From positions 1 through 58,740 of IMG/VR virus record IMGVR_UViG_3300046170_000273: a stretch of 58,740 nucleotides of DNA. One strand, written 5' to 3'. The notes beneath the pieces were generated by a model. The model saw only the letters and a program-made list of their open reading frames with translations, made no database searches and was not told the origin of the DNA. Of this stretch, positions 1 through 58,740 are shown in pieces. This DNA is from a virus. Made by a program: the position numbers and the translations under genes. How positions within the stretch are numbered: the first letter of the stretch is position 1; the number at the start of each line of letters is the position of its first letter.

Positions 1-214
1 GAGATCGTTCTATTGTATCTTCTGCTAAAATAATTCCACCTTTAGTTTTTTCTTTTTGTTTAAAAGGTAAAACTAAAATTCTCCAACCTGTAGGTTCTGG
101 TAATTTTGAATCTTCGTTAATTTCTTTTTTCTTTTCTGATTCAACACCAACGAGAGTCTTATTTGGTAGGACTATCTTTTCCTTTGATGCTGATAATTGT
201 TCCTTCACTGTCAT
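1..214 (-). CDS. GroES-like co-chaperonin, N-terminal part (continues at 58740)
   Basis: The ATG is at 214 and the frame is open to base 1. The last codon begins with base 1 and is completed by bases 58740-58739, after which the frame continues to a stop at 58520, giving 144 aa. This part carries the first strand of a GroES beta-barrel (PTGWRILVLPL) and a mobile-loop segment with the GGIIL motif that contacts the chaperonin. Phage co-chaperonins of this kind assist capsid-protein folding with host GroEL (family knowledge). It follows the scaffold and capsid genes in transcription order, which fits that job. Its start overlaps the next gene, in another frame, by 56 bp. Confidence 0.85.
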   Translation of the reverse strand, partial: MTVKEQLSASKEKIVLPNKTLVGVESEKKKEINEDSKLPEPTGWRILVLPFKQKEKTKGGIILAEDTIERS

Positions 215-392
215 TTTGCTCCTTTGTTTTTAGCAGGGTGGATATTTCCTGTAATAAATACTGATAAGTTCGTATTTGTCCTAACATATACTGGTATTTT
301 TCCATATTGTCAACACCACCGGAAGTCATTGCAACTACGACATCATCATGTCTCATTTTAATTATTCTTCTAATTTTTTCTACAAAATCCAT
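159..392 (-). CDS. Conserved hypothetical protein, 77 aa
   Basis: Family not recognised. It has no membrane segment; the N-terminal half is basic and the middle (residues 25-55) is predicted helical. It overlaps the next gene downstream (co-chaperonin, ATG at 214) by 56 bp, and its ATG at 392 abuts the stop of the gene upstream. Such tight packing supports translation of both. Confidence 0.55.
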   Translation of the reverse strand: MDFVEKIRRIIKMRHDDVVVAMTSGGVDNMEKYQYMLGQIRTYQYLLQEISTLLKTKEQNDSEGTIISIKGKDSPTK

Positions 393-619
393 TATAGACT
401 ATCTCCTTTCTCAGGTTCAAACTCATCTAACACATCTAGCTTTTCTTTTGCATTAGCTATTTTTTCAACCTGCTTATTTACTTCATCTAAATGTTGAGGG
501 TGTTCTCCGATACCTACTGAATGATCTAAAAAGATATTTGCAGTCGCGTCTGCTTCCGCAATTTCAGCTTCGTATCTGGCTCTTAGTGCGTCTAGTATTG
601 ATCGTCTTAACATTTCCAT
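392..619 (-). CDS. Conserved hypothetical helical protein, 75 aa
   Basis: An acidic, mostly alpha-helical small protein (alanine, glutamate and lysine-rich, two heptad-like stretches) without recognised domains. Its start overlaps the end of the basic gene 607-894, and its stop coincides with the next start, so it is part of the leftward virion-gene string. Function unknown; small head or ejection accessory proteins are common here, but that is inference. Confidence 0.6.
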   Translation of the reverse strand: MEMLRRSILDALRARYEAEIAEADATANIFLDHSVGIGEHPQHLDEVNKQVEKIANAKEKLDVLDEFEPEKGDSL

Positions 620-894
620 CTCCGTCTAGCCTGACGGATTCTGGAATTTGGATCGTTTCTTGTTTTTGCTGATGACCTTTTTAATTGTCCTAGTGATCTA
701 GCGCAGTATGATTTCCTACGATTAGCAGCTTTTGATCCAGGCTTCACTTTTCCTGTCACGGCTGTTTTTAGTTTACTTCCAGGGTTTGCTCTTCTATAGG
801 CAGCGACACCTGCTTTAGTCATGCCTGCTCCAGACTTTGTAGATCTGTAGTTCTTTTTATTTTTTGAAATAGGGTTTTCTTTTCTAGTAGCCAT
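607..894 (-). CDS. Small basic protein with GSKAANRRKSYCAR motif
   Basis: 95 aa, strongly basic, ending in an arginine-rich tail. The motif GSKAANRRKSYCARSLGQ (residues about 53-70) is typical of a small basic protein family of marine phages (recalled as DUF6321-like, not checked). Charge and position among virion genes suggest a DNA-associated virion protein, which is inference. Its start shares bases with the stop of the preceding gene at 894. Confidence 0.7.
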   Translation of the reverse strand: MATRKENPISKNKKNYRSTKSGAGMTKAGVAAYRRANPGSKLKTAVTGKVKPGSKAANRRKSYCARSLGQLKRSSAKTRNDPNSRIRQARRRWKC

Positions 895-1169
895 TATACT
901 CTACCTCCAAACGCCATTCGTTTTCTTTTTGCAAACGTTGCAACGTTAGTAGGTTTTCCTCCAGGATTACCTGCAGCTCTCTTTCGTTTGACAGCAGAGG
1001 CCTTTTGCCCTTTTGTCATCCGTGTGGCTTTTGCAAGTGGGACGCATTTTGGATATTTTCTTTTGCTCCCTTTCGATCGACCGCAAGGTTGATACTTGCC
1101 GTTCTTCTTCGGAGCTCCGATGTCCACCCATTTCTCTTTGACCCATTTTCTTAGACCACCTTCAGCCAT
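894..1169 (-). CDS. Small basic Cys/Lys-rich protein
   Basis: 91 aa, very rich in lysine and arginine. An N-terminal WVDIG...QPCGR and YPKCVPLAKA segment contains two cysteines, and there is a C-terminal FAKRKRMAFGGRV tail. It resembles the short basic proteins clustered near portal genes in marine podoviruses. DNA or RNA binding is plausible from charge only. It overlaps both neighbours by one base. Confidence 0.65.
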   Translation of the reverse strand: MAEGGLRKWVKEKWVDIGAPKKNGKYQPCGRSKGSKRKYPKCVPLAKATRMTKGQKASAVKRKRAAGNPGGKPTNVATFAKRKRMAFGGRV

Positions 1170-1357
1170 TATTTTCTCTTGGATTTTTTCTTCTTTTTTC
1201 CACCTGGTTTTATTTTACCAGAACATACAGCAGAGCCGTACATATTCGCGTAAGCACTAGGATAAACCTTGAACTTACGTTTTGCTGCTGCTTTACCTTT
1301 TGCACAAAGTTTAGCCACAGACTTTTCTCCCTTTTTTGTAACCCATTCGTTTTGCAA
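1169..1357 (-). CDS. Small basic protein with YPSAYAN motif, TTG start
   Basis: 62 aa. The core KAAAKRKFKVYPSAYANMYG, with cysteines before and after it, is a recognisable small family in marine phages, followed by a poly-lysine tail. No ATG exists in frame: a stop lies just upstream, so TTG at 1357 is the only reasonable start. It lies inside the end of the 1311-1427 micro-ORF, so translation may depend on coupling. Confidence 0.65.
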   Translation of the reverse strand: MQNEWVTKKGEKSVAKLCAKGKAAAKRKFKVYPSAYANMYGSAVCSGKIKPGGKKKKKSKRK

Positions 1358-1427
1358 CTTGTGGAGCTACTTTTTTAAGTTTTCTTATTCCTTTTCCTTT
1401 TTTACCCTTAGGTAATGGTTTTGTCAT
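1311..1427 (-). CDS. Micro-ORF, 38 aa basic peptide
   Basis: Starts MTKPLPKGKKGKGIRKLKKV and ends with a single Cys-Gly. An AAGGAG ribosome-binding site lies just upstream of the ATG at 1427. It overlaps the TTG start of the next gene by 47 bp in another frame. Eleven or more lysines in 38 residues make it another nucleic-acid-binding-type peptide of this cluster. Function unknown. Confidence 0.5.
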   Translation of the reverse strand: MTKPLPKGKKGKGIRKLKKVAPQVAKRMGYKKGRKVCG

Positions 1428-1435
1428 AAGTCTCC

Positions 1436-1756
1436 TTATTTCTTTTTACTTCTATTTGCTTTTCTTCTTACAGCTGCTTTTTTACCTTTAACGATTCTTC
1501 CACCTTTTTTCGCCATGATACCAAATCCAAAAGGTTGAGATCTGTCATACTCTGAAAGATCAAACCCTAATTCGTTTGCGTTCATCATTTTGTTTCCTGT
1601 TTTCCCAATCATTGAATTAAGAAAACCATCGTTAGCATCTGCAGAGTTAAGCATAGCTTTTCTAGCTCTGTTATTCATAAATGCTTTTCCTAGTCCAGCG
1701 ATCGCTGCACCGGCACCAAGCATCTTAAGAGCTTTTTTAAGTTTTTTACTTGCCAT
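1436..1756 (-). CDS. Conserved small virion-type protein, 106 aa
   Basis: A short glycine/alanine hydrophobic segment (residues 12-26, LGAGAAIAGLGKAF) follows a lysine-rich start. The C-terminus carries MAKKGGRIVKGKKAA and a basic tail. The KKGGRIV element resembles the GGR/GGL elements of other structural proteins in this genome. Not recognised as an enzyme. It may associate with membrane or DNA during ejection, which is inference. Confidence 0.6.
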   Translation of the reverse strand: MASKKLKKALKMLGAGAAIAGLGKAFMNNRARKAMLNSADANDGFLNSMIGKTGNKMMNANELGFDLSEYDRSQPFGFGIMAKKGGRIVKGKKAAVRRKANRSKKK

Positions 1757-1766
1757 TTTTATCTCC

Positions 1767-2152
1767 TTATTTTTTTCCGTTACGGAAAATTTGTGTTCCC
1801 TTTATACCATAAATACTCGCAACTACAAGGATCCATAAATTAGTGAACCATGAAGGGAGCTGCGAGAACATCTCGAAGAACAATTTTACCTTGTCCATAG
1901 CAGTCGGATCGTCCGATACCACTGCCCAGGCCAAAATCATGACGGGCGTCGAGAGAATTATCAAGAACTGCCTCGTCCTTCCAATCCGATTGTCTAGCTT
2001 CAAGTAGTTTTCCCTTGGTAAGCTTCCTCACCTCGGGCCATCTTAGATGCATGCATAAGCTGTGCATCTGACATTGCCATTTTCGTTCTCTGCTTGTTAG
2101 CATAAATCTTACTTCCAGCAGAAACGGCTAATTTAATTGCCGATAACCACAT
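1767..2152 (-). pseudogene. Holin-like protein, frame disrupted twice
   Basis: Three overlapping frames together spell one protein. MWLSAIKLAVSAGSKIYAN up to AYQGK reads from the ATG at 2152. LLEARQSDWKDE is in a second frame. FLIILSTPVMILAWAVVSD through two membrane segments to the stop at 1767 is in a third. Removing one A in the AAAA run near 2008-2011 and one G near 1971 restores 127 aa: an N-terminal helix, a soluble charged region and two C-terminal membrane helices, as in holin-like proteins of marine phages. If both insertions are real the gene is dead; consensus error is more likely. Confidence 0.6.
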
Positions 2153-2155
2153 GAT

Positions 2156-2347
2156 TTAGTACCAATCTGCTTTGCTTTTCTTTTCTGCAAGCATTGCTCT
2201 TTGACCTTTTACCTGAACTGACTGAGTTTCTGTTGGATTTGAAACTTCAACCTCAACTCCTCCATTTGGTAAACCGTCTTTGTTCAAGAACATGTCATGA
2301 TCTACATGAGTCATGCCTGCGTGACTGTTTTTTTTATTTTTTTTCAT
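2156..2347 (-). CDS. Conserved hypothetical protein, 63 aa
   Basis: A hydrophilic protein ending GQRAMLAEKKSKADWY, a tail pattern I associate with a small family next to marine phage portal genes. It lies directly downstream of the portal gene and ends four bases before the holin start. No domain or catalytic motif is visible. Confidence 0.6.
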   Translation of the reverse strand: MKKNKKNSHAGMTHVDHDMFLNKDGLPNGGVEVEVSNPTETQSVQVKGQRAMLAEKKSKADWY

Positions 2348-2349
2348 AT

Positions 2350-4866
2350 TTATTCTCCTCTGTTTCTGATTATAGCTATATTTCCAGGCATTTCATCCAT
2401 TTTCGGTGCCGAAGGTATAGTTTTACTCAAAATTGTTTTCTCAATAGACGTATTAGCTCTTAATTTAGCTAATTCTTCGTTTTGTTCAAGTTTATCTTCT
2501 TGATTTCCTTGGTTCATCATAGCTTTTGACTTATCTAAGTTTATTCTTTGATCAGCTTGATCGTGTTTTTGTTGATTGTCCATAGCTCTAAGGTCTAATT
2601 CTCTTGCTTTTAGTTTAGCAATTGGATCATTTCCAAAATCACCCATGATTTTACTCTCTTCATCCTTAAATTCTTGTGTCATATCAGCAATTAATTTAGC
2701 TTTTCTTGCTTCAATAGCCATACTTAACTGCATAATTTGTTGTTGAACTTGTGGATTCTGTCCTACGTCTGGATTTTGTTGAGCCATTTGTTGTAATTGC
2801 ATTAATTGTTGTATCTCATCTCTAAATTCTATTTCTAATTGCTCTTGTGCCATTAAAGAAATGTGTTCAAAAATGTTTTTTTGTAATGCACCCATAATTA
2901 CTGGATTATTTTTTACCATATTAGTTGCCATGAAATTTAAGTGCGAAGTAATGTGTGCTCTGTGATCTTGACCTTTGAATGCTTGGAAAGGTTTACCACT
3001 CATTGCCATAATATTTTCTGCCGCTGGATCCATTGGCATTGGTTGTTGAGGTGGTGGTAAAATTTTATCAATATTTTTTACACCAATTGCAGTGTACATA
3101 TCTCTGTATGCTTCATACATATTATGCATTCCAGGATTTGACATTGCAAGTTGTAGTTCAGTTTGAGCCAAACTAATTCTTTGTGATTGTGAAAATATAT
3201 TTGGATCAGCTATAGGCATGATGTCTACTTTCTCATCAAAGTCTGCAACTTTAATATTTCGTTGTCCACCAATAACATCATAAGGATATTCTGGTGGTAA
3301 ATACGTTTTGAAGACATCTGATAATAAAACAAATTCTTTTTTTAATGCCACATACAATCTTTTATGTATGGCTGACATGACCCTGGAGCCTCGCTCTAAG
3401 AGGGCAATGGTCGTTCCAACAGCTGCCTGCTGGTTGCCGTCACCGACCTGCATGTCAGCTATGGCGGCAAATCGTTGACCTGCGTTTACTACGATGCCCA
3501 TCAGTTGTAATAATGTTGCTGATGGTTCTTTGAAAGGTAAAGGCATAAATGCGTCTCTAATGTTTCCGCCAGGTGCATCTACGTCTCTAAACTCTCCAGG
3601 TTGAATCGATTGCGCTTCATCTCTAACACGAATACCTCTTTGCTTAAATCCAGCCGGCATATTTGAAAATGTACCAGCATCTAATAATTGTCTAAGTGCA
3701 TTCGTTGCAGTTCTTGATAATCCACCGATCATGTGGATTAAGCCAAAACCATAAAACCCTAAACCCGGTAAAAATTTAAAATGTGCAAAGTATTCAATTT
3801 TATTTCTTAGTGGGTCTTCAGCTTTATAATTTCTTCTTATAGATAAAACTTCTCTTGACGATGTATCAATTGTTACAATGTATGGAAGTTTTATTCCTGT
3901 TGGGTTTTGTTCCATGTCTTTATCTTCAAAACCTTCAAGATCAAGATTAGTGTGTATTTCTAGAATAGTGAACATTTGTTCATCTCTAGTTTTTTTAACT
4001 CCTTCTAATTCTCTTTCTTTTTTATCTACTTCTGTTTCTTGAGAATAACCAGGTGTGATTTCTATGTCTCTATAAAAACCAGCTACTTGTTTTTTTCTTA
4101 AGTCGTTTTCTGACATTTTTAAAACATGCACAATTGATTCTGCATCTTCTAAAGATGTGGCTGTGTAAGGTACTATCAAATCATCTGCCGGAACAAATTT
4201 AGACACGGCTCTGCCAAGCAGTTCATCGTAATAAACTTTCTTGAATGCAGAGCCGCTAAGAGGGAGATAAAAAAGTAACTGATCGAACTCGGGTTCATAC
4301 TCTTTCATCACGTTCATGAGTTGATAGTTCATGAAATTTTTTACTCTCGTAGCTTGGTCTTCTTTTTGTCTATTGATCACACCCATAATTTGAGTGTGTA
4401 CTGGACCATTTGCTGGAAGTAATTCTTTGTAAGCATGTGCTTGAAACTGTGTTACCGCTTCAGCTAATACTGGGTGTGTTGCACCACTTGCATTTGTAAA
4501 CGGTTGTGATCTGTTTTCGTATTTAAATCCTAATAAATCTAAACCTTTAGTGTAAGCATCTTCCCAATCTTTTCTCGATGCTTTGTACTGCATATAGTTT
4601 TCATAAAGTTCAGAACCTAAAGTACCTAAAACATCCTCTGGTAATAGGTCTGCTAAATTATCAAAATGTTCGTTTGTACCTGGTTGGTTTATGGCTTCTG
4701 GATCAAAAGTAATAGTAGCTCCACCATCTTCGTCTTGTTCAACTTGAACATCTTCGGGTCCAACCTGTTCTTCGATATTCTCTTGAGATGCTTCTGCGAT
4801 CTCTTCTTCGCTAGGTAATTTTATTTCCTGCTCTACGTTGGGTAAAGCTTTGTCTATATCTGCCAT
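2350..4866 (-). CDS. Portal protein (P22-like, large)
   Basis: 838 aa. The dodecameric portal occupies one capsid vertex, through which DNA is packaged and ejected. Support: size and position between terminase-side genes and head genes, an N-terminal acidic disordered stretch (1-70), a central alpha/beta body with FTNASGATHPVLAEAVTQFQ (about 122-141) and conserved SQPF, NMPAGFKQRG and GDGNQQAAVGTT segments of the P22-type portals of marine podoviruses, and a long Gln/Met-rich helical C-terminus (about 680-838) suggestive of a barrel. The start at 4866 overlaps a small ORF. Assignment is by family resemblance. Confidence 0.8.
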   Translation of the reverse strand: MADIDKALPNVEQEIKLPSEEEIAEASQENIEEQVGPEDVQVEQDEDGGATITFDPEAINQPGTNEHFDNLADLLPEDVLGTLGSELYENYMQYKASRKDWEDAYTKGLDLLGFKYENRSQPFTNASGATHPVLAEAVTQFQAHAYKELLPANGPVHTQIMGVINRQKEDQATRVKNFMNYQLMNVMKEYEPEFDQLLFYLPLSGSAFKKVYYDELLGRAVSKFVPADDLIVPYTATSLEDAESIVHVLKMSENDLRKKQVAGFYRDIEITPGYSQETEVDKKERELEGVKKTRDEQMFTILEIHTNLDLEGFEDKDMEQNPTGIKLPYIVTIDTSSREVLSIRRNYKAEDPLRNKIEYFAHFKFLPGLGFYGFGLIHMIGGLSRTATNALRQLLDAGTFSNMPAGFKQRGIRVRDEAQSIQPGEFRDVDAPGGNIRDAFMPLPFKEPSATLLQLMGIVVNAGQRFAAIADMQVGDGNQQAAVGTTIALLERGSRVMSAIHKRLYVALKKEFVLLSDVFKTYLPPEYPYDVIGGQRNIKVADFDEKVDIMPIADPNIFSQSQRISLAQTELQLAMSNPGMHNMYEAYRDMYTAIGVKNIDKILPPPQQPMPMDPAAENIMAMSGKPFQAFKGQDHRAHITSHLNFMATNMVKNNPVIMGALQKNIFEHISLMAQEQLEIEFRDEIQQLMQLQQMAQQNPDVGQNPQVQQQIMQLSMAIEARKAKLIADMTQEFKDEESKIMGDFGNDPIAKLKARELDLRAMDNQQKHDQADQRINLDKSKAMMNQGNQEDKLEQNEELAKLRANTSIEKTILSKTIPSAPKMDEMPGNIAIIRNRGE

Positions 4867-4975
4867 TATTTTTCTCCGAGTTCTTCACCACTATAATCTT
4901 TTTTTCAGGAACATTCAACCCCTGTGGGTTTGGTCCTCGAAGTGGTGGTATCGTCGTTGTTAGTTTTTTAATCAT
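4811..4975 (-). CDS. Small ORF upstream of portal, 54 aa
   Basis: Reads MIKKLTTTIPPLRGPNPQ and onwards to a TAG at 4811, overlapping the portal start in another frame and starting inside the end of the 4968-7217 gene. The IPPLRGPNPQGL segment is a recurrent short peptide in this position in pelagic phages (recollection). Function unknown. Its overlap on both sides could couple translation of portal to the upstream gene. Confidence 0.5.
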   Translation of the reverse strand: MIKKLTTTIPPLRGPNPQGLNVPEKKIIVVKNSEKNNGRYRQSFTQRRAGNKIT

Positions 4976-7217
4976 CAAATAAGTCCATACCTTGTATCAC
5001 TGCAGAAGCTGCAAATCCACCTATTCCTGCTCTAGATAATAATCTTAATGCTGGTCCACGTAAACCTAATCTAGCTACCTTTTGAAGAGTTGGATTTAAT
5101 CCTCTAGTTAATTTTGGTGTTTGATCTGCAAATGCTGGATACAAATAGTTTAATGGATCTGTTGCTATATCTGTAAATGAGTCTCCTTCTGCAACTTGAC
5201 TAGCAATATCTCCAGCTGCAAAAGGTGCGAGTAGTGCAGGTGATGCTGCAATTCCAAGTCCTCTTCCTAAAACTCTTAAACCTGTTTTTGTTATACCTGG
5301 TCTTGGTTTTTTCTTTTCAATACCAAAAGCTCTAGACTTACTAGCTTTAATTGTTGATGGTGCAGCGAGTGCTGTTGACCCTGCAAGTGTTGCACCTAAT
5401 GCAGGTAATTGATAATCTAATATTGCAGGTCTTTCTATATCGATAGAAACAGGGTTTGTTGCCATATCAACCAACATATTTTTTTGTTGATCTTCATTTG
5501 ATAAATAAGTTGTTGGATCATCATTACTAAATGCTTTGACAAATCCTACAGCCGCTCCAACACCGGCACCGATACCAAATGTTTTTGGACCAGGTCCTTT
5601 TAAAAAATTTAAAAAACCTGTTGCTGCTTGTTTAAACTTACCTATCTTACTTGCATCATTTGCAAATTTTTTAGGGTTTTCTTGTATAGCTTCTTCGACA
5701 GCGTCGACACAACTTACAGTTCCCCCATTTGCTTTTTTAGTTCTAACAATTTTACATATAGGTCCGTTTGCTGCCGCATCTTCTCTTACATCAGAAAAAA
5801 GTTTGTAAGGATCTGTATCAAAACCTAATTGTTTTAGATTCTGCGATACTTTGGTTATTTCACCTTTTGGAATATTAGCCTGAGCTTCTTGAACTGCTTT
5901 AGCATTTTCCATAAAAAAATATCTATCAATAGGATTAGGTATTATTTTATCTATTGCTTTTATATTACCTCTAAAATTTTTTGGTGATACCTCCTGTATA
6001 CTTTTACCTTCAAAAAGACCAAAAGGGTCGATTGTTTTTGAAGAATCTAATCCTAAGCTATATATTTTTCTTGTAACAGGTTCTTCTACTTTAAAACTTT
6101 TATAACCTTTAGTTGCATAAGCAACAGCCGCTCCTTTATCATTAATTTTGTTTATTTTATCAATATATCCTTTTGGTTTATTTTTAAAAAGTTTGTCTCT
6201 TTCTTTGTAGAGTTGATTTAAATAAGGGTCTACGTTTTTTAATATTTCTTGATTTATTTGTTGAGGAGAATAACCAAGTGTTTGAAATTTAACCACCTGA
6301 CTTCCTAGGTCGTCCATGTGGGATAATTGAGATTCTTTACTGCCTTCCATAGCTCTTTCAAAAGCAGGAACACTAAATTTTTTAATTTTTTTCTTCCTAA
6401 CCTCTTGAACTTTTTTTGCAGACTCTTCTGGGTTAAAACCTTTTTCTTCTCTGTATTCTTTAACTAATGCAGCGGGAATTGCTTTTATGGTTTTTTCATT
6501 GATTAATTTAGAAACTAGTTTACGAACTCTCGACTCTTGAGTTGATGCCGGTAAATCAGGATAAAGTTTTTTACCCATCGTTTCACCCTTTAGTTTTCCA
6601 TAATTTTCTTTTACATATTTTAAAGATTCTGCATCTTCTAAATATGAAATATTAGGAGTGAGTGCACTATAACTTGTATTGTTATCTCTTAAAAGTTTTG
6701 CAATAGGTCTTGTGCTGGATTTATATGTTTCTGCTATTTCTTCTAATGTATCACCAGCTATAATTTTATTTTTAATTTTTTGTAAATCACCTTTTGGAAT
6801 TTTAGTGTTAGCATCGTATTTTGCTTTTTTTGCATCAGCCTGTGCAGCTAGTGCTTCTTTTTCTGAAGCAAAATATTCTATACTTGCTTTTGCTTTACCC
6901 TCCCCTCTTGTACTTCCAGATTTTTTATATCTCCAAGGTTTTTTTGGATCAGGTGGGTTTGCAACTTTTTTAACAGCAGGATCAAGGGCTCCTTGTTTTT
7001 TTATTTTATCTTGAATAATTTTATCTGTTTTTTTAACCCACTCATCTCTTTCTTTTTTAGCTATTTTTAATCCCGTAGGTGTGAAATCAAAATATTGTTT
7101 TTTTCCTGGAGCTCCTGTTCTCGATCCTCTAATAACATATTTTTTAGTTCCACTTGGATATGTGGCTTCGTATAGATATGGTTCGCCTTCTATTTTTTTA
7201 AAAACTGGTTGAGCCAT
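4968..7217 (-). CDS. Large virion-associated protein with HTH-like segment
   Basis: 749 aa, not a recognised enzyme. The N-terminus (residues 10-50) has a small beta region (YEATYPSGTKKYVIRG) reminiscent of AP2-type DNA-binding folds. Residues about 152-179 (GDTLEEIAETYKSSTRPIAK) look like a helix-turn-helix. The middle is helical and lysine-rich. The C-terminal 200 residues have several Gly/Ala hydrophobic stretches (GIGAGVGAAVGFV, GIAASPALLAPFAAG) that could insert in membrane. Lying between portal and terminase, it may be an internal or ejection protein that contacts DNA; this is inference. Confidence 0.6.
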   Translation of the reverse strand: MAQPVFKKIEGEPYLYEATYPSGTKKYVIRGSRTGAPGKKQYFDFTPTGLKIAKKERDEWVKKTDKIIQDKIKKQGALDPAVKKVANPPDPKKPWRYKKSGSTRGEGKAKASIEYFASEKEALAAQADAKKAKYDANTKIPKGDLQKIKNKIIAGDTLEEIAETYKSSTRPIAKLLRDNNTSYSALTPNISYLEDAESLKYVKENYGKLKGETMGKKLYPDLPASTQESRVRKLVSKLINEKTIKAIPAALVKEYREEKGFNPEESAKKVQEVRKKKIKKFSVPAFERAMEGSKESQLSHMDDLGSQVVKFQTLGYSPQQINQEILKNVDPYLNQLYKERDKLFKNKPKGYIDKINKINDKGAAVAYATKGYKSFKVEEPVTRKIYSLGLDSSKTIDPFGLFEGKSIQEVSPKNFRGNIKAIDKIIPNPIDRYFFMENAKAVQEAQANIPKGEITKVSQNLKQLGFDTDPYKLFSDVREDAAANGPICKIVRTKKANGGTVSCVDAVEEAIQENPKKFANDASKIGKFKQAATGFLNFLKGPGPKTFGIGAGVGAAVGFVKAFSNDDPTTYLSNEDQQKNMLVDMATNPVSIDIERPAILDYQLPALGATLAGSTALAAPSTIKASKSRAFGIEKKKPRPGITKTGLRVLGRGLGIAASPALLAPFAAGDIASQVAEGDSFTDIATDPLNYLYPAFADQTPKLTRGLNPTLQKVARLGLRGPALRLLSRAGIGGFAASAVIQGMDLFDD

Positions 7218-8395
7218 TAGACCTCCAGGATCTTAGCTAAGCCACCACCTCTGAAAAGACCTTTCTCTCTTAATAGATCATCAATCTTATCTTTCAATGC
7301 TGGATCGCTGTCTGGATTTTTGAAAAACTTATATAGGTTTTTAAAATTTTTATTTGAACCTGCTTCACCACCTAAGTGTTTGAAGATTGCCGTCTTTTGT
7401 GCAGCTGTATATAAGCCTCTTACAATATTACCTGCACTATAACCTGGTCTTGCTAAACCACCATCTGCAAATTCAAAGTCATCTACCATTTCAGGATTAA
7501 ACGCTCTATCGGTAATTGTGTTACCTCTTGCGTCTTTTATCTTAACTAAATTTTCTGCAAAAGTTTGAATGTCGTCTGCGTTATCTAATTGTGCAACTGA
7601 CGATGCAACTTTGGGTCCAAAATATTTTTGTACTAATAACATAGGGTCGCCCATACCACCGCCACCACCTTCAGTCATAAATTTAAAATCATCTGCTTCC
7701 ATAATAGTAGACAATGATGGTCCACCTGGATTTGTTGGATCTTCTAAATCTTTTATTCTATTTAAAAACTCTCTAGCATTTGCTCTTGCAACAGGTTGAG
7801 CATTTGCTGATACACCGATATTTAAATAAATTTTATCTACAATATCATTTACAATTAAATTATTATTCTTAACATTTTTGATTGACTCAAGTCCTTCACC
7901 TGTAAATGGCGCTGCAATATCATCTGGTCCACCACGTGAACCTGGAGGTGGTAGATCATCTATCATACTTGATGGTAAGATTGTATCTCTTGGATCAACA
8001 CCTTCTGGTAAATCTACTTTTGATCTTAAAGACGCTAATCCTTCTTGATCTAAGTTTCTAGTTCTTGTCGCCATGTCTGTAATGTTTGCTGGCGCTGCAG
8101 ATGGAAAGTAAACTTCATCCATCTTCTGCATATTTTTTAAAAGCTGACCTGCTTGTATGTCATTCAGTTTACCTGATACAGCATAGCCAACAGAACTTTT
8201 TAATTCATCGACTGCTTTCGATCTTGGTAATACACCTAATGCTTCTGCGTTAATGTCCATGTCCAACATCAACTCTGGAGACTTACCCTTTCCTAAAAAA
8301 TTTACATTTGTTTTAGTCCCCATAACTTCATTTAAGTTTCCACCTAACTTTTTGTATAAAGCTAAAACTGCATCTAATGTTTGTTTCCTAGCCAT
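7217..8395 (-). CDS. Virion-associated protein with FADGGLARPGY motif
   Basis: 392 aa. Mostly soluble and helical with a glycine-rich linker (EGGGGGMGDP). The element FADGGLARPGY, about 80 residues from the C-terminus, also occurs in the 36402-37703 protein of this genome and is common in uncultured marine phage proteins as I recall. Overlaps TerL by 8 bp and shares a base with the next gene, so it is co-translated with both. Role probably structural; no enzymatic motif seen. Confidence 0.6.
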   Translation of the reverse strand: MARKQTLDAVLALYKKLGGNLNEVMGTKTNVNFLGKGKSPELMLDMDINAEALGVLPRSKAVDELKSSVGYAVSGKLNDIQAGQLLKNMQKMDEVYFPSAAPANITDMATRTRNLDQEGLASLRSKVDLPEGVDPRDTILPSSMIDDLPPPGSRGGPDDIAAPFTGEGLESIKNVKNNNLIVNDIVDKIYLNIGVSANAQPVARANAREFLNRIKDLEDPTNPGGPSLSTIMEADDFKFMTEGGGGGMGDPMLLVQKYFGPKVASSVAQLDNADDIQTFAENLVKIKDARGNTITDRAFNPEMVDDFEFADGGLARPGYSAGNIVRGLYTAAQKTAIFKHLGGEAGSNKNFKNLYKFFKNPDSDPALKDKIDDLLREKGLFRGGGLAKILEV

Positions 8396-9854
8396 AGTAT
8401 TCTAACCTACTTCTATCTGGTAGCGGTTCATCTTGATATGCATCTTTGTTACGAACCATGCCACCTTGTTTAATACGCATGATTGCCTGTGTTGTAGAGT
8501 CGACATAGTCATCGTGATCTCCAAACGGAAATGATGCGCACTCTTCCACAACCTCTTGAGCAAAATGTTCGTGCATAGGAGCCCAAATCATTCCCATCTC
8601 AAAAAGAGGTGCTACTGAGTTTACTCTAGCATGTTTATCATTTCCTCGGCTCGGCGTAAAGTTAATTACTGGAATTCCCATATCCCTCAATTCTGCTGTC
8701 AGAGGGATACCAGAGGCTTTGGCCTCCACGATCACCATGTCAGGACGCCAGTATAGATACTCTTCATGAGCAACTTTTCTAAGTTCTGGAAACTCATAAC
8801 GATCTTTAAAAGCATTGAGTAATATTATATTGGCTCTACCATCATCATCTTTGAAGACTCCCCACGTTGTAATAGCTGAAAAGTCGGCAGATTCTTTTTT
8901 AAGAAAAGCAGTATCGTAAGACTGAAGTATAAAATCACAGCTTGGTGGATTCTTATGTGTCCAATCTTGCCACCAGTCTCGTTTTAATATTGCACCTTCT
9001 TCAGCTGTTGGCTGTTGCATATACTGAGCATTCCAGTTGTTAACGGGAATAGATGCTTTGGTTTTCTCTAATTCATCCTTGGTCCAGTATTCCGGCCACA
9101 CGGGCTTTCCATCAGGAAGCAGGGCAGGTAGTTCTACAACTTCCCATTGATCAGAGTTCTCTTCTCCCTGAGCCTTGATTAATTGTCCAGTTATGTCCTT
9201 GGTACTCCAACGTGTCATAACCACCACGATACGACCTCCTGGTTGTAAACGTTGACGTGGACCTGATGTATACCAGTTCCATGCTTTATCAAACGACTTA
9301 CTATCTTTTTTAATATCTTGTTCTTTGTGTGGATCATCAATGATTAAAAGATCAGCACCACGACCTGTGATTGCTCCACCAACACCGGCTGCGAAGTATT
9401 CTCCTCCCTGTTCCGTTTTCCATTTACCAGCGGCTTGGGAGTCCTCCATCAATCTAGTGTCGAATAGTTGTTTGTAATTGGGTTGATCTACTAGGTTCTT
9501 GGTCTTACGGCCAAAGTCTATTGCTAGATCTGCCGTGTGTGTTGCTTGAATGATCTTTAACCGGGGATCGAGGCCAACCATCCATGCCGGGAGTAAGTAT
9601 GAGGCAAACTCCGACTTCGTGTGTCTTGGCGGCATGTTAATGATTAGTCTTTTAATTTTCCCGCTAGCGAGATCATTAAATTTTTTATTAATTTTTTTGT
9701 GATGAGAACCTTCAATAAACTCAGGCCAAACATACTTAACGAAGCTCAAAAAGTCTTTTTTGATTTTGGGTCTGGCTTTATCTAATTCTACACTCTTTTC
9801 TAGATCCAGAAGTCGTGCTCTTTCGTCTGGAGTCAATCCTGAAAAATTTTCCAT
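8388..9854 (-). CDS. terL: Terminase large subunit (ATPase and nuclease)
   Basis: 488 aa, normal length. Motor ATPase domain: Walker A variant MPPRHTKSE (residues 74-82) and Walker B ADLLIIDDPH (167-176), followed by VVMTRWSTKD, the coupling segment. The RNase H-like nuclease begins at LQSYDTAF (about 309-316), its first catalytic aspartate being D313. It packages and cuts concatemeric DNA with the portal. The small subunit is not adjacent but at 15007-15486 on the other strand. About 270 bp of noncoding DNA lie upstream. Confidence 0.95.
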   Translation of the reverse strand: MENFSGLTPDERARLLDLEKSVELDKARPKIKKDFLSFVKYVWPEFIEGSHHKKINKKFNDLASGKIKRLIINMPPRHTKSEFASYLLPAWMVGLDPRLKIIQATHTADLAIDFGRKTKNLVDQPNYKQLFDTRLMEDSQAAGKWKTEQGGEYFAAGVGGAITGRGADLLIIDDPHKEQDIKKDSKSFDKAWNWYTSGPRQRLQPGGRIVVVMTRWSTKDITGQLIKAQGEENSDQWEVVELPALLPDGKPVWPEYWTKDELEKTKASIPVNNWNAQYMQQPTAEEGAILKRDWWQDWTHKNPPSCDFILQSYDTAFLKKESADFSAITTWGVFKDDDGRANIILLNAFKDRYEFPELRKVAHEEYLYWRPDMVIVEAKASGIPLTAELRDMGIPVINFTPSRGNDKHARVNSVAPLFEMGMIWAPMHEHFAQEVVEECASFPFGDHDDYVDSTTQAIMRIKQGGMVRNKDAYQDEPLPDRSRLEYYG

Positions 9855-9960
9855 AAAATTTTTTATAATATTTTTAATATACCCTATTTTTGAAACCTTG
9901 GCTATAAGAGTCTAAATCTTACATATATGTATGACCTTGGGACCCCTTGTATATTATTAA

Positions 9961-9974
9961 GGGTGGGCCCTCCC
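9961..9974 (+). repeat. GC box GGGTGGGCCCTCCC, copy 1
   Basis: A 14-bp GC-rich element with a GGGCCC palindromic centre in AT-rich noncoding DNA upstream of terL. It is followed 10 bases later by a single CAAGC. The same box recurs at 12367, 13116 and 13598 and as variants at 13080 and 25967. Confidence 0.75.
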
Positions 9975-10036
9975 TAGTTTTCAAGCGAAAAATCAAGATG
10001 TAGTGGTACCTCTATTGGTACACACTAAATGTGGTT

Positions 10037-10066
10037 ATGCAAAAAAGACATATGTTGTTTTTGCAT
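10037..10066. terminator. A/T-tailed hairpin in the terL-10129 gap
   Basis: ATGCAAAAA (10037-10045) and TTTTTGCAT (10058-10066) form a 9-bp inverted repeat with a 12-base loop. A second, shorter hairpin TTTGTGG/CCACAAA lies at 10089-10114. Placed between the 10129 gene and terL, they may terminate or attenuate leftward transcription. The remaining gap 9855-10128 holds only GC box copy 1. Confidence 0.45.
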
Positions 10067-10128
10067 ACCCTAATGGGTTATTGTAGGATTTGTGGCTCAT
10101 ACCTAAACCACAAACCCTAGCGAGATAA

Positions 10129-10389
10129 TCAGAAAGGCATTTCCGATTGTTCTGTGTCTTTCACTTCATCAGTTAGTACAAGTGGTTTATCAACTGCACT
10201 AAAACTAACTTCTTGTAAGTGATAAGAAATTTGTTTCTTGTCCTCGTTCAATGTATCAAGAGCCAACAACTTTCTTATTGCATTAGTCAAGTTATACATT
10301 TCGGACTCGTGAATACGATAGTTCGTAGCCCACGAATATTTTTCTTTTTTAATTATGAAAAACTTTTTTTCATCTATTGGTTTTGTCAT
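10129..10389 (-). CDS. Conserved hypothetical protein, 86 aa
   Basis: A charged soluble protein with an amphipathic helix in the middle (residues 28-45) and an acidic C-terminus ending EQSEMPF, a terminus typical of proteins that bind ssDNA-binding protein or of SSB tails. No further family evidence. It follows two short ORFs in the same direction. Confidence 0.6.
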   Translation of the reverse strand: MTKPIDEKKFFIIKKEKYSWATNYRIHESEMYNLTNAIRKLLALDTLNEDKKQISYHLQEVSFSAVDKPLVLTDEVKDTEQSEMPF

Positions 10390-10390
10390 A

Positions 10391-10471
10391 TTATATTACT
10401 CCTAGTATAGTTAAAATAATGTAGCCATACAAAAGTACAGCTACATTAAAGATTGCTAATTGAATACTCAC
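10391..10471 (-). CDS. Micro-ORF, 26 aa membrane peptide, GTG start
   Basis: MSIQLAIFNVAVLLYGYIIL-type sequence: one hydrophobic helix and almost nothing else. The GTG start overlaps the TGA of the 10468-10659 gene, and its TAA is one base from the next ATG, so it fits exactly between two genes. Translational coupling is the only support for its start. Confidence 0.4.
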   Translation of the reverse strand: MSIQLAIFNVAVLLYGYIILTILGVI

Positions 10472-10659
10472 AGCTTGATACTCCAACTATCACTCGCTGT
10501 TCTATATCCATCTTGGTCAACATCAAAATAAGTCATTAACATACGACCACTTTTTGATATCCAATATCTGCACTTATCTGTCCACAATGCATTTCTTGTT
10601 ATTGTTTTCTTATCACTTGCTGAAAAGTAAGTGATTTGAAAAGGTTTGTTATTTATCAT
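10468..10659 (-). CDS. Conserved hypothetical protein, 63 aa
   Basis: A compact beta-rich small protein (ITYFSASDKKTITRNALW, YRTASDSW). It contains one cysteine and several tryptophans. No family identified beyond recurrence in early regions of marine phages (recollection). It lies downstream of the 333-aa gene with a 73-bp gap. Confidence 0.55.
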   Translation of the reverse strand: MINNKPFQITYFSASDKKTITRNALWTDKCRYWISKSGRMLMTYFDVDQDGYRTASDSWSIKL

Positions 10660-10732
10660 TTGTTTTCTCGCTTTCTATAACCTTATGTGGTTATGGGATT
10701 AATATACATTAATCCCATAGTTATTCAACAAA

Positions 10733-11734
10733 TTAATTCAAGTTATCCGAATTAATTTTCTGCTGTTGCATATATGCAACACGTTCTGCTATCTTTTGTT
10801 TTCTAGTTTTTTCAGTATTTTTCATACCTTTTATTCTTTCAGCTAGATTTTTCGGATTGTAAATAACAAGCCCTGTACTATTAGTTCTTATTATTTCGTG
10901 GTCAGTAATTTGAACATCAAGTTCATTTGCTAACTCAATCGCTTCATCTAACCATTTGTAGCCCTTTAATCCAATCTTGATTTCTTTCATTTGTTTCAAG
11001 ACTGAACTAATCCATTTTTCGTGAGCAACAATAAATTGACCTTTACTCGCTTTCCAAGAAACAAGAAAATTAAATTCTTGTTCGGTGCAAGCAATAGACC
11101 TATCACGACAATAATCACGACCAATTAAATCAAGATTATATTTTTCGTTCCACTCTTTACCATACTTGGTTTCATTGTTTCTTCCACCACTCAATCCAAG
11201 ATACTCATTGTTATTATCAACAAATTTTCTTTTGTGTGGATTGTCGTCTTTGTCAGCTTGTTCAATTAAGATATCAGCATTACAATTTTCTTGTGCGTTT
11301 ATCTCATCTCTAAACAAGGCAAAGCCATAACTACTATCACGACTAGAAGAATAATTGTTTTCAGTATCAATAGAACCATTTAATCTAAAATCAAAATGTT
11401 TCTCTATTGGTTTCTCAACCATTGATACATTTCCATTATAGTCTTTTTCTTCTGCTAGACCTTGATAGTGAAAATGAAAACAACTATCTTTTGCAATAGT
11501 TGAAACATTTTCAAACTTGTTTTGTAAGTAGTAAGCTTTTTCTACATCTTCATCTGTATAGTGTCGTCTTACTATGTCTTTTGCAACAGACCAAGCTTTG
11601 TCATTTATATCAACTTGTTCCCCTTTGAGAGTGTCATACTTTTTCTTCTCTTGGGTATCTTCTTGAAATAAAGACTGCTTGATACGATTTGCAACTTTGT
11701 TTCGGTACTCTTGGTTTAGTCTTATACGTGCCAT
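10733..11734 (-). CDS. Conserved hypothetical protein, 333 aa
   Basis: Soluble, charged, no membrane segment. It has an N-terminal basic helix (residues 1-30), a central Asn/Asp-rich segment (residues 110-190) and a helical C-terminus (240-333) with a lysine-rich end. No catalytic motif was recognised. It is the first gene leftward of the divergent regulatory region 11735-11920 and so is probably early-expressed. Confidence 0.6.
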   Translation of the reverse strand: MARIRLNQEYRNKVANRIKQSLFQEDTQEKKKYDTLKGEQVDINDKAWSVAKDIVRRHYTDEDVEKAYYLQNKFENVSTIAKDSCFHFHYQGLAEEKDYNGNVSMVEKPIEKHFDFRLNGSIDTENNYSSSRDSSYGFALFRDEINAQENCNADILIEQADKDDNPHKRKFVDNNNEYLGLSGGRNNETKYGKEWNEKYNLDLIGRDYCRDRSIACTEQEFNFLVSWKASKGQFIVAHEKWISSVLKQMKEIKIGLKGYKWLDEAIELANELDVQITDHEIIRTNSTGLVIYNPKNLAERIKGMKNTEKTRKQKIAERVAYMQQQKINSDNLN

Positions 11735-11788
11735 TTGTCCTCTTTCTTTGTTAGTGTTTATATTTATTTATTTATTTCTTTTAAACTA

Positions 11789-11818
11789 TTGACTTTTAAA
11801 GTCAAGGGATTATATAAG
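11789..11818 (+). promoter_or_regulatory. Promoter with palindromic operator
   Basis: TTGACT (11789-11794), an 18-base spacer and TATAAG (11813-11818) form a sigma70-like promoter for the plus-strand gene at 11921. TTGACTTTTAAAGTCAA (11789-11805) is a perfect 17-bp palindrome around a central base and covers the -35 box, as an operator for a dimeric repressor would. The sequence is what is seen; repression is inference. Confidence 0.6.
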
Positions 11819-11860
11819 ATAATATATTAATTTATAAAAACTTTAATATCAATTAAAGCA

Positions 11861-11898
11861 TACTTGCAGTTGGCAGTATAAAAACGCAACTGCAAGTA
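11861..11898 (+). promoter_or_regulatory. Leader hairpin, 12-bp stem
   Basis: TACTTGCAGTTG (11861-11872) and CAACTGCAAGTA (11887-11898) are exact inverse complements around a 14-base loop. The hairpin ends 22 bases before the ATG at 11921, with GAAAGGA as ribosome-binding site between. It could stabilise the leader, regulate translation, or be a second operator. Confidence 0.6.
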
Positions 11899-11920
11899 GC
11901 ATAACAAGAAAGGACAGAAA

Positions 11921-12295
11921 ATGGCACTAAAATATTGCCAAAGTCATAAGTGCCATACTTATGACACAAAGGACAGAAAACGAGGTTCAAAAGATAACCG
12001 AAAAAATCAAACCAGAAGAAGATCAGAATTCTACTATGGTGGTGGAAATTTTTGCTCATTGAATTGCTACAATGATTGGGCAGATGATTTTATGAATAGA
12101 GCCATTGATCAAGTTTCTGGAAGATTACACGAACCTTTAACAATGAGTGAAGAAAATGCGTGGCGAAAAAGAAGAAGTTATAGTTTTGATAATGGAAATT
12201 ATCAACCAACTTATTTTTGGCATAATGCGTGTACAGGCGAGGACAGACAGATTACTGAAGAAGAATTCAGAAATCAATCTCAACCAAATTTATAG
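11921..12295 (+). CDS. Cys/His zinc-binding-type small protein
   Basis: 124 aa. N-terminal CQSHKCHTYDT and GGGNFCSLNCYNDW provide CxxxxC and CxxxC pairs, resembling a treble-clef or FCS-type zinc finger of about 45 residues, with a very basic linker (KDRKRGSKDNRKNQTRRR) between them. The rest is polar. A nucleic-acid-binding or regulatory role is inferred. First gene of the plus-strand block, driven by the palindromic promoter and ended by a strong terminator. Confidence 0.65.
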   Translation: MALKYCQSHKCHTYDTKDRKRGSKDNRKNQTRRRSEFYYGGGNFCSLNCYNDWADDFMNRAIDQVSGRLHEPLTMSEENAWRKRRSYSFDNGNYQPTYFWHNACTGEDRQITEEEFRNQSQPNL

Positions 12296-12314
12296 TTTCA
12301 TCTGTCCTTGATGA

Positions 12315-12361
12315 TTTCCTAGTTTAGAACTATTCTAAACTAGGAAAAATTTTTTTTGTTT
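12315..12361 (+). terminator. Strong intrinsic terminator
   Basis: TTTCCTAGTTTAGAA (12315-12329) and its exact inverse complement (12333-12347) close a 3-base loop, followed by a T-rich run. Placed 20 bases after the stop at 12295, it ends the first plus-strand transcript. Confidence 0.9.
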
Positions 12362-12366
12362 TTTTT

Positions 12367-12390
12367 GGGTGGGCCCTCCCGGGTGGGCCC
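12367..12390 (+). repeat. GC box copy 2, one and a half units
   Basis: GGGTGGGCCCTCCC at 12367-12380, immediately repeated as GGGTGGGCCC at 12381-12390. It directly follows the T-run of the terminator and is followed by CTCAAGCTTTAAGC. The order T-run, GC box, CAAGC motif recurs at 13080 and (without the T-run) at 13598. Confidence 0.8.
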
Positions 12391-12489
12391 AACCCCTCAA
12401 GCTTTAAGCTGTGGATAACTTAAAAATAGTTATTGACTTATTATAGGATAAAATGTTAAGTTATGCGAAACTAATAAAGGAGAAATAAA

Positions 12490-12885
12490 ATGGGACTAGA
12501 TCAATACGCAGGACTTCGAGATAGTAAGGGTGAAGTTCACGAAAAGTTTTATTGGAGAAAGCACGCACGCCTACAAGTGTTCTTTGCTAAACAATTCAAT
12601 AAACAGAAAAAAGATAAAGATCACAATACACATAGTGACCTACAACATTTAGGTTTTAATTGTGGTCAAGGTGGTGTTACAATTACTGAAGATGTAATCA
12701 AGGATCTGGAAGAGGCAATTAAAAATGGTTATTATAGTCATTTTGCTTCTGATGGTTTCTTCTGGGGTCAGCAATTCCAAGAAGAGCAGATTAAAGAATA
12801 CAAAGCCCAAGATGAAGAGTTTTTAAAATGGGCTAAAGAACAAATCAAAGAGGGTCGGCAAATCGGCTACGATTGTTCTTGGTAA
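12490..12885 (+). CDS. Conserved MGLDQYA-type phage/bacterial protein
   Basis: 131 aa starting MGLDQYAGLRD followed by FYWRKHARLQVFF. This opening defines a widespread family of unknown function (MGLDMY.. proteins, with the WRKxxxLxxW element). A GGAG-type ribosome-binding site precedes the ATG. The middle has HLGFNCGQGGVTIT and a helical acidic C-terminus. Likely soluble cytoplasmic. It stands alone between a terminator and the structured RNA region. Confidence 0.7.
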   Translation: MGLDQYAGLRDSKGEVHEKFYWRKHARLQVFFAKQFNKQKKDKDHNTHSDLQHLGFNCGQGGVTITEDVIKDLEEAIKNGYYSHFASDGFFWGQQFQEEQIKEYKAQDEEFLKWAKEQIKEGRQIGYDCSW

Positions 12886-12889
12886 AAAG

Positions 12890-12932
12890 TTTTGGGGGTG
12901 GCAAAGTCGGGCAAGTCCCACGCCCCCCAAAA
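12890..12932 (+). terminator. GC-rich hairpin after 12885
   Basis: TTTTGGGGG (12890-12898) pairs with CCCCCAAAA (12924-12932); an inner GTGG/CCAC extends the stem with a bulge. It begins 5 bases after the stop codon and lacks a U-tract, so it may be a 3'-end stabiliser, a factor-assisted terminator or the first domain of the following RNA. Confidence 0.6.
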
Positions 12933-12934
12933 GC

Positions 12935-13079
12935 ATTTGGGCTAGTATAGGGCGCCTGGACGTTTCTGGGCTATATTCTAGGTCGCGGTGTCACTTTGGA
13001 GAACGTCCTCTCATTGTTCGAATTGGAAGAGGATCGCCTATTAGCCACTAGCCCAAATTAAATTTTTTTATTTTTTTTT
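12935..13079 (+). ncRNA. Candidate structured RNA with terminal stem and U-tract
   Basis: ATTTGGGCTAGT (12935-12946) and ACTAGCCCAAAT (13047-13058) form a perfect 12-bp closing stem. Inside, ATAGGGCG pairs with CGCCTAT with one bulge, GGACGTT (12958-12964) pairs with AACGTCC (13002-13008), and TCCTCT (13006-13011) with AGAGGA (13028-13033), sharing a few bases. The GC-rich interior ends in a long T-tract (to 13079). No ORF of note is present. The architecture resembles an autonomous multi-stem RNA rather than a simple terminator. The family is not recognised, and no promoter immediately upstream is obvious; readthrough from 12490 is possible. Confidence 0.55.
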
Positions 13080-13129
13080 GGGTGGGCCCGCCCATAGTTC
13101 ACAAGCTACAAGCTAGGGTGGGCCCTCCC
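13080..13129 (+). repeat. GC boxes copies 3 and 4 with CAAGC motifs
   Basis: GGGTGGGCCCGCCC (13080-13093, one base variant) and GGGTGGGCCCTCCC (13116-13129) flank CACAAGCTACAAGCTAG. Paired boxes could fold together, since GGGCCC is self-complementary. The stretch lies between the candidate RNA and the promoter at 13152. Confidence 0.75.
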
Positions 13130-13151
13130 TGAATAATTTAAAATTTTTTAG

Positions 13152-13180
13152 TTGACAAGCTAGCTGGGATATTGTAGGAT
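13152..13180 (+). promoter_or_regulatory. Sigma70-like promoter for 13303
   Basis: TTGACA (13152-13157), 17-base spacer, TAGGAT (13175-13180). The -35 box runs into an AAGC motif. It would give a leader of about 115 nt before the ATG at 13303. Confidence 0.55.
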
Positions 13181-13186
13181 GTATTT

Positions 13187-13302
13187 ATCCCGTTTGATGG
13201 TATCCGGATTTAAAACTCAAACCATCACAACGCCGACCCCCTGAGGGAATAGCTTGAAAGATTAGCTCAATGCTCGGGGACTAGGCACAACAGAAAGGAT
13301 AT
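13187..13302 (+). promoter_or_regulatory. Structured 5' leader of 13303
   Basis: TGATGGT (13195-13201) pairs with ACCATCA (13221-13227). CCCC..GAG (13238-13245) pairs with CTCGGGG (13273-13279), enclosing further AGCT pairing. A GAAAGGA ribosome-binding site lies just before the ATG. The stems are clear, but the leader matches no riboswitch I recognise. Confidence 0.45.
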
Positions 13303-13542
13303 ATGACAACACAAACTGAAGAGAAAAAATACGAACGTAAGAACAGGTTCAACGGTGAGTCCGCAATGCTTACAGCTGATGAAGCTAAGAGACATGACCG
13401 GATCTTTACGAATGAGCTTGCAGCTACGCTGGAGGATAAGAAGCTAGGCTACGGCAGCTCTAAGCTATGGGACCAGGTCCGTAAGGATCTTAACTGGTTC
13501 AGGCAGCACAACGCCAGCGCTTACATGGCGTTACTTGATTAG
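13303..13542 (+). CDS. Hypothetical protein, 79 aa
   Basis: A hydrophilic helical protein (MTTQTEEKKYERKNRF..., with TADEAKRHDRIF and KLWDQVRKDLNWFRQHN). Codon use is richer in G and C than in the replication genes (CTT, GCT, GGC, CAG frequent), as in the neighbouring Gene 88-type gene. No family recognised. It has its own promoter and long leader and is followed by a GC-rich hairpin. Confidence 0.6.
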   Translation: MTTQTEEKKYERKNRFNGESAMLTADEAKRHDRIFTNELAATLEDKKLGYGSSKLWDQVRKDLNWFRQHNASAYMALLD

Positions 13543-13550
13543 TCCGGATC

Positions 13551-13588
13551 AGGGCGCTTCGGGCCAGTACGGCCTTACCAGGCGCCCT
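13551..13588 (+). terminator. Two-level GC hairpin after 13542
   Basis: AGGGCGC (13551-13557) pairs with GCGCCCT (13582-13588), enclosing GGCC (13562-13565)/GGCC (13571-13574) around AGTAC. It starts 8 bases after the stop. There is no T-run, so it may protect the 3' end or act with a factor. Confidence 0.55.
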
Positions 13589-13597
13589 TATCCACTG

Positions 13598-13611
13598 GGG
13601 TGGGCCCTCCC
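13598..13611 (+). repeat. GC box GGGTGGGCCCTCCC, copy 5
   Basis: An exact copy, followed by GTAAGGGG and then a CAAGC repeat cluster (13619-13666, five copies at 8-10 bp spacing) that runs into the promoter at 13649. The same modular order occurs at 12367 and 13080. Confidence 0.8.
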
Positions 13612-13648
13612 GTAAGGGGTCAAGCTACAAGCCCTCAAGCGCTCAAGC

Positions 13649-13677
13649 TTGACAGGCTACAAGCTCTATGTTATAAG
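13649..13677 (+). promoter_or_regulatory. Sigma70-like promoter for 13696
   Basis: TTGACA (13649-13654), a 17-base spacer and TATAAG (13672-13677), followed by AGGAG (13685-13689) and the ATG at 13696. The -35 box is built out of a CAAGCTTGACA repeat unit, so the repeat cluster overlaps the promoter and could bind a regulator. Confidence 0.65.
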
Positions 13678-13695
13678 ATATTATAGGAGAATATT

Positions 13696-14298
13696 ATGTT
13701 AAAAAAAGAAGCAAGAAAAATAACAGGCGGCCTGAGTAAGCCGTCGAAGATGCCAGGACCAGCGCACAACCTGCCGGCCGTGGCATGTAAGACTGGCGCT
13801 AAGCTGGTGAAGGTCCCGGGCTCAGTATGCGCGGGCTGTTACGCCCTGAAGGGGCGCTATAGATTTAACAATGTACAGCAGGCATTGCAACGACGCCTGG
13901 CAGCGCTCGAGGATCCGCGCTGGGTGGATGCGATGGTAACATTGATTAAGGACCAGGACTGGTTCAGGTGGCATGACTCAGGAGACATCCAGAGCATGAA
14001 GCATCTAGAAAATATATTTTTAGTGTGCAAGCGTACAAGCAAGACCAGACACTGGATGCCAACGCGCGAAGCGCAATTCCTGAAAAATTTAGATCCGGCC
14101 ACAGTTCCGCCAAATTTAATAATTAGAATGAGTTCACACATGATAGACCAGGGACCAGTTAAGCAATGGCCCTGGACGTCGACAGTCACCAGCGGAAGCG
14201 GCAGGACGTGCCCGGCCCCTGAACAGGAGAACAGCTGCGGGAGCTGCAGACAATGCTGGGACAGGTCCACACCAAACGTGTGTTACGGTAAACATTAA
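13696..14298 (+). CDS. Gene 88 (GP88)-type phage protein
   Basis: 200 aa. It matches the pattern of the phage Gene 88 family (recalled as Pfam GP88): N-terminal LSKPSKMPGPAHNLPA, then VCAGCYALKGRYRF (about 47-60), FRWHDSGDIQSM (about 95-106), HWMPTREAQF, PPNLIIRMSSHM and a C-terminal multi-cysteine part with CPAPEQ, SCGSCRQCW and NVCYGKH. Conserved cysteines and histidines suggest metal binding, possibly an iron-sulfur or zinc site. The biochemical function is unknown. High GC and C/G-ending codons set it apart from the rest of the genome, suggesting recent acquisition. Confidence 0.8.
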   Translation: MLKKEARKITGGLSKPSKMPGPAHNLPAVACKTGAKLVKVPGSVCAGCYALKGRYRFNNVQQALQRRLAALEDPRWVDAMVTLIKDQDWFRWHDSGDIQSMKHLENIFLVCKRTSKTRHWMPTREAQFLKNLDPATVPPNLIIRMSSHMIDQGPVKQWPWTSTVTSGSGRTCPAPEQENSCGSCRQCWDRSTPNVCYGKH

Positions 14299-14299
14299 T

Positions 14300-14500
14300 A
14301 TGGAATTCAAACACCCGAAGTATTACGCTGCGCTCAGGAAGCAGGGCCGCAAGCCTACAAGCTCTCAAGCTCCAAGCGACAAGCGTCCCAACCCACGCTC
14401 AAGGGTTCAAGCTTCAAGCCAGAGTTCACAAGCTTCAGGATCTGATGACCAGGGTACAAGCGCACAAGCCCACGGTCCGGGGTACAAGCAACAAGGATAA
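14300..14500 (+). CDS. Small ORF with repeat-encoded tail, 66 aa
   Basis: Starts two bases after the Gene 88-type stop, with MEFKHPKYYAALRKQGRKP, a sensible folded N-terminus that I recall in similar positions. After residue 19 the product is low-complexity Ser/Gln/Ala because the DNA is a CAAGC repeat array. Whether the tail is functional or a repeat expansion that ran into the gene is open. Confidence 0.5.
   Translation: MEFKHPKYYAALRKQGRKPTSSQAPSDKRPNPRSRVQASSQSSQASGSDDQGTSAQAHGPGYKQQG
14350..14496 (+). repeat. CAAGC repeat array, 10 units
   Basis: Ten copies of CAAGC in about 150 bp, several spaced 8-10 bp (TACAAGCTCTCAAGCTCCAAG and onward). The same unit clusters at 12398, 13101, and 13619-13666. 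No spacers of constant length, so not CRISPR. One array is translated as the tail of the 14300-14500 ORF. Confidence 0.75.
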
Positions 14501-14581
14501 AGGTGTTCTGTGGGTGCTTCACGTGGAAGGCTACCTGGTGGGGTGAAAAGCGAATTTTGTCACCCAATGTCACCTTCAACT

Positions 14582-14695
14582 CTACTGTAAAAAAGGACCC
14601 ACTAATAGCATAGCCCAACAAATCGGGAGTACCATGTAAGCTACGATTCTCAAGGCGATTCCATGATATTTTTGTAATTTTTCTTTTAAGTTCAT
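14582..14695 (-). CDS. Micro-ORF, 37 aa membrane protein
   Basis: MNLKEKLQKYHGIALRIV start, then one hydrophobic helix (MVLPICWAMLLVGPFLQ). No clear ribosome-binding site. It is the only sensible ORF in the 14501-14738 gap, which otherwise shows only a GGGTGA/TCACCC hairpin near 14540-14568. Confidence 0.4.
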   Translation of the reverse strand: MNLKEKLQKYHGIALRIVAYMVLPICWAMLLVGPFLQ

Positions 14696-14738
14696 TGTAT
14701 AATTTAGCTTCTGGTTTCAGGTGGGGTACCTCAGCTAA

Positions 14739-14966
14739 TTATAGTTTGCCAATTATCTTTGGCATCTTCCATGTTCCACCAAGTTCAACACCTTTTAAAT
14801 TTAAAATGTGAGTGTCTCTATCACCAATCATTCGAGATTCCAACAACTCAATTACCCCAAGGTCTAATTTTTCTCCGTTAGGCATTTGAATTTGTACTCT
14901 GGCATTTTGTGCCGCGGGTGATACTAGGAATTTGTCTAGATATTGTCGTAATTCTTTGGCTTTCAT
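14739..14966 (-). CDS. Conserved hypothetical protein, 75 aa
   Basis: Starts MKAKELRQYLDKFLVSPA. A longer GTG start at 14987 is possible but the ATG at 14966 gives a natural N-terminus. The pattern (helix, then beta strands with VQIQMPNGEKLDLGVIELLE) resembles small phage DUF6225-like proteins; I am not certain. It lies divergent from terS, with only 40 bp between starts. Confidence 0.5.
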   Translation of the reverse strand: MKAKELRQYLDKFLVSPAAQNARVQIQMPNGEKLDLGVIELLESRMIGDRDTHILNLKGVELGGTWKMPKIIGKL

Positions 14967-15006
14967 AAGTATTGATATATATCCCACAAATGTATATATT
15001 GCAAGT

Positions 15007-15486
15007 ATGAGTCAAGAAATTGTCAAAAAGAAGGCACAGCCAATTACAGATTTAACAGAGATGCAGAGAAGATTCTGTGAGTATCTTATATTCAATGAAG
15101 GTAGAACAACCTTTGCCGAAGCTGCTAGACATGCTGGATACAGCCCAGATAGAGCTAACAGAGAAGGCTCAGAGTTAATGAGAAACCCGAAGATTCAAAA
15201 CTATATAGCTAAGAGATCAGCAGACGTTAATAGAGCATTTGCTGTAACCAAACATAACTATGTAAGAAGACAACAGAACCTATCACAAAAACTTGTAGAT
15301 GATGGTAAGATCAAAGACGCATTAGGATTTGAGACATTGATTGGTAAAGCTACAGGACAATTCAGTGAAACTAATTACAATGTAAATATCAATGCAACAG
15401 ACATTAAAGAACGTGAGGCAGAAATAAAACGACTCAAAGAATTAAACGAGAAAAGAATCACAGATACAAAGCTGCTTAAAGAGTAA
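15007..15486 (+). CDS. terS: Terminase small subunit
   Basis: 159 aa from the ATG at 15007; an upstream in-frame start would add unrelated residues overlapping the divergent gene. LTEMQRRFCEYLIFNEG (about 15-31), TFAEAARHAGYS and the LMRNPKIQNYIAK segment form the helix-turn-helix DNA-binding domain of Terminase_2-type small subunits, with a helical oligomerisation part after it and a lysine-rich end. It recognises the packaging site and stimulates TerL (family knowledge). Unusually it lies 5 kb from terL and on the opposite strand. Confidence 0.85.
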   Translation: MSQEIVKKKAQPITDLTEMQRRFCEYLIFNEGRTTFAEAARHAGYSPDRANREGSELMRNPKIQNYIAKRSADVNRAFAVTKHNYVRRQQNLSQKLVDDGKIKDALGFETLIGKATGQFSETNYNVNINATDIKEREAEIKRLKELNEKRITDTKLLKE

Positions 15487-15763
15487 CCTTCTCCATCTTA
15501 ATTATACATCCAATTGGAAATACATTACGGTCTGAAAACAACTCATCACCTTCTTCATAAGATGCAAACGTTCTAATATTCTTTTTATCTTTGTTAAATA
15601 GATACGCATGAGTGACCATAATTGATGGTAGAAATCCTAAGAAGTCAAACTCATTAGCATGACCGCTATCACCTGTAATATCAGCCCATGTAATTTTATA
15701 AAAATAATATCTTTTCTTTTTGATTACAACTGATTTGTATTTAGATTTCTTTGGACGTCTCAT
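15476..15763 (-). CDS. Conserved hypothetical protein, 95 aa
   Basis: Basic N-terminus (MRRPKKSKYKSVVIKKKRYY), then beta-rich ITWADITGDSGHA and a C-terminal EEGDELFSDRNVFPIGCIIK. The GDSGHA and KITWxDxxGD pattern is common in a small marine phage family (recollection). It converges with terS and overlaps its end by 11 bp. Confidence 0.6.
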   Translation of the reverse strand: MRRPKKSKYKSVVIKKKRYYFYKITWADITGDSGHANEFDFLGFLPSIMVTHAYLFNKDKKNIRTFASYEEGDELFSDRNVFPIGCIIKMEKVTL

Positions 15764-15858
15764 CAGATTCTGTATACCCCTTTTTGTATAAGTAATAAAT
15801 AAATATAAAAATCATGTGCGCGACCCCCTATTTCGTTGGTATTACTAGCTTTTTTAAC

Positions 15859-16112
15859 AATTGTACCAATTGTACCTCATTGTACCAAGCATCTTTGGTA
15901 CAAAATTGAGCAAATAACTGTTGGTATGTAACACTTTTTTAAATTGTACCAATTGTACCAGGGTTTTAAAAAAAATAAAAAAAATTTTTTTATTTTATAG
16001 AGAAAAAACGTATACAATTGTAAAAATATGCAATTATCCTTGATTTTACTCATCTTTTTGACCTAAAATTGTACCTGAGGGCTCTTTTTCTCTTGGTACA
16101 ATTGGTACAATT
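15859..16112. repeat. Iteron-like array of AATTGTACC
   Basis: Perfect 9-mers AATTGTACC at 15859, 15868, 15942, 15951 and 16067, and their complement GGTACAATT at 16095 and 16104, with imperfect copies at 15879 and 15897. Three pairs are exact tandem 9+9 repeats. The AT tract 15961-16010 lies inside. An AT-rich tract with iterated sites is the look of a replication origin or a multi-site operator. The last copies lie inside the exonuclease gene. The gap 15764-16045 contains nothing else. Confidence 0.7.
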
Positions 16113-16780
16113 TTATAATATTCATCAACTCTACGTAGAAATTCATGCATATACCCCTGAAATTCTTCATCATGCACTTCAAACTTTTGAAAGAAGCAAT
16201 CCTTGCTACACATTAAAATGATTCCAGACTGTATCTTCGTGTCGTATACTTGATTGTGGGCCATAGCATAAGCTGCTAGCTGGGTAAAGTAGTCATCAAT
16301 CCATTCTCTTTGTTTAGGCTTGTTTGTTTGTTTGAAGTCTATTATACTTTCGCGTCCGTTATAAATTCCTACAACATCGGTAGCACCTGCATACAACCCA
16401 GGATAGTACAGTGTAACTTCACTACCCCATATCTCTTCCAGGTCCCCGAGTCCCGATTCAATAACAACTTTAGCCATTCGTTCTGCTTCACGGCCAATTG
16501 ACGTTAGGTCCATGTGGTTCTCACCAAGAATATACCCTTCCAAATACGTGTGCATTGCTGTGCCTCTCATGGCGCTCACATCACGAATCCGGTCTGCTGC
16601 CTGGGTACCTACCCGCTGCTTCCACTCTTCCAATTTCTTTTTCTTTTCAGCACTCTGAGTCGCTGACAATATAGTCGTCACCGAAGGCAACTTCTGGCCT
16701 GTTATCTCGTAATGTCTTTTACCTTCTATCGATGATCGAATCGATGCAGGATATTCAAATTTTTTATTCCACTTTAGCAT
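16046..16780 (-). CDS. PD-(D/E)XK exonuclease (RecB/Cas4-like)
   Basis: 244 aa. Catalytic order: RGTAMHTYLEG (H77), AGATDVVGIY (D135), SIIDFKQTNK (D148, K150) and TQLAAYAMA (Q167 motif), the RecB-family signature. Likely a DNA exonuclease for recombination or host DNA degradation, acting in the cytoplasm with the polymerase and helicases encoded downstream. Its N-terminal LPSVTTILSA element is usual for phage members. The 3' end is composed of the iteron repeats (KIVPIVPREK). Confidence 0.85.
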   Translation of the reverse strand: MLKWNKKFEYPASIRSSIEGKRHYEITGQKLPSVTTILSATQSAEKKKKLEEWKQRVGTQAADRIRDVSAMRGTAMHTYLEGYILGENHMDLTSIGREAERMAKVVIESGLGDLEEIWGSEVTLYYPGLYAGATDVVGIYNGRESIIDFKQTNKPKQREWIDDYFTQLAAYAMAHNQVYDTKIQSGIILMCSKDCFFQKFEVHDEEFQGYMHEFLRRVDEYYKIVPIVPREKEPSGTILGQKDE

Positions 16781-16886
16781 TATTACTTACCTTTATTACT
16801 TGATTTAATACTGTCGTCCATGGGTTAAAATCATAAGATTTATTCGCACAACCCGATAGTAAAATTAATATTATTAATAATCTCAT
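16764..16886 (-). CDS. Small lipoprotein, 40 aa
   Basis: MRLLIILILLSGCANKSYDF: a lipoprotein signal with lipobox LSGC, cysteine at residue 13, leaving a mature peptide of 28 residues. It overlaps the exonuclease start by 17 bp and couples by ATGA to the membrane micro-ORF upstream. Candidates are an outer-membrane spanin of unusually small size or a superinfection-exclusion lipoprotein; undecided. Confidence 0.6.
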   Translation of the reverse strand: MRLLIILILLSGCANKSYDFNPWTTVLNQVIKVSNNAKVE

Positions 16887-16969
16887 TTTTCTTTATCCCA
16901 CATAACCATCATACCTATAACAAAACAATAGATACCAATGACAAATCCTAGCGATGCTATTATTTCCAT
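16883..16969 (-). CDS. Micro-ORF, 28 aa membrane peptide
   Basis: MEIIASLGFVIGIYCFVIGM followed by a short charged end. AGGAAACG precedes the ATG. Its TGA overlaps the ATG of the lipoprotein, a translationally coupled pair. One membrane helix; function unknown. Confidence 0.5.
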   Translation of the reverse strand: MEIIASLGFVIGIYCFVIGMMVMWDKEK

Positions 16970-17035
16970 CGTTTCCTGTAGCCTGTTCCCTTGTCCCTGT
17001 TGCCCCAACGTTTCTGCCAGGACCAAGTATTTAGT

Positions 17036-17488
17036 TTACTGCTTAGACTTTCCAAGATGTTTAGAAACCAATCTATAATCCCCCAAGTCCACGATATTAT
17101 TATATTTTTCATCTGTGTAATGTTCTATAATCTGTTGTATTTTAGGTAGTTTAGTATGCGCATATGGCCATAAAAGTCTACAAACATAGAACGCATCTCT
17201 GAATGTACACCTCCACTTCCATTGCATCAAGTATTTTGTACCATCTTTTCGTAAACCTTTTCGAGGTTTACGGTTGACAGTTCCAACATTTAATACTTCA
17301 TGCATCCATCGTATAACAGACTCATCTGTCATAGTGACTTCCATACTAATTCGTTGAGACATAGAGGTTCTATAACCTTTGCCTTTATGTTTCTTTTTCT
17401 TCTCTATTCTTCTAGCAAAATAAATACTACCTTCGCCATCAAAGAGTCCTGCTATATAAGCTATATCCTCACTGCTCAGTGTAGTCAC
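17036..17488 (-). CDS. LAGLIDADG-type homing endonuclease
   Basis: 150 aa with one LAGLIDADG helix, IAYIAGLFDGEGS (residues 9-21), catalytic acid in DGEGS, so it would act as a homodimer. Later segments (VIRWMHEVLNVGTVN, YLMQWKWRCTFRDAFYVC) match the fold's beta-saddle. It cuts a specific DNA site and promotes its own spread. Not visibly inside an intron or intein; a free-standing intergenic element. Confidence 0.85.
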   Translation of the reverse strand: MTTLSSEDIAYIAGLFDGEGSIYFARRIEKKKKHKGKGYRTSMSQRISMEVTMTDESVIRWMHEVLNVGTVNRKPRKGLRKDGTKYLMQWKWRCTFRDAFYVCRLLWPYAHTKLPKIQQIIEHYTDEKYNNIVDLGDYRLVSKHLGKSKQ

Positions 17489-17705
17489 GCACCCTCTTTT
17501 CGTAAGATGGTCCGTCTCTGAGTCTAGCTTTAAATTTTTCTACCTCATCCTCTTTCCATTGAGTTGCTTCTTTTAGCTCAGCTTCTAACTTTTTAATCTG
17601 AGCACCTGCACGTCTACATGTTGCTTGTAAGAATTTTACTTTACCCTCAAGAGCTTCTTTGTTGTCTTTCAAATGTTTAATTTGACTTTCTTTGTCTATC
17701 AACAT
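17469..17705 (-). CDS. Coiled-coil protein, 78 aa
   Basis: Heptad-rich helix throughout (KESQIKHLKDNKEALEGKVK, then CRRAGAQIKKLEAELKEAT). No membrane segment. It overlaps the homing endonuclease start by 20 bp and the zinc-finger ORF upstream by 29 bp. Function unknown. Confidence 0.55.
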   Translation of the reverse strand: MLIDKESQIKHLKDNKEALEGKVKFLQATCRRAGAQIKKLEAELKEATQWKEDEVEKFKARLRDGPSYEKRVRDYTEQ

Positions 17706-17856
17706 CTTCTTCTACCTCCTCTTCTATTTCACCTTGGTTGTTGCAAAAATCACAATCAGCCCATTGTTCTTCTCTGACCTGTTCGTATGGGACTCGGACA
17801 AAACCGTTTCCATTACAAACAGAGCAGATTACTTTACGCGTTTTTGAGTTTGCCAT
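17677..17856 (-). CDS. Small DnaJ-type zinc-finger protein, 59 aa
   Basis: Two CxxC knuckles, VICSVCNGNGFV and CDFCNNQGE, in the CxxCxGxG style of the DnaJ central zinc domain, then an acidic tail (EIEEEVEED). A free-standing knuckle protein; a SAR116 phage polymerase is described with a fused DnaJ-like domain, so a replication-linked role is conceivable but unproven. It overlaps the ribbon-helix-helix ORF upstream. Confidence 0.6.
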   Translation of the reverse strand: MANSKTRKVICSVCNGNGFVRVPYEQVREEQWADCDFCNNQGEIEEEVEEDVDRQRKSN

Positions 17857-18007
17857 TTAACTTCTTCTCTTTCTCATTTACTAATAATGTTATGGTTTGA
17901 GATCTACTTATTGTCATCTCAGGAATCATAACTTTCCTTATCTTATCTATTTTATTATATGTATCTTTTGGAAGTGATACATTTTTATATTTGCTTATAT
18001 CAGTCAT
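17834..18007 (-). CDS. Ribbon-helix-helix (CopG-like) regulator, 57 aa
   Basis: KNVSLPKDTYNKIDKI (beta strand plus helix) followed by TISRSQTITLLVNEKEKK: the arrangement of a ribbon-helix-helix DNA-binding protein that dimerises to bind operator repeats. Only candidate repressor of this type in the window. It could act on the palindrome at 11789 or the 9-mers at 15859; both are guesses. Starts ATG at 18007. Confidence 0.6.
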   Translation of the reverse strand: MTDISKYKNVSLPKDTYNKIDKIRKVMIPEMTISRSQTITLLVNEKEKKLNGKLKNA

Positions 18008-18076
18008 AAACTTTATACTCCTTTCTTAGATTTAAACTAATATAGGATTTATCTCACAATATACAATAGGTGTCAA

Positions 18077-18295
18077 ATGAAATTTTTATTAGCCTTATCA
18101 ATTTGTTCAAGTGTAATAGGTGAATGCATGCCTCCATTCAATTGGCATGAAACTTTTAGAACTCATTATGAATGTGCTCAATTTGGGTATTCTGAATCTA
18201 GTAAAAAACTAGAAGAGATTGGTAGTAAAGAGGTTAATAAATACGGTGTGGTTGTAAGTTTTACTTGTACTTTAATTCCTGGAGTTGATTCATAA
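18077..18295 (+). CDS. Small secreted cysteine-containing protein
   Basis: 72 aa. MKFLLALSICSSVIGECMPP looks like a short signal peptide, followed by a polar domain with cysteines near CAQFGY and FTCTLIP that could form disulfides in the periplasm. A single plus-strand gene inserted against the direction of its neighbours, as in moron-type genes. I recall similar short proteins in pelagic phages; function unknown. Confidence 0.6.
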   Translation: MKFLLALSICSSVIGECMPPFNWHETFRTHYECAQFGYSESSKKLEEIGSKEVNKYGVVVSFTCTLIPGVDS

Positions 18296-18418
18296 TACGG
18301 AGTACAGATCTGTGTGCACTGTACTGTACCCCGTCCGGCTTTGGTCGCTACCCTTTCAGGTCATAGCTAACGTAAGTGACTTAGCGCGAAGCATTTGTAT
18401 TGACGCCTACTCACCGGT

Positions 18419-18628
18419 CTAATTTTGTATGCACCCATAAAAATCACCACTGCCATCATTCATGACATGTTGATTAATTGGTGCATCTAAATACGTTGTA
18501 AGTTTAAGTCTTAAAATCTCACACAACTCAAACAAATCAACTTCATTTACTAAAACTGTATCTGCCATCATCTGTTTCGTCACTGGTACTAGATGAAACA
18601 GACCATCATTTAGAATGATCAGTTCCAT
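18419..18628 (-). CDS. Conserved hypothetical protein, 69 aa
   Basis: From ATG at 18628 (MELIILNDGLFHLVPVTKQM); a TTG start 21 bases upstream is less natural. Residues 24-50 form an acidic amphipathic helix, and the C-terminus has NDGSGDFYGC. Its start overlaps the end of the next ORF by 23 bp. Function unknown. Confidence 0.5.
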   Translation of the reverse strand: MELIILNDGLFHLVPVTKQMMADTVLVNEVDLFELCEILRLKLTTYLDAPINQHVMNDGSGDFYGCIQN

Positions 18629-18797
18629 ATTTTTTTGTACCCCAATCAATAATTCTTTTCAAACCTGGTGCAGAAATATCTACGTTAACACCGTAGGTTT
18701 TCCATGCTCTTTTCATAAGATTTAATTCCAACAAAAAGATAGACCATTGTTTATTTGTGATACCTTTTGGTCTTAGTGTTATAATTTTTTCTTTCAT
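18606..18797 (-). CDS. Conserved hypothetical protein, 63 aa
   Basis: Basic helical protein containing TNKQWSIFLLELNLMKRAWK and a C-terminal GLKRIIDWGTKKYG. The pattern suggests a small helical nucleic-acid-associated protein; nothing firmer can be said. Ends inside the following gene. Confidence 0.5.
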   Translation of the reverse strand: MKEKIITLRPKGITNKQWSIFLLELNLMKRAWKTYGVNVDISAPGLKRIIDWGTKKYGTDHSK

Positions 18798-18828
18798 TCC
18801 TAGATACTAGGATATTTTGGGATGTTTG

Positions 18829-18975
18829 TCAACGACCTTGGCCATGATATTTTTTGAAGCTACGTCGTTTTGATTTATTCATTTTGCATTTACTAGGATT
18901 TCTACCTATACTTGTTTTGTGAAATATAGGTTCGTGTGCAACTTTTGCGTATAAACCTTTAGCTTTCTTGGCCAT
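18829..18975 (-). CDS. Small basic protein, 48 aa
   Basis: MAKKAKGLYAKVAHEPIFHK followed by TSIGRNPSKCKM and a basic KRRSFKKYHGQGR end. The pattern is familiar from SAR11 phages and hosts as a tiny conserved basic protein (recollection). It overlaps the zinc-ribbon gene upstream by 17 bp. Confidence 0.55.
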   Translation of the reverse strand: MAKKAKGLYAKVAHEPIFHKTSIGRNPSKCKMNKSKRRSFKKYHGQGR

Positions 18976-19180
18976 CTTCTATCTGTTCAAAGTATTTTGA
19001 TATTTGTTTTGGGTTTTGTAATTTAGGTATGTATCTTATAGATCCATTTACATGTTGTTCTAGATCTGCACCACAACTAACACATCTATAAAATTCTCTA
19101 CTCAAACCAATTAACATTGTAAGTTCTTCGCATGTCGGACACTTTCCATTAACTATTTCTGTATAAATTTTTAAAGACAT
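18959..19180 (-). CDS. Zinc-ribbon protein, 73 aa
   Basis: GKCPTCEEL and YRCVSCGADL supply two CxxC pairs about 15 residues apart: a minimal zinc ribbon. The remainder is polar. Possibly a transcription-modulating or nucleic-acid-binding factor. Its ATG overlaps the stop of the preceding gene by one base. Confidence 0.6.
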   Translation of the reverse strand: MSLKIYTEIVNGKCPTCEELTMLIGLSREFYRCVSCGADLEQHVNGSIRYIPKLQNPKQISKYFEQIEDGQES

Positions 19181-19392
19181 TACTCCAATATTAACTTCTT
19201 TATAGATAAAGATCCATCAATATTTGACTCTAATTCTGCCATAGATTTTATGCATTGATACTGTACTTGTTTTTTAGTATCACGCATTGCAACTCTTTTA
19301 CCTTTCAGGCACTCAGACATAGATTCCTGAATTCTGTGTTCCTTGATCTCTCCGTTAATTATCATAAGAAGAGCCACGATCATTTCTGTCAT
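19180..19392 (-). CDS. Small membrane-anchored or secreted protein, 70 aa
   Basis: MTEMIVALLMIINGEIKEH: short hydrophobic N-terminus, then a polar region with cysteines (MSECLKGKR, QYQCIKS) that could pair outside the cytoplasm. ATGA overlap with the gene upstream (19389-19559). Function unknown. Confidence 0.5.
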   Translation of the reverse strand: MTEMIVALLMIINGEIKEHRIQESMSECLKGKRVAMRDTKKQVQYQCIKSMAELESNIDGSLSIKKLILE

Positions 19393-19559
19393 AATACTTT
19401 ACCTTTGTTTGGTCCTTCTTTTATTCTATACTTATGTGTGCCTGTACCATTAATTTCTACTTCTTTTTTAAGATCCTTTACATATCTCATTTGTTTAGCA
19501 GTACGTTGCATTTCTGTTATGTATTCTAATATCTGTCTACTAATGCGTCCCATTTCCAT
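19389..19559 (-). CDS. Small basic protein, 56 aa
   Basis: Reads MEMGRISRQILEYITEMQRT and ends in a basic HKYRIKEGPNKGKVL. Overlaps the end of the coiled-coil membrane gene by 20 bp and couples by ATGA to the next. A second ATG at 19553 is possible. Function unknown. Confidence 0.5.
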   Translation of the reverse strand: MEMGRISRQILEYITEMQRTAKQMRYVKDLKKEVEINGTGTHKYRIKEGPNKGKVL

Positions 19560-19920
19560 TGGCTCTTACCTTATCTTTTAATTCTTCAATATCTTTTAAT
19601 GCTTTTTCTAATTGTTCTCTTAAAAATTCTATGTTAACTTTGTTTGTCATGTTCATCTCTTGAGTCTCTTCCATTTTCTCAACGGACTTATAAAGATCTT
19701 CAAGTAAGAAATGTTGCTCCTGATCGACGGGGACCTGTTCGGACTTCTTAAGCAAATCATTTTCAAACAATTCACGTGAAGTCTCTAACGATACTAACCT
19801 CGAAGTCAGTTCTGTATATGCGAAGACGCCCATTGCTACGAGAATTATGAGGCTAGCTACGGTCTTCATCGGCATCTGCACAGCTGCCGATTCCGATATG
19901 TTTAGTGGTTTGTTACTCAT
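19540..19920 (-). CDS. Membrane-anchored coiled-coil protein (spanin-like)
   Basis: 126 aa: a short cytoplasmic start, one membrane helix (MKTVASLIILVAMGVFAYTE, about 18-37), then about 80 residues of coiled coil (LVSLETSRELFENDL; LREQLEKALKDIEELKDKV). This is the topology of an inner-membrane spanin, which with an outer-membrane lipoprotein disrupts the outer membrane at lysis. The lipoprotein at 16764-16886 is 3 kb away, so pairing is speculative. ATGA overlap with the micro-ORF upstream. Confidence 0.55.
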   Translation of the reverse strand: MSNKPLNISESAAVQMPMKTVASLIILVAMGVFAYTELTSRLVSLETSRELFENDLLKKSEQVPVDQEQHFLLEDLYKSVEKMEETQEMNMTNKVNIEFLREQLEKALKDIEELKDKVRANGNGTH

Positions 19921-19991
19921 TGCGCCGGTCCTCCAAGAAATGCTAATAGCACCAACATTATAATTAATATTGCTGTAAACCTATAGTCCAT
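19917..19991 (-). CDS. Micro-ORF, 24 aa membrane peptide
   Basis: MDYRFTAILIIMLVLLAFLG followed by GPAQ. Single membrane helix. Its end carries the GGAG-like sequence for the next gene and overlaps its ATG by ATGA, so it may serve as a leader peptide. Confidence 0.45.
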   Translation of the reverse strand: MDYRFTAILIIMLVLLAFLGGPAQ

Positions 19992-20014
19992 CTTGGCAAT
20001 CTCCATTTTAGAAC

Positions 20015-20143
20015 CTATAATATAATTGCGCCGGCCAATATAACTGCAACAGCTACAATACAAATTTTATGATCTTGCCATAACTGTCTGTATCTTCTGT
20101 TTTGCCATGCACTCAAAACTTTATTTTTTATTTCATTAATCAT
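20015..20143 (-). CDS. Small membrane protein, 42 aa
   Basis: Basic N-terminal half (MINEIKNKVLSAWQNRRYRQ) and one C-terminal membrane helix (ICIVAVAVILAGAIIL). Overlaps the 20136-20786 stop by 8 bp. Function unknown; could be a small lysis or membrane-modifying peptide. Confidence 0.5.
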   Translation of the reverse strand: MINEIKNKVLSAWQNRRYRQLWQDHKICIVAVAVILAGAIIL

Positions 20144-20786
20144 TTTTTTTCTCCTCAATTTCATAGAAGAATTTATCTGTATCCTCTGTTCTCCAGGCTC
20201 TACTATCTTCTACGTTCCAGTCACTCGTCTGCACTTTCCAATCCGGGATGTTATCTTTCACTGTAAAAGAAGGTATATCCCATATAATTCTATTGTTGGG
20301 CTGTGCTGCAAAATTACCATCATCTAAGGCAATAATGTGAGCGCACTTATGTTCGTGCGGTATCTCCGAATGATCGGTGTCAAGTATATTACTCTCTGGA
20401 TGTGCAAAGTCAACGGTAAATAAGTATTTACCTGGATGCCATTTCTTATCTTTACCTATGTATTTGCCGGCCTGGCCATCTAAAATATCAAAAGTATGAA
20501 CAGCAGGATAATAAGAAAAAGAATTCCAAAGCTGAAGTTCATCAAGGCGTCGCTTGGGAACGTCTTCGGGTCTAAATCCCTGTTGAATAAACGCGCTAAT
20601 AGGTAGGCGATAAAATATTGCACCGTTACCCATAATAGCGTGAAAAAGTATAGGCTTTCCTGTAATACAGCTAAGACCAAAGATAATGCAGTCTTCAACT
20701 TCTCCATGATGTTTTTTAAGATCATATAAATATTCTCTTCTTATCTGAGCATAAGTTGCTGGAGTGTTTGCATTTAAATAAGCCAT
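20136..20786 (-). CDS. Conserved hypothetical protein, 216 aa
   Basis: Soluble protein with TGKPILFHAIMGNGAIFYRL, LQLWNSFSYYPAVHTFD and HPGKYLFTVDFAHPES segments and a tryptophan-rich acidic C-terminus. This combination recurs next to DNA polymerase in marine podoviruses as I recall, but no function is established. It ends three bases after the polymerase region and is probably co-transcribed with it. Confidence 0.65.
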   Translation of the reverse strand: MAYLNANTPATYAQIRREYLYDLKKHHGEVEDCIIFGLSCITGKPILFHAIMGNGAIFYRLPISAFIQQGFRPEDVPKRRLDELQLWNSFSYYPAVHTFDILDGQAGKYIGKDKKWHPGKYLFTVDFAHPESNILDTDHSEIPHEHKCAHIIALDDGNFAAQPNNRIIWDIPSFTVKDNIPDWKVQTSDWNVEDSRAWRTEDTDKFFYEIEEKKND

Positions 20787-20788
20787 AA

Positions 20789-22645
20789 TTAATCATGTAT
20801 CTCACCCCAGTTGTCACCATATTCATAGTCGACTTTGTTTGGGACTTCCAGTGTAACAGCGTGTTCCATAATTTCAACAATCTTTTTAGCGTGTGCTTCA
20901 TCTTGCACAGATATATCTAGCTCATCATGTATTTGTATGTGAGGTATGATACCTTCTCTGTACAATTCTAACATTGCTTTTTTAGTCATGTCAGCAGCAG
21001 ATCCTTGTATCAATTTATTAAGAGCTTTATAAGTGTAAGCTCTCTTGATCCCCGGTCCATGCTCCCTGAGTGCATCTTCGTGAGTCATAGCTTTATGCAT
21101 ACCGAAACTGTTAGGCTCCCACAGGTGAAACCTGCATAGTCTACCCAGCAATGTTCGTATCTGACCACGGTCTTGTGCTCTGTTAGATGCTTTGTCCATC
21201 AGTTGTTTTACAAATGGTACACGTGAGTGATACGTATTAAATAATTCTGCAGCTTTGTCTTTAGTAACTCCTAGCTCTGCTTGAAGTTTACCTTTACCCA
21301 TGCCATAGAAAAGACCCAAATTGATCGTCTTGGCCTGTGATCTTGGTATGTCTGCCATATCTGCTACAGTCTGGTGAAAGTCTGAATTAGAATCATTATT
21401 ATAAGCATCTATTACATCGTATACCGACGGTAATTTGTACAAAGATGCATAATGCACTACCAGCCTAGGCTCTTGCTGAGAATAGTCAAAACAACCCCAT
21501 GTATGGCCTTCCTCAGGTATAAATAACGACCTTATCTTAGGTCCTAGATCCTTGTTTCTTGCAGGAATTTGCTGAAGGTTTGGGTTCTGGTAAGAGAACC
21601 TACCAGTAACCGTACCACCTCCAGCATTCCTTAACTGATTTATCTCGGCATGTATTCTACCGTTATGTTCATAACGTAAAATAGAATCTAAAAATGTTGT
21701 GTGTGCTTTGTTGATCTCTCTTGCCTGTGCAATCATATTTACAACAGGGTGTTTATGTTCTTGTAAAAAGTTTTTTGTAAAACTAGGTGCTTCTGTTTTT
21801 TCTGTACGAGGATATTCTAATCTCAACATATCAAATACATTCGCAATAGATCTAGCTGCCCAGATCTGTGTATCAATATTTGTTTCACCTTTTATTTTGT
21901 GCAGTAATTCTTGTTCTGCTTTCTTAAATTCTTTTTTCATTTTGTGTGCACGTTCTACATCTACTCGTACACCTTTGAATCTCATGTCAACAAGACATGG
22001 AAACAAATCAGACTCCAGGTCAAATATATCTTCCAGGTCCTGATTGATAATTTCTTTTTTCATCTCTTGCCAAAGTCCTAGTGTAACTTCAGCATCACGT
22101 TCAGCATATGCACCAACATGCATTGATGGTAGTTTGTACATTTCTGATTTAGGATTGATACCCCATTCTTCTGCAGCTTCTGCAAGTGCAGCTTCGTTTT
22201 TACCATAACCAAGATAGTGCCATGATAAACTATTCAAATCATATCTGAATCTATTCTCATCGGTCACAGCTGCAGCTATCATTGTGCAAGCTATGTCACC
22301 ATTTATTTTGAATCCCATTGCCCGTAACCAACATACGTCGTAGATTGCATTGTGAAAAACTTTTGTTGATGGTGCTTCAAGTACATCCTTTAACCAAGAT
22401 AAAACTCTTGATCTATCCATGTTACCACCACCTTCATGTGCAATTGGAAAGTATCCTTTGTAAAATTTTGTAGCAACAGCGATACCTATAACTTCACCAT
22501 TACCTATTACAGAACCAGATCCCCTCTTTAACAGGTCTGGATCTTTTGTCTCCAAGTCAATTGCTATTTCATCTACATCACGTAGGTCTGGAAACTCTGT
22601 AGGTTTTAGCCACTCAGTCGGTGCTTCGAACTTAGGAATTTTCAT
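20789..22645 (-). CDS. DNA polymerase I-like (family A) replicative polymerase
   Basis: 618 aa from ATG at 22645 (AGGGA upstream). The 3'-5' exonuclease domain opens with AIDLETKD and NAIYDVCWLRAMGF, and contains AYAERDAEVT. Polymerase motifs: A at FDYSQQEPRLVVHYA, B at RSQAKTINLGLFYGMG, C at IQIHDELDIS. No 5'-3' nuclease domain, as in T7-type replicative enzymes. It copies the phage genome with the primase and helicases encoded just upstream. Motifs are intact. Confidence 0.95.
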   Translation of the reverse strand: MKIPKFEAPTEWLKPTEFPDLRDVDEIAIDLETKDPDLLKRGSGSVIGNGEVIGIAVATKFYKGYFPIAHEGGGNMDRSRVLSWLKDVLEAPSTKVFHNAIYDVCWLRAMGFKINGDIACTMIAAAVTDENRFRYDLNSLSWHYLGYGKNEAALAEAAEEWGINPKSEMYKLPSMHVGAYAERDAEVTLGLWQEMKKEIINQDLEDIFDLESDLFPCLVDMRFKGVRVDVERAHKMKKEFKKAEQELLHKIKGETNIDTQIWAARSIANVFDMLRLEYPRTEKTEAPSFTKNFLQEHKHPVVNMIAQAREINKAHTTFLDSILRYEHNGRIHAEINQLRNAGGGTVTGRFSYQNPNLQQIPARNKDLGPKIRSLFIPEEGHTWGCFDYSQQEPRLVVHYASLYKLPSVYDVIDAYNNDSNSDFHQTVADMADIPRSQAKTINLGLFYGMGKGKLQAELGVTKDKAAELFNTYHSRVPFVKQLMDKASNRAQDRGQIRTLLGRLCRFHLWEPNSFGMHKAMTHEDALREHGPGIKRAYTYKALNKLIQGSAADMTKKAMLELYREGIIPHIQIHDELDISVQDEAHAKKIVEIMEHAVTLEVPNKVDYEYGDNWGEIHD

Positions 22646-22853
22646 TATAGTCCCTTTCAAGTATCATTTCTATAAAGTGTATTGCTTTCAATAGATCTTG
22701 CTTCTTTCCCTTGTCACGATGTCTAATTATATATTTTATAGCACAACCTTCAGGATATAGCAATTCATTCTCTACTACAAACTTACTTGGTTGAATTTTA
22801 TACTTTTGATAGTGATTCCCGCCGTGCTGCTTATCCCAAACTTTCGATGTCAT
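22632..22853 (-). CDS. DUF3310-type small protein
   Basis: 73 aa: HGGNHYQKYKIQPSKFV, then YPEGCAIKYIIRH and DLLKAIHFIEMIL, the conserved order of the DUF3310 phage family (sometimes annotated SaV-like nucleotide kinase). Role uncertain. Overlaps the polymerase start by 14 bp and the helicase end by 23 bp, so it is part of the replication operon. Confidence 0.8.
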   Translation of the reverse strand: MTSKVWDKQHGGNHYQKYKIQPSKFVVENELLYPEGCAIKYIIRHRDKGKKQDLLKAIHFIEMILERDYNENS

Positions 22854-24324
22854 AACCTTGATCCTCCTTTTTTGCTGCCATGATGTATAAGTTTTGTTTT
22901 GTTCGTGTCACCCCAACATACCAAACTCTGTGTTCTTCATCTTGTTTATCTAAACTTTTTTCTACTGCATCTCGTATTGTTTTTGTGTTATCTAAAATTA
23001 ATAATACATTGTCAGCTTCACCACCTTTTGCTGAATGTATTGTAGATAGTTTTACTCTTGGGTCCTTTCTTAATTCTTCGCCATTACTTAACATTTCTCT
23101 TATGTATAAACATTCTTCATAGTCTGATTGAAACACATCATACCAAGGTGTGTCTTTAATAAAACCAAATTCTGCTAGATCATACATTCTTTCTTCTGTT
23201 AGTTCCGTATCTGTACCTGTATATTCAAATATATCTTTTACTTCTGCTAAAGATAATTCATCTCCTTTTTGCCATCTTAAATAATTTAGAATAGTTCTAA
23301 ACAAAGTTACCTTGTAACTTTTTCTATCTTTGTATTCAAAATAAATACCACGTTCTCTTAAGAATGGTTTGAGTCTATTTAATTTATCGTTATATCTTGC
23401 TAACACCAACCATTTACCTTCATCTATTGGAACATCTTCTAAACTATAAACATAGTTTACTGTGCCTTGTTCTTTTCTTGCTTTCCAATTTTTTTGTACT
23501 CGTCTACTGATAGGAATTAAATCTAATATCTTGTCGGCTAAACTTTGCACAGATTGTGGAACCCTGTAAGATTGTGGCAAAATTATGTCTTTCTTTGAAA
23601 CTTCCTGCTGAAATTTTTTTACATCTGCACCTGCCCAACCATAAATTGCTTGATCATCATCACCGGCTAGTATAACATATTTGCTATTTTCCTTGATAAT
23701 ATTGAACATTTTCCACTGTATTGGTGATAAATCTTGAGCTTCATCAATAAATGCTACGTCATATTTAGGACACAATCCTGACACAATAAATTTTTCGATC
23801 ATGTCTGTAAAATCTACCAAACCATACGATTGTTTATAATTATTTACTTCATCAGATATTATTTTTAATAATCTTTTATCCATATCTTGAGAGTACATAT
23901 CTGTGTTGTATTCATCTTCGATAGAAATATTTTTTATCCTAGCTGCATTAATTAAATTAAAGTATTCACTATCAGAATTTATAAAACCTGTATTCTCTTC
24001 ACCACCTTTATAGATTGTAACTTCAATACCTAGTTGTCTACCTATATCTTCGTAGTGTTCATCTTGCATAACCTGAGTCTTCTTCATACCTAATTGATTA
24101 AACGCTAGTGAGTGAAGTGTTTTAAAATGTTTTAAATCTTTTTTTTGAAAAGCTGTGTGGTAATCTAACATTCTATTTACTGCTTCGTTTGCAGCTTTAG
24201 TTGTAAATGCAAAGTATCCTATCTTATCTATAGGTGTACCTAGTTTTAAAAATGTTTTTACATATCTTAATAGTCTAGTTGTTTTCCCTGTTCCCGGAGG
24301 ACCGAATAATTTTCTACTAATCAT
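22831..24324 (-). CDS. UvrD/Rep-like SF1A DNA helicase
   Basis: 497 aa. Motif I FGPPGTGKTT (7-16), motif II DVAFIDEAQDLSP, motif III AGDDDQAIYGWAGAD, motif V STIHSAKGGEADNVLL and motif VI WYVGVTRTKQNLYI. Shorter than UvrD, but all motor motifs are present. Unwinds DNA 3'-5' by family; here it may be the main replication helicase, since no DnaB-type hexamer is encoded. Overlaps the primase stop by 4 bp. Confidence 0.92.
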   Translation of the reverse strand: MISRKLFGPPGTGKTTRLLRYVKTFLKLGTPIDKIGYFAFTTKAANEAVNRMLDYHTAFQKKDLKHFKTLHSLAFNQLGMKKTQVMQDEHYEDIGRQLGIEVTIYKGGEENTGFINSDSEYFNLINAARIKNISIEDEYNTDMYSQDMDKRLLKIISDEVNNYKQSYGLVDFTDMIEKFIVSGLCPKYDVAFIDEAQDLSPIQWKMFNIIKENSKYVILAGDDDQAIYGWAGADVKKFQQEVSKKDIILPQSYRVPQSVQSLADKILDLIPISRRVQKNWKARKEQGTVNYVYSLEDVPIDEGKWLVLARYNDKLNRLKPFLRERGIYFEYKDRKSYKVTLFRTILNYLRWQKGDELSLAEVKDIFEYTGTDTELTEERMYDLAEFGFIKDTPWYDVFQSDYEECLYIREMLSNGEELRKDPRVKLSTIHSAKGGEADNVLLILDNTKTIRDAVEKSLDKQDEEHRVWYVGVTRTKQNLYIMAAKKEDQGYDIESLG

Positions 24325-25952
24325 ATTATGTCCGTCTTATGTTTTGTAGCCTTGTGATGTATAGGCACTTCTTCAAAAGTTTTTCTATTTATCTGTATGA
24401 CATTCTTTGTTGATGAATTATATTTACTCTTTTCTTTTGATGGATATCTTTTCTGATCTAAAAATTCTATCTCACAATCTTGATATGTAACTTGCATCAT
24501 ACGGCCTGTTTTATCTTCACTGTATTTCCAGTTCTTTGCTTTTAACTTGTCATAAAATTTATCAAACTTAAAGAAAGCATACTCACCTTCAATTAATACA
24601 GAACCAGTTTTAAATGCAGCATCACTTGTAGCTTTAGGTCCATTTATTTTTGCATGTAATACATCATGTAATTTTTCTTTTGGTGATGTACCTACAGGTG
24701 GCTGTACTGTTTTCTGTGTCGTGTACAATGCATCCATAACAAACTGTTCTTCCTCACCTTTAATCAAAGGCGGAAAGAATCCTGCAGCTTTTGATATTGC
24801 ATTTCTTCTCTTACGTTGATCATTTAAATGTTCAACAGTTCTACAGTGTACTGTAGCTGTACTAATGCCATCTGGTTTTGTTACATCAAATTCATATTCT
24901 GGTTCTGGATCTAGATCTATTTTCTTTAGATTAGTTAAGACAGGATAAGAACCTTTTGTCCCACGTAAGACTCCAAACTTTTTCTTTACACAGATACCTT
25001 TTTTACAATGCTCGCTTAATGGACTTTCAGTACAAGTATAACCTTTACTACTTCTATTCCAAGATTTTACTTTTGCATTTAAAAGTTTATCATCCCATGC
25101 ATTAGCATGTTGACCTGAAAAATATTTTACCGGTGCATTCTTTACTTTTTGTTGCCAGTTGTCTGGATACTTCATCTTAACCATGACATGATAGTTGTAC
25201 ATAAACCTATCCTTACCATCAAACTTTTCTTGATTTGCTATTTTAGATATTGCTGCTAGACATGGTGGACCCTCTATAAATTCTTCGTCAACACCCTCCA
25301 TACTTTTGCTTTCGATTCCTTCGGTAATTTCTTTCAGTCTTTCTTTGTTAACCAGGTTTGCACTGATTACTTTTATGAATTGATCCAAGGTAAATTTGGT
25401 ACCATCAACGTTTAAAGCTTTACGCTCCTCACCGAAATAAGGTAGATTTATAAATTGTCCTGGTCTTAGTTGTCCTGTCTCACTGTCTTTTGTTAACTGT
25501 GTTTGCTTTGGAAAAATTTCACAGTCTGGTTTCAACCCAAACAAAGACAACAGGTTAGATAAAAATGATTTGATTAATGATGCATCTGTAAATTTATCCA
25601 TAAATAAAAATAAATGCAGACCACCGCTCTTAGATTCTACTGGTAATAAAGGTAATTTAAATTGTTGTATAACATCTATATAATCTTTCTTGTTAAAGTT
25701 TGAGTAGTCTTTTGGATCTATATCTATTACTCCAAACTTAACTTCTGAATCTTCTGTACAAGGCTGTATACCAATAGACAGCTTGCCTTCTAAATGTTGT
25801 TGATAAATATCTGTTGTAAGTTCTTCAAAGTTCCATCTGTATACAGGTTTCTTTTTACCTGTTTCAGAATCTACTTTGGAATCCTGGTGATTGAAGTCAG
25901 CTACACCATAAGCATTCCTATATCCGTTAAAATATTCTATGTATCTTTCCAT
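24321..25952 (-). CDS. Archaeo-eukaryotic-type primase (TOTE-like)
   Basis: 543 aa. N-terminal AEP primase domain: YRNAYGVADF (11-20), the hhDhD motif GVIDIDPKDY (74-83, catalytic D77 and D79), SGGLHLFLF (109-117, basic histidine motif), and PDCEIFPKQ (about 142-150). A cysteine cluster (CTESPLSEHCKKGICVKK) in the middle may bind zinc. The C-terminal 200 residues are without a recognised fold. It makes primers for the family A polymerase. Overlaps the helicase gene by 4 bp. Confidence 0.85.
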   Translation of the reverse strand: MERYIEYFNGYRNAYGVADFNHQDSKVDSETGKKKPVYRWNFEELTTDIYQQHLEGKLSIGIQPCTEDSEVKFGVIDIDPKDYSNFNKKDYIDVIQQFKLPLLPVESKSGGLHLFLFMDKFTDASLIKSFLSNLLSLFGLKPDCEIFPKQTQLTKDSETGQLRPGQFINLPYFGEERKALNVDGTKFTLDQFIKVISANLVNKERLKEITEGIESKSMEGVDEEFIEGPPCLAAISKIANQEKFDGKDRFMYNYHVMVKMKYPDNWQQKVKNAPVKYFSGQHANAWDDKLLNAKVKSWNRSSKGYTCTESPLSEHCKKGICVKKKFGVLRGTKGSYPVLTNLKKIDLDPEPEYEFDVTKPDGISTATVHCRTVEHLNDQRKRRNAISKAAGFFPPLIKGEEEQFVMDALYTTQKTVQPPVGTSPKEKLHDVLHAKINGPKATSDAAFKTGSVLIEGEYAFFKFDKFYDKLKAKNWKYSEDKTGRMMQVTYQDCEIEFLDQKRYPSKEKSKYNSSTKNVIQINRKTFEEVPIHHKATKHKTDII

Positions 25953-25966
25953 AATAACTGTTTCTG

Positions 25967-25977
25967 CGGGCCCTCCA
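25967..25977 (+). repeat. Partial GC box GCGGGCCCTCC
   Basis: A degenerate copy of the GGGTGGGCCCTCCC box in the 67-bp gap between primase and the 26020 gene, the only copy outside the 9.9-13.6 kb region that I noticed. Confidence 0.5.
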
Positions 25978-26019
25978 CTCTCGCTTCAGGCCCACACTGT
26001 GCACATATCCCCTAAGGAA

Positions 26020-26781
26020 TTATATAATGCTTTTTTGGTCCTTCGGTTTCTCTTCGCCATGTTTAGCTTTCACAGCACCTTTTGAGATGCTATCGCTAAA
26101 ACCTTTAGCTTGATCGTAAAGACCTTTGTCAGTTACTGGGCCGACTTTACTAACTTCCCAACCAAACCAAGTGCCTTTATCGTTTGACATTTGGGTAGTC
26201 TTTAGTTTGTAAATGTGGCTGAAAGATGCCGGTGTAAACATTCCGTTTGCACCCTTCATTTTAATTCCAGACATCATTGAGTTCCACTTTCTACTAATTT
26301 TTAATTGAGTAGATTTCATAGAGATCAACGCTGTCGATGGACTATCTCCCGATACTATAACAAAGTGAGATGCAGTCTTCTCAATATAATTACCATTTGG
26401 TAATCTATCTTTGTAGTTTGCATCCGGTGTTGTTTTAGACATGATATCAGATGATGAATCATAGATTGCAATTGGTGCACCTAGACCTTCTCCTCTATCT
26501 TTCCATTCAATGTACTCCAACTTATAAAAGCATGGTATTACATTGATACCTTTCACTCCATCATAGAGTTCTCCAGAGACAGAATTGAATATCATTCCTG
26601 GCTCTGCACCTTCGACATACTTACCATCACGTTTGTTAACTTCTGGTGAAAGCTGTCCAAGGATTTTTAGAAAAGGTAAGGCTAGATCTTCTTGACCTAT
26701 TGCACCTAAACCTTTTGCTGCATCATCTTCAAACATATTTGCTGGAAGACCCGCAGACTTTTTCTCTGTTACTTGGTTCAT
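26020..26781 (-). CDS. Putative ssDNA-binding protein
   Basis: 253 aa. Core segments ALPFLKILGQLSPEVNKRD, GMIFNSVSGELYDG and GINVIPCFYKLEYIEW followed by a beta-rich part and a disordered basic/acidic tail. This is the pattern of a protein placed between primase and exonuclease genes in many marine and enteric podoviruses and usually called single-stranded DNA-binding protein, though homology to OB-fold SSB is weak by eye. Position supports a replication role. Confidence 0.6.
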   Translation of the reverse strand: MNQVTEKKSAGLPANMFEDDAAKGLGAIGQEDLALPFLKILGQLSPEVNKRDGKYVEGAEPGMIFNSVSGELYDGVKGINVIPCFYKLEYIEWKDRGEGLGAPIAIYDSSSDIMSKTTPDANYKDRLPNGNYIEKTASHFVIVSGDSPSTALISMKSTQLKISRKWNSMMSGIKMKGANGMFTPASFSHIYKLKTTQMSNDKGTWFGWEVSKVGPVTDKGLYDQAKGFSDSISKGAVKAKHGEEKPKDQKSII

Positions 26782-26783
26782 GT

Positions 26784-27371
26784 TTATTTACTCCTCGTTA
26801 TTTTAGTCCTGTTTCCTGCGAACACATTAAATAGGTCAGAAGGCATCTCTTGTCCAGACTCAAGACGCTCTCTGACTAGTGCTTTAAGAGTCATTGGTTC
26901 GACCTTTAGTTTCTGGACAGGTTCGTACCCGTGACCCTTTGCAAGGTCTGCATATTTGCTCGCCTTGTTATCTTCGTTACGACCAAAGGAAACTGTAATC
27001 TCATTTTTAATAAGATCACCTAGGCCGTTTTCTCGAAGCCATGTATAGGCTGCTTCTTTATTAGCTACTGTAATAGAAGCGCCATAAACTGGTTTTACTT
27101 CAACTGAAGAACCATCTGCTAGTTTTAATGTAGAGATATTCATCTCTTGCATCATGGTAGGTATAACCTCACCAGAAACTAGTTCGACTTTTCTTTTCAG
27201 TTCTTTTAATTCTTTTTCTTTATCTACCAACTCGTCCTCTAATTGTTTTAGTTTGACAACTTGATCCGATAATGATTTTGCATCGTTTACTGAATTAAGA
27301 TCCTCTCTTTGATCTTCCTCAAAGTTTATTGATCCACTTCCAGTAAACACTTTTACTTTAACATCACTCAT
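26784..27371 (-). CDS. Conserved replication-region protein, 195 aa
   Basis: A coiled-coil N-terminus (residues 30-75, KQLEDELVDKEKELKELKRK) leads to a conserved alpha/beta C-terminal half with STLKLADGSSVEVKPVYGAS and AAYTWLRENGLGDLIK, seen in T7-like marine phages next to the putative ssDNA-binding gene (recollection). It probably partners with DNA or SSB; function unproven. The stop is two bases from the next ATG. Confidence 0.6.
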   Translation of the reverse strand: MSDVKVKVFTGSGSINFEEDQREDLNSVNDAKSLSDQVVKLKQLEDELVDKEKELKELKRKVELVSGEVIPTMMQEMNISTLKLADGSSVEVKPVYGASITVANKEAAYTWLRENGLGDLIKNEITVSFGRNEDNKASKYADLAKGHGYEPVQKLKVEPMTLKALVRERLESGQEMPSDLFNVFAGNRTKITRSK

Positions 27372-27720
27372 TTATTTTTCCTTTCTCATATAAGTTAATT
27401 TTAATAGGATAGTATCTTCTTTCTTGTCTGTCCCATTTAAGTAAGTTGTATTTACCATTTGTAATATCAGATACAATAGAACACGCAACACCAATAATAG
27501 CAGGATCACCAGTTAACAACAAATAATCATCAGCTTTGAAATCTTTTAAAAGTTTTCTAAGTTTAAAAATTAATGGTCCTGGTGAAAAAATAATTTGAGA
27601 TAATTCAGGTAGTAATGTTTTTATCTCACCATAATGCATTGCACCTGTTATATTTATTTTAGGTGTACCTGCTTGGCTTCCTGGTACTTCTTGTACTACA
27701 TAAACTATTCTTTCTGACAT
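27364..27720 (-). CDS. Conserved hypothetical protein, 118 aa
   Basis: From ATG 27720 (MSERIVYVVQEVPGSQAGTP); a longer start at 27756 would run into the divergent helicase promoter region. VYVVQEVPG, FKADDYLLLTGDPAIIGVA and NLLKWDRQERRYYPI form an alpha/beta protein I associate with marine phage early regions. Overlaps the next gene by 8 bp. Function unknown. Confidence 0.65.
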   Translation of the reverse strand: MSERIVYVVQEVPGSQAGTPKINITGAMHYGEIKTLLPELSQIIFSPGPLIFKLRKLLKDFKADDYLLLTGDPAIIGVACSIVSDITNGKYNLLKWDRQERRYYPIKINLYEKGKINE

Positions 27721-27776
27721 TGACAAACAATATAAAGATGTTATATACTTTGTCAATAGAAAGAAGAAAAAATATT

Positions 27777-29210
27777 ATGAATTATAAATTTAAAACACAG
27801 CCATACGAGCATCAGCTTAAGGCGTTAGAAATGTCATGGGAAAGACCCTACTTTGCATACTTTATGGAGATGGGTACTGGTAAATCTAAAGTATTAATAG
27901 ATAATATATCTATGCTGTATGATAATGGTAAGATCAATGGTGTTCTAATTGTGGCACCAAAAGGTGTAGTAAAGAATTGGCATGAGGGAGAGATACCCAC
28001 ACACTTAGTAGACCATATAGAACACAAAAATATTTTGTGGCAATCATTAATCAATGTAAAGCAACAAAGAAAATTAGATACATTGTTTGAAACAGGTGAA
28101 GACCTACACATATTAGTTATGAATGTAGAGTCTTTGTCTACTAAAAAAGGTGTAGCGTTTGCAGAAAAATTTTTAAACTCACATAGAACATTGATGGCTA
28201 TTGATGAGTCTACAACAATAAAAAATCCAGAAGCTAAACGTACAAAAAATATTGTCGGTCTTGGTAAGCTTGCAATATATAGAAGAATACTTACAGGTTC
28301 ACCTGTAACTAAATCACCATTAGATCTATACAAACAATGTGAGTTTTTAGAAGATGAACTACTAGGTTTTAATTCTTACTATGCATTTAGAACTAGGTAT
28401 GCGGTTATGAGAACCGCAAACTTTAGTGGTCGATCTGTACAGATAGTTGTAGGTTATAGAAACTTAGATGAACTTGCTGATAAATTAAAAGCATTTTCTT
28501 ACAGAGTATTAAAAGATGAATGTTTAGATCTTCCAAAGAAGACATTTATGAAGAGAGAAGTAATGTTGACGCCAGATCAAACCAAAGCTTATCTGCAAAT
28601 GCAGAAGCTAGCTCACGCTCAAATGAATGGTAAGCTAATGTCTACAGCTACTGTATTAACTCAATTAATGAGGCTACAACAGATAACTTGTGGCCATTTT
28701 ACAGCTGATGATGGTACGATACAAGAACTGCCAAACAATAGAATAAGTGAGCTATTAGATGTATTAGATGAAGTTGAGGGTAAGGTTGTTATTTGGGCTC
28801 AGTTTCAAAGAGATGTACATAATATTATAAAAGCTTTACACAAAGAGTATGGTGAGAGTTCTTTTGTTGATTACTATGGACTAACACCACAAGAAGATAG
28901 GCAGAAAAATATACAAAAATTTCAGGACCCTGATTCCGGAGTCCGGTTTTTCATAGGCACCACACAAACTGGTGGTTATGGTATTACATTAACTGCTGCA
29001 TCAACTATGATTTATTATTCTAATGGTTATGATTTAGAGAAAAGACAACAATCAGAAGCTAGAATAGATCGTATAGGTCAAACAAAACCAATGACTTACA
29101 TTGACATTATATGTGAGAATACTGTAGATACGCGAATAGTGAAAGCACTACGTAAGAAAGTAGATATAGCCACACAGATAATGGGAGAGGATTTAAAAGA
29201 ATGGATTTAA
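27777..29210 (+). CDS. SNF2-like DNA-dependent ATPase (SF2 helicase)
   Basis: 477 aa from ATG 27777. Motif I FMEMGTGKSKVLI (about 29-41), Ia VAPKGVVKNW, II LMAIDESTTIKN (DEST form), III LTGSPVTKSP, and in the second lobe VVIWAQFQRDV, GGYGITLTAAS and QSEARIDRIGQTKPM (motif VI). Common in phages, it translocates on DNA to remodel bound proteins or help recombination. A plus-strand gene transcribed away from 27720, only 56 bp separating the starts. Upstream in-frame extension to 27663 is unlikely. Confidence 0.9.
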   Translation: MNYKFKTQPYEHQLKALEMSWERPYFAYFMEMGTGKSKVLIDNISMLYDNGKINGVLIVAPKGVVKNWHEGEIPTHLVDHIEHKNILWQSLINVKQQRKLDTLFETGEDLHILVMNVESLSTKKGVAFAEKFLNSHRTLMAIDESTTIKNPEAKRTKNIVGLGKLAIYRRILTGSPVTKSPLDLYKQCEFLEDELLGFNSYYAFRTRYAVMRTANFSGRSVQIVVGYRNLDELADKLKAFSYRVLKDECLDLPKKTFMKREVMLTPDQTKAYLQMQKLAHAQMNGKLMSTATVLTQLMRLQQITCGHFTADDGTIQELPNNRISELLDVLDEVEGKVVIWAQFQRDVHNIIKALHKEYGESSFVDYYGLTPQEDRQKNIQKFQDPDSGVRFFIGTTQTGGYGITLTAASTMIYYSNGYDLEKRQQSEARIDRIGQTKPMTYIDIICENTVDTRIVKALRKKVDIATQIMGEDLKEWI

Positions 29211-29278
29211 GACCCGGTGTTGTAATTAGAATGGGACTATGGATTAGTCTTGTAGCCTGTATACTTTGGTATTTTTAA
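29201..29278 (+). CDS. Micro-ORF, 25 aa membrane peptide
   Basis: MDLRPGVVIRMGLWISLVAC and onward to a TAA at 29276-29278; one membrane helix. It overlaps the SNF2 stop by 10 bp and the endolysin stop on the other strand by 4 bp. Plausible but unsupported beyond coupling. Confidence 0.4.
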   Translation: MDLRPGVVIRMGLWISLVACILWYF

Positions 29279-29751
29279 ACTAGATCTTTTGCTTTTCCAA
29301 GAACAGGTTTATATTTAGTCTTACCTTCTGATTTGTAAGCCCAAAGATATGATGCTCTAGGTTTATCTGCAATCCAACTACAATGTATCCAGCCCGAATT
29401 AGGTTCGCCAGGAGTGTAGAACTCGAGGATGAGCTGATCATACGGAAGTTCTCTATGAATCCAATCTGCAAGCTCTGCATTGTCTACGCCTGGACATTCG
29501 AAATCTGCCGCCTCAGCTTTTGCATGCTGCGAATTAACCGAGCTGCCGATTGCAACACACAACTCTGGGCTACGAAATCCGCTCGTCACCTTAACTCTAC
29601 CGAAGTGATCACGCACTGGTTGTAAAATATTTTCACAAAGTAATTTTAAATTTTCTATTTGACCAGCATTAGGATTATTATTAATCCCACGCCTGATAGC
29701 TGTGTCTGATTTAATAAGCTCTGAAAGGCTAAAGTTACGTGTAAGTTCCAT
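29275..29751 (-). CDS. Endolysin, M15A-type peptidase
   Basis: 158 aa. Zinc-binding SVNSQHAKAEAADF (H76, D83) and GWIHCSW (H123), with SGFRSPEL as the conserved lead-in, define the Peptidase_M15_3 fold: a D-Ala-meso-DAP or D-Ala-D-Ala endopeptidase that cleaves peptidoglycan crosslinks. No signal peptide, so it needs a holin. It forms a cassette with the two membrane genes upstream, each overlapping by one base. Confidence 0.88.
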   Translation of the reverse strand: MELTRNFSLSELIKSDTAIRRGINNNPNAGQIENLKLLCENILQPVRDHFGRVKVTSGFRSPELCVAIGSSVNSQHAKAEAADFECPGVDNAELADWIHRELPYDQLILEFYTPGEPNSGWIHCSWIADKPRASYLWAYKSEGKTKYKPVLGKAKDLV

Positions 29752-29915
29752 TATAGTTTTCCTTGTAGTTCTTTTAAATATTTTTCGTTTTCTTCTAGTT
29801 CAATTTGTTCTGGAGTTTTTTTAATTTTATTTAACACATAGTATACAACAAGAGCTCCTATACATATACACCCCATGCCATAAAAAAACATTCCTATGCC
29901 AAAACTAGCTGTCAT
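29751..29915 (-). CDS. Small membrane protein in lysis cassette, 54 aa
   Basis: N-terminal membrane helix rich in Gly/Cys (FGIGMFFYGMGCICIGALVV, residues 5-24) and a charged C-terminal helix (KKTPEQIELEENEKYLKE). TAATG one-base overlaps on both sides with endolysin and the 29915-30094 gene. Candidate pinholin, antiholin or spanin-like partner. Confidence 0.55.
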   Translation of the reverse strand: MTASFGIGMFFYGMGCICIGALVVYYVLNKIKKTPEQIELEENEKYLKELQGKL

Positions 29916-30094
29916 TATTTCATATAGTTCATGACTAAAGCTAGGATAACTGACCCCATTCCTCCTACAATCATGTATTCTATTCTTCTAATACGTTCTT
30001 TCATTTCTTTTATTTGTTCGAACGTTTGCTTCTGCATTATTCTGCAAAGCTTTTCATGAGATTCTATTTTTTCTAATGCCGATTTTCTAGCCAT
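29915..30094 (-). CDS. XhlA-like membrane protein, 59 aa
   Basis: A charged coiled-coil N-terminus (ALEKIESHEKLC; FEQIKEMKERIRRIEYM) followed by one C-terminal membrane helix (VGGMGSVILALVMNYM). This is the layout of haemolysin XhlA-type proteins that work with holins in lysis (family pattern). First gene of the lysis cassette, just after the 1307-aa gene. Confidence 0.55.
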   Translation of the reverse strand: MARKSALEKIESHEKLCRIMQKQTFEQIKEMKERIRRIEYMIVGGMGSVILALVMNYMK

Positions 30095-30096
30095 AA

Positions 30097-33000
30097 TTAT
30101 CCTGTTGGAAATAGTATTCTTAATTTTTGTTCTGTTGTCAAGCTAGAAAGTTGGTTTCCAGAGTTAACATTATTAACATTACCAACAATATTTGAGTCAA
30201 TACTAGGTAGATTCAATGATGATGGCGTCGCAGGTGTGTCTTGAAAGATAGGTAATAATGGATTTTCGATTAAAGGAAACTCAGGTTCTAATAAAGAAGT
30301 TGTTCGTAACTGTTGTTGTATTTGACCTAATGCATCTCCTGCAGCAAGTAAAGGGTTAGACTCACCTATCTTTGCAGCATTTTCTGCAAACGCTTGTCGT
30401 ATTTCTGGTGAAATATTAATTGGTCTAAATATATTATTATCTATAGATGCAATTTCTACATTGGAAAGTCTATCAGTAGAATTTCTTAAACCACTCTGTG
30501 TGATACCTAATATTCTTGCTGCGTCTACATCTAATTTAAAATTTTTTCTAACATTAAACAATGCTCTGTTTGCATTAATGTATGCATCTACAATTTCATT
30601 TGGTTCTACTGGTCCACCTTTTAAAGCTTCTCTAGTAAACAATTGTCTAGATTCCCTTACACCTCTTTGATAGTTTGCAACTTTATATTTTAAAGTTCTA
30701 TCTGGATTTACTTTTACAGATCTAAAACCAAACAAACCTGCAAACTCATCACCAAACTCATATGCTTGTCCGTATTTATCAAACTTACCTTTTTGTAATA
30801 CATTAACAGACTCTATTGATTGATCTAATCTTTTTAATTGGTTAAGTGAAAACGGCATTTGTGCCTCTACTAAGTGAGCCATAATTTTATATGACTTATC
30901 ACCTGCAGTATCTTGTGGATTAAATACCTGGAAACCATCTCTAGTTCTACCACCTCTAGCTATAATATCTGTTACAGCTTCAGTCCAAATAGATTCTGAT
31001 ATAAAAGGCTGAGCAAATTCTTTCATTGATGTAAACATACCACCGATAAAATCATTCATGATTCCATCTTCATCTGTTCTACCATCAGCTACTGAGTTTA
31101 ATACAGTTTGAATAGGTCTAGATAACGTGTCGTAAGCATTAGCGTGACTAAAATCTACGTATTTAAAATTACCTTCTTCATCTTTTATTGGCAGTAGTGT
31201 TGAGTTTTTAGACCAGTCAGCTACATATCTTCTAAGAGCTTCTCTCTCATCATCCGTTACATTATAGATTGCAGCAAATGCTTCTGCTGTTGCAGCTGGT
31301 ACAGCTAATGTAGTTGCACCCATACCAAATAATCTAGTGTATCCAATACTTTCAAATGGTTTTACTTTTGTGCCATCAGGTAAAATTATTTCTTCGTTTA
31401 TTTCTCTAAGACCACGTCTTATAATATTAGTTCCTGTTCTAGCTATCTCTGCAGGAAACGATACGAAGTTACCAATAGGTAATTTTCTTAAACCTTTTAC
31501 AAAGTCTGATACAAAGTCATAGTTTGGTATATTATTTTTTACAATGTCTGCTGCTTCTCTTTTTAAAAAGTTATCATCAAAAACTGTTTCAATACCATTT
31601 CTTGTAAACGTTTGTCCTTTGACTAAACCTTTTGCTGAAAGACTTTTTTCTATTCTAGATTTTTCCATGGCCCATGATGCTATTTTCCAGAAGTCATCTT
31701 CAGCTGTATATAAATCTTGTGATACTTGTTTTAGTTTTGATAATGGTTTTAACAACATTCTAAAACCTTTGTCTGCTGTCATTGTTTCACCAAAGTTTAC
31801 ATCTTCTAACAGTCTTGTTAGATCTCCTAACCTTACGTTGTTGTTTACTACACCTAATTGTAATAGTTCTTCATACAAATCATTTTGTTGTCTTGTACCT
31901 TTTAGTGGTGTTTGTAATGCTTGGTATGCTTGTTTAATAGCTTGACCATCAGGTATGATACCATTTGCTGTAGCAAAGAAACTAGCACTAACAAAGTTTC
32001 TCATATGTGTTACCGGTGATAAAATTGTTTTAGCTACTTGTGATAAACCTTTTGGATATAAAACTAAACTTTCATACAACTTACCTAACATAGTAGGATC
32101 TGCTTGTTGTAGTCCTGTATCTTTTAAAGCTTTTGCAACACCAGGTCTTGCAAAAAATTGTCCTTCAGAGAAAGGATTTGTTGCACCTGTAGCAACATTA
32201 GCTTTATCTATAACTTCTTTTTTAACACCTTTACCTGCATCGATAGTTAATCTTTTTGCAGGATCAATTACTTCAACAGGTACAAAGTCTGTACCAAATA
32301 ATTCTCTAGCTTCATCTTCGCTTTTAGCTAAGAAAGGTTTTACATTACTTTTTCCAGAACTAAAAGCTGTAGCTACCTCATCATTCTTTGCCATTAAATT
32401 TTTAAAAAACATATTACGTCTTGTAAGCATAGATAGTTTTGCAGTAGCACCTATGATTGTTTGCATTGGATTTCTTTGTTTACCAAATAATTCTTCGAAG
32501 ACTTCTCTATCTGCTTTTGATTTTATCTCACCAATAGATACTAAAGGTGTTGCAGTTCTTCTTTTTAATGTTTCATCTAATACAGTTCTGTTTACAAAAA
32601 ATTCTGGTACCTGAAAGATTACATCTGAAGGTTTATCTAATCTAAAACCTTTGGGTAAATTAGGATTTTTTAATGCATTAGCTACAATCTCTTCTGCTTG
32701 CAGGTCTGTTATAGGTTTGCCTGCTTCTTCAGCACTTGACATAAATACTTTTTTTGCTCTTTCAATTGCTTCTCTTACGGGTGTGTATGCAAAGAAAGGT
32801 ATAATACTTTTGTTTTGAAATACATCATACGTTGCACCAATGTAGTTTTTAAATTTATTACCAAATAATTTTTTAAATTCTGCTATCTCATTCTTACCTA
32901 AAGTTCTTCCTAGATTAGAAAACAGATCAGCCCATCTATCTCTAATAGTCGTTAAACTTCCAAAGACAGTTCCAATAGTATCGTCATCAACTTTTAAAGC

Positions 33001-34020
33001 TTTTAATTTTTTAAGTAAGGCTTCTTTTTTTGTTTGATCCAATGCTCCAAATTTTGCAACACCAAGATCATCTATCTTTGCTTCTCCTGATAACAATAAA
33101 TCATTGATATCTTTTAATAATGCATCTCTATTTTTTTGACCTGTTCTGTTAGCTATGTTTCTAAACGGAGGAAATATTTTATCTATAGATAAATCTAATT
33201 CTCTAGATATATTTTTTGCTGCTATGGCATCAGAAGATCTCTGACCAATATTAGTTCTTTCAATATCAAAAAACTCTTGAGTCTTACCACTTCGTGCCCT
33301 GAACCCTGATGCAATTTTATCGATCCATCTATCAATCTTATCGTTAGAATCTGTTATACTTTTATTTCTATTCGTTAATCTTTTAATTACTTTACCAGTA
33401 CCACCAATTAGACCTGTAAATAAAGCACCTTCTGTACCAAACTTAACTCTGTTAATTAAATCTTTTACCGGATCACCATCAGACTCTCTGTCTATTTCTG
33501 TAGGCCCACCAATTAAATCACCAAACGTACCTATCTTTTCTACGTCACCAACAAAAGTTGCTTCACCAATACCGCCACCGATAGCTCCACCAATAAATCT
33601 ATTTGTTTTACCTCTAGTATTTAATTTTAAAATATCATCACCAAGTTTTTTTACCTGACTTGTAGGTTTAAAATACCTCATGTTCTTTGATGCTTTCATT
33701 GCATCTGCTGCAATTTTAGATCCTATTTTAAAACCTGCAGCTCCAGGTATACCAATGTTAACTAATGCCTCTGTTATTTGACCAGCAGTTGTTGCCTCTG
33801 CTTTTTCGTCTAGTGTTGTAAGATCATCAAAGAATGCTTCTACTCTAGCTGCTCTGTTTTGATCTACACCTAAATCTAAAAGTGTTGCACCTAATGAAAA
33901 GAAACCTTTGGGTATTGCAAGAAGACCTGATCCGATACCAGCTAGTACAGATTCAATTGTGCCTACTTTATTATTGTCGTCATTTGCTGACGCCATTTCT
34001 AGTTCTCTTAGAGTAGCCAT
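30097..34020 (-). CDS. Large internal virion / ejection-type protein, 1307 aa
   Basis: The largest gene. Glycine-rich hydrophobic segments near the N-terminus (VLAGIGSGLLAIPKGFFSLG, about 25-44; FIGGAIGGGIGEATF) and again around residues 905-925 (FGMGATTLAVPAATAEAFAA) could cross membranes. The rest is long helical soluble sequence. Size, position among virion genes and absence of enzyme motifs fit T7 gp16/P22 gp16-type ejection proteins that form a DNA conduit across the cell envelope; homology itself is not evident by eye. Confidence 0.6.
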   Translation of the reverse strand: MATLRELEMASANDDNNKVGTIESVLAGIGSGLLAIPKGFFSLGATLLDLGVDQNRAARVEAFFDDLTTLDEKAEATTAGQITEALVNIGIPGAAGFKIGSKIAADAMKASKNMRYFKPTSQVKKLGDDILKLNTRGKTNRFIGGAIGGGIGEATFVGDVEKIGTFGDLIGGPTEIDRESDGDPVKDLINRVKFGTEGALFTGLIGGTGKVIKRLTNRNKSITDSNDKIDRWIDKIASGFRARSGKTQEFFDIERTNIGQRSSDAIAAKNISRELDLSIDKIFPPFRNIANRTGQKNRDALLKDINDLLLSGEAKIDDLGVAKFGALDQTKKEALLKKLKALKVDDDTIGTVFGSLTTIRDRWADLFSNLGRTLGKNEIAEFKKLFGNKFKNYIGATYDVFQNKSIIPFFAYTPVREAIERAKKVFMSSAEEAGKPITDLQAEEIVANALKNPNLPKGFRLDKPSDVIFQVPEFFVNRTVLDETLKRRTATPLVSIGEIKSKADREVFEELFGKQRNPMQTIIGATAKLSMLTRRNMFFKNLMAKNDEVATAFSSGKSNVKPFLAKSEDEARELFGTDFVPVEVIDPAKRLTIDAGKGVKKEVIDKANVATGATNPFSEGQFFARPGVAKALKDTGLQQADPTMLGKLYESLVLYPKGLSQVAKTILSPVTHMRNFVSASFFATANGIIPDGQAIKQAYQALQTPLKGTRQQNDLYEELLQLGVVNNNVRLGDLTRLLEDVNFGETMTADKGFRMLLKPLSKLKQVSQDLYTAEDDFWKIASWAMEKSRIEKSLSAKGLVKGQTFTRNGIETVFDDNFLKREAADIVKNNIPNYDFVSDFVKGLRKLPIGNFVSFPAEIARTGTNIIRRGLREINEEIILPDGTKVKPFESIGYTRLFGMGATTLAVPAATAEAFAAIYNVTDDEREALRRYVADWSKNSTLLPIKDEEGNFKYVDFSHANAYDTLSRPIQTVLNSVADGRTDEDGIMNDFIGGMFTSMKEFAQPFISESIWTEAVTDIIARGGRTRDGFQVFNPQDTAGDKSYKIMAHLVEAQMPFSLNQLKRLDQSIESVNVLQKGKFDKYGQAYEFGDEFAGLFGFRSVKVNPDRTLKYKVANYQRGVRESRQLFTREALKGGPVEPNEIVDAYINANRALFNVRKNFKLDVDAARILGITQSGLRNSTDRLSNVEIASIDNNIFRPINISPEIRQAFAENAAKIGESNPLLAAGDALGQIQQQLRTTSLLEPEFPLIENPLLPIFQDTPATPSSLNLPSIDSNIVGNVNNVNSGNQLSSLTTEQKLRILFPTG

Positions 34021-34029
34021 AAGTTAGTC

Positions 34030-35409
34030 CTAACCCATTATTTCGTCTAGATCTACAAATGCTATTTGATTGCCTTTTTTCTCTACGGCTCTTTTGTTTA
34101 CAACATAGATACCATCATCTAGACCAGAGTAGTTTTCTTGGAAGTAATCTATTTCGTCTTTACCTTTGTTGTTATCGTTTCTTTCCCATTTTTGAAACTT
34201 GTCATCAGGTAGTGTAAGTGCATCAGTACCTTTAGATCTAATAAACTCTGTAACAATATCACTTGTTACTGTACCTGCACCAGATTTAGCAGAGGTTGCT
34301 GCTATCATATCAGCTACTGAAGTACCACCTAATTCTTTTGTTAATTTTCTAGCTTGTAATAATCTTAATTCATTAAGTACTTCATTAGCTGGATCAGATT
34401 GTTTAATATCTTTTTCAATCTCACCTTTAAGTATTGCAGCGTTAATCTGTTTTTTGAGATCAGCTGATGAATCTAAGTTTTTAGATATAGCTGATATAAT
34501 TCTGTTTTGTAAATTACCTGATTGAATAGATCCTTTAAGATCTCCACCTTCTTCAGAAACAATTTTACTTGCATCAATCAATGAATTGTAAGCTGCTTTC
34601 TTATTCATCTTATCAATACCCATTAACTTGTAATATTTTTCTCTTGTTTCGTTTATTCTATCTTCATTAATTTTAGCTTTTTCTTCTTCAGTTTTTGGAG
34701 TTTTAACTGCGCCTGTTCCATCATTAGGAACTGTTGTAATTTTATCTGTTCTCTCTAATTTTGTATCTCCGCCTGTTACTTTTGGTTCATCAGGACCAAA
34801 TGGATCAAACTTTGTACCCGGTACTAGGAAGTTTGCAAATCCTTTTGCTGTGTCTATAGCTAAAGGAAACCCTATTTCACCTGCACTATACGTTAAACTA
34901 GGTGTTGATGCTGCTAGAATTTTATTTTCTCTTATAGCCATACCTAATTTTCTAGGATCTTTTAAAGCTTGTAGATAACTTAATTTACCTGTTGCATCTA
35001 CTTTTGAACCGTAAGGAACTAAAGCTCCTTTAGTTGTTCCTGTTCCACCCATAGGTATCATAGAACCTGAACTTCTAAATCTACTACTAGGCAACATATA
35101 TTTTTGCATAAATACAGGAAGCTTACTTACAATACCTTCTGTAGCTGGTGTAAAATTCGTTGGTGTTTTTATACCAGACATAACGTTTTTAAAAAAACCA
35201 GGTGTCTGAGATACTCCTCTTCCTAAAGCAGCTCTAGCTGTATTAAATAAAGCGGCTGCAGCTGTACCATAACCATATTGTGACCTACCATCAGGTCCTT
35301 TTGGATATACAGGGTCACCCACAAGAGCAGGTTTACTTTTCATTCCAGTCATGACCCCTTCTTTAATAGGACCACCATATCTAAACATAGGTCTATTTAA
35401 AGGTCTCAT
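34030..35409 (-). CDS. Virion-associated protein, MRPLNRPMFRYGGPI start
   Basis: 459 aa. The N-terminal MRPLNRPMFRYGGPIKEGVM is a repeated opening in pelagic phage internal proteins (recollection). Residues 40-150 are Gly/Ala/Pro-rich, and the C-terminal 250 are helical and acidic. Probably an internal core or ejection component, with its overlap of 4 bp to the 35406 gene showing tight coupling. Confidence 0.6.
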   Translation of the reverse strand: MRPLNRPMFRYGGPIKEGVMTGMKSKPALVGDPVYPKGPDGRSQYGYGTAAAALFNTARAALGRGVSQTPGFFKNVMSGIKTPTNFTPATEGIVSKLPVFMQKYMLPSSRFRSSGSMIPMGGTGTTKGALVPYGSKVDATGKLSYLQALKDPRKLGMAIRENKILAASTPSLTYSAGEIGFPLAIDTAKGFANFLVPGTKFDPFGPDEPKVTGGDTKLERTDKITTVPNDGTGAVKTPKTEEEKAKINEDRINETREKYYKLMGIDKMNKKAAYNSLIDASKIVSEEGGDLKGSIQSGNLQNRIISAISKNLDSSADLKKQINAAILKGEIEKDIKQSDPANEVLNELRLLQARKLTKELGGTSVADMIAATSAKSGAGTVTSDIVTEFIRSKGTDALTLPDDKFQKWERNDNNKGKDEIDYFQENYSGLDDGIYVVNKRAVEKKGNQIAFVDLDEIMG

Positions 35410-35615
35410 TTCTTCCTCTTTTTCATTGCTTTACCAAAACCACGTTTGGCTATTCCACATCCTCTAACTCTACCACCGTCTTTAAGTCCTAACATTTTCA
35501 TACCCATGTCAAGAGCAGTGTGTCCGTACATACCACTTTCAAGTATTTTTCTACCCATTGATTTACTAGGGTCTAAAGGATTTAAAAATTTTAAAATTTT
35601 ATTTTGTTTAGCCAT
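35406..35615 (-). CDS. Small basic protein with KDGGRVRGCGIAKRGFG tail
   Basis: 69 aa. Helical start (MAKQNKILKFLNPLDPSK) and a conserved basic C-terminus with DGGRVRGCGIAKRGFG then KAMKKRKK. The GRVRGCGIAKRGFG element is a repeated tail in marine phage small proteins (recollection) and matches the GG-R/L pattern elsewhere here. It may be a packaging or docking peptide (inference). Overlaps both neighbours. Confidence 0.6.
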   Translation of the reverse strand: MAKQNKILKFLNPLDPSKSMGRKILESGMYGHTALDMGMKMLGLKDGGRVRGCGIAKRGFGKAMKKRKK

Positions 35616-36402
35616 ACAGTTTACCGAATAATCCGCCGATACCTAAAGCTGTACTTAAACCTGTTGCAAATGGACTACTCTGAGGTAATGGTGCAGACAT
35701 AGCTCCTAATGCTGCAGCTTGGTTAATACCTGTTCCATATTGTTGTAGTCTTTGGTACGGCTCGTAAGCTGCTGTTCTTGCAGCGTCGGCATCTGCTTGT
35801 AGTTGTTGTTGATTTAATCCTTGTCTAAATGCCCCAAGGTTACCTTGTGTAGCAACATCTCCTGCTAGACCGGCTCTTTGGAAATTAGATAATGCAAATT
35901 GATTTTGTAAATCTGACGCTCTTCTTGCTGTTGCATCTTGAAAAGCTTGTTGTTGTAATTGTGCTGCAATACCTGTTCTAGCTGCTGTAGTATCAGCCAT
36001 GTATTGTCCTTCTAATGCACCTTGTCTACCACCACCGAATGCACCTGACGTGTAAGCATTTTGACCTATCTGTTGCATACCTGCTTGTCTAGATAAATCA
36101 AATTGTCTTAAAGATTCATCTATAACACCTGTTTGATATGGTGACATAAATGATGCGATAGAACCTGCGCTGCCTGCTCCTCCGGCCCCGGTTCCTGTTA
36201 AAGTCTGTGCTTGTGTTAAGTATGGTTGATAAGATCCTAGACCAGCTGTAGCGTCCTGTATTGCTGATGTTTGTAATGGGTCTGCTCCTGCAACAAAAGA
36301 TCTACCTGTAAATGTACCTGTATTAATAGGTGCCGACGTTGTAGCGGTGAGCTGTCGTGCGTAATCTTTTCCTGCTTCTTGTAAATAATCTGGTAATGCC
36401 AT
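35608..36402 (-). CDS. Structural protein, Gly/Ala/Gln-rich, 264 aa
   Basis: Helical and low in charge: TGAGGAGSAGSIASFMSPYQ, then long Gln/Ala helices (AAQLQQQAFQDATARRASD, LNQQQLQADADAARTAAYE). Similar to P22 gp7-like or internal core proteins of marine podoviruses. No enzyme motif. Its start and stop overlap the neighbours. Confidence 0.55.
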   Translation of the reverse strand: MALPDYLQEAGKDYARQLTATTSAPINTGTFTGRSFVAGADPLQTSAIQDATAGLGSYQPYLTQAQTLTGTGAGGAGSAGSIASFMSPYQTGVIDESLRQFDLSRQAGMQQIGQNAYTSGAFGGGRQGALEGQYMADTTAARTGIAAQLQQQAFQDATARRASDLQNQFALSNFQRAGLAGDVATQGNLGAFRQGLNQQQLQADADAARTAAYEPYQRLQQYGTGINQAAALGAMSAPLPQSSPFATGLSTALGIGGLFGKLYG

Positions 36403-37703
36403 TATTCTATTCTATTCTCCAACATTTGTGATTGATCGAACATTTCTTGTGCAGGATTTTCCATGCCCTGGGACTCTTCTGATATATTACCACCAGATTC
36501 TAGATTGTCCATCATATTTTGCATAACTTCTGCACCTTTGTCTATGTCGCCACCACCTGCATTTCTTACAGCGTCTGCTGTAAATACAAATTCATTCTTG
36601 CTGAGTCTAGCTGGCACATCGTCCGCTCTTTCCTCAGCTCCTAGTGGTACAAAACCACCCTCTCTGTAATCTTTTTCAAGACCACCCATGTCCATAATAC
36701 CGCCTTCGGCTTTTCTATCTCTTAAAGCATCATAAATCATTTTATCGTCACCACCTGAATATAGATCATCATAGCTACCCATGAAATTATCTATATCATC
36801 ACCACCTAATTTTAGTCTTTTAGCTACGATCTCAAGAGCTCCTTCATCTAAAGCATTAATTGCATAACTACCATCTTCTGCTTTAGTAATATCAAAACCT
36901 TCTTGAATTAATTCTTCCATAACTTTTGCAGCTTTGCCTGACTTAGGTGTTACAAAAACATCTTGACCAACAGCTTGTGCTTGTAATCCTGCATCTGTCA
37001 TAACATCTTCATCTCTAACACTAATGTTTATATCTGCATCATCAAATAATGATTTAACTTTTTTAACTCCACCTCTTATTGCATTCATAATACCGCCACC
37101 AAGTCTATAACCTGGTCTAGCTAGTCCACCATCAGCGTAGAAAGAACTTTGTACAGCTGACTTAGGAGGCATAAAGTATAATGCAGAGTTTGTTGGATCG
37201 TTATAATATTTTCTAGCTTGATTTCTTACATCTTCTATCATTGGCTGTGCCATAGTAAAAGGTGTACCTTCATCAACTTCTTCTTCACCCATAAAAAATG
37301 GTGCTGCTACTGCTGCTCCTGCACCTAGTCCACCTAATATTCTAGGTATACTAAACTTAGCTCCTTCTTTACCACCTACTCTAAATAAATCTCCTAGTGT
37401 ACTAAACTTACCACCTTGTCCAAGTAATGCACCAATACCCCCAGTGTTTCCAAAAATACCAGAAGCTGCACCACCTAATCTTGCTCTACCAAGTAGTCCA
37501 CCAAACTGTGTGCCAGGCATACCAAACATCATGGCTCCTGTTAAAGCTGCTTTACCTAATGGTGATTTAACAACTTTCTTTACAGTTTTTCCAATTTTTT
37601 TTACAATCTTACCTAGAAAATATCCTTGTCTCGGCTCTTCGAGTGTCATAAGTCCACCCATATTACGAAGTTGTCTTTCCATATTCATTCTTGAAATTGC
37701 CAT
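36402..37703 (-). CDS. Virion-associated protein with YADGGLARPGY motif
   Basis: 433 aa. N-terminal basic segment (GYFLGKIVKKIGKTVKKVVK), Gly-rich hydrophobic segment (AALTGAMMFGMPGTQFGGLL), central YADGGLARPGYRLGGG (about residue 190), and a C-terminal conserved RLSKNEFVFTADAVRNAGGG found in many phage virion proteins. Probably an internal or tail-linked structural component; the DGGLARPGY element links it to the 7217-8395 protein. Confidence 0.6.
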   Translation of the reverse strand: MAISRMNMERQLRNMGGLMTLEEPRQGYFLGKIVKKIGKTVKKVVKSPLGKAALTGAMMFGMPGTQFGGLLGRARLGGAASGIFGNTGGIGALLGQGGKFSTLGDLFRVGGKEGAKFSIPRILGGLGAGAAVAAPFFMGEEEVDEGTPFTMAQPMIEDVRNQARKYYNDPTNSALYFMPPKSAVQSSFYADGGLARPGYRLGGGIMNAIRGGVKKVKSLFDDADINISVRDEDVMTDAGLQAQAVGQDVFVTPKSGKAAKVMEELIQEGFDITKAEDGSYAINALDEGALEIVAKRLKLGGDDIDNFMGSYDDLYSGGDDKMIYDALRDRKAEGGIMDMGGLEKDYREGGFVPLGAEERADDVPARLSKNEFVFTADAVRNAGGGDIDKGAEVMQNMMDNLESGGNISEESQGMENPAQEMFDQSQMLENRIE

Positions 37704-37737
37704 AATCTTACCTTTTTATAGTCTTTTTCTCTTATAA

Positions 37738-38859
37738 TCAATCATATATATCTACTAGATCTGCTAGTCCACCGTCCATATAATCAGTTCTTCCTTTACC
37801 AGTTCTATTACTTACAGGACCACCTGTTGTTGCATTGGTACCAAATCCTTGGCCTGAATCATAAGATTGCTGGCCATCACTACCTAATCCATAGTTAGTT
37901 GCTCCATGTATAGTAGGGTCATATTGTCTTGCTGATTCTGCTCTAGATTCGGCTGCTTTTCTTTCAGCTTCTATTCTAGCATTTCTTTCTGCAGTTTTTC
38001 TATCTAAATCTCTTCTTATTGTTTGTTGTTTGTAGAAATTATATTTAGCTAAATTCATTTTGTTCATCTTATTAGCGTACGCTGCATTTGGACCTTCAAA
38101 CATTCCTGTTTCAGGATTAAATGTTGCACCAGCATATTGTGATTTGCTACCAATTTTTCCAGTTGGACTTAAAACGTCACCAAGACTACCATATTTATCT
38201 CCAACATATTCTGCATAGTTACCGAATCCAGATCTAACATTTATTCCAAAAGGATCTTTACTTAATCCTGAATCATTTGGACCAAATACTGTTGGACCTT
38301 TGTAGCCCATATTCATATTAATAAATTCTTGATCGGCATAAGGTAATGAACCAAACCTATCCATTTTACTCATTAAAAAACTTACTGGACCTAGGCCGCC
38401 TGCTTTACCCATTAAATTTTGAATACCGCCTGTGACATTTCCTAACGCATTTTGAACTCTACCTGCTGTAGTTAGTTCTAAAGGAACATCAGTTCCTGTT
38501 CCAATATACTCACCCATATCCGGACCTGTTAATTCTTGTTGTCTATAACTCGGCATACCCATGAAAGTTTTATCAACTTTACTTTGATATAGATTATCTA
38601 CATTAGGTGTATCTTGATTGTTAAAATATTTATCTGATGTATATTTATAAAAATTATTATAGTCCATCATTGGAGAACCAGCCTGTAATGTTCCGCCTCC
38701 ACCACCTGAACCACCTGGTTGATATATAGCAGGTAGACCTGAAGGAACTTTGTTTTCATCTCCTGATGGTACTTGAAATGGATTTAATAGATATTGACTT
38801 TGAGGTATGTATTTATACCCTGCATCATATACCGATTGATCGTATGGACTTAAAACCAT
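37738..38859 (-). CDS. Structural protein, 373 aa
   Basis: Gly/Asn/Tyr-rich soluble protein (SPYDQSVYDAGYKYIP start), with a charged helix at residues about 285-310 (DRKTAERNARIEAERKAAES), and a C-terminal YMDGGLADLVDIYD that echoes the DGGLA element. Likely part of the internal virion set. Its ATG overlaps the stop of the next gene by one base. Confidence 0.55.
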   Translation of the reverse strand: MVLSPYDQSVYDAGYKYIPQSQYLLNPFQVPSGDENKVPSGLPAIYQPGGSGGGGGTLQAGSPMMDYNNFYKYTSDKYFNNQDTPNVDNLYQSKVDKTFMGMPSYRQQELTGPDMGEYIGTGTDVPLELTTAGRVQNALGNVTGGIQNLMGKAGGLGPVSFLMSKMDRFGSLPYADQEFINMNMGYKGPTVFGPNDSGLSKDPFGINVRSGFGNYAEYVGDKYGSLGDVLSPTGKIGSKSQYAGATFNPETGMFEGPNAAYANKMNKMNLAKYNFYKQQTIRRDLDRKTAERNARIEAERKAAESRAESARQYDPTIHGATNYGLGSDGQQSYDSGQGFGTNATTGGPVSNRTGKGRTDYMDGGLADLVDIYD

Positions 38860-39101
38860 TATTCTGACCCTGCTCCTAATGGCGGCATTGCCGCAACTTT
38901 TATTTTTACAGATCTAACTACATGTTCTTTTTGTGTGGCTGTATCTGGATTTGCAATATCATCTTCTGCTTCTTTGTCTGAATTATACTCGTAATTAGTT
39001 TCCTTGTTTCTTAGAACTACTTCTGTTTCACATTTTACAACAGGTACTTTTTTACCATTTATGTATGTGTATGCTACTTCACCTTCTTCTATAAACGCCA
39101 T
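38859..39101 (-). CDS. Conserved hypothetical protein, 80 aa
   Basis: Small acidic beta-rich protein (EEGEVAYTYINGKKVPVVK, a hairpin) and a C-terminal MPPLGAGSE. No family recognised. Sits between tail and internal virion genes, with 8 bp to the next gene upstream. Confidence 0.55.
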   Translation of the reverse strand: MAFIEEGEVAYTYINGKKVPVVKCETEVVLRNKETNYEYNSDKEAEDDIANPDTATQKEHVVRSVKIKVAAMPPLGAGSE

Positions 39102-39109
39102 GACTTCTC

Positions 39110-39439
39110 CTATTCTCTGTTTATCTCTAATATTGATGCAATAATATGTAATTCATTTGCATCTGCTGCTTGTGCCTTTAATACCTCATTTTCTTGTAAA
39201 ATTAAAGGATGAGTTAACAGCTCTGTTGTTGCTTTTGAGGCTATTGCTTTGTCTTTAAACAAATTAAATACTGCTGCAGCAGCATTTGTTATTGTAAAAG
39301 TTACCGTGGTCCCTGATCCAGCATCTTCAGACACTATAAGACTTTTAATTATGGCTCTAGAATCAGATGGTGCTGTGTACACTACAGTATTATCTGTAGT
39401 GCTTAGATCTATTAATGAGTTTTTATATATATTAGCCAC
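39110..39439 (-). CDS. Small virion structural protein, beta-sandwich type
   Basis: 109 aa: alternating strands (NTVVYTAPSDSRAIIKSLIV, GTTVTFTITNAAAAVFNLF, ELHIIASILEI). This looks like a single beta-sandwich domain, typical of decoration or fibre-attachment proteins in marine phages. Overlaps the next gene upstream by 8 bp. Confidence 0.6.
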   Translation of the reverse strand: MANIYKNSLIDLSTTDNTVVYTAPSDSRAIIKSLIVSEDAGSGTTVTFTITNAAAAVFNLFKDKAIASKATTELLTHPLILQENEVLKAQAADANELHIIASILEINRE

Positions 39440-39599
39440 TTATAAACCAAGAAAATCTTTCTTGCTCCTGTTTTTGTTCGTCTAAAAATGTAGAGTTTAA
39501 TTGTTCTACAATTAAAGCAACTGCTCTGTTAATTTGTTTTTGATTAGATTCATCGTATTCTTTTTTTGGTTCTGGTAATCTTATTACTATTTTAGCCAT
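39432..39599 (-). CDS. Conserved small protein, 55 aa
   Basis: MAKIVIRLPEPKKEYDESNQ, then KQINRAVALIVEQLNSTF and a charged RFSWFISG end. A longer start at 39650 would overlap the 646-aa gene; ATG at 39599 shares a base with that gene's stop and is preferred. I recall this small protein after tail genes in pelagic phages; function unknown. Confidence 0.6.
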   Translation of the reverse strand: MAKIVIRLPEPKKEYDESNQKQINRAVALIVEQLNSTFLDEQKQEQERFSWFISG

Positions 39600-41539
39600 T
39601 ATCTTCTCCCGTCTGGTTGTACGTCTAATCTCATAGTTCCAAATCTCCAAGATTCACTAACATCGGTATTTGCTATTTTTATATTAACAAAACGCCCTCT
39701 TGCCCTAGTATCTTTTTTCTGAGTAGAAGTTGTAATAGTAAAAGGACTTAGTGCTGTTGTTGTTTGTGAGTCAGATGGATATCTTTTAACTGCAAGCGTT
39801 ACTTTTGCATTTCCTGCAAGATCTTTAAAGTCAGGTAAAAATCTTCTAACTGCAAGAAAAACATCGCCTGCTACAGCATATGCTTGACCTCTAGTTCTTT
39901 GTTGAAGATCATAATCATAAGATTGTATAAATGATGTGACAGTTGTTGTGCTACCATCAGGATTAACTTGATCAGTTCCTACTTCGTGTTCAAATAAAGT
40001 AGTTTGCCCGAGCCCTGATTCTCCGACAATGACCGGAAAGGTTCCTGTAGAACTGTCATTAAATTTAGTTGCAATAGGATTAGGATATACAGTTGCATCA
40101 ATCCAAGTTGTTCTAGCTTCTGTGCCTATGTACCAAACTCCTCCTGGTATTCTAGGTCCACTTTCTCCATAATTAAATATAACATATTGATCATTGTATT
40201 CAGAGTTTGTTGATGGATAATACCAAGTTACTTCTGTGTATTGATTATTTAAACCTGCATATACTTGTTGTCCTTTTGTTGTATCTGCTTGATCATAAAC
40301 ATAATCTTCAACAGTGCATGGTAATGATTTAACTGTACCATCAAACGCAAAGAAACCGTTTGTAGACATCCAATAAGCTACACCATCTATTTCAACAGCT
40401 GCATTCTTACCAATCAATCCACAGTTTGTACCAACTTGTTCAAATCCAAATGTGAAAGGAGCACCAATAAATTTCATGGTGTACAATGCATTGTCTGTCC
40501 AAACTAGAATAGTTTCTTTTGCTTTCAAAGCACCAATAATTTTTGTACCATCTTGAAGTCTTTGTGTACCTGCAGAGTTAATTGCAGTTACTGTATAATC
40601 ATTTATATCTTCTTGTTCTGAAAATCTTATAAACATATCATCTTGTGTTGATGGTGTACCGATTGTTGTTTCAGTTCCTAGATGAATTAAGTGACGTGTT
40701 GTTGGTGATACTAATGTCACCCTTGTTGCAGTTGGATTATTTGTAGTTACAAAACCAGATGTAGCTGTTGATGCTCTTACTGTTAAAGGATCTGTAGCTC
40801 CTGCATTCCAAGTAAATGTTTTACCATTTGCAATTGTTGCAACAAGAACTTGACCAAAATTACTTAATGACCATAGGCCTGGTTCTAGTGTTACGTCTGT
40901 TGCAGAAGAGGCTTCACCCCATTTACCTGCTGACCAAGTATCTGTACCCCAACCATAACCGTATGATTGTGCAGCTGGACCTACTGTCTCATAAGGTTTA
41001 ACATCCATGCTACCACCTGTAGTTACAGTTGCAGATGCGTTAGAACTTTGTGTGATTGTAAATATACTTGAACTTGTAACACTTGTTACTTGAAATAATT
41101 TATCTTCAAAATCTGAATCAGAATAACCAGTACCTGATGGTAAAGTTACGTTATCTAATAATACAATATCTCCTGCTACTAGGTTATGACTTGTTTTTGT
41201 AATAGAACAAACTGCCGAACCCGATGTTGTTGCAAGAGTGCAAGAACCTAGTGTAGTTTTTAAAGGCGTAACATCATATAGCTGTCCTTCAAAATAAATA
41301 AGTAGAAACTTGTCTGTTCCAATAGCAACATATCTATTACCTGCTAAATCAACAAATGCAAATTCACGTCTTGCAACACCAACAATTGTATCTGTAATAA
41401 GTGAAGACCAACCACCAACTTTTTCTGGTAGCATATATCTAAATCGTACGTTGTCACAATCTACCCAACGTTGTTCAGCGCCTACTGTTGTATTTTGTTT
41501 GTCAATTCCTGGAACAAATTGAAAATCAAGAAGAGCCAT
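39599..41539 (-). CDS. Tail hub / DNA-stabilisation protein (P22 gp10-like)
   Basis: 646 aa of almost pure beta structure. N-terminal FQFVPGIDKQNTTVGAEQRW and WVDCDNVRFRYMLPEKVGGW is the hallmark start of the phage stabilisation protein family (P22 gp10 type) that plugs the filled head and forms the tail hub. It also has a repeated Thr/Ser beta region (residues 90-260) and a C-terminal VDVQPDGRR-like end (MRLDVQPDGRR). Located between fibres and internal proteins. Confidence 0.75.
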   Translation of the reverse strand: MALLDFQFVPGIDKQNTTVGAEQRWVDCDNVRFRYMLPEKVGGWSSLITDTIVGVARREFAFVDLAGNRYVAIGTDKFLLIYFEGQLYDVTPLKTTLGSCTLATTSGSAVCSITKTSHNLVAGDIVLLDNVTLPSGTGYSDSDFEDKLFQVTSVTSSSIFTITQSSNASATVTTGGSMDVKPYETVGPAAQSYGYGWGTDTWSAGKWGEASSATDVTLEPGLWSLSNFGQVLVATIANGKTFTWNAGATDPLTVRASTATSGFVTTNNPTATRVTLVSPTTRHLIHLGTETTIGTPSTQDDMFIRFSEQEDINDYTVTAINSAGTQRLQDGTKIIGALKAKETILVWTDNALYTMKFIGAPFTFGFEQVGTNCGLIGKNAAVEIDGVAYWMSTNGFFAFDGTVKSLPCTVEDYVYDQADTTKGQQVYAGLNNQYTEVTWYYPSTNSEYNDQYVIFNYGESGPRIPGGVWYIGTEARTTWIDATVYPNPIATKFNDSSTGTFPVIVGESGLGQTTLFEHEVGTDQVNPDGSTTTVTSFIQSYDYDLQQRTRGQAYAVAGDVFLAVRRFLPDFKDLAGNAKVTLAVKRYPSDSQTTTALSPFTITTSTQKKDTRARGRFVNIKIANTDVSESWRFGTMRLDVQPDGRR

Positions 41540-41549
41540 TTTTTAGCTC

Positions 41550-42270
41550 CTATATTTTATCTTTGTATACCCAGCCTCTCGTTGCATTAACATATACTAA
41601 CGTGAAGGCTGAAGCATTGGCTGAAACAACTAGATCTGAACTAGATCCATTTATATTAGAACTGTTTCTTCCAATTGTTAAGTTGTTAGATGCAAGGTTA
41701 TTACCACTATCGATAAATGTAACTTCATTTCCTATAGCTGGAGATGCGGGTAAATTGATAGTGATTGCAGTACCAATACCACTTCCAGAAGTATCTATTA
41801 ACACTTGGTCACCATTAACTGTAGTGTATGTAGTCGTTGGTGTGTAATATCCTTTTGTCTGTAGTTTTCCTGTAATATTTGTACCATCTGAATACAGCAC
41901 TGTTGTCGATCCAACCGGTAAAGCTAGCCCGGTTCCCTGATACAGTTTTAACTGTAAGAGTGTAGTTACTAGATGATCTAGCTGTAGCATCTTCTACAAT
42001 AAAAACTCTTTCTGCAGAGTCTGGCATTGTGACTGTTCTGTTAGCAGTTAGTGTGCCTGTTAATTTAAAGTATAAATTTTTTCCATTTGCTGTAGCGTGA
42101 TTAGCTAAAGATAGAGCAACGTCTGCTCCACCTACTGCTAATGATAAATAGCCTGATGCTGCTTGTTCTAATATCTGTAAATTTGTATTTGTAATAGTAC
42201 CCCAGGTTCCTGATTTCTCACCTGTAGTAATTAATTCTAGTTTTAAGTCGCTCGATGTACTTGACGCCAT
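41550..42270 (-). pseudogene. Tail fibre protein, one frame break
   Basis: Starts MASSTSSDLKLELITTGEKS at 42270, GTWGTITNTNLQILEQAASG being a typical fibre N-terminus. The frame breaks after LTVKTVSG; the other frame goes on with GTGLALPVGSTTVLYSDGTN to 41550. Dropping one base of the CCC run at 41935-41937 gives 239 aa. The C-terminal TINLPASPAIGNEVTFIDSG and TLVYVNATRGW repeats the N-terminal domain of the three glycine-rich fibres. Error or natural mutation undecided. Confidence 0.6.
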
Positions 42271-42279
42271 ATGTTTCTC

Positions 42280-42598
42280 CTACGGATTGTTCGGGTCAAT
42301 AGGTATCCAGGTACCAGTTGCTCCTGGAACTATCGGGTTCCATGATATCACAGAAGAGGTGCCACTTGCAAGGTTTATTCTTACTCCTGTTAAGGCTACT
42401 GTTTTACCTATTTTGATAACAGCATTACCTACTGTTATTTCTATTTCATTACCACTCGGTAATATTCTGGCAGAGGCTGTAATACCTACTGTTCCAGGTG
42501 CTTACATTAACCCTGTTTCCTGTTAAACTAACAAATACACTTACACCACCTGGATCGGCGAATGGTGCTCCAGCAAATGTGCTTCCTCCAAAATACAT
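42280..42598 (-). pseudogene. NGSRVNV-repeat fibre protein, short, one frame break
   Basis: Starts MYFGGSTFAGAPFADPGG, nearly identical to the neighbour at 43320. LTGNRVNVST reads in one frame, TGTVGITASARILPSGN in another; removing one base near 42497 gives 105 aa ending WIPIDPNNP. Beta-repeat units of the form T-G-x-R-(V/I)-N-(V/L)-x-(T/S)-G with T(V/I)TI between. Likely a fibre or collar decoration. Confidence 0.55.
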
Positions 42599-42601
42599 AG
42601 T

Positions 42602-43320
42602 TTATCCTAATGATGTTTGTACTGGAGTCCAAGTCATGCTAGCTCCCGGTACAACACCGTCCCATTTTTTAATTAATACAGAACCATCTGCAACATTTAT
42701 TCTGCTGCCATCTGGAGTAACTGTTGCTTTTGCTACAATCGTCACGGTTCCTGTTGAAAGATTTTGTCTATTGGTTGTAACAGTTACAGTTGCATTTGCT
42801 GCAGTTGTTACATTTCCTACTGCTACATCTACTCTACTACCTGTAACAGATAAGTTTGCATCTGCTGTAATCGTTACAGATCCTGTGCTAACATCTACTC
42901 TAGAACCGTTTGGTAATACGGTTGCTTTACCAATTGTTGTAACACTTCCTGTAGCTAGCTTCTATTCTAGATCCTTTAGCAGCATATTCAAAAGCAATGA
43001 TTGCGTGTGCCTGTATTTAAATTTACTCTAGATCCGGTTAGTGCTGTTACTGCTTTTGCAACAATAGTTGGATCACCACTAGATACATTGATACGACTAC
43101 CATCTGGAGATACAATAACACCTGTACCCTCTATAATCGTTACATTTCCAATAGTAAAATTAAGTCTACTTCCTGTAACAGTTAAGTTAGCATTACCTAC
43201 TAAACCTACTGTGCCTGTTGATTCATTAATTCTAGATCCACTTACACTAACAAATGCGTTAGGGTTAAATCCTGAATCTCCAAAAGGTGCTCCTGCAAAG
43301 GTAGTTCCGCCAAAAAACAT
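42602..43320 (-). pseudogene. NGSRVNV-repeat fibre protein, two frame breaks
   Basis: Starts MFFGGTTFAGAPFGDSG, followed by about eight repeats like TGSRINESTGTVG, DGSRINVSSG and TGSRVDVAVGNVT, each about 20-25 residues, ending MTWTPVQTSLG. Frame breaks near 43008 and 42952; removing one base each gives 238 aa. The regular repeat suggests a beta-solenoid or repeat fibre. A hairpin precedes the start. Confidence 0.6.
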
Positions 43321-43325
43321 ATATT

Positions 43326-43387
43326 ATAATCCTTAAAAGGAGACTGTGCGGTATGTGGTGGTGACACAGTCTCCATCTAAGGATTAT
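43326..43387 (-). promoter_or_regulatory. Double-stem hairpin in front of repeat fibre
   Basis: An outer stem of 10 bp (43326-43335 with 43378-43387) and an inner stem of 10 bp (GGAGACTGTG 43339-43348 with its complement 43365-43374), separated by 3-base gaps. On the minus strand the last arm TAAGGATTAT contains the AAGGA ribosome-binding site for the ATG at 43320, so folding would hide it. There is no T-run, so it is less likely a plain terminator. Confidence 0.65.
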
Positions 43388-43388
43388 A

Positions 43389-44042
43389 TTACTTTTTAAA
43401 CCAACTTGGAAGTCCTAAATAAGGTCTTCTATCATACATGTTTTGATCAGCACCTTTAGATTTTTGATCATTATAATGAAGAAAAACTTGAGCGCAGTCA
43501 TCTCCTTGAAACTCTTCTCTCCAATGTTCTAATTCCATACCCCTGTAAACCAACATATCACCAGGTTTTAAAATAATAGAAATACCTTTATTATTACTAT
43601 TTACAGTAATTTTTTTACCATCGGGTATACCTACATTTTTCTTAGGTTCTAAATGTATAGGCCAAGGATCTCCACCAAGATTTAAAGTTGTAGATATCTC
43701 ACAACTAAATCTGTCTTTGTGTCTTTTAAGAACATCTCCAGCTTTATAAATTCTTGCATAAGAATATGTTGGATTTAACTTAAGTCCTGTCTTCTTTTGC
43801 ATTATATAAAGAGTTCTAATTAACAAAGTTTCCATAACTAAATCTGAATAGTGAGAATACGTATTTGGAACTTGTTCATCTGCCCACGTTCCCCATTCCT
43901 CTGTAAATTGAGAGATATATCTTTGATCAAATAAAGTTCTTGCAACTTTTCTTTTTAATAAAAAATAATTATATGCGAACTCTGCTAATACTTTTGGTAC
44001 AGCTTCTTTGATAACTATATATTTATTTTTTTTGAAGCTCAT
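43389..44042 (-). CDS. 2OG-Fe(II) oxygenase, prolyl-4-hydroxylase type
   Basis: 217 aa from ATG 44042 (AAGGAG upstream). Double-stranded beta-helix with iron ligands LKRHKDRFSC (H108, D110) and GMELEHWREEF (H173), and the FLHYNDQ strand after it. Members hydroxylate protein or small-molecule targets with 2-oxoglutarate and oxygen (family). Located among fibre genes; substrate unknown. Overlaps the next oxygenase gene by 20 bp. Confidence 0.8.
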   Translation of the reverse strand: MSFKKNKYIVIKEAVPKVLAEFAYNYFLLKRKVARTLFDQRYISQFTEEWGTWADEQVPNTYSHYSDLVMETLLIRTLYIMQKKTGLKLNPTYSYARIYKAGDVLKRHKDRFSCEISTTLNLGGDPWPIHLEPKKNVGIPDGKKITVNSNNKGISIILKPGDMLVYRGMELEHWREEFQGDDCAQVFLHYNDQKSKGADQNMYDRRPYLGLPSWFKK

Positions 44043-44760
44043 CTTTTTGACTCCTTTCTTTTGATATTGTTGTTTCAACAACTTTAATATTAAAATGTAT
44101 AAATCTAAAAGGATCTAATCCTGCATCGACTGCAAACTCGTGAGGGACATAACCTGGAAATATAATCATCGTTCCTGGCTTAGGTCTATAATGCACTTGA
44201 TCTGTACCCATTGTAATTTGTGATGGATTTTTTAAAGGTAGCTTTGTCATTTCTGCACCGGGTCTTGGTTCGTGAAAGATAGGATAAGATGTTTTTTCAC
44301 TACACTTTAAAAAATAGAATCCTGATACGTGTTGATTCCAATGTTGATGTGTAGAGTGATGACCACCACCTCTTTTACTAAATTCTTGTACCCAAAATTC
44401 TGTAAAGTGTAAGCTGTGATTTCTTAAATCAAAACCTTGCCAATCTAAAAACTCATAGGATCGTTGACCAATGAACTCTACTAGATCTTTAGCTTTAGGG
44501 TCTTGTGAAAAACTTTCACTATGATTAGATAAACCAAAATCTCCTATTTCTTTTTTCCATTTAGGATCATTTTTCATTTTATCTTTTAATAATTTCTCAC
44601 CTTTTTTTAAATACTTATCTGTTAGTTTAATTGCATTTTTTAAAAACATTGGAGCTTCTGCAATCCATACTGGTGTTTGAAAATAAAACGCAGATTTAAA
44701 ATCTACGTGTCCTTTTGGTTTTGGTAATGTGCTACTACCACCTTGTTTTATATCATTCAT
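44023..44760 (-). CDS. Putative 2OG-Fe(II) oxygenase
   Basis: 245 aa. RGGGHHSTHQHWNQHVSG (about 130-147) gives histidine-rich metal-binding candidates, HYRPKPGTMIIFPGYVPHEF (about 190-209) has the distal histidine and the strand before it, as in the phage-related family recalled as TIGR02466/2OG-FeII_5. The exact HxD pair is less clear than in its neighbour. The start is one base from the end of the third oxygenase gene. Confidence 0.7.
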   Translation of the reverse strand: MNDIKQGGSSTLPKPKGHVDFKSAFYFQTPVWIAEAPMFLKNAIKLTDKYLKKGEKLLKDKMKNDPKWKKEIGDFGLSNHSESFSQDPKAKDLVEFIGQRSYEFLDWQGFDLRNHSLHFTEFWVQEFSKRGGGHHSTHQHWNQHVSGFYFLKCSEKTSYPIFHEPRPGAEMTKLPLKNPSQITMGTDQVHYRPKPGTMIIFPGYVPHEFAVDAGLDPFRFIHFNIKVVETTISKERSQKDELQKK

Positions 44761-44761
44761 A

Positions 44762-45409
44762 TTATTTAAATGGATAACCTAGATTCCATATCACTAGACT
44801 ATTCCTCTCTCCTTTAGTTACGGGTTTAACTCTATGCCATACAAATGAAGGGAATACAACCAAAGAGCCTTTTGGTAATATTTCTGTACACGTTCTCATA
44901 TTAGGTTTTTTATCAGGATCTTCATTCCTTAAATCAAACTCTAACTCTCCACCTTTGTATTCTTTTGGATCTGTTAACGTTACGGTTACAGATAATTTTC
45001 TAATCTTTCCTTTTGTTGGACCTTCTTCTGCATAAGGTTTATCCCAACTATCACAGTGCCAATCGTAATATTGCCCCTTTTTTATATATTGTAAACTGAC
45101 AAGATTCAGACCAATCCCATTCAAAATTCCAACCTGCATTTTTATTAGCTTGATGTATATAAGGTTGTATTTCTTTGTAAACCCATCTATCGTTCATCCA
45201 AATAATATTAGAATCTCTTTTCTTTTGTAAATCTTTTTACTTCTTCTTTGTTAAGAGGATTTTTACTTAAATCTCTATCTCTACCAAAGCCACCTGTAAT
45301 GGCCATAATTCTCTCTTTCTTTTTCTGACTTACCATATTTAACAATAAGATCACATATTCTTGGTGGTATTGCAGATTTAAAGTACCAATAGTAATTAGA
45401 TATATTCAT
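44762..45409 (-). pseudogene. 2OG-Fe(II) oxygenase (PHM/procollagen type), three frame breaks
   Basis: The protein is spread over frames: MNISNYYWYFKSAIPPRICD (45409), MAITGGFGRDRD, DSNIIWMNDRWVYKEIQPYI, then KKGQYYDWHCDSWDKPY and LVVFPSFVWHRVKPVTKGER to 44762. Metal site: HCD (in YDWHCDSW) and H in WHRVKPV, then R after. Single extra bases near 45307, 45236 and 45075 explain all breaks; without them 214 aa, with all catalytic residues. If the bases are real, the enzyme is lost. Confidence 0.6.
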
Positions 45410-45947
45410 AGTTAATTGTTAAAATTATATTTAAGCCATTAGAAGTATTGGGTGAAAAAGAATACTTATTAGTAGCAGGGAACATTATAAAGTGATTATC
45501 TTTTATAGGTAAATGCCAAGTTCTATTTTTTCTTCTGTTATCATCATATTCAATAATACATTCTGAAGAACCTTCTTTAACATCAACACCATAAATAAGT
45601 GTGTAGTCTGGTGAGTTTCGTAAATCAACTGGATCAACTTGATGTCTTGTCCAAGACTTTTCTTTAGGATGCATAACATTGCCGTGCATATTTTTTTGCA
45701 CTAAAGTTCTACCATACTCAACTCTCCAATGATCTCTAACGTAATCTTGCATCCATTGTAAGGGTTGAGAATAAGGTACAACATAATCATCAAAAGCATA
45801 AGCTTGTGGATTAGTGTTAATTCTATTTTTTTTAACAAAAGATTCTATAATGTCGTTTCTTATTTTATCACGATCAATATCAAAGCCTTTAGGCATTTGA
45901 ATTTCACCTGTATATAAGTCTACTTCTGTTAATACTTTCTTGTGCAT
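45396..45947 (-). CDS. 2OG-oxygenase-like jelly-roll protein, incomplete metal site
   Basis: 183 aa. IIESFVKKNRIN-type start, HQVDPVDLRNSPDYTLIYGV and a C-terminal strand order like a cupin/2OG fold (HFIMFPATNKYSFSPN). TRHQVD offers one HxxD-like pair, but the distal histidine expected after FPA is a tyrosine (KYSF). Thus perhaps a non-catalytic or differently metallated relative. ATG overlap with the disrupted neighbour. Confidence 0.5.
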   Translation of the reverse strand: MHKKVLTEVDLYTGEIQMPKGFDIDRDKIRNDIIESFVKKNRINTNPQAYAFDDYVVPYSQPLQWMQDYVRDHWRVEYGRTLVQKNMHGNVMHPKEKSWTRHQVDPVDLRNSPDYTLIYGVDVKEGSSECIIEYDDNRRKNRTWHLPIKDNHFIMFPATNKYSFSPNTSNGLNIILTINYEYI

Positions 45948-45991
45948 ACCTATATGATATGTAATTAAATCTAATTAAAATGTCAAGTGTG

Positions 45992-46408
45992 TTATCTAGC
46001 TGTTTTATCCCAAGCACCTGTAGATTCATTCCACTCATAATAATGAGTAAGAGTTTCTTCTTCAGATAGTGCTGGTGCATCACCTATTGGTGATTTCCAA
46101 CTAGCTGTAGGAACATCTAAAACCCAACTAGCGTAAGGTTTAGCACTAATGAAAATATCGTTATCTTCATCATAAGTCATACCTATGCCTGCGTAGTTAC
46201 CTCTTAAAGGTGTTCCGCCGTCTTTGTGTTGTCCACCAGCTGTATTGTAAGATGTTTTTTTCCAAAGAGGCCAGCTATGAATATTTTCTAAAAACTGTCT
46301 CCCCACTTCTTCATCTTCAACACCATCAGCATTTTGACAATCTTTATCAGCTACAACATGAACTGCTATAACTTTATTGTTTGCTCCTAGTTTTGCGTAA
46401 TGTGCCAT
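45992..46408 (-). CDS. Virion-type conserved protein, MAHYAKL family
   Basis: 138 aa beginning MAHYAKLGANNKVIAVHVVA and containing GRQFLENIHSWPLWKKTSYN and GNYAGIGMTYDEDNDIFISA. This conserved protein accompanies fibre genes in cyanophages and pelagic phages, function unknown but probably a structural or fibre-accessory protein. Confidence 0.7.
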   Translation of the reverse strand: MAHYAKLGANNKVIAVHVVADKDCQNADGVEDEEVGRQFLENIHSWPLWKKTSYNTAGGQHKDGGTPLRGNYAGIGMTYDEDNDIFISAKPYASWVLDVPTASWKSPIGDAPALSEEETLTHYYEWNESTGAWDKTAR

Positions 46409-46447
46409 AATGTTTCTCCTTATATATTATTTTTAATTATCATTCAA

Positions 46448-47797
46448 CTATTGAAATTTATATCTTATTATTACTATACCTGAACCACCAGAACCACCTA
46501 CTCCACTTGGTCCACCACCATTACTTCCACCGCCACCACCGCCTGTGTTGTCAGTTCCATTTGTAGCCGCAACAGAACTTCCTGGATAGGGTCCAGATGC
46601 ACCACAACCACCGCCACCAGGGCCTCCTGTTCCTTTATTAGCAGGGTCAGATCCACCACCGCCACCTCCAGCGAATGTTGTTGCTGATCCATTGATACTT
46701 GTTGTTGCTCCTGCACCTCCAGGTCCACCTGTACCTGATCCTGCATTTCCTCCAACTGCAGTAGCACCGCCACCGCCTCCTTGTGCGTAAGGTGGAGCAT
46801 CACGAGTTGTTCCTGCATTATTACCTTGAGGGGGAGTTGTTGGTGGAGTATTTCCTGCAGCACCTGATCTTGCAGTACAACCTGTTCCGGTAGCACCAGC
46901 CGATCCTCCAGAGCCACCAGCATCTGCAGCACAAACTCGACCACCTGCACCACCACCTGCTGAACTAATCGTACTAAAAGTTGAAACACTTCCGGGTGCG
47001 CCTTTAGTATAAGGAGATGATTCATCAGATGCCCCTCCACCACCAACTGCAATAGGAAAACCTGTTGCTGTTACTGTAATTCTATTTCCAGGTGTTGAAT
47101 ATCCATCTAAAGGACTTGCCGTATAAGGTGTGGCTGGAGATTTTAATTCTCTAAAACCACCTGCTCCACCTGCTCCACCTCTATCGTGAGCTGATCCACC
47201 ACCTCCAGCTACTACAACATAAGAAACTAAATTATTAGCAGCGCAACCTGATACAGAACTAACTGTAAAAGTTCCATCGCTCGTAAATGTATGAATTTTG
47301 TCATCACCACAAGTAGTTATTGTTCCTCCAGTTGCTACCATAAAAGATTCACCTGCAAAAGTTGATGAATCATCTTGTGTTGCTACCCATCCTTGAGTTG
47401 CATCTACATAAACTAAAAATATTGAAGCACCAGCAGTTTTTATAACTACATCAGCATCAGAGGCACCATTAATAGGAGATCCACCTCTACCAATTGTTAA
47501 ATTAGCAGTTGCAAAATTTCCGTTATAATCTTTTAATCCTACAATATCTCCTGCACTAGGAGAACTAGGAAGTGTTAAAGTAAAAGCTCCACTTGCTGCT
47601 GTATCACAAAAATATCCTTCTCCTGATACTGCAGTAAAGTTAGTTGTCTTTTTTGTAGTAACCCAGTTTACTGTTCCTGTTCTACCAAATCCTGTTTGAG
47701 TTGCACCACAAGCCAAAGTTACTGCTGTGCCTGGCCCACCTAATTCTAGGGTGCTTCCATTTCGTTTATCTATTTTATTTACTTTAACTGTGCTCAT
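46448..47797 (-). CDS. Glycine-rich tail fibre/adhesin 1
   Basis: 449 aa. The N-terminal 150 residues share a module with the other fibres (MSTVKVNKIDKRNGSTLELG, GPGTAVTL, ATQTGFG, TLPSSPSAGDIVGLKDYNG, VYVDATQGW). The C-terminal 280 residues are dominated by GGGG runs with Ser/Ala/Asn/Pro (VAGGGGSAHDRGGAGGAG and GGGGGATAVGG), as in poly-glycine-II sandwich adhesins of phages such as S16. It ends SGIVIIRYKFQ like the third copy. Probably a receptor-binding component. Confidence 0.8.
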   Translation of the reverse strand: MSTVKVNKIDKRNGSTLELGGPGTAVTLACGATQTGFGRTGTVNWVTTKKTTNFTAVSGEGYFCDTAASGAFTLTLPSSPSAGDIVGLKDYNGNFATANLTIGRGGSPINGASDADVVIKTAGASIFLVYVDATQGWVATQDDSSTFAGESFMVATGGTITTCGDDKIHTFTSDGTFTVSSVSGCAANNLVSYVVVAGGGGSAHDRGGAGGAGGFRELKSPATPYTASPLDGYSTPGNRITVTATGFPIAVGGGGASDESSPYTKGAPGSVSTFSTISSAGGGAGGRVCAADAGGSGGSAGATGTGCTARSGAAGNTPPTTPPQGNNAGTTRDAPPYAQGGGGGATAVGGNAGSGTGGPGGAGATTSINGSATTFAGGGGGGSDPANKGTGGPGGGGCGASGPYPGSSVAATNGTDNTGGGGGGSNGGGPSGVGGSGGSGIVIIRYKFQ

Positions 47798-47803
47798 AAT
47801 TTT

Positions 47804-49204
47804 TTAACTATTAAATGTACCATCCGATGTAAATATTCTAACTGTGTCTGAACCACAAGTTAAAACAACGTTACCACCAGCAGTTGTTGGAGTTGCATCT
47901 GATGTTGCGTGTTTAATAACTACTATACCTGATCCACCAGTTCCTCCTGCGCCATTGTGTTGTCCAGCTGCTCCACCACCAGTATTTGCAGTTCCATTTT
48001 GTGCTGCAGAACTACCACCTCCTCCGGCACCACCAGTTCCATTACTTCCTGGAGAAGGAGGAAAACCACCTCTACCAGAACCACCGCCTGAAAAATATCT
48101 TCCAGGACTTGGACCCGGAGTTCCATAAGTTGGGGCTGCAGGTAATGAACCAAAAATTGCATTGGGAGAACCAGCTCCACCATTTCCTCCGGTATTAGGA
48201 CCTAAAGGTGCACCACATTGCCCTTGACCAGCAGCACCACCACCGCCACCTGATCTAACATTTCCAGAAGATACTAATGCATTACCACCAGGTTGTCCTT
48301 GAGGTGGACTTACTGGAGGAGTATTACCCGCGTGATTTGTTGAACAACCACCTGGACCTCCACCGCCACCACCTGTACCACCGCCTGATCCACCTGTTGC
48401 TTCTGCAACAGACGGCTGGCCGTCTGTTGTTCCACCGCCACCACCAGCAGAGGTTATTGTTGAAAAAACTGAAGGAGTTCCTCTAATAGCATCATTACCT
48501 GAAGCAGTTCCTGGAGCTCCTCCTCCTACAGTAATAGTAAAAGCTGTAGCGCCATCTATAGAAAAGTTTTTTGAACAAACTGTTCTAAAACCACCAGCTC
48601 CACCACCGCCACCGCCATATGTTCCACCAGAACCTCCACCGCCACCTGCTACTACTAAATATTGAACATTGTATGGAACAGTACCTGTTACATCTGTTGT
48701 TGAATCTTGAACTGATAGCCAACCTTTTGTACCATCAACATAAATTAAAGTTACTGACTGACTTTCTGTGCTTAAATTTGCACAACCACATGTTCCATTT
48801 ATTTTTGATCCATTTCTAGCTATTATTAACTTGTTGGTATCCCAAGTATCTGCATAATCTTTAAATGAAACAATATCTCCTGCTGATGGAGAAGCTGGTA
48901 AAGTCACTGTAATAGTTCCACCTGTTGTATTTACAAAATATCCATTGCCTGAAGAAACTGTTAAAGGACTTGTCTTTACTGTTGTACACCAATTTACAGA
49001 GCCTGATCTTCCAAATCCTGATTGAGTTGCACCTGATGCAAGATTAACAGCACCACCACATCTACCTAACGTTACTGTTGCACCGTCTATAACAATAGTT
49101 TGACCAGAACCTGATCCAACTGTCGTTGTTGTTCCACATTTTTTAATGATGTTAGAATCGTCTGAAACTTTTTGTATGTTATCTGTTTTAATTATACTTG
49201 CCAT
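47804..49204 (-). CDS. Glycine-rich tail fibre/adhesin 2
   Basis: 466 aa. Same N-terminal module (DGATVTLGRCGGAVNLASGA; TVTLPASPSAGDIVSFKDYA; LIYVDGTKGWLSVQDS), followed by long Gly-rich stretches with PP pairs (NTPPVSPPQG). It has an extra C-terminal domain (TTAGGNVVLTCGSDTVRIFT) instead of ending in the SGIVIIRYKFQ terminus, suggesting domain shuffling between copies. Confidence 0.8.
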   Translation of the reverse strand: MASIIKTDNIQKVSDDSNIIKKCGTTTTVGSGSGQTIVIDGATVTLGRCGGAVNLASGATQSGFGRSGSVNWCTTVKTSPLTVSSGNGYFVNTTGGTITVTLPASPSAGDIVSFKDYADTWDTNKLIIARNGSKINGTCGCANLSTESQSVTLIYVDGTKGWLSVQDSTTDVTGTVPYNVQYLVVAGGGGGSGGTYGGGGGGAGGFRTVCSKNFSIDGATAFTITVGGGAPGTASGNDAIRGTPSVFSTITSAGGGGGTTDGQPSVAEATGGSGGGTGGGGGGPGGCSTNHAGNTPPVSPPQGQPGGNALVSSGNVRSGGGGGAAGQGQCGAPLGPNTGGNGGAGSPNAIFGSLPAAPTYGTPGPSPGRYFSGGGSGRGGFPPSPGSNGTGGAGGGGSSAAQNGTANTGGGAAGQHNGAGGTGGSGIVVIKHATSDATPTTAGGNVVLTCGSDTVRIFTSDGTFNS

Positions 49205-49211
49205 AATTTAC

Positions 49212-50633
49212 CTATTGAAATTTATATCTTATCATTACTATACCTGATCCACCTGCACCACCATTTGTACATCCAGGTACTCCTGCTCCTGGCCCTTGTC
49301 TTGAGGTACCTCCACCACCTCCACCAGTGTTAGCAGTAGCAGCTACACCTGCACCAGGTGAAGTTGGGCCTGGACCTGCTCGTCCTCCGCCACCCTCTCC
49401 TCCTGCGCCATTAGTTCCTGCTGGATTACCTGCTCCTCCTTCTACTCCACCGCCTCCTCCACCTGCAAAATATCTTGTTGAAGAAACTGGACCTGGTGTT
49501 CCATAACTTGGGGCTGTTGGACCAATAAATGCGTCACCTAAAAAAGAACCTATACCACCTGTACCACCATTATTACTACTACCATTTGTTCCAACTGCTC
49601 CGGCTCCTCCACCGCCTCCAGCTGCTCTACAAGAACTTCCTGTTCCACCTTGTCCTCCATTATTTCCTTGTGGTGGAGAAACTGGTGGTTGATTACCACT
49701 AAATACACTTGCTCCATTTGGATTTTCACCTCTTTGTCCTGCTCCTGATCCTCCTGATCCATCTGCAAAACCTGGTGCTGGCACGTTTCCTCCTGTGCTT
49801 GCTCCACCTCCTGCGGATGTAATTGAAGAAAAAATTGAATTTGATCCTTTAGAGCCACAAGCTCCAACAGCTGCTCCACCTGCACCTACTGTAATTGGAT
49901 ATGTTGTTGATGATGAAATAGATATACCTGTTGGATTTGACAAAGGGGACATTGTTGGTGCTGCAACACAAAGATCATTTGATACTCTAAAACCACCTGC
50001 TCCAGCTCCAGCTGTTTGTGTCTGACCTGCGCCACCGCCTCCTCCTGCAACCACAAAATAATCTGCTGTGTTGTTTCCTGGTGTTGGTGCTGTAGTAACT
50101 GCAAAACAACCACTTGCAGTAAATATATGTGTTTTATAATCACCAGTAGTTACTACAGTTCCTCCAGTTGCAACAATAAAATTAGGGCTTCCTGAAATAT
50201 TAGCACTTGAATCTTGTATGTCTTGCCAACCTTTAGTCCCATCAACATAAATTAATGTAACTGATTGAGCTCTAGTATTTAAATCTGCGTTAGAGCATAC
50301 ACCACCAATTTTTGATCCATTTCTACAAACTGTAAGAACATTAGAATCCCAAGTACTTGCATAATCTTTGAAAGCTACAACATCTCCAGCGCTTGGCGAT
50401 GACGGAAGTGTAACTGTAATAGATCCACCTGTGGTATTTACAAAATATCCTACTTTATCTACTGCTGTAAAAGGAGAAGTCTTCGCTGTTGTACACCATA
50501 ATACTGATGAAGATGGAGTACCAAAACCTGTTTGAGTTGCACCAGATCCTAGAGTTACAGCAGTTCCTGGGCCTCCTATTGTAAGAGTAGAACCACTTTG
50601 TTTAACTAATTCATTTACTTCTATTTTACTCAT
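49212..50633 (-). CDS. Glycine-rich tail fibre/adhesin 3
   Basis: 473 aa from ATG 50633; the upstream in-frame stretch is not family-like. MSKIEVNELVKQSGSTLTIG, GPGTAVTLGSGATQTGFG and TVTLPSSPSAGDVVAFKDYA define the shared head module, DYFVVAGGGGGAG begins the glycine-rich part, and it ends SGIVMIRYKFQ, as in copy 1. The stop at 49212 is 8 bases from the next ATG. One-base overlap with the cupredoxin-containing protein upstream. Confidence 0.8.
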   Translation of the reverse strand: MSKIEVNELVKQSGSTLTIGGPGTAVTLGSGATQTGFGTPSSSVLWCTTAKTSPFTAVDKVGYFVNTTGGSITVTLPSSPSAGDVVAFKDYASTWDSNVLTVCRNGSKIGGVCSNADLNTRAQSVTLIYVDGTKGWQDIQDSSANISGSPNFIVATGGTVVTTGDYKTHIFTASGCFAVTTAPTPGNNTADYFVVAGGGGGAGQTQTAGAGAGGFRVSNDLCVAAPTMSPLSNPTGISISSSTTYPITVGAGGAAVGACGSKGSNSIFSSITSAGGGASTGGNVPAPGFADGSGGSGAGQRGENPNGASVFSGNQPPVSPPQGNNGGQGGTGSSCRAAGGGGGAGAVGTNGSSNNGGTGGIGSFLGDAFIGPTAPSYGTPGPVSSTRYFAGGGGGGVEGGAGNPAGTNGAGGEGGGGRAGPGPTSPGAGVAATANTGGGGGGTSRQGPGAGVPGCTNGGAGGSGIVMIRYKFQ

Positions 50634-51409
50634 TAAATTACTACTACTGTTCCTGTTATTGTTTGTGTTCCCGTTATAGTTACAGGTCCAGCTAAAACTC
50701 CAGATGCAATTGTTTGATCTTGTGAAAGAGTTGTAGCGTGTGTAACTATATAATCTGTGGCTGTCATAGATGGTGACATTGATCTCGATGCTGGTAGTGT
50801 ACAAAATACATTTTTAGTACCTGCCGAAAAATTTACTTTGCTATCACTATTTGATGACGAGATAACTGTATCTCTTGTAAGATTACCGACTGTAGCTGTT
50901 GTTGCAGTAAAACCCATTCCAGCGTGGTTTGTGCAATAAGCATATAAAGTTGGAGCTGATGATGCTACTACAATTACAGTTTTTGCACCAGCACTTCCCG
51001 GCGTCCCAGTGGCTGTTACACCGGTTGTATATTCTGTTCCGCCTGCAGCGTCCGCTGCAGTTGCAAATCTTAATGGATGACCTGCGTTAGAAGAATCAGA
51101 TTGATCAAAAGTATAAGTAACGGTTTCTGCTAGATCAATAGAAGCTTGTAAAGATCCATCTAAGTAATATTTATTACCACTTCCTGGATTTACAACAGTA
51201 ACTGCAAAAGATACAGCTGCATTTACCGTACCAATTCCTACTTCAAACTCACCTGCAGAATTGTTTTCAATTGCATAGTAAGTTGTATTGCCAGCACTAA
51301 TACCTGAAACAAAAGTCTCATAACCTTGTTCTGCTCCGCCAAAGTTAATTGTTCCTGTTCCAGTAGTTGTACTTGTTTCTTTAACTCTATCGTTAACTAT
51401 TAAAGCCAT
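50633..51409 (-). CDS. Fibre protein with cupredoxin-like domain
   Basis: 258 aa. N-terminal beta region (ETSTTTGTGTINFGGAEQGY, FVSGISAGNTTYY) typical of fibre heads. Residues 79-167 form a cupredoxin: YYLDGSLQASIDLAETVTYTF, SNAGHPLRF (H111) and LYAYCTNHAGMGF (C159, H162, M165), a complete type-1 copper ligand set with amicyanin-like C-x2-H-x2-M spacing. The C-terminal 90 residues are a beta-repeat fibre segment ending TITGTVVVI. Similar modules are known in cyanophage fibres (recollection). Copper binding is inferred. Confidence 0.75.
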   Translation of the reverse strand: MALIVNDRVKETSTTTGTGTINFGGAEQGYETFVSGISAGNTTYYAIENNSAGEFEVGIGTVNAAVSFAVTVVNPGSGNKYYLDGSLQASIDLAETVTYTFDQSDSSNAGHPLRFATAADAAGGTEYTTGVTATGTPGSAGAKTVIVVASSAPTLYAYCTNHAGMGFTATTATVGNLTRDTVISSSNSDSKVNFSAGTKNVFCTLPASRSMSPSMTATDYIVTHATTLSQDQTIASGVLAGPVTITGTQTITGTVVVI

Positions 51410-51426
51410 TACTACTCCAAATTTTA

Positions 51427-51858
51427 TTACGCGTCGCCAAGTCTAATGATTGCACTAGATGAGTTAGCAGTTGGAAACTGAACAACAAAATCTCCGTTTG
51501 TTGCAGTCTTTGTTCCGCCAAAATCTAAAACTAATACAGCTTCATTACTTGAACCTTTATAAATCAGTGCTCCTACTGCTGATAACGTTACAGATGAAAA
51601 AGTTAAATCTGCAAAGTCAACATATCCAACATTACTTGCAACTGCTACACCGTTATTTGTTAAAGTGTTTCCACCAGCAGTATAACTTGTACCAGATGAA
51701 GAAACTTCATTACTAGTTGTATATGCTGCTGTTGCCGTTGTTAAGCCAGATATATTAGTGTAAAGAGCGAGTTTAAAAGTGCTTCCACCGGAAGCAGCAA
51801 AATTAAACGTTCCTTTTAACAGGTCTGTTTTAAAAGAGTCAGGTACTACATTTGCCAT
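51427..51858 (-). CDS. Virion structural protein, 143 aa
   Basis: MANVVPDSFKTDLLKGTFNF start, beta-sandwich segments TFKLALYTNISG, VGYVDFADLTFSSVTLSAVG, AVLVLDFGGTKTATNGDFVV: the typical pattern of a phage structural or decoration protein, recurrent with tail fibre genes (recollection). No catalytic sites. Confidence 0.7.
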   Translation of the reverse strand: MANVVPDSFKTDLLKGTFNFAASGGSTFKLALYTNISGLTTATAAYTTSNEVSSSGTSYTAGGNTLTNNGVAVASNVGYVDFADLTFSSVTLSAVGALIYKGSSNEAVLVLDFGGTKTATNGDFVVQFPTANSSSAIIRLGDA

Positions 51859-51871
51859 TTATATTATCTCC

Positions 51872-52546
51872 TTAGTTTGGTGATGGCGACTTAATTTGAG
51901 AACGAATAGCGCCATCTTGCCATTCATCTCTACGTCTTCTACCTTCTTGTTCGATAGAATAAGATTTTGCAGCCCGTCTATATGACTGTTCGTAGTATTG
52001 TATCAGATCCGCTGGACCTTTCAAGTATCCATATGCTTCTACCAGACATGCGTACAAAAGTAAATCCTGATATTTATTGGATGTAAAAGTACCACTAGAG
52101 CTTACAGATGAGTCTGTAATACTTGTTGGTTGTTTGACGTATGCCAAAGTAATTTCAAATGTAGCGTTTGGTGTAGGTGCTACTACCCAAAAATTAGCAT
52201 CCCAATTGGCATAATACTTAGGTAAACCGCTAGCTGTGCTAGGAGTATTGTAGTATTCTGTCATGAAACTAGTATCTCTTTTTTCTAAAAATACTTGATT
52301 ATCAGATCCATCTTTTAACTGAACATACCTAATTATTCTAAGATCAGAGGGGATAGTTACATATCTATTTCCTGATTGTAAATTTGATGTAGCATAAAAT
52401 CTATTATCATCAGAATCTACATCTCTATAAATTCTATTTTCAGCATTTTTAATTATGGTATTTAAAACACCTGTAGATAAAACAGAGCTGTCTACTTCTG
52501 TATAGTTTCTAATATCATCTTGTAAGTTTGTAAGTGTATATGCCAT
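51872..52546 (-). CDS. Head-to-tail adaptor-type protein, 224 aa
   Basis: Helical N-terminus (LTNLQDDIRNYTEVDSS; LNTIIKNAENRIYRDVDSDD), central beta (NRYVTIPSDLRIIRYVQLK), and helical C-terminus with basic RAAKSYSIEQEGRRRRDEW. This order resembles the phage gp4-like/T7 gp11-12-like adaptor proteins, and the neighbouring 53040 gene has a related layout. Probably head completion. Confidence 0.65.
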   Translation of the reverse strand: MAYTLTNLQDDIRNYTEVDSSVLSTGVLNTIIKNAENRIYRDVDSDDNRFYATSNLQSGNRYVTIPSDLRIIRYVQLKDGSDNQVFLEKRDTSFMTEYYNTPSTASGLPKYYANWDANFWVVAPTPNATFEITLAYVKQPTSITDSSVSSSGTFTSNKYQDLLLYACLVEAYGYLKGPADLIQYYEQSYRRAAKSYSIEQEGRRRRDEWQDGAIRSQIKSPSPN

Positions 52547-53040
52547 TATGGTGATAGTGTAACCGGACCAGCCGATATACTTCCTCCTCCTATTTTTGCA
52601 GTTGCAGTTGCTGTTCCTGCAGCTGTAAATGTGTAATTATTAGCATTTGTAACTGTAATTGTAAATCCCGAAGCGTTATTAATATCTGCAGCAGTTATAC
52701 CTGCACCGGGTTCAGCATCTCTAAATCTAACTGTATCACTTGTAGATCTTCCATGATTGTCTTCAAATACTGTTATAGTTGTAGACCCATCTGTAGCAGA
52801 TAATGGATTTAAAGTTAATATTCTTGCAACAGCAGGTTCTGTTCTTGCAGGTCTTGCATTTAATAAACCTTGTGGATCTGCCGCATGAGGTTTTGGTTCT
52901 AGTTGTGGATGTTTTTTTTCAAATTCTGATATGTGAACTCTAGCTCCATTCCATTCTATTACCATTTCAGAATATGGAAACTCTAATCCTGATCTATCAG
53001 AAATAAATTTTGCGTATTTACCTGAAGAAAGATTTGACAT
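52546..53040 (-). CDS. Structural protein, 164 aa
   Basis: Helical/beta N-terminus (GKYAKFISDRSGLEFPYSEM, VIEWNGARVHISEFEKKHP) with a zinc-free recognisable phage motif, then an Ig-like C-terminal part (GITAADINNASGFTITVTNA). Commonly found between adaptor genes in marine podoviruses. It shares single bases with both neighbours, suggesting equimolar translation. Confidence 0.6.
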   Translation of the reverse strand: MSNLSSGKYAKFISDRSGLEFPYSEMVIEWNGARVHISEFEKKHPQLEPKPHAADPQGLLNARPARTEPAVARILTLNPLSATDGSTTITVFEDNHGRSTSDTVRFRDAEPGAGITAADINNASGFTITVTNANNYTFTAAGTATATAKIGGGSISAGPVTLSP

Positions 53041-53765
53041 TAAGACTCCGGATAATAAACTTTAGGACTAATATAAGTACTTGATGACGAGCCGTCCTCT
53101 TGTAAAGCTCTTTGTAATTCATCTTCGTACAACATCTTTAGCATTTGAACTCTGTCAGGTGAATTTTTAATTGCAAGATAGTAAGCTAAACCTGCAGTCA
53201 TACATGGTACAAATCGATATGGTACATCTGCATCATTAGTATAATCACCTGCATCTTGAATTCTTTTTACATAATAATAATTTAAAAACTTACCTGCTTC
53301 ACTGGATCCAGGAGTTAAATATAAAGTAACTGTAATTTTATCTATAAATCTTTGAACAAAATATTGTGATGGTGTTCCAGTAGATGTTTTATTTGAAAAT
53401 GCTTGATACTGTGATCTGCTTACTTTTGTAAGTGGTGTGTCTACATTAGCGTTTCTATAAGAAGCTTCTAATATATCATCAACACCATAGACAGCTGTAG
53501 CACTTGAAGTACCATCACCTGTTGATCTGAACATTGTATATGTTGCTTGATCTGCAACTAATGTAATATTATTGTTTGCAACTTCCCAATAATGCAAACC
53601 TCTGTTTGCCCATTCTTGAAATAAAATATTAAGAGATCTTCTTGCAGATTTTAATTGGTAGCCAGAAACACCTTGTATGCCTAATCTTTCATACGCTTCT
53701 TCAACAATATCTGAAATAGAAAAACCTTTTTCAAAGGTAGTTGTACCCGAAGTAGTGTTAGCCAT
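53040..53765 (-). CDS. Tail accessory / adaptor protein (P22 gp4-like)
   Basis: 241 aa. SISDIVEEAYERLGIQGVSG, QLKSARRSLNILFQEWANRG, LHYWEVANNNITL and YVKRIQDAGDYTNDADVPYR, then LYEDELQRALQEDG. The LNxLFxEWxNxGxxxW element is a hallmark of the P22 gp4-like family of adaptors that attach to the portal. Head completion after packaging (family). Confidence 0.75.
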   Translation of the reverse strand: MANTTSGTTTFEKGFSISDIVEEAYERLGIQGVSGYQLKSARRSLNILFQEWANRGLHYWEVANNNITLVADQATYTMFRSTGDGTSSATAVYGVDDILEASYRNANVDTPLTKVSRSQYQAFSNKTSTGTPSQYFVQRFIDKITVTLYLTPGSSEAGKFLNYYYVKRIQDAGDYTNDADVPYRFVPCMTAGLAYYLAIKNSPDRVQMLKMLYEDELQRALQEDGSSSSTYISPKVYYPES

Positions 53766-53773
53766 TTACTCTC

Positions 53774-54043
53774 CTATTTATCTATAATAACAGTTGCCGT
53801 TGCATTTGATATAGCAGAAACTGTCATTCCGCCTTCAAATAATATTCCGTCTTCTGCTAGATTATAAGAAAATACATCACCTGCTGGTACATCGACTTGA
53901 AACTGTGTTACTGAGTTTCCGTCTTGTAATGTAACTGAACCTGCAGAACCTGTTGATGCTAAAATAATTCCTCTTAATCTTGTTCTTCCTGCAAAGACTG
54001 ATGTAGCGTCTGTTTTTCTAACTGCTTTTACGTCTGATTTCAT
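53774..54043 (-). CDS. Small virion protein, 89 aa
   Basis: RTRLRGIILASTGSAGSVTL, FQVDVPAGDVFSYNLAEDGI, beta strands only. Resembles a short fibre- or head-associated beta-sandwich protein. It overlaps the next gene upstream by one base; nothing more is evident. Confidence 0.6.
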   Translation of the reverse strand: MKSDVKAVRKTDATSVFAGRTRLRGIILASTGSAGSVTLQDGNSVTQFQVDVPAGDVFSYNLAEDGILFEGGMTVSAISNATATVIIDK

Positions 54044-54357
54044 TATCCTGTGTATCCTATTGTTACAGAGTCTGTAGTAGTTAAATCTAAGTAGACTCCA
54101 TTTTTAAATCTTATACCAGAACCAGGAATCATTATATCTAATCCTTCAGAACTAAATTTAGCTTGAAACTCTAAAGAACCTGTACCATCTGTTCCATCGT
54201 GTAATTTAACTAAACAGTTAGTACCACCATGAGCTTGAATGTAAGTAACTCTGCATGGTCCTAAATTTGTACTACCACCTGTTATAGTTTTAAAACTACC
54301 ATCTCCTGTTAGAGTAGTAAATTTTTGATCGCTTATAAATGATCCACCGCCTGCCAT
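54043..54357 (-). CDS. Small virion protein, 104 aa
   Basis: Beta-rich, glycine-rich start (MAGGGSFISDQKFTTLTGDG), GPCRVTYIQAHGGTNCLVKL and LDIMIPGSGIRFKNGVYLDL. Beta-sandwich related in layout to the 53774 protein, possibly an old duplication. Probably a virion decoration or fibre-attachment protein. Confidence 0.6.
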   Translation of the reverse strand: MAGGGSFISDQKFTTLTGDGSFKTITGGSTNLGPCRVTYIQAHGGTNCLVKLHDGTDGTGSLEFQAKFSSEGLDIMIPGSGIRFKNGVYLDLTTTDSVTIGYTG

Positions 54358-54378
54358 AATTATTCTCCGTTAAATTGA

Positions 54379-54398
54379 TGTGGGGCCGAAGCCCCACA
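54379..54398 (-). terminator. UUCG-loop hairpin between virion genes
   Basis: TGTGGGGC/GCCCCACA with, on the minus strand, a TTCG loop closed by C-G: a very stable cUUCGg tetraloop hairpin. It lies between 54410-54799 and 54357. No T-run follows, so it may limit rather than end transcription, or protect mRNA. Confidence 0.7.
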
Positions 54399-54409
54399 CT
54401 AATTATTTA

Positions 54410-54799
54410 TTATGCTTCTTTAGCAAAAGTTCCTCTAACTTGAGTAACTTGCCATGCAGTAGTTCCATCTAATGATGCAATTACAACATAGTCACCTTGT
54501 CTTGAAGTAGCTTTTGTATTGATTAAGTCTTTGTCATCTGTTGATGAACCAGCATAAGTGATTCCGTCAGATGCATTAGGACTGATCGTCATTGTGTTTT
54601 GTCCATCAGGCGCATTGTTTGCGAACTTGAATGAGTATCCAACTGCAATTGCAGGTAAAGTGAATACCACACCATCTGTTTCAGAAACAAAAGTTTTTCC
54701 TGAATCAGCGTTAGTCACAGTGTAACTTGAAGCTTTAGTTTCAATGTTAACACCTTCTTTACCTTGAAGTACTGGACCTGAAAATGTAGTTTTTGCCAT
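54410..54799 (-). CDS. Virion protein, probable decoration protein, 129 aa
   Basis: MAKTTFSGPVLQGKEGVNIE start and a beta sandwich (SSYTVTNADSGKTFVSETDG, VVFTLPAIAVGYSFKFANNA, MTISPNASDGITY, WQVTQVRGTFA). The pattern is repeated in the fibre head modules of this genome (LPSSPSAGD), suggesting a common domain. AGGAGG ribosome-binding site upstream implies strong expression, as for decoration proteins. Confidence 0.65.
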   Translation of the reverse strand: MAKTTFSGPVLQGKEGVNIETKASSYTVTNADSGKTFVSETDGVVFTLPAIAVGYSFKFANNAPDGQNTMTISPNASDGITYAGSSTDDKDLINTKATSRQGDYVVIASLDGTTAWQVTQVRGTFAKEA

Positions 54800-54821
54800 A
54801 ATTATATCCTCCTAGTTTACA

Positions 54822-54864
54822 GATCATAGTCTCTAGGCCGTCGACTATACGCGTCTATGATCTT
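54822..54864. promoter_or_regulatory. Leader hairpin of 54799
   Basis: AGATCATAG (54822-54830) and CTATGATCT (54856-54864) form a 9-bp stem around a 25-base GC-rich loop. It lies 20 bases in front of the AGGAGG of the decoration-type gene. Could be a transcript-processing or mRNA-stability site for high expression. The rest of the gap to 54963 shows nothing. Confidence 0.5.
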
Positions 54865-54962
54865 TTGATAATTGTATAGTGAGTTTTTTATATACTAGAT
54901 TTGAGTAGAGTGCAAGAGAGCCTGTAGTGTGGAGTGGATTTATCCAACGATGTAGCTTTTTA

Positions 54963-55172
54963 TTAAGTAGCTACAGAAACTTCAGGAGCGGCATTATCAA
55001 TAGTATTCTGCCTGTGGGCTATTGCTGCTTCTTCCAGCTTGATCTTTGTGATAACTTCTCTAACTTTGTCATCAATTCTGACCATTTCAAGAGTATATCT
55101 ATTATTAGATAGATGCTCTTGTTCCCACTTCAACTCCAAGGACCTTTTTGCTTTGTAAAGGTCTTGTATCAT
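54963..55172 (-). CDS. Small helical protein, 69 aa
   Basis: From ATG 55172 (MIQDLYKAKRSLELKWEQEH), a charged helical protein with LEMVRIDDKVREVITKIKLE coiled-coil character. A longer upstream start adds five residues. It overlaps the next gene upstream by 68 bp in another frame. Function unknown. Confidence 0.5.
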   Translation of the reverse strand: MIQDLYKAKRSLELKWEQEHLSNNRYTLEMVRIDDKVREVITKIKLEEAAIAHRQNTIDNAAPEVSVAT

Positions 55173-55359
55173 TACTAACCTCCTCATAGGTTATTCGATA
55201 AGGAATTTTTCTAAACATTCCTGTTGATTCCCAAGTTATACTATTTTCTCCTAGTTTGTCAACTATTGATTGTTCTAGGGAAACAGCGTCATCATTAGAT
55301 TCTACTTCAAATCTAGCGTGATGATCATAAGCGTATATGTTTACAAGGAATTTTTTCAT
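55105..55359 (-). CDS. Conserved small protein, 84 aa
   Basis: MKKFLVNIYAYDHHARFEVE, then AVSLEQSIVDKLGENSITWE: an alpha/beta fold of about 60 residues and a longer tail. Not recognised. Its GAAAG-like site and position right after capsid genes suggest late expression. Confidence 0.5.
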   Translation of the reverse strand: MKKFLVNIYAYDHHARFEVESNDDAVSLEQSIVDKLGENSITWESTGMFRKIPYRITYEEVSNDTRPLQSKKVLGVEVGTRASI

Positions 55360-55383
55360 GGTTTTTTCTTTCTATAATTGAAA

Positions 55384-55408
55384 TGAGGCGGGATTGTGTC
55401 CCGCCTCA
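55384..55408 (-). terminator. Hairpin after major capsid gene
   Basis: TGAGGCGGGA (55384-55393) and its exact complement TCCCGCCTCA (55399-55408) around a 5-base loop. It lies 10 bases past the capsid stop at 55419 on the minus strand, and may end or process the capsid transcript. No long T-run follows. Confidence 0.75.
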
Positions 55409-55418
55409 AATTTATTGA

Positions 55419-56327
55419 TTAAGCACCTGGTGATGCAAAAATACCTCTAGGGTCTGATACGCCAAATACGTATCTTTCTCTAGCTTTGTATCTTACGTTT
55501 CCAGTATCGAAATCGCCTTCCATTTTAGTAGTCAATGGAGCTCTTTCCATATGCTTCATACCATTTGGTACGTCTGTAGTGATGTAGAACGCATCTGTGT
55601 CAGTTAAATAGTGGTTAACTGTGTATCCACCAGGAACCATTCCCATAGATACAAGTGCGTTAATATCATTATCAGCAGTTCCAACTCTTTGTGAAGACTT
55701 CATAAGTCTTTCAGCAGTGAATTGTAGTGCAGATGGAATGATCATCTTCACAGCTTTCGCAGCGATCTTTAAACCTCTTTCATCAGTAAGCGCAGCAATG
55801 TCAATCATTGATTGCTCTAATGAAGTTTCGTTTAAGTCCGCAGCTGTTGCCAATGTATTACTGAAAGTTCCAGAAATAGTTGGGTGCGAAGCGTTGAAAA
55901 GAGATACACCATCACCTGAAGTGAATGTTAAACCTGGTAAACCATTGTTTAACGGTGCAGCTGCTTTAACTTGTTTAGTTTGAGCCATAGATCTTGCTAA
56001 AGCTTTTGTATATCTAGACGCAAGTCTGTCATACAAATTGTCCTCAATAGCTTCTTCAGTGATAGCAAACCCAAGAGCAATTGTCTCGTGTGTGTATCTA
56101 GCTGTGAAAGTTTCTTGAGCACTGTCGTAAGTTACGCCAGAACCTTCTGGTTTAACTTGTGCTTGAGCGAAACCTGATAACATAACTTCTTCTTCAAAAG
56201 CTCTGTCAGATGACTCAGTTGTGTATATTTCAGCATGTTCTTGTTCATACTGTTTATACTCCAGGCCGAATAGTGCATTCAATCCTGGCTCTAGTTCTTT
56301 AACTAGTTGATTACGTGATATAGCCAT
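55419..56327 (-). CDS. Major capsid protein (HK97-fold)
   Basis: 302 aa. MAISRNQLVKELEPGLNALF, FGLEYKQYEQEHAEIYTTES, ITEEAIEDNLYDRLASRYTK and MKMIIPSALQFTAERLMKSS, plus PLTTKMEGDFDTGNVRYKAR and YVFGVSDPRGIFASPGA at the end: the layout of HK97-fold capsid proteins of the Mu gpT/marine podovirus type. Neighbours (scaffold upstream, decoration downstream, hairpin just past the stop) agree. Expected to be among the most highly expressed late genes. Confidence 0.85.
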   Translation of the reverse strand: MAISRNQLVKELEPGLNALFGLEYKQYEQEHAEIYTTESSDRAFEEEVMLSGFAQAQVKPEGSGVTYDSAQETFTARYTHETIALGFAITEEAIEDNLYDRLASRYTKALARSMAQTKQVKAAAPLNNGLPGLTFTSGDGVSLFNASHPTISGTFSNTLATAADLNETSLEQSMIDIAALTDERGLKIAAKAVKMIIPSALQFTAERLMKSSQRVGTADNDINALVSMGMVPGGYTVNHYLTDTDAFYITTDVPNGMKHMERAPLTTKMEGDFDTGNVRYKARERYVFGVSDPRGIFASPGA

Positions 56328-56342
56328 AATTATATACTCCTA

Positions 56343-56915
56343 TTATATCCCTGCTACGTTATTTCCTAAGATATGCTCATTGATAATAACTCTAAGAGCA
56401 AAGCCCTCAGCAGTAGTATCAGAATGATTCGGATCTCTAGAAACACCTAGTATTTTAAGTTGAGCAATAGAAGCACTTGTTGTAGCCGAAATTTTTGATT
56501 TCGAAATGAACAACGGAGTAGTTCCTACTGCTGCGACCTGGTCAGCACATCCACCAACTTCATTTTGGTTGAATGCAGTGTCCGCAGACATGATTTCATA
56601 AACCTGTCTAGGGTCGTCGTTTACGAATGCAACAATATCAGTAGCAGTGTTACTTGCTTTTGAAAAGTTTGCAAACGTTGGTTTGTTTGTGTCGGCATCA
56701 GTATAGAAAACGCCATTCAGTGTACCCAGATTATTTGCATCTGTGTTTCCTGAAGCGAGTACAACACCATCCGCAGTTAATTGCACCATTGCTGCGTGCG
56801 AAATTAAAGCAGAAGAAGCTGCAACGCTGTACTCTGTAAGAGCACCTACGTTATCTGTCTGACCAACTTTTTTAATGGGTCTCAAACCGAACCCAGTTGT
56901 TGACGCGTTAGCCAT
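56343..56915 (-). CDS. Capsid-associated/decoration protein, 190 aa
   Basis: MANASTTGFGLRPIKKVGQT, beta strands throughout (YSVAASSALISHAAMVQLTA; LNGVFYTDADTNKPTFANFS; GFALRVIINEHIL). Typical of proteins encoded directly upstream of capsid genes in marine podoviruses, probably a decoration protein or head vertex component. AGGAG ribosome-binding site. 15 bases before the major capsid gene. Confidence 0.65.
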   Translation of the reverse strand: MANASTTGFGLRPIKKVGQTDNVGALTEYSVAASSALISHAAMVQLTADGVVLASGNTDANNLGTLNGVFYTDADTNKPTFANFSKASNTATDIVAFVNDDPRQVYEIMSADTAFNQNEVGGCADQVAAVGTTPLFISKSKISATTSASIAQLKILGVSRDPNHSDTTAEGFALRVIINEHILGNNVAGI

Positions 56916-56992
56916 ACGTTTTCTCCTTAAATGTACCTGCCCTTTCAGGCCTCCAGTACGGTTAATTCGCTGGTTTCGGAATTGTTAAAAAA

Positions 56993-57490
56993 TTAACTTT
57001 TCTTTGAACCACCGAAGGTTACACGAGTATCTCTATCAACATTGATAGGCATACTCTTATGCTGTTCCTTCGCAAGATCGGCGTCTATTGCAGCCTGCTG
57101 ATCCTGTGCCTGTCTGGCATAGTATTCAGTTCTTTGCTGCGCGATCTCCTCTGGTACCCTTGTCAGCACAAGGCCTCCGTGCCCGATAACCCCTGCGTAT
57201 TTGCCATCTGCGATAGTTGGAAAGTCCTCTTCGGGATATTCATCTGATCTTACTAACTCATACCCTGACCTTAAGCGTCCTTGTATGTTTTTCGTATCAA
57301 CGAATCCTAGGATTTCTGTTCTGACCCATCTGTGTCTATATCCATTTGGCGCGTTGGGCGTATCTAAGTACGATGGTGGAGTCCAAACTTTCGGTCTCTC
57401 TTGTGGAGCTACCGTTTTTGCTTGTGCTTCAACTTTTGTCGAATCACTTTTCTTTGCTTGGCTCGCACGAGTTGGTTGTTCTTTTTTCAT
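56993..57490 (-). CDS. Conserved hypothetical virion protein, 165 aa
   Basis: Basic disordered N-terminus (residues 1-40), then a conserved body: PPSYLDTPNAPNGYRHRWVR, RTEILGFVDTKNIQGRLRSG and YELVRSDEYPEEDFPTIADG, and a helical C-terminus. The N(A/P)PxGYxHRWVR motif recurs in head-gene clusters of marine phages (recollection). Only 4 bp from the scaffold gene. The 77-bp gap downstream shows short hairpins only. Confidence 0.65.
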   Translation of the reverse strand: MKKEQPTRASQAKKSDSTKVEAQAKTVAPQERPKVWTPPSYLDTPNAPNGYRHRWVRTEILGFVDTKNIQGRLRSGYELVRSDEYPEEDFPTIADGKYAGVIGHGGLVLTRVPEEIAQQRTEYYARQAQDQQAAIDADLAKEQHKSMPINVDRDTRVTFGGSKKS

Positions 57491-57494
57491 ATGC

Positions 57495-58502
57495 CTATAC
57501 CTCCTTCGTGTTCATAAGTTGTTTCGCATATTCTTCTAGTGGCACACCTAATTTTTTAGCAATTGCTACTTGAGATGATGTGAGTCTCACTGATTTACGA
57601 CTAGTCTTTGAACTACGCGTTGCAGAGGCAACGGTCTGTGTAGGTTTACTAACCGGTTTGTCCATAGGTTTATCAAATTTATGCGGAAATTCCAACCTAA
57701 TTCTTTTGTCTATTTCCGTATAATATTCGCTTGACCTAGGGTCAATTCCTTCTTCTTCGGTAAGTTTTCTATGCAAATCAAACGCTGTATACGTCATTGC
57801 ACTGTCTTTACCGAACCACTCATTATTACTAGCCCAATCTTCTGCCCTTGGATCTGGCGGAGTTTGAGCCTGTGCTTGTGGTTGTTGATATAATGGTTGT
57901 TCAACAGGTTTTTCTTTAGATGCTGTTTCTTGCATCTGATGCTGGGTTTTTAATTCAGCTAATTTACCCTGTTCATAACCAAGTTGAGATATAGAAGCTA
58001 AAGCTTCTGTCTCAGCTTTAGGGTCTTCATTCTGTCTAGCAGCTCTTAGTTTTTCTTGAGCCGCTGCAATAGAAGAAGTGATTCTACCTTCCATTTCTGC
58101 AACATAATTTTTATCTAAAGAATCTGCTGTAGTTTTAAACTTGTCTCTTTCCTGTTTAATACTTTCAGCAAAACGTAAAGCTTCTTCTTTTTGTCTTTCA
58201 GCTTCACGCATTCTTTTCGTTAATTTAGCTATTCGCTTTTTAACGCCTTCAGAATACTCTTCAATTTGCTTAGTGTTGTCTTCTTGTTTATCACTTGTTT
58301 CGCTATCAGACTGCTGTACAGATTTCTCAGATGAGTCATCGGCGCTACCACCGTCTTCAAGCTTTGTTTCACGTTCGTTTTCATATGTTTTGTCCTCTTG
58401 TGGTTGTTCTGCAACCTCTTCTGTTTTTTCTTCTGGCAATTGAATATCTACTTCGGGACCGGAAGTATCAATATCAACTGTTTTCTTTTCTTCTTCTTGC
58501 AT
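57495..58502 (-). CDS. Scaffolding protein
   Basis: 335 aa. Very acidic N-terminus (residues 1-85), a long coiled coil (KKRIAKLTKRMREAERQKEE, about 90-160), Gln/Pro-rich linker (residues 195-225), and a compact basic C-terminus with KTSRKSVRLTSSQVAIAKKL, where scaffolds contact capsid. It assists procapsid assembly and is later removed. Position just upstream of the capsid cluster and after the co-chaperonin agrees. Confidence 0.75.
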   Translation of the reverse strand: MQEEEKKTVDIDTSGPEVDIQLPEEKTEEVAEQPQEDKTYENERETKLEDGGSADDSSEKSVQQSDSETSDKQEDNTKQIEEYSEGVKKRIAKLTKRMREAERQKEEALRFAESIKQERDKFKTTADSLDKNYVAEMEGRITSSIAAAQEKLRAARQNEDPKAETEALASISQLGYEQGKLAELKTQHQMQETASKEKPVEQPLYQQPQAQAQTPPDPRAEDWASNNEWFGKDSAMTYTAFDLHRKLTEEEGIDPRSSEYYTEIDKRIRLEFPHKFDKPMDKPVSKPTQTVASATRSSKTSRKSVRLTSSQVAIAKKLGVPLEEYAKQLMNTKEV

Positions 58503-58519
58503 AGTATCTCCTATGATTG

Positions 58520-58740
58520 TTAAAATTCGTGGAATATATCTTGAGGGTCTTCCACGGTTGCTAAAACTTCATCGTCGTTTAGAAGTCTTATCTCACCCCC
58601 ATCTATTTTAATTCGTGATCCAGCATATCTTGCAAAGATAATCCAATCACCTTTTTTACACCATGGTCCTTCTGGGTATCTTTCTTTATCATAGCAGTGC
58701 GGACCCATTCTTAAAACTAAACCACAAGTTGATGCTACTT
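58520..58740 (-). CDS. GroES-like co-chaperonin, C-terminal part (continues from base 1)
   Basis: Open from base 58740 to a stop at 58520. Read after the piece at 1-214, it gives VASTCGLVLRMGP, the PWCKKGDWIIFARYAGSRIK strand pair and IRLLNDDEVLATVEDPQDI, the ordinary C-terminal half of GroES. KKGD and YAGxxI are recognised co-chaperonin positions. The in-frame join at the window edges is the evidence that the molecule is circular or circularly permuted. Stop lies 18 bp from the scaffold ATG. Confidence 0.85.
   Translation of the reverse strand, partial: VASTCGLVLRMGPHCYDKERYPEGPWCKKGDWIIFARYAGSRIKIDGGEIRLLNDDEVLATVEDPQDIFHEF

Follow-up and report, generated by a model that had tools for sequence, protein, structure and literature searches.

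Phage-encoded structured RNA is an already known kind of thing. The GOLLD and ROOL RNAs are often associated with phages, and the pRNA of phi29-type phages is an RNA of about 120 nt with closed ends and a three-way junction. The element analyzed here shares with the latter its length of about 120 nt, the end-closing stem, the three-way junction and the neighborhood of phage packaging genes, but inspection by eye showed no sequence likeness, a gene for a terminase small subunit is present in the phage, and about half of the related phages have no such element. GOLLD and ROOL, described as ornate RNAs (PMC12286853), are likewise structured noncoding RNAs of unexplained purpose; however, they are several hundred nucleotides long and form multimers, whereas the members of the present family measure about 105–135 nt and match neither model. 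A third comparison is offered by Flavobacterium-1 (RF02976), which is also structured, about 121 nt long, classed by Rfam as an sRNA gene and found at the same locus in the cultured pelagiphage HTVC027P; its sequence and structure are different and its model gives no match at the element. Finally, an intrinsic terminator also consists of a stem followed by a U-tract, but it is a short-loop GC stem, and this identity was rejected on account of the 100-nt structured interior and of a U-tract that is not conserved in relatives.

No family of Rfam 15 matched the element at gathering thresholds; the only matches were weak and lay far below these thresholds, and Rfam E-value searches with single members returned nothing. 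ARAGORN reported 0 tRNA or tmRNA genes in the window, i.e., the whole 58,740-nt stretch analyzed. These results agree with the first-pass annotation, which had recognized no tRNA, tmRNA or other known RNA family here. Titles and abstracts of the literature on noncoding or small RNA and pelagiphages yielded no paper on such an RNA; as far as term searches reach into their main texts, PMC12753301, PMC11066056 and PMC9599517 do not mention it, and the first of these contains no intergenic or small RNA under the same terms. By these searches, the family is new, with no Rfam 15 match and no description in the literature searched.

The element is 124 bases long and comes from a relative of the phages that infect SAR11, the commonest bacteria of the ocean. 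Its parts are the following, R1 and R2 being two covariance models described below:

12935–13058, + strand: whole structured RNA element of the apparently new family (R1, 28.1 bits; R2, 47.8 bits, E = 1.1e-10)
12935–12946, + strand: 5' arm of the closing stem P1, exchangeable among relatives (seen in the letters and in P1 covariation)
12951–12953, + strand: 5' arm of P1b, GGC, partner of 13044–13046
12954–12971, + strand: hairpin P2, GCCUGGA-CGUU-UCUGGGC, with a closing G-C pair invariant in the family
12972–12975, + strand: junction UAUA, near-invariant
12976–12985, + strand: 5' arm of P3, UUCU-AGG-(U)-CG, with a bulged U
12987–13007, + strand: hairpin P4, GGUGU...ACGUC, tentative in the window subgroup (manual comparison with relatives)
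13008–13031, + strand: arm P5, CUCU...AGAG, with a 3' GGAAG-like bulge, tentative
13035–13043, + strand: 3' arm of P3, CGCCU-AUUA
13044–13046, + strand: 3' arm of P1b, GCC
13047–13058, + strand: 3' arm of the closing stem P1
13060–13079, + strand: U-tract, in a subset of relatives only

The perfect 12-bp closing stem (12935–12946 paired with 13047–13058) and the T-run announced by the first-pass annotation were both found in the letters, and the GC-rich interior in an AT-rich genome was borne out by a G+C content of 0.49 in the element vs. 0.37 in the window. The minimum free energy of 12935–13079 was –41.7 kcal/mol (z = –2.31), and 4 of 200 shuffled sequences folded equally well. At least one perfect stem of at least 12 bp spanning 80–140 nt was obtained in 12 of 60 dinucleotide-shuffled windows (about 20%). 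The 12-bp stem by itself is weak evidence and the window alone gives modest evidence; since stem and fold are modest when taken alone, the case had to rest on relatives. The interior of the minimum-energy fold is not the conserved one: P1, P1b and P2 of the minimum-energy structure are retained in the comparative structure, while the remainder is replaced by P3, P4 and P5, and the single-sequence interior was rejected as the true fold. Internal stems exist, as claimed, although not all of those predicted thermodynamically are conserved.

Related phage loci were fetched through two neighboring proteins, the RNA itself being unused in the selection. In many of them, a closed multi-stem element was present at the same place, 3' of the gene for a 131-aa protein, with stems that had changed yet remained complementary. 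The sequences nearest to the window were L033/L118 and L025 (84%), L058, L054 and L055. Window-like and other sequences have in common the core C-UAUA-NNNY-AGG-U-CG ... CG-CCU-R-N-G, which reads CUAUAUUCUAGGUCG ... CGCCUAUUA in the window, with C-UAUA after P2 and AGG-U-CG / CG-CCU in P3 both present. Model R1, built from 9 members with the window group left out, matched a second large group (L138–L152), the L058 group and the L025/L033 group; the window was not reported under default filters and scored 28.1 bits with filters off over a 401-base stretch. Model R2 drew on 36 members, among them the 84% relatives of the window but not the window itself, and hit the window at 47.8 bits (E = 1.1e-10), its sole match in the genome. 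The window element was matched at full length by both models. A scan of the viral collection with the core pattern returned 115 stretches; among the matches listed, 60 of the 63 new stretches tested were matched by R2, as were 26 of 28 further fetched stretches. In all, the shape and the core are kept in about 100 related pieces of phage DNA whose sequence changes, and the element is usually present in a single copy per genome. When one genome per bacterial or archaeal species was scanned (84,980 species), 8 pattern stretches were found, none matching the model. When the element plus flanking DNA was searched against phage records, only the leader 3' of the element matched. The exact letters of the outer stem, also tried as a probe, recognized one true relative (L118), the other stretches being partly checked; these letters are a poor probe because the outer stem is exchangeable. 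A possible divergent relative, with UAAA for UAUA, occupies the same place in L028 (about 3445–3565) and was not reported by R2.

Covariation among homologues, which the first-pass annotation had named as a test of its proposal, came out strongly in favor of the structure. In the 36-member alignment, two-sided changes occurred in 33 of 36 pairs and 94.2% of cells pair; with 86 distinct sequences, the corresponding values were 29 of 31 pairs and 93.7%, with a covariation score of 0.72. These pairing figures are inflated by the fitting of the alignments to the structure, and the effect size is shown by a control that keeps relatedness, in which partners were slid by 1–3 columns, giving 33–44% of pairing cells and covariation scores of 0.04–0.12. 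The outer P3 pair illustrates the pattern, being G-C, A-U, U-A or C-G, with no unpaired sequence among the 86. Among representatives below 90% identity, G-U pairs outnumbered A-C mismatches 150 to 24, a comparison in which fitting to the model may somewhat favor G-U. Since the reversed ratio would be expected if the other strand were functional, this excess indicates that the + strand is the functional one. Besides, the overlapping open frames vary in strand and frame among loci and hence give no sign of a conserved protein. It is the homologues that decide: from these comparative sequence data, the element is judged to be real and a folded RNA, and the + strand of 12935–13058 is shown to belong to a structured-RNA family absent from Rfam 15, whose members were found in relatives of the pelagiphage HTVC027P. 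The earlier description, a marine-phage noncoding RNA with several stems, is supported, and a cultured relative, HTVC027P, carries one.

What is conserved is a core three-way junction formed by P1/P1b, the hairpin P2, the nearly invariant C-UAUA, and P3 with its bulged U and a mismatched (non-pairing) position; two variable arms, P4 and P5, are carried on P3. P1, P4 and P5 are exchangeable among relatives, the outer stem P1 taking many sequences, and P1b consists of 2–4 pairs connecting to P2. The closing G-C pair of P2 never varies, and one of 78 representatives has a single-base departure from UAUA. Such conservation of an unpaired segment argues for a putative binding site or tertiary core. 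The P5 arm of one subgroup terminates in a small pseudoknot (CCC/GGG, CCG/CGG or CCA/UGG), with C-G, G-C or A-U as its third pair. P1, P1b, P2 and P3 are clear in the window, where two outer P3 positions are mismatched, and P4 and P5 are tentative because the relatives are few and were compared by eye. The T-run is absent from most homologues and is no family feature, although the first-pass annotation named it among the features of the candidate RNA; it is part of a repeated unit with a second copy at 12347, and in the subset having one the U-tract is possibly the 3' end of the RNA.

The element is placed among the following features of the window:

10733–11734, – strand: gp35-like gene (333 aa), divergent anchor
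12490–12885, + strand: gene for a 131-aa protein, directly 5' of the element in the nearest relatives of the window
12890–12931, + strand: separate GC-rich hairpin cassette, GGGGGTGGC...GCCCCCC, between the stop of the preceding gene and the element
13696–14298, + strand: GP88 (PF17338) gene, downstream anchor

At least one of the three anchor genes (gp35-like, 131-aa gene, GP88) was found in all 110 compared loci, some of which are near-duplicates. The gp35-like gene precedes the element on the opposite strand in 99 of the 110, and GP88 lies downstream on the same strand in 79, the remaining loci possibly ending too early. Position and orientation are the same across these loci, upstream of GP88 and terS, with a distance to GP88 of 51 to 1645 nt in which other genes can intervene. 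Relatives of both the gp35-like gene and GP88 occur in two cultured pelagiphages, HTVC027P and HTVC033P. In HTVC027P, the RNA was found at 17942–18054 of the record (31.2 bits), where gp34 and gp35 are separated by about 550 bases; HTVC033P and 023Pt_psg01 gave no model match. The element was present in 22 of 46 protein-fetched loci with both anchors (19 of 42 without obvious duplicates), i.e., in about half, and it is therefore optional. Of 74 loci, 25 carry a sigma-70-type promoter match (11 of 12 positions) on the same strand no more than 350 nt upstream; shuffled sequences predict 0.5, and 4 were found on the opposite strand. The window is outside this set of 25 and has no strong promoter directly upstream; the promoter-like site that the element had been said to precede was located 3' of it, at 13152.

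With moderate confidence, we propose that the element is a stand-alone structured RNA, optional and acting in trans, at a locus of variable RNA cassettes. It would be transcribed during infection, either as a separate small RNA or as a piece released from a cassette transcript, and would act in trans as a folded RNA, independently of the neighboring genes; the junction core may bind a protein or another RNA, P1, P4 and P5 being presumably replaceable scaffolds. Because the locus keeps different stem-closed RNA cassettes, the element would probably be an optional regulator or decoy and not an essential phage part. The excess of promoter matches, the usual single copy, the optional presence and the known sRNA family next to it in HTVC027P were counted in favor of action in trans. 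Against it were counted the fixed genome place, which would also fit a long cis-acting 5' leader of the GP88–terS genes, and the fact that the window element follows gene 12490–12885 and a hairpin without a strong promoter directly upstream. Since the locus never changes sides relative to these genes, the main rival is a leader or attenuator, 5' or intercistronic, controlling GP88 and terS through ligand binding, processing or termination. Its fixed order and orientation, its unpaired, aptamer-like conserved core and the succession of P1 and U-tract in the window subgroup would suit this role. However, the variable distance to GP88, with other genes possible in between, speaks against a cis partner at fixed distance, a promoter-like site separates the window element from the genes that follow, the U-tract is missing in most relatives and about half of the phages do without the element, so that cis control is considered rather unlikely. 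In an RNA-seq study of HTVC027P infection, the two downstream genes, gp33 and gp34, fall in an unusual early-to-middle cluster (PMC12753301).

Two further explanations are each given a low probability. The small conserved junction core with exchangeable outer stems is an arrangement of known small ribozymes, and the neighbors are other stem-closed cassettes, so that a self-cleaving RNA cutting the cassette transcript into separate small RNAs could be imagined; it is nevertheless improbable, as no Rfam ribozyme matches, the covariation keeps both arms of P1, and nothing points to a cleavage site. Function at the DNA level, as a site of packaging or replication or as a palindromic repeat that is mobile, would account for GC-rich inverted repeats in an AT-rich genome close to terS. 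Yet the usual single copy at always one locus is not that of a dispersed repeat, the 6 to 1 ratio of G-U over A-C means that one strand acts single-stranded, and absence from about half of the phages fits an essential packaging site poorly; such a function would be surprising. As for a chance inverted repeat without function, the one-fifth of shuffled windows with a comparable 12-bp stem would allow it, but it is refuted by the covariation over 86 distinct sequences and by model matches with E of 1e-10 or lower, and can practically be dismissed.

Other stem-closed elements share the locus, each type with a core that recurs and outer stems that vary. Such cassettes, whose outer stems are exchangeable, were seen in L015, L017, L034, L038, L042, L043, L044, L055 and others, the cores including CUAUUAAAACAAAGCACGCCGGCC, GGUAAACAAUUGYC and GCCGCCGCUAGANCACAGA...UCUGGCG. 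L039 has an inner core like that of the window hairpin 12890–12931 and a different outer stem. A full Flavobacterium-1 RNA (90.2 bits) lies beside the element of HTVC027P, at 17753–17873 of the record (L265:4754–4874, – strand), and a sub-threshold copy (38.3 bits, E = 2.6e-7 for one genome) lies at 18297–18417 (–) of the window. HTVC027P-type phages may devote an island to rapidly exchanged, stem-closed RNA cassettes, in which unrelated cores (the UAUA family, Flavobacterium-1 and at least three uncharacterized types) would be swapped at one locus via shared outer-stem sequences, a tentative idea built on few observed types. If true, it would be the RNA counterpart of a variable accessory-gene island.

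HTVC027P is described among the globally most abundant phages, and infected cells can lose ribosomal RNA signal (both PMC11066056); its early genes all have unknown functions (PMC12753301). A covariation-supported RNA in this cultured phage is a concrete, testable noncoding candidate in infection, and published infection RNA-seq (PRJNA1253180) can be re-read at once for the element RNA.

The repeated GC boxes reported around the element were confirmed as six copies of GGGTGGGCCC, all on the + strand, at 9961, 12367, 12381, 13080, 13116 and 13598; the unit of T-run and box, always +, covers 12347–12380 and 13060–13093. At 13180–13230, the window contains the leader CCCGUUUGRUGGUAUCCGGAUUNAAAACUCAAACCAYC, whose arms change together (GAUGG/CCAUC in the window and L173, GCUGG/CCAGC in L185, GGUAG/CUACC in L196 and GGUGG/CCACC in L266) and whose GUUUG/CAAAC could pair as a pseudoknot with the covarying arms. 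Dense CAAGC(T)-type repeats extend over 13102–14490, including within an ORF at 14300–14500.
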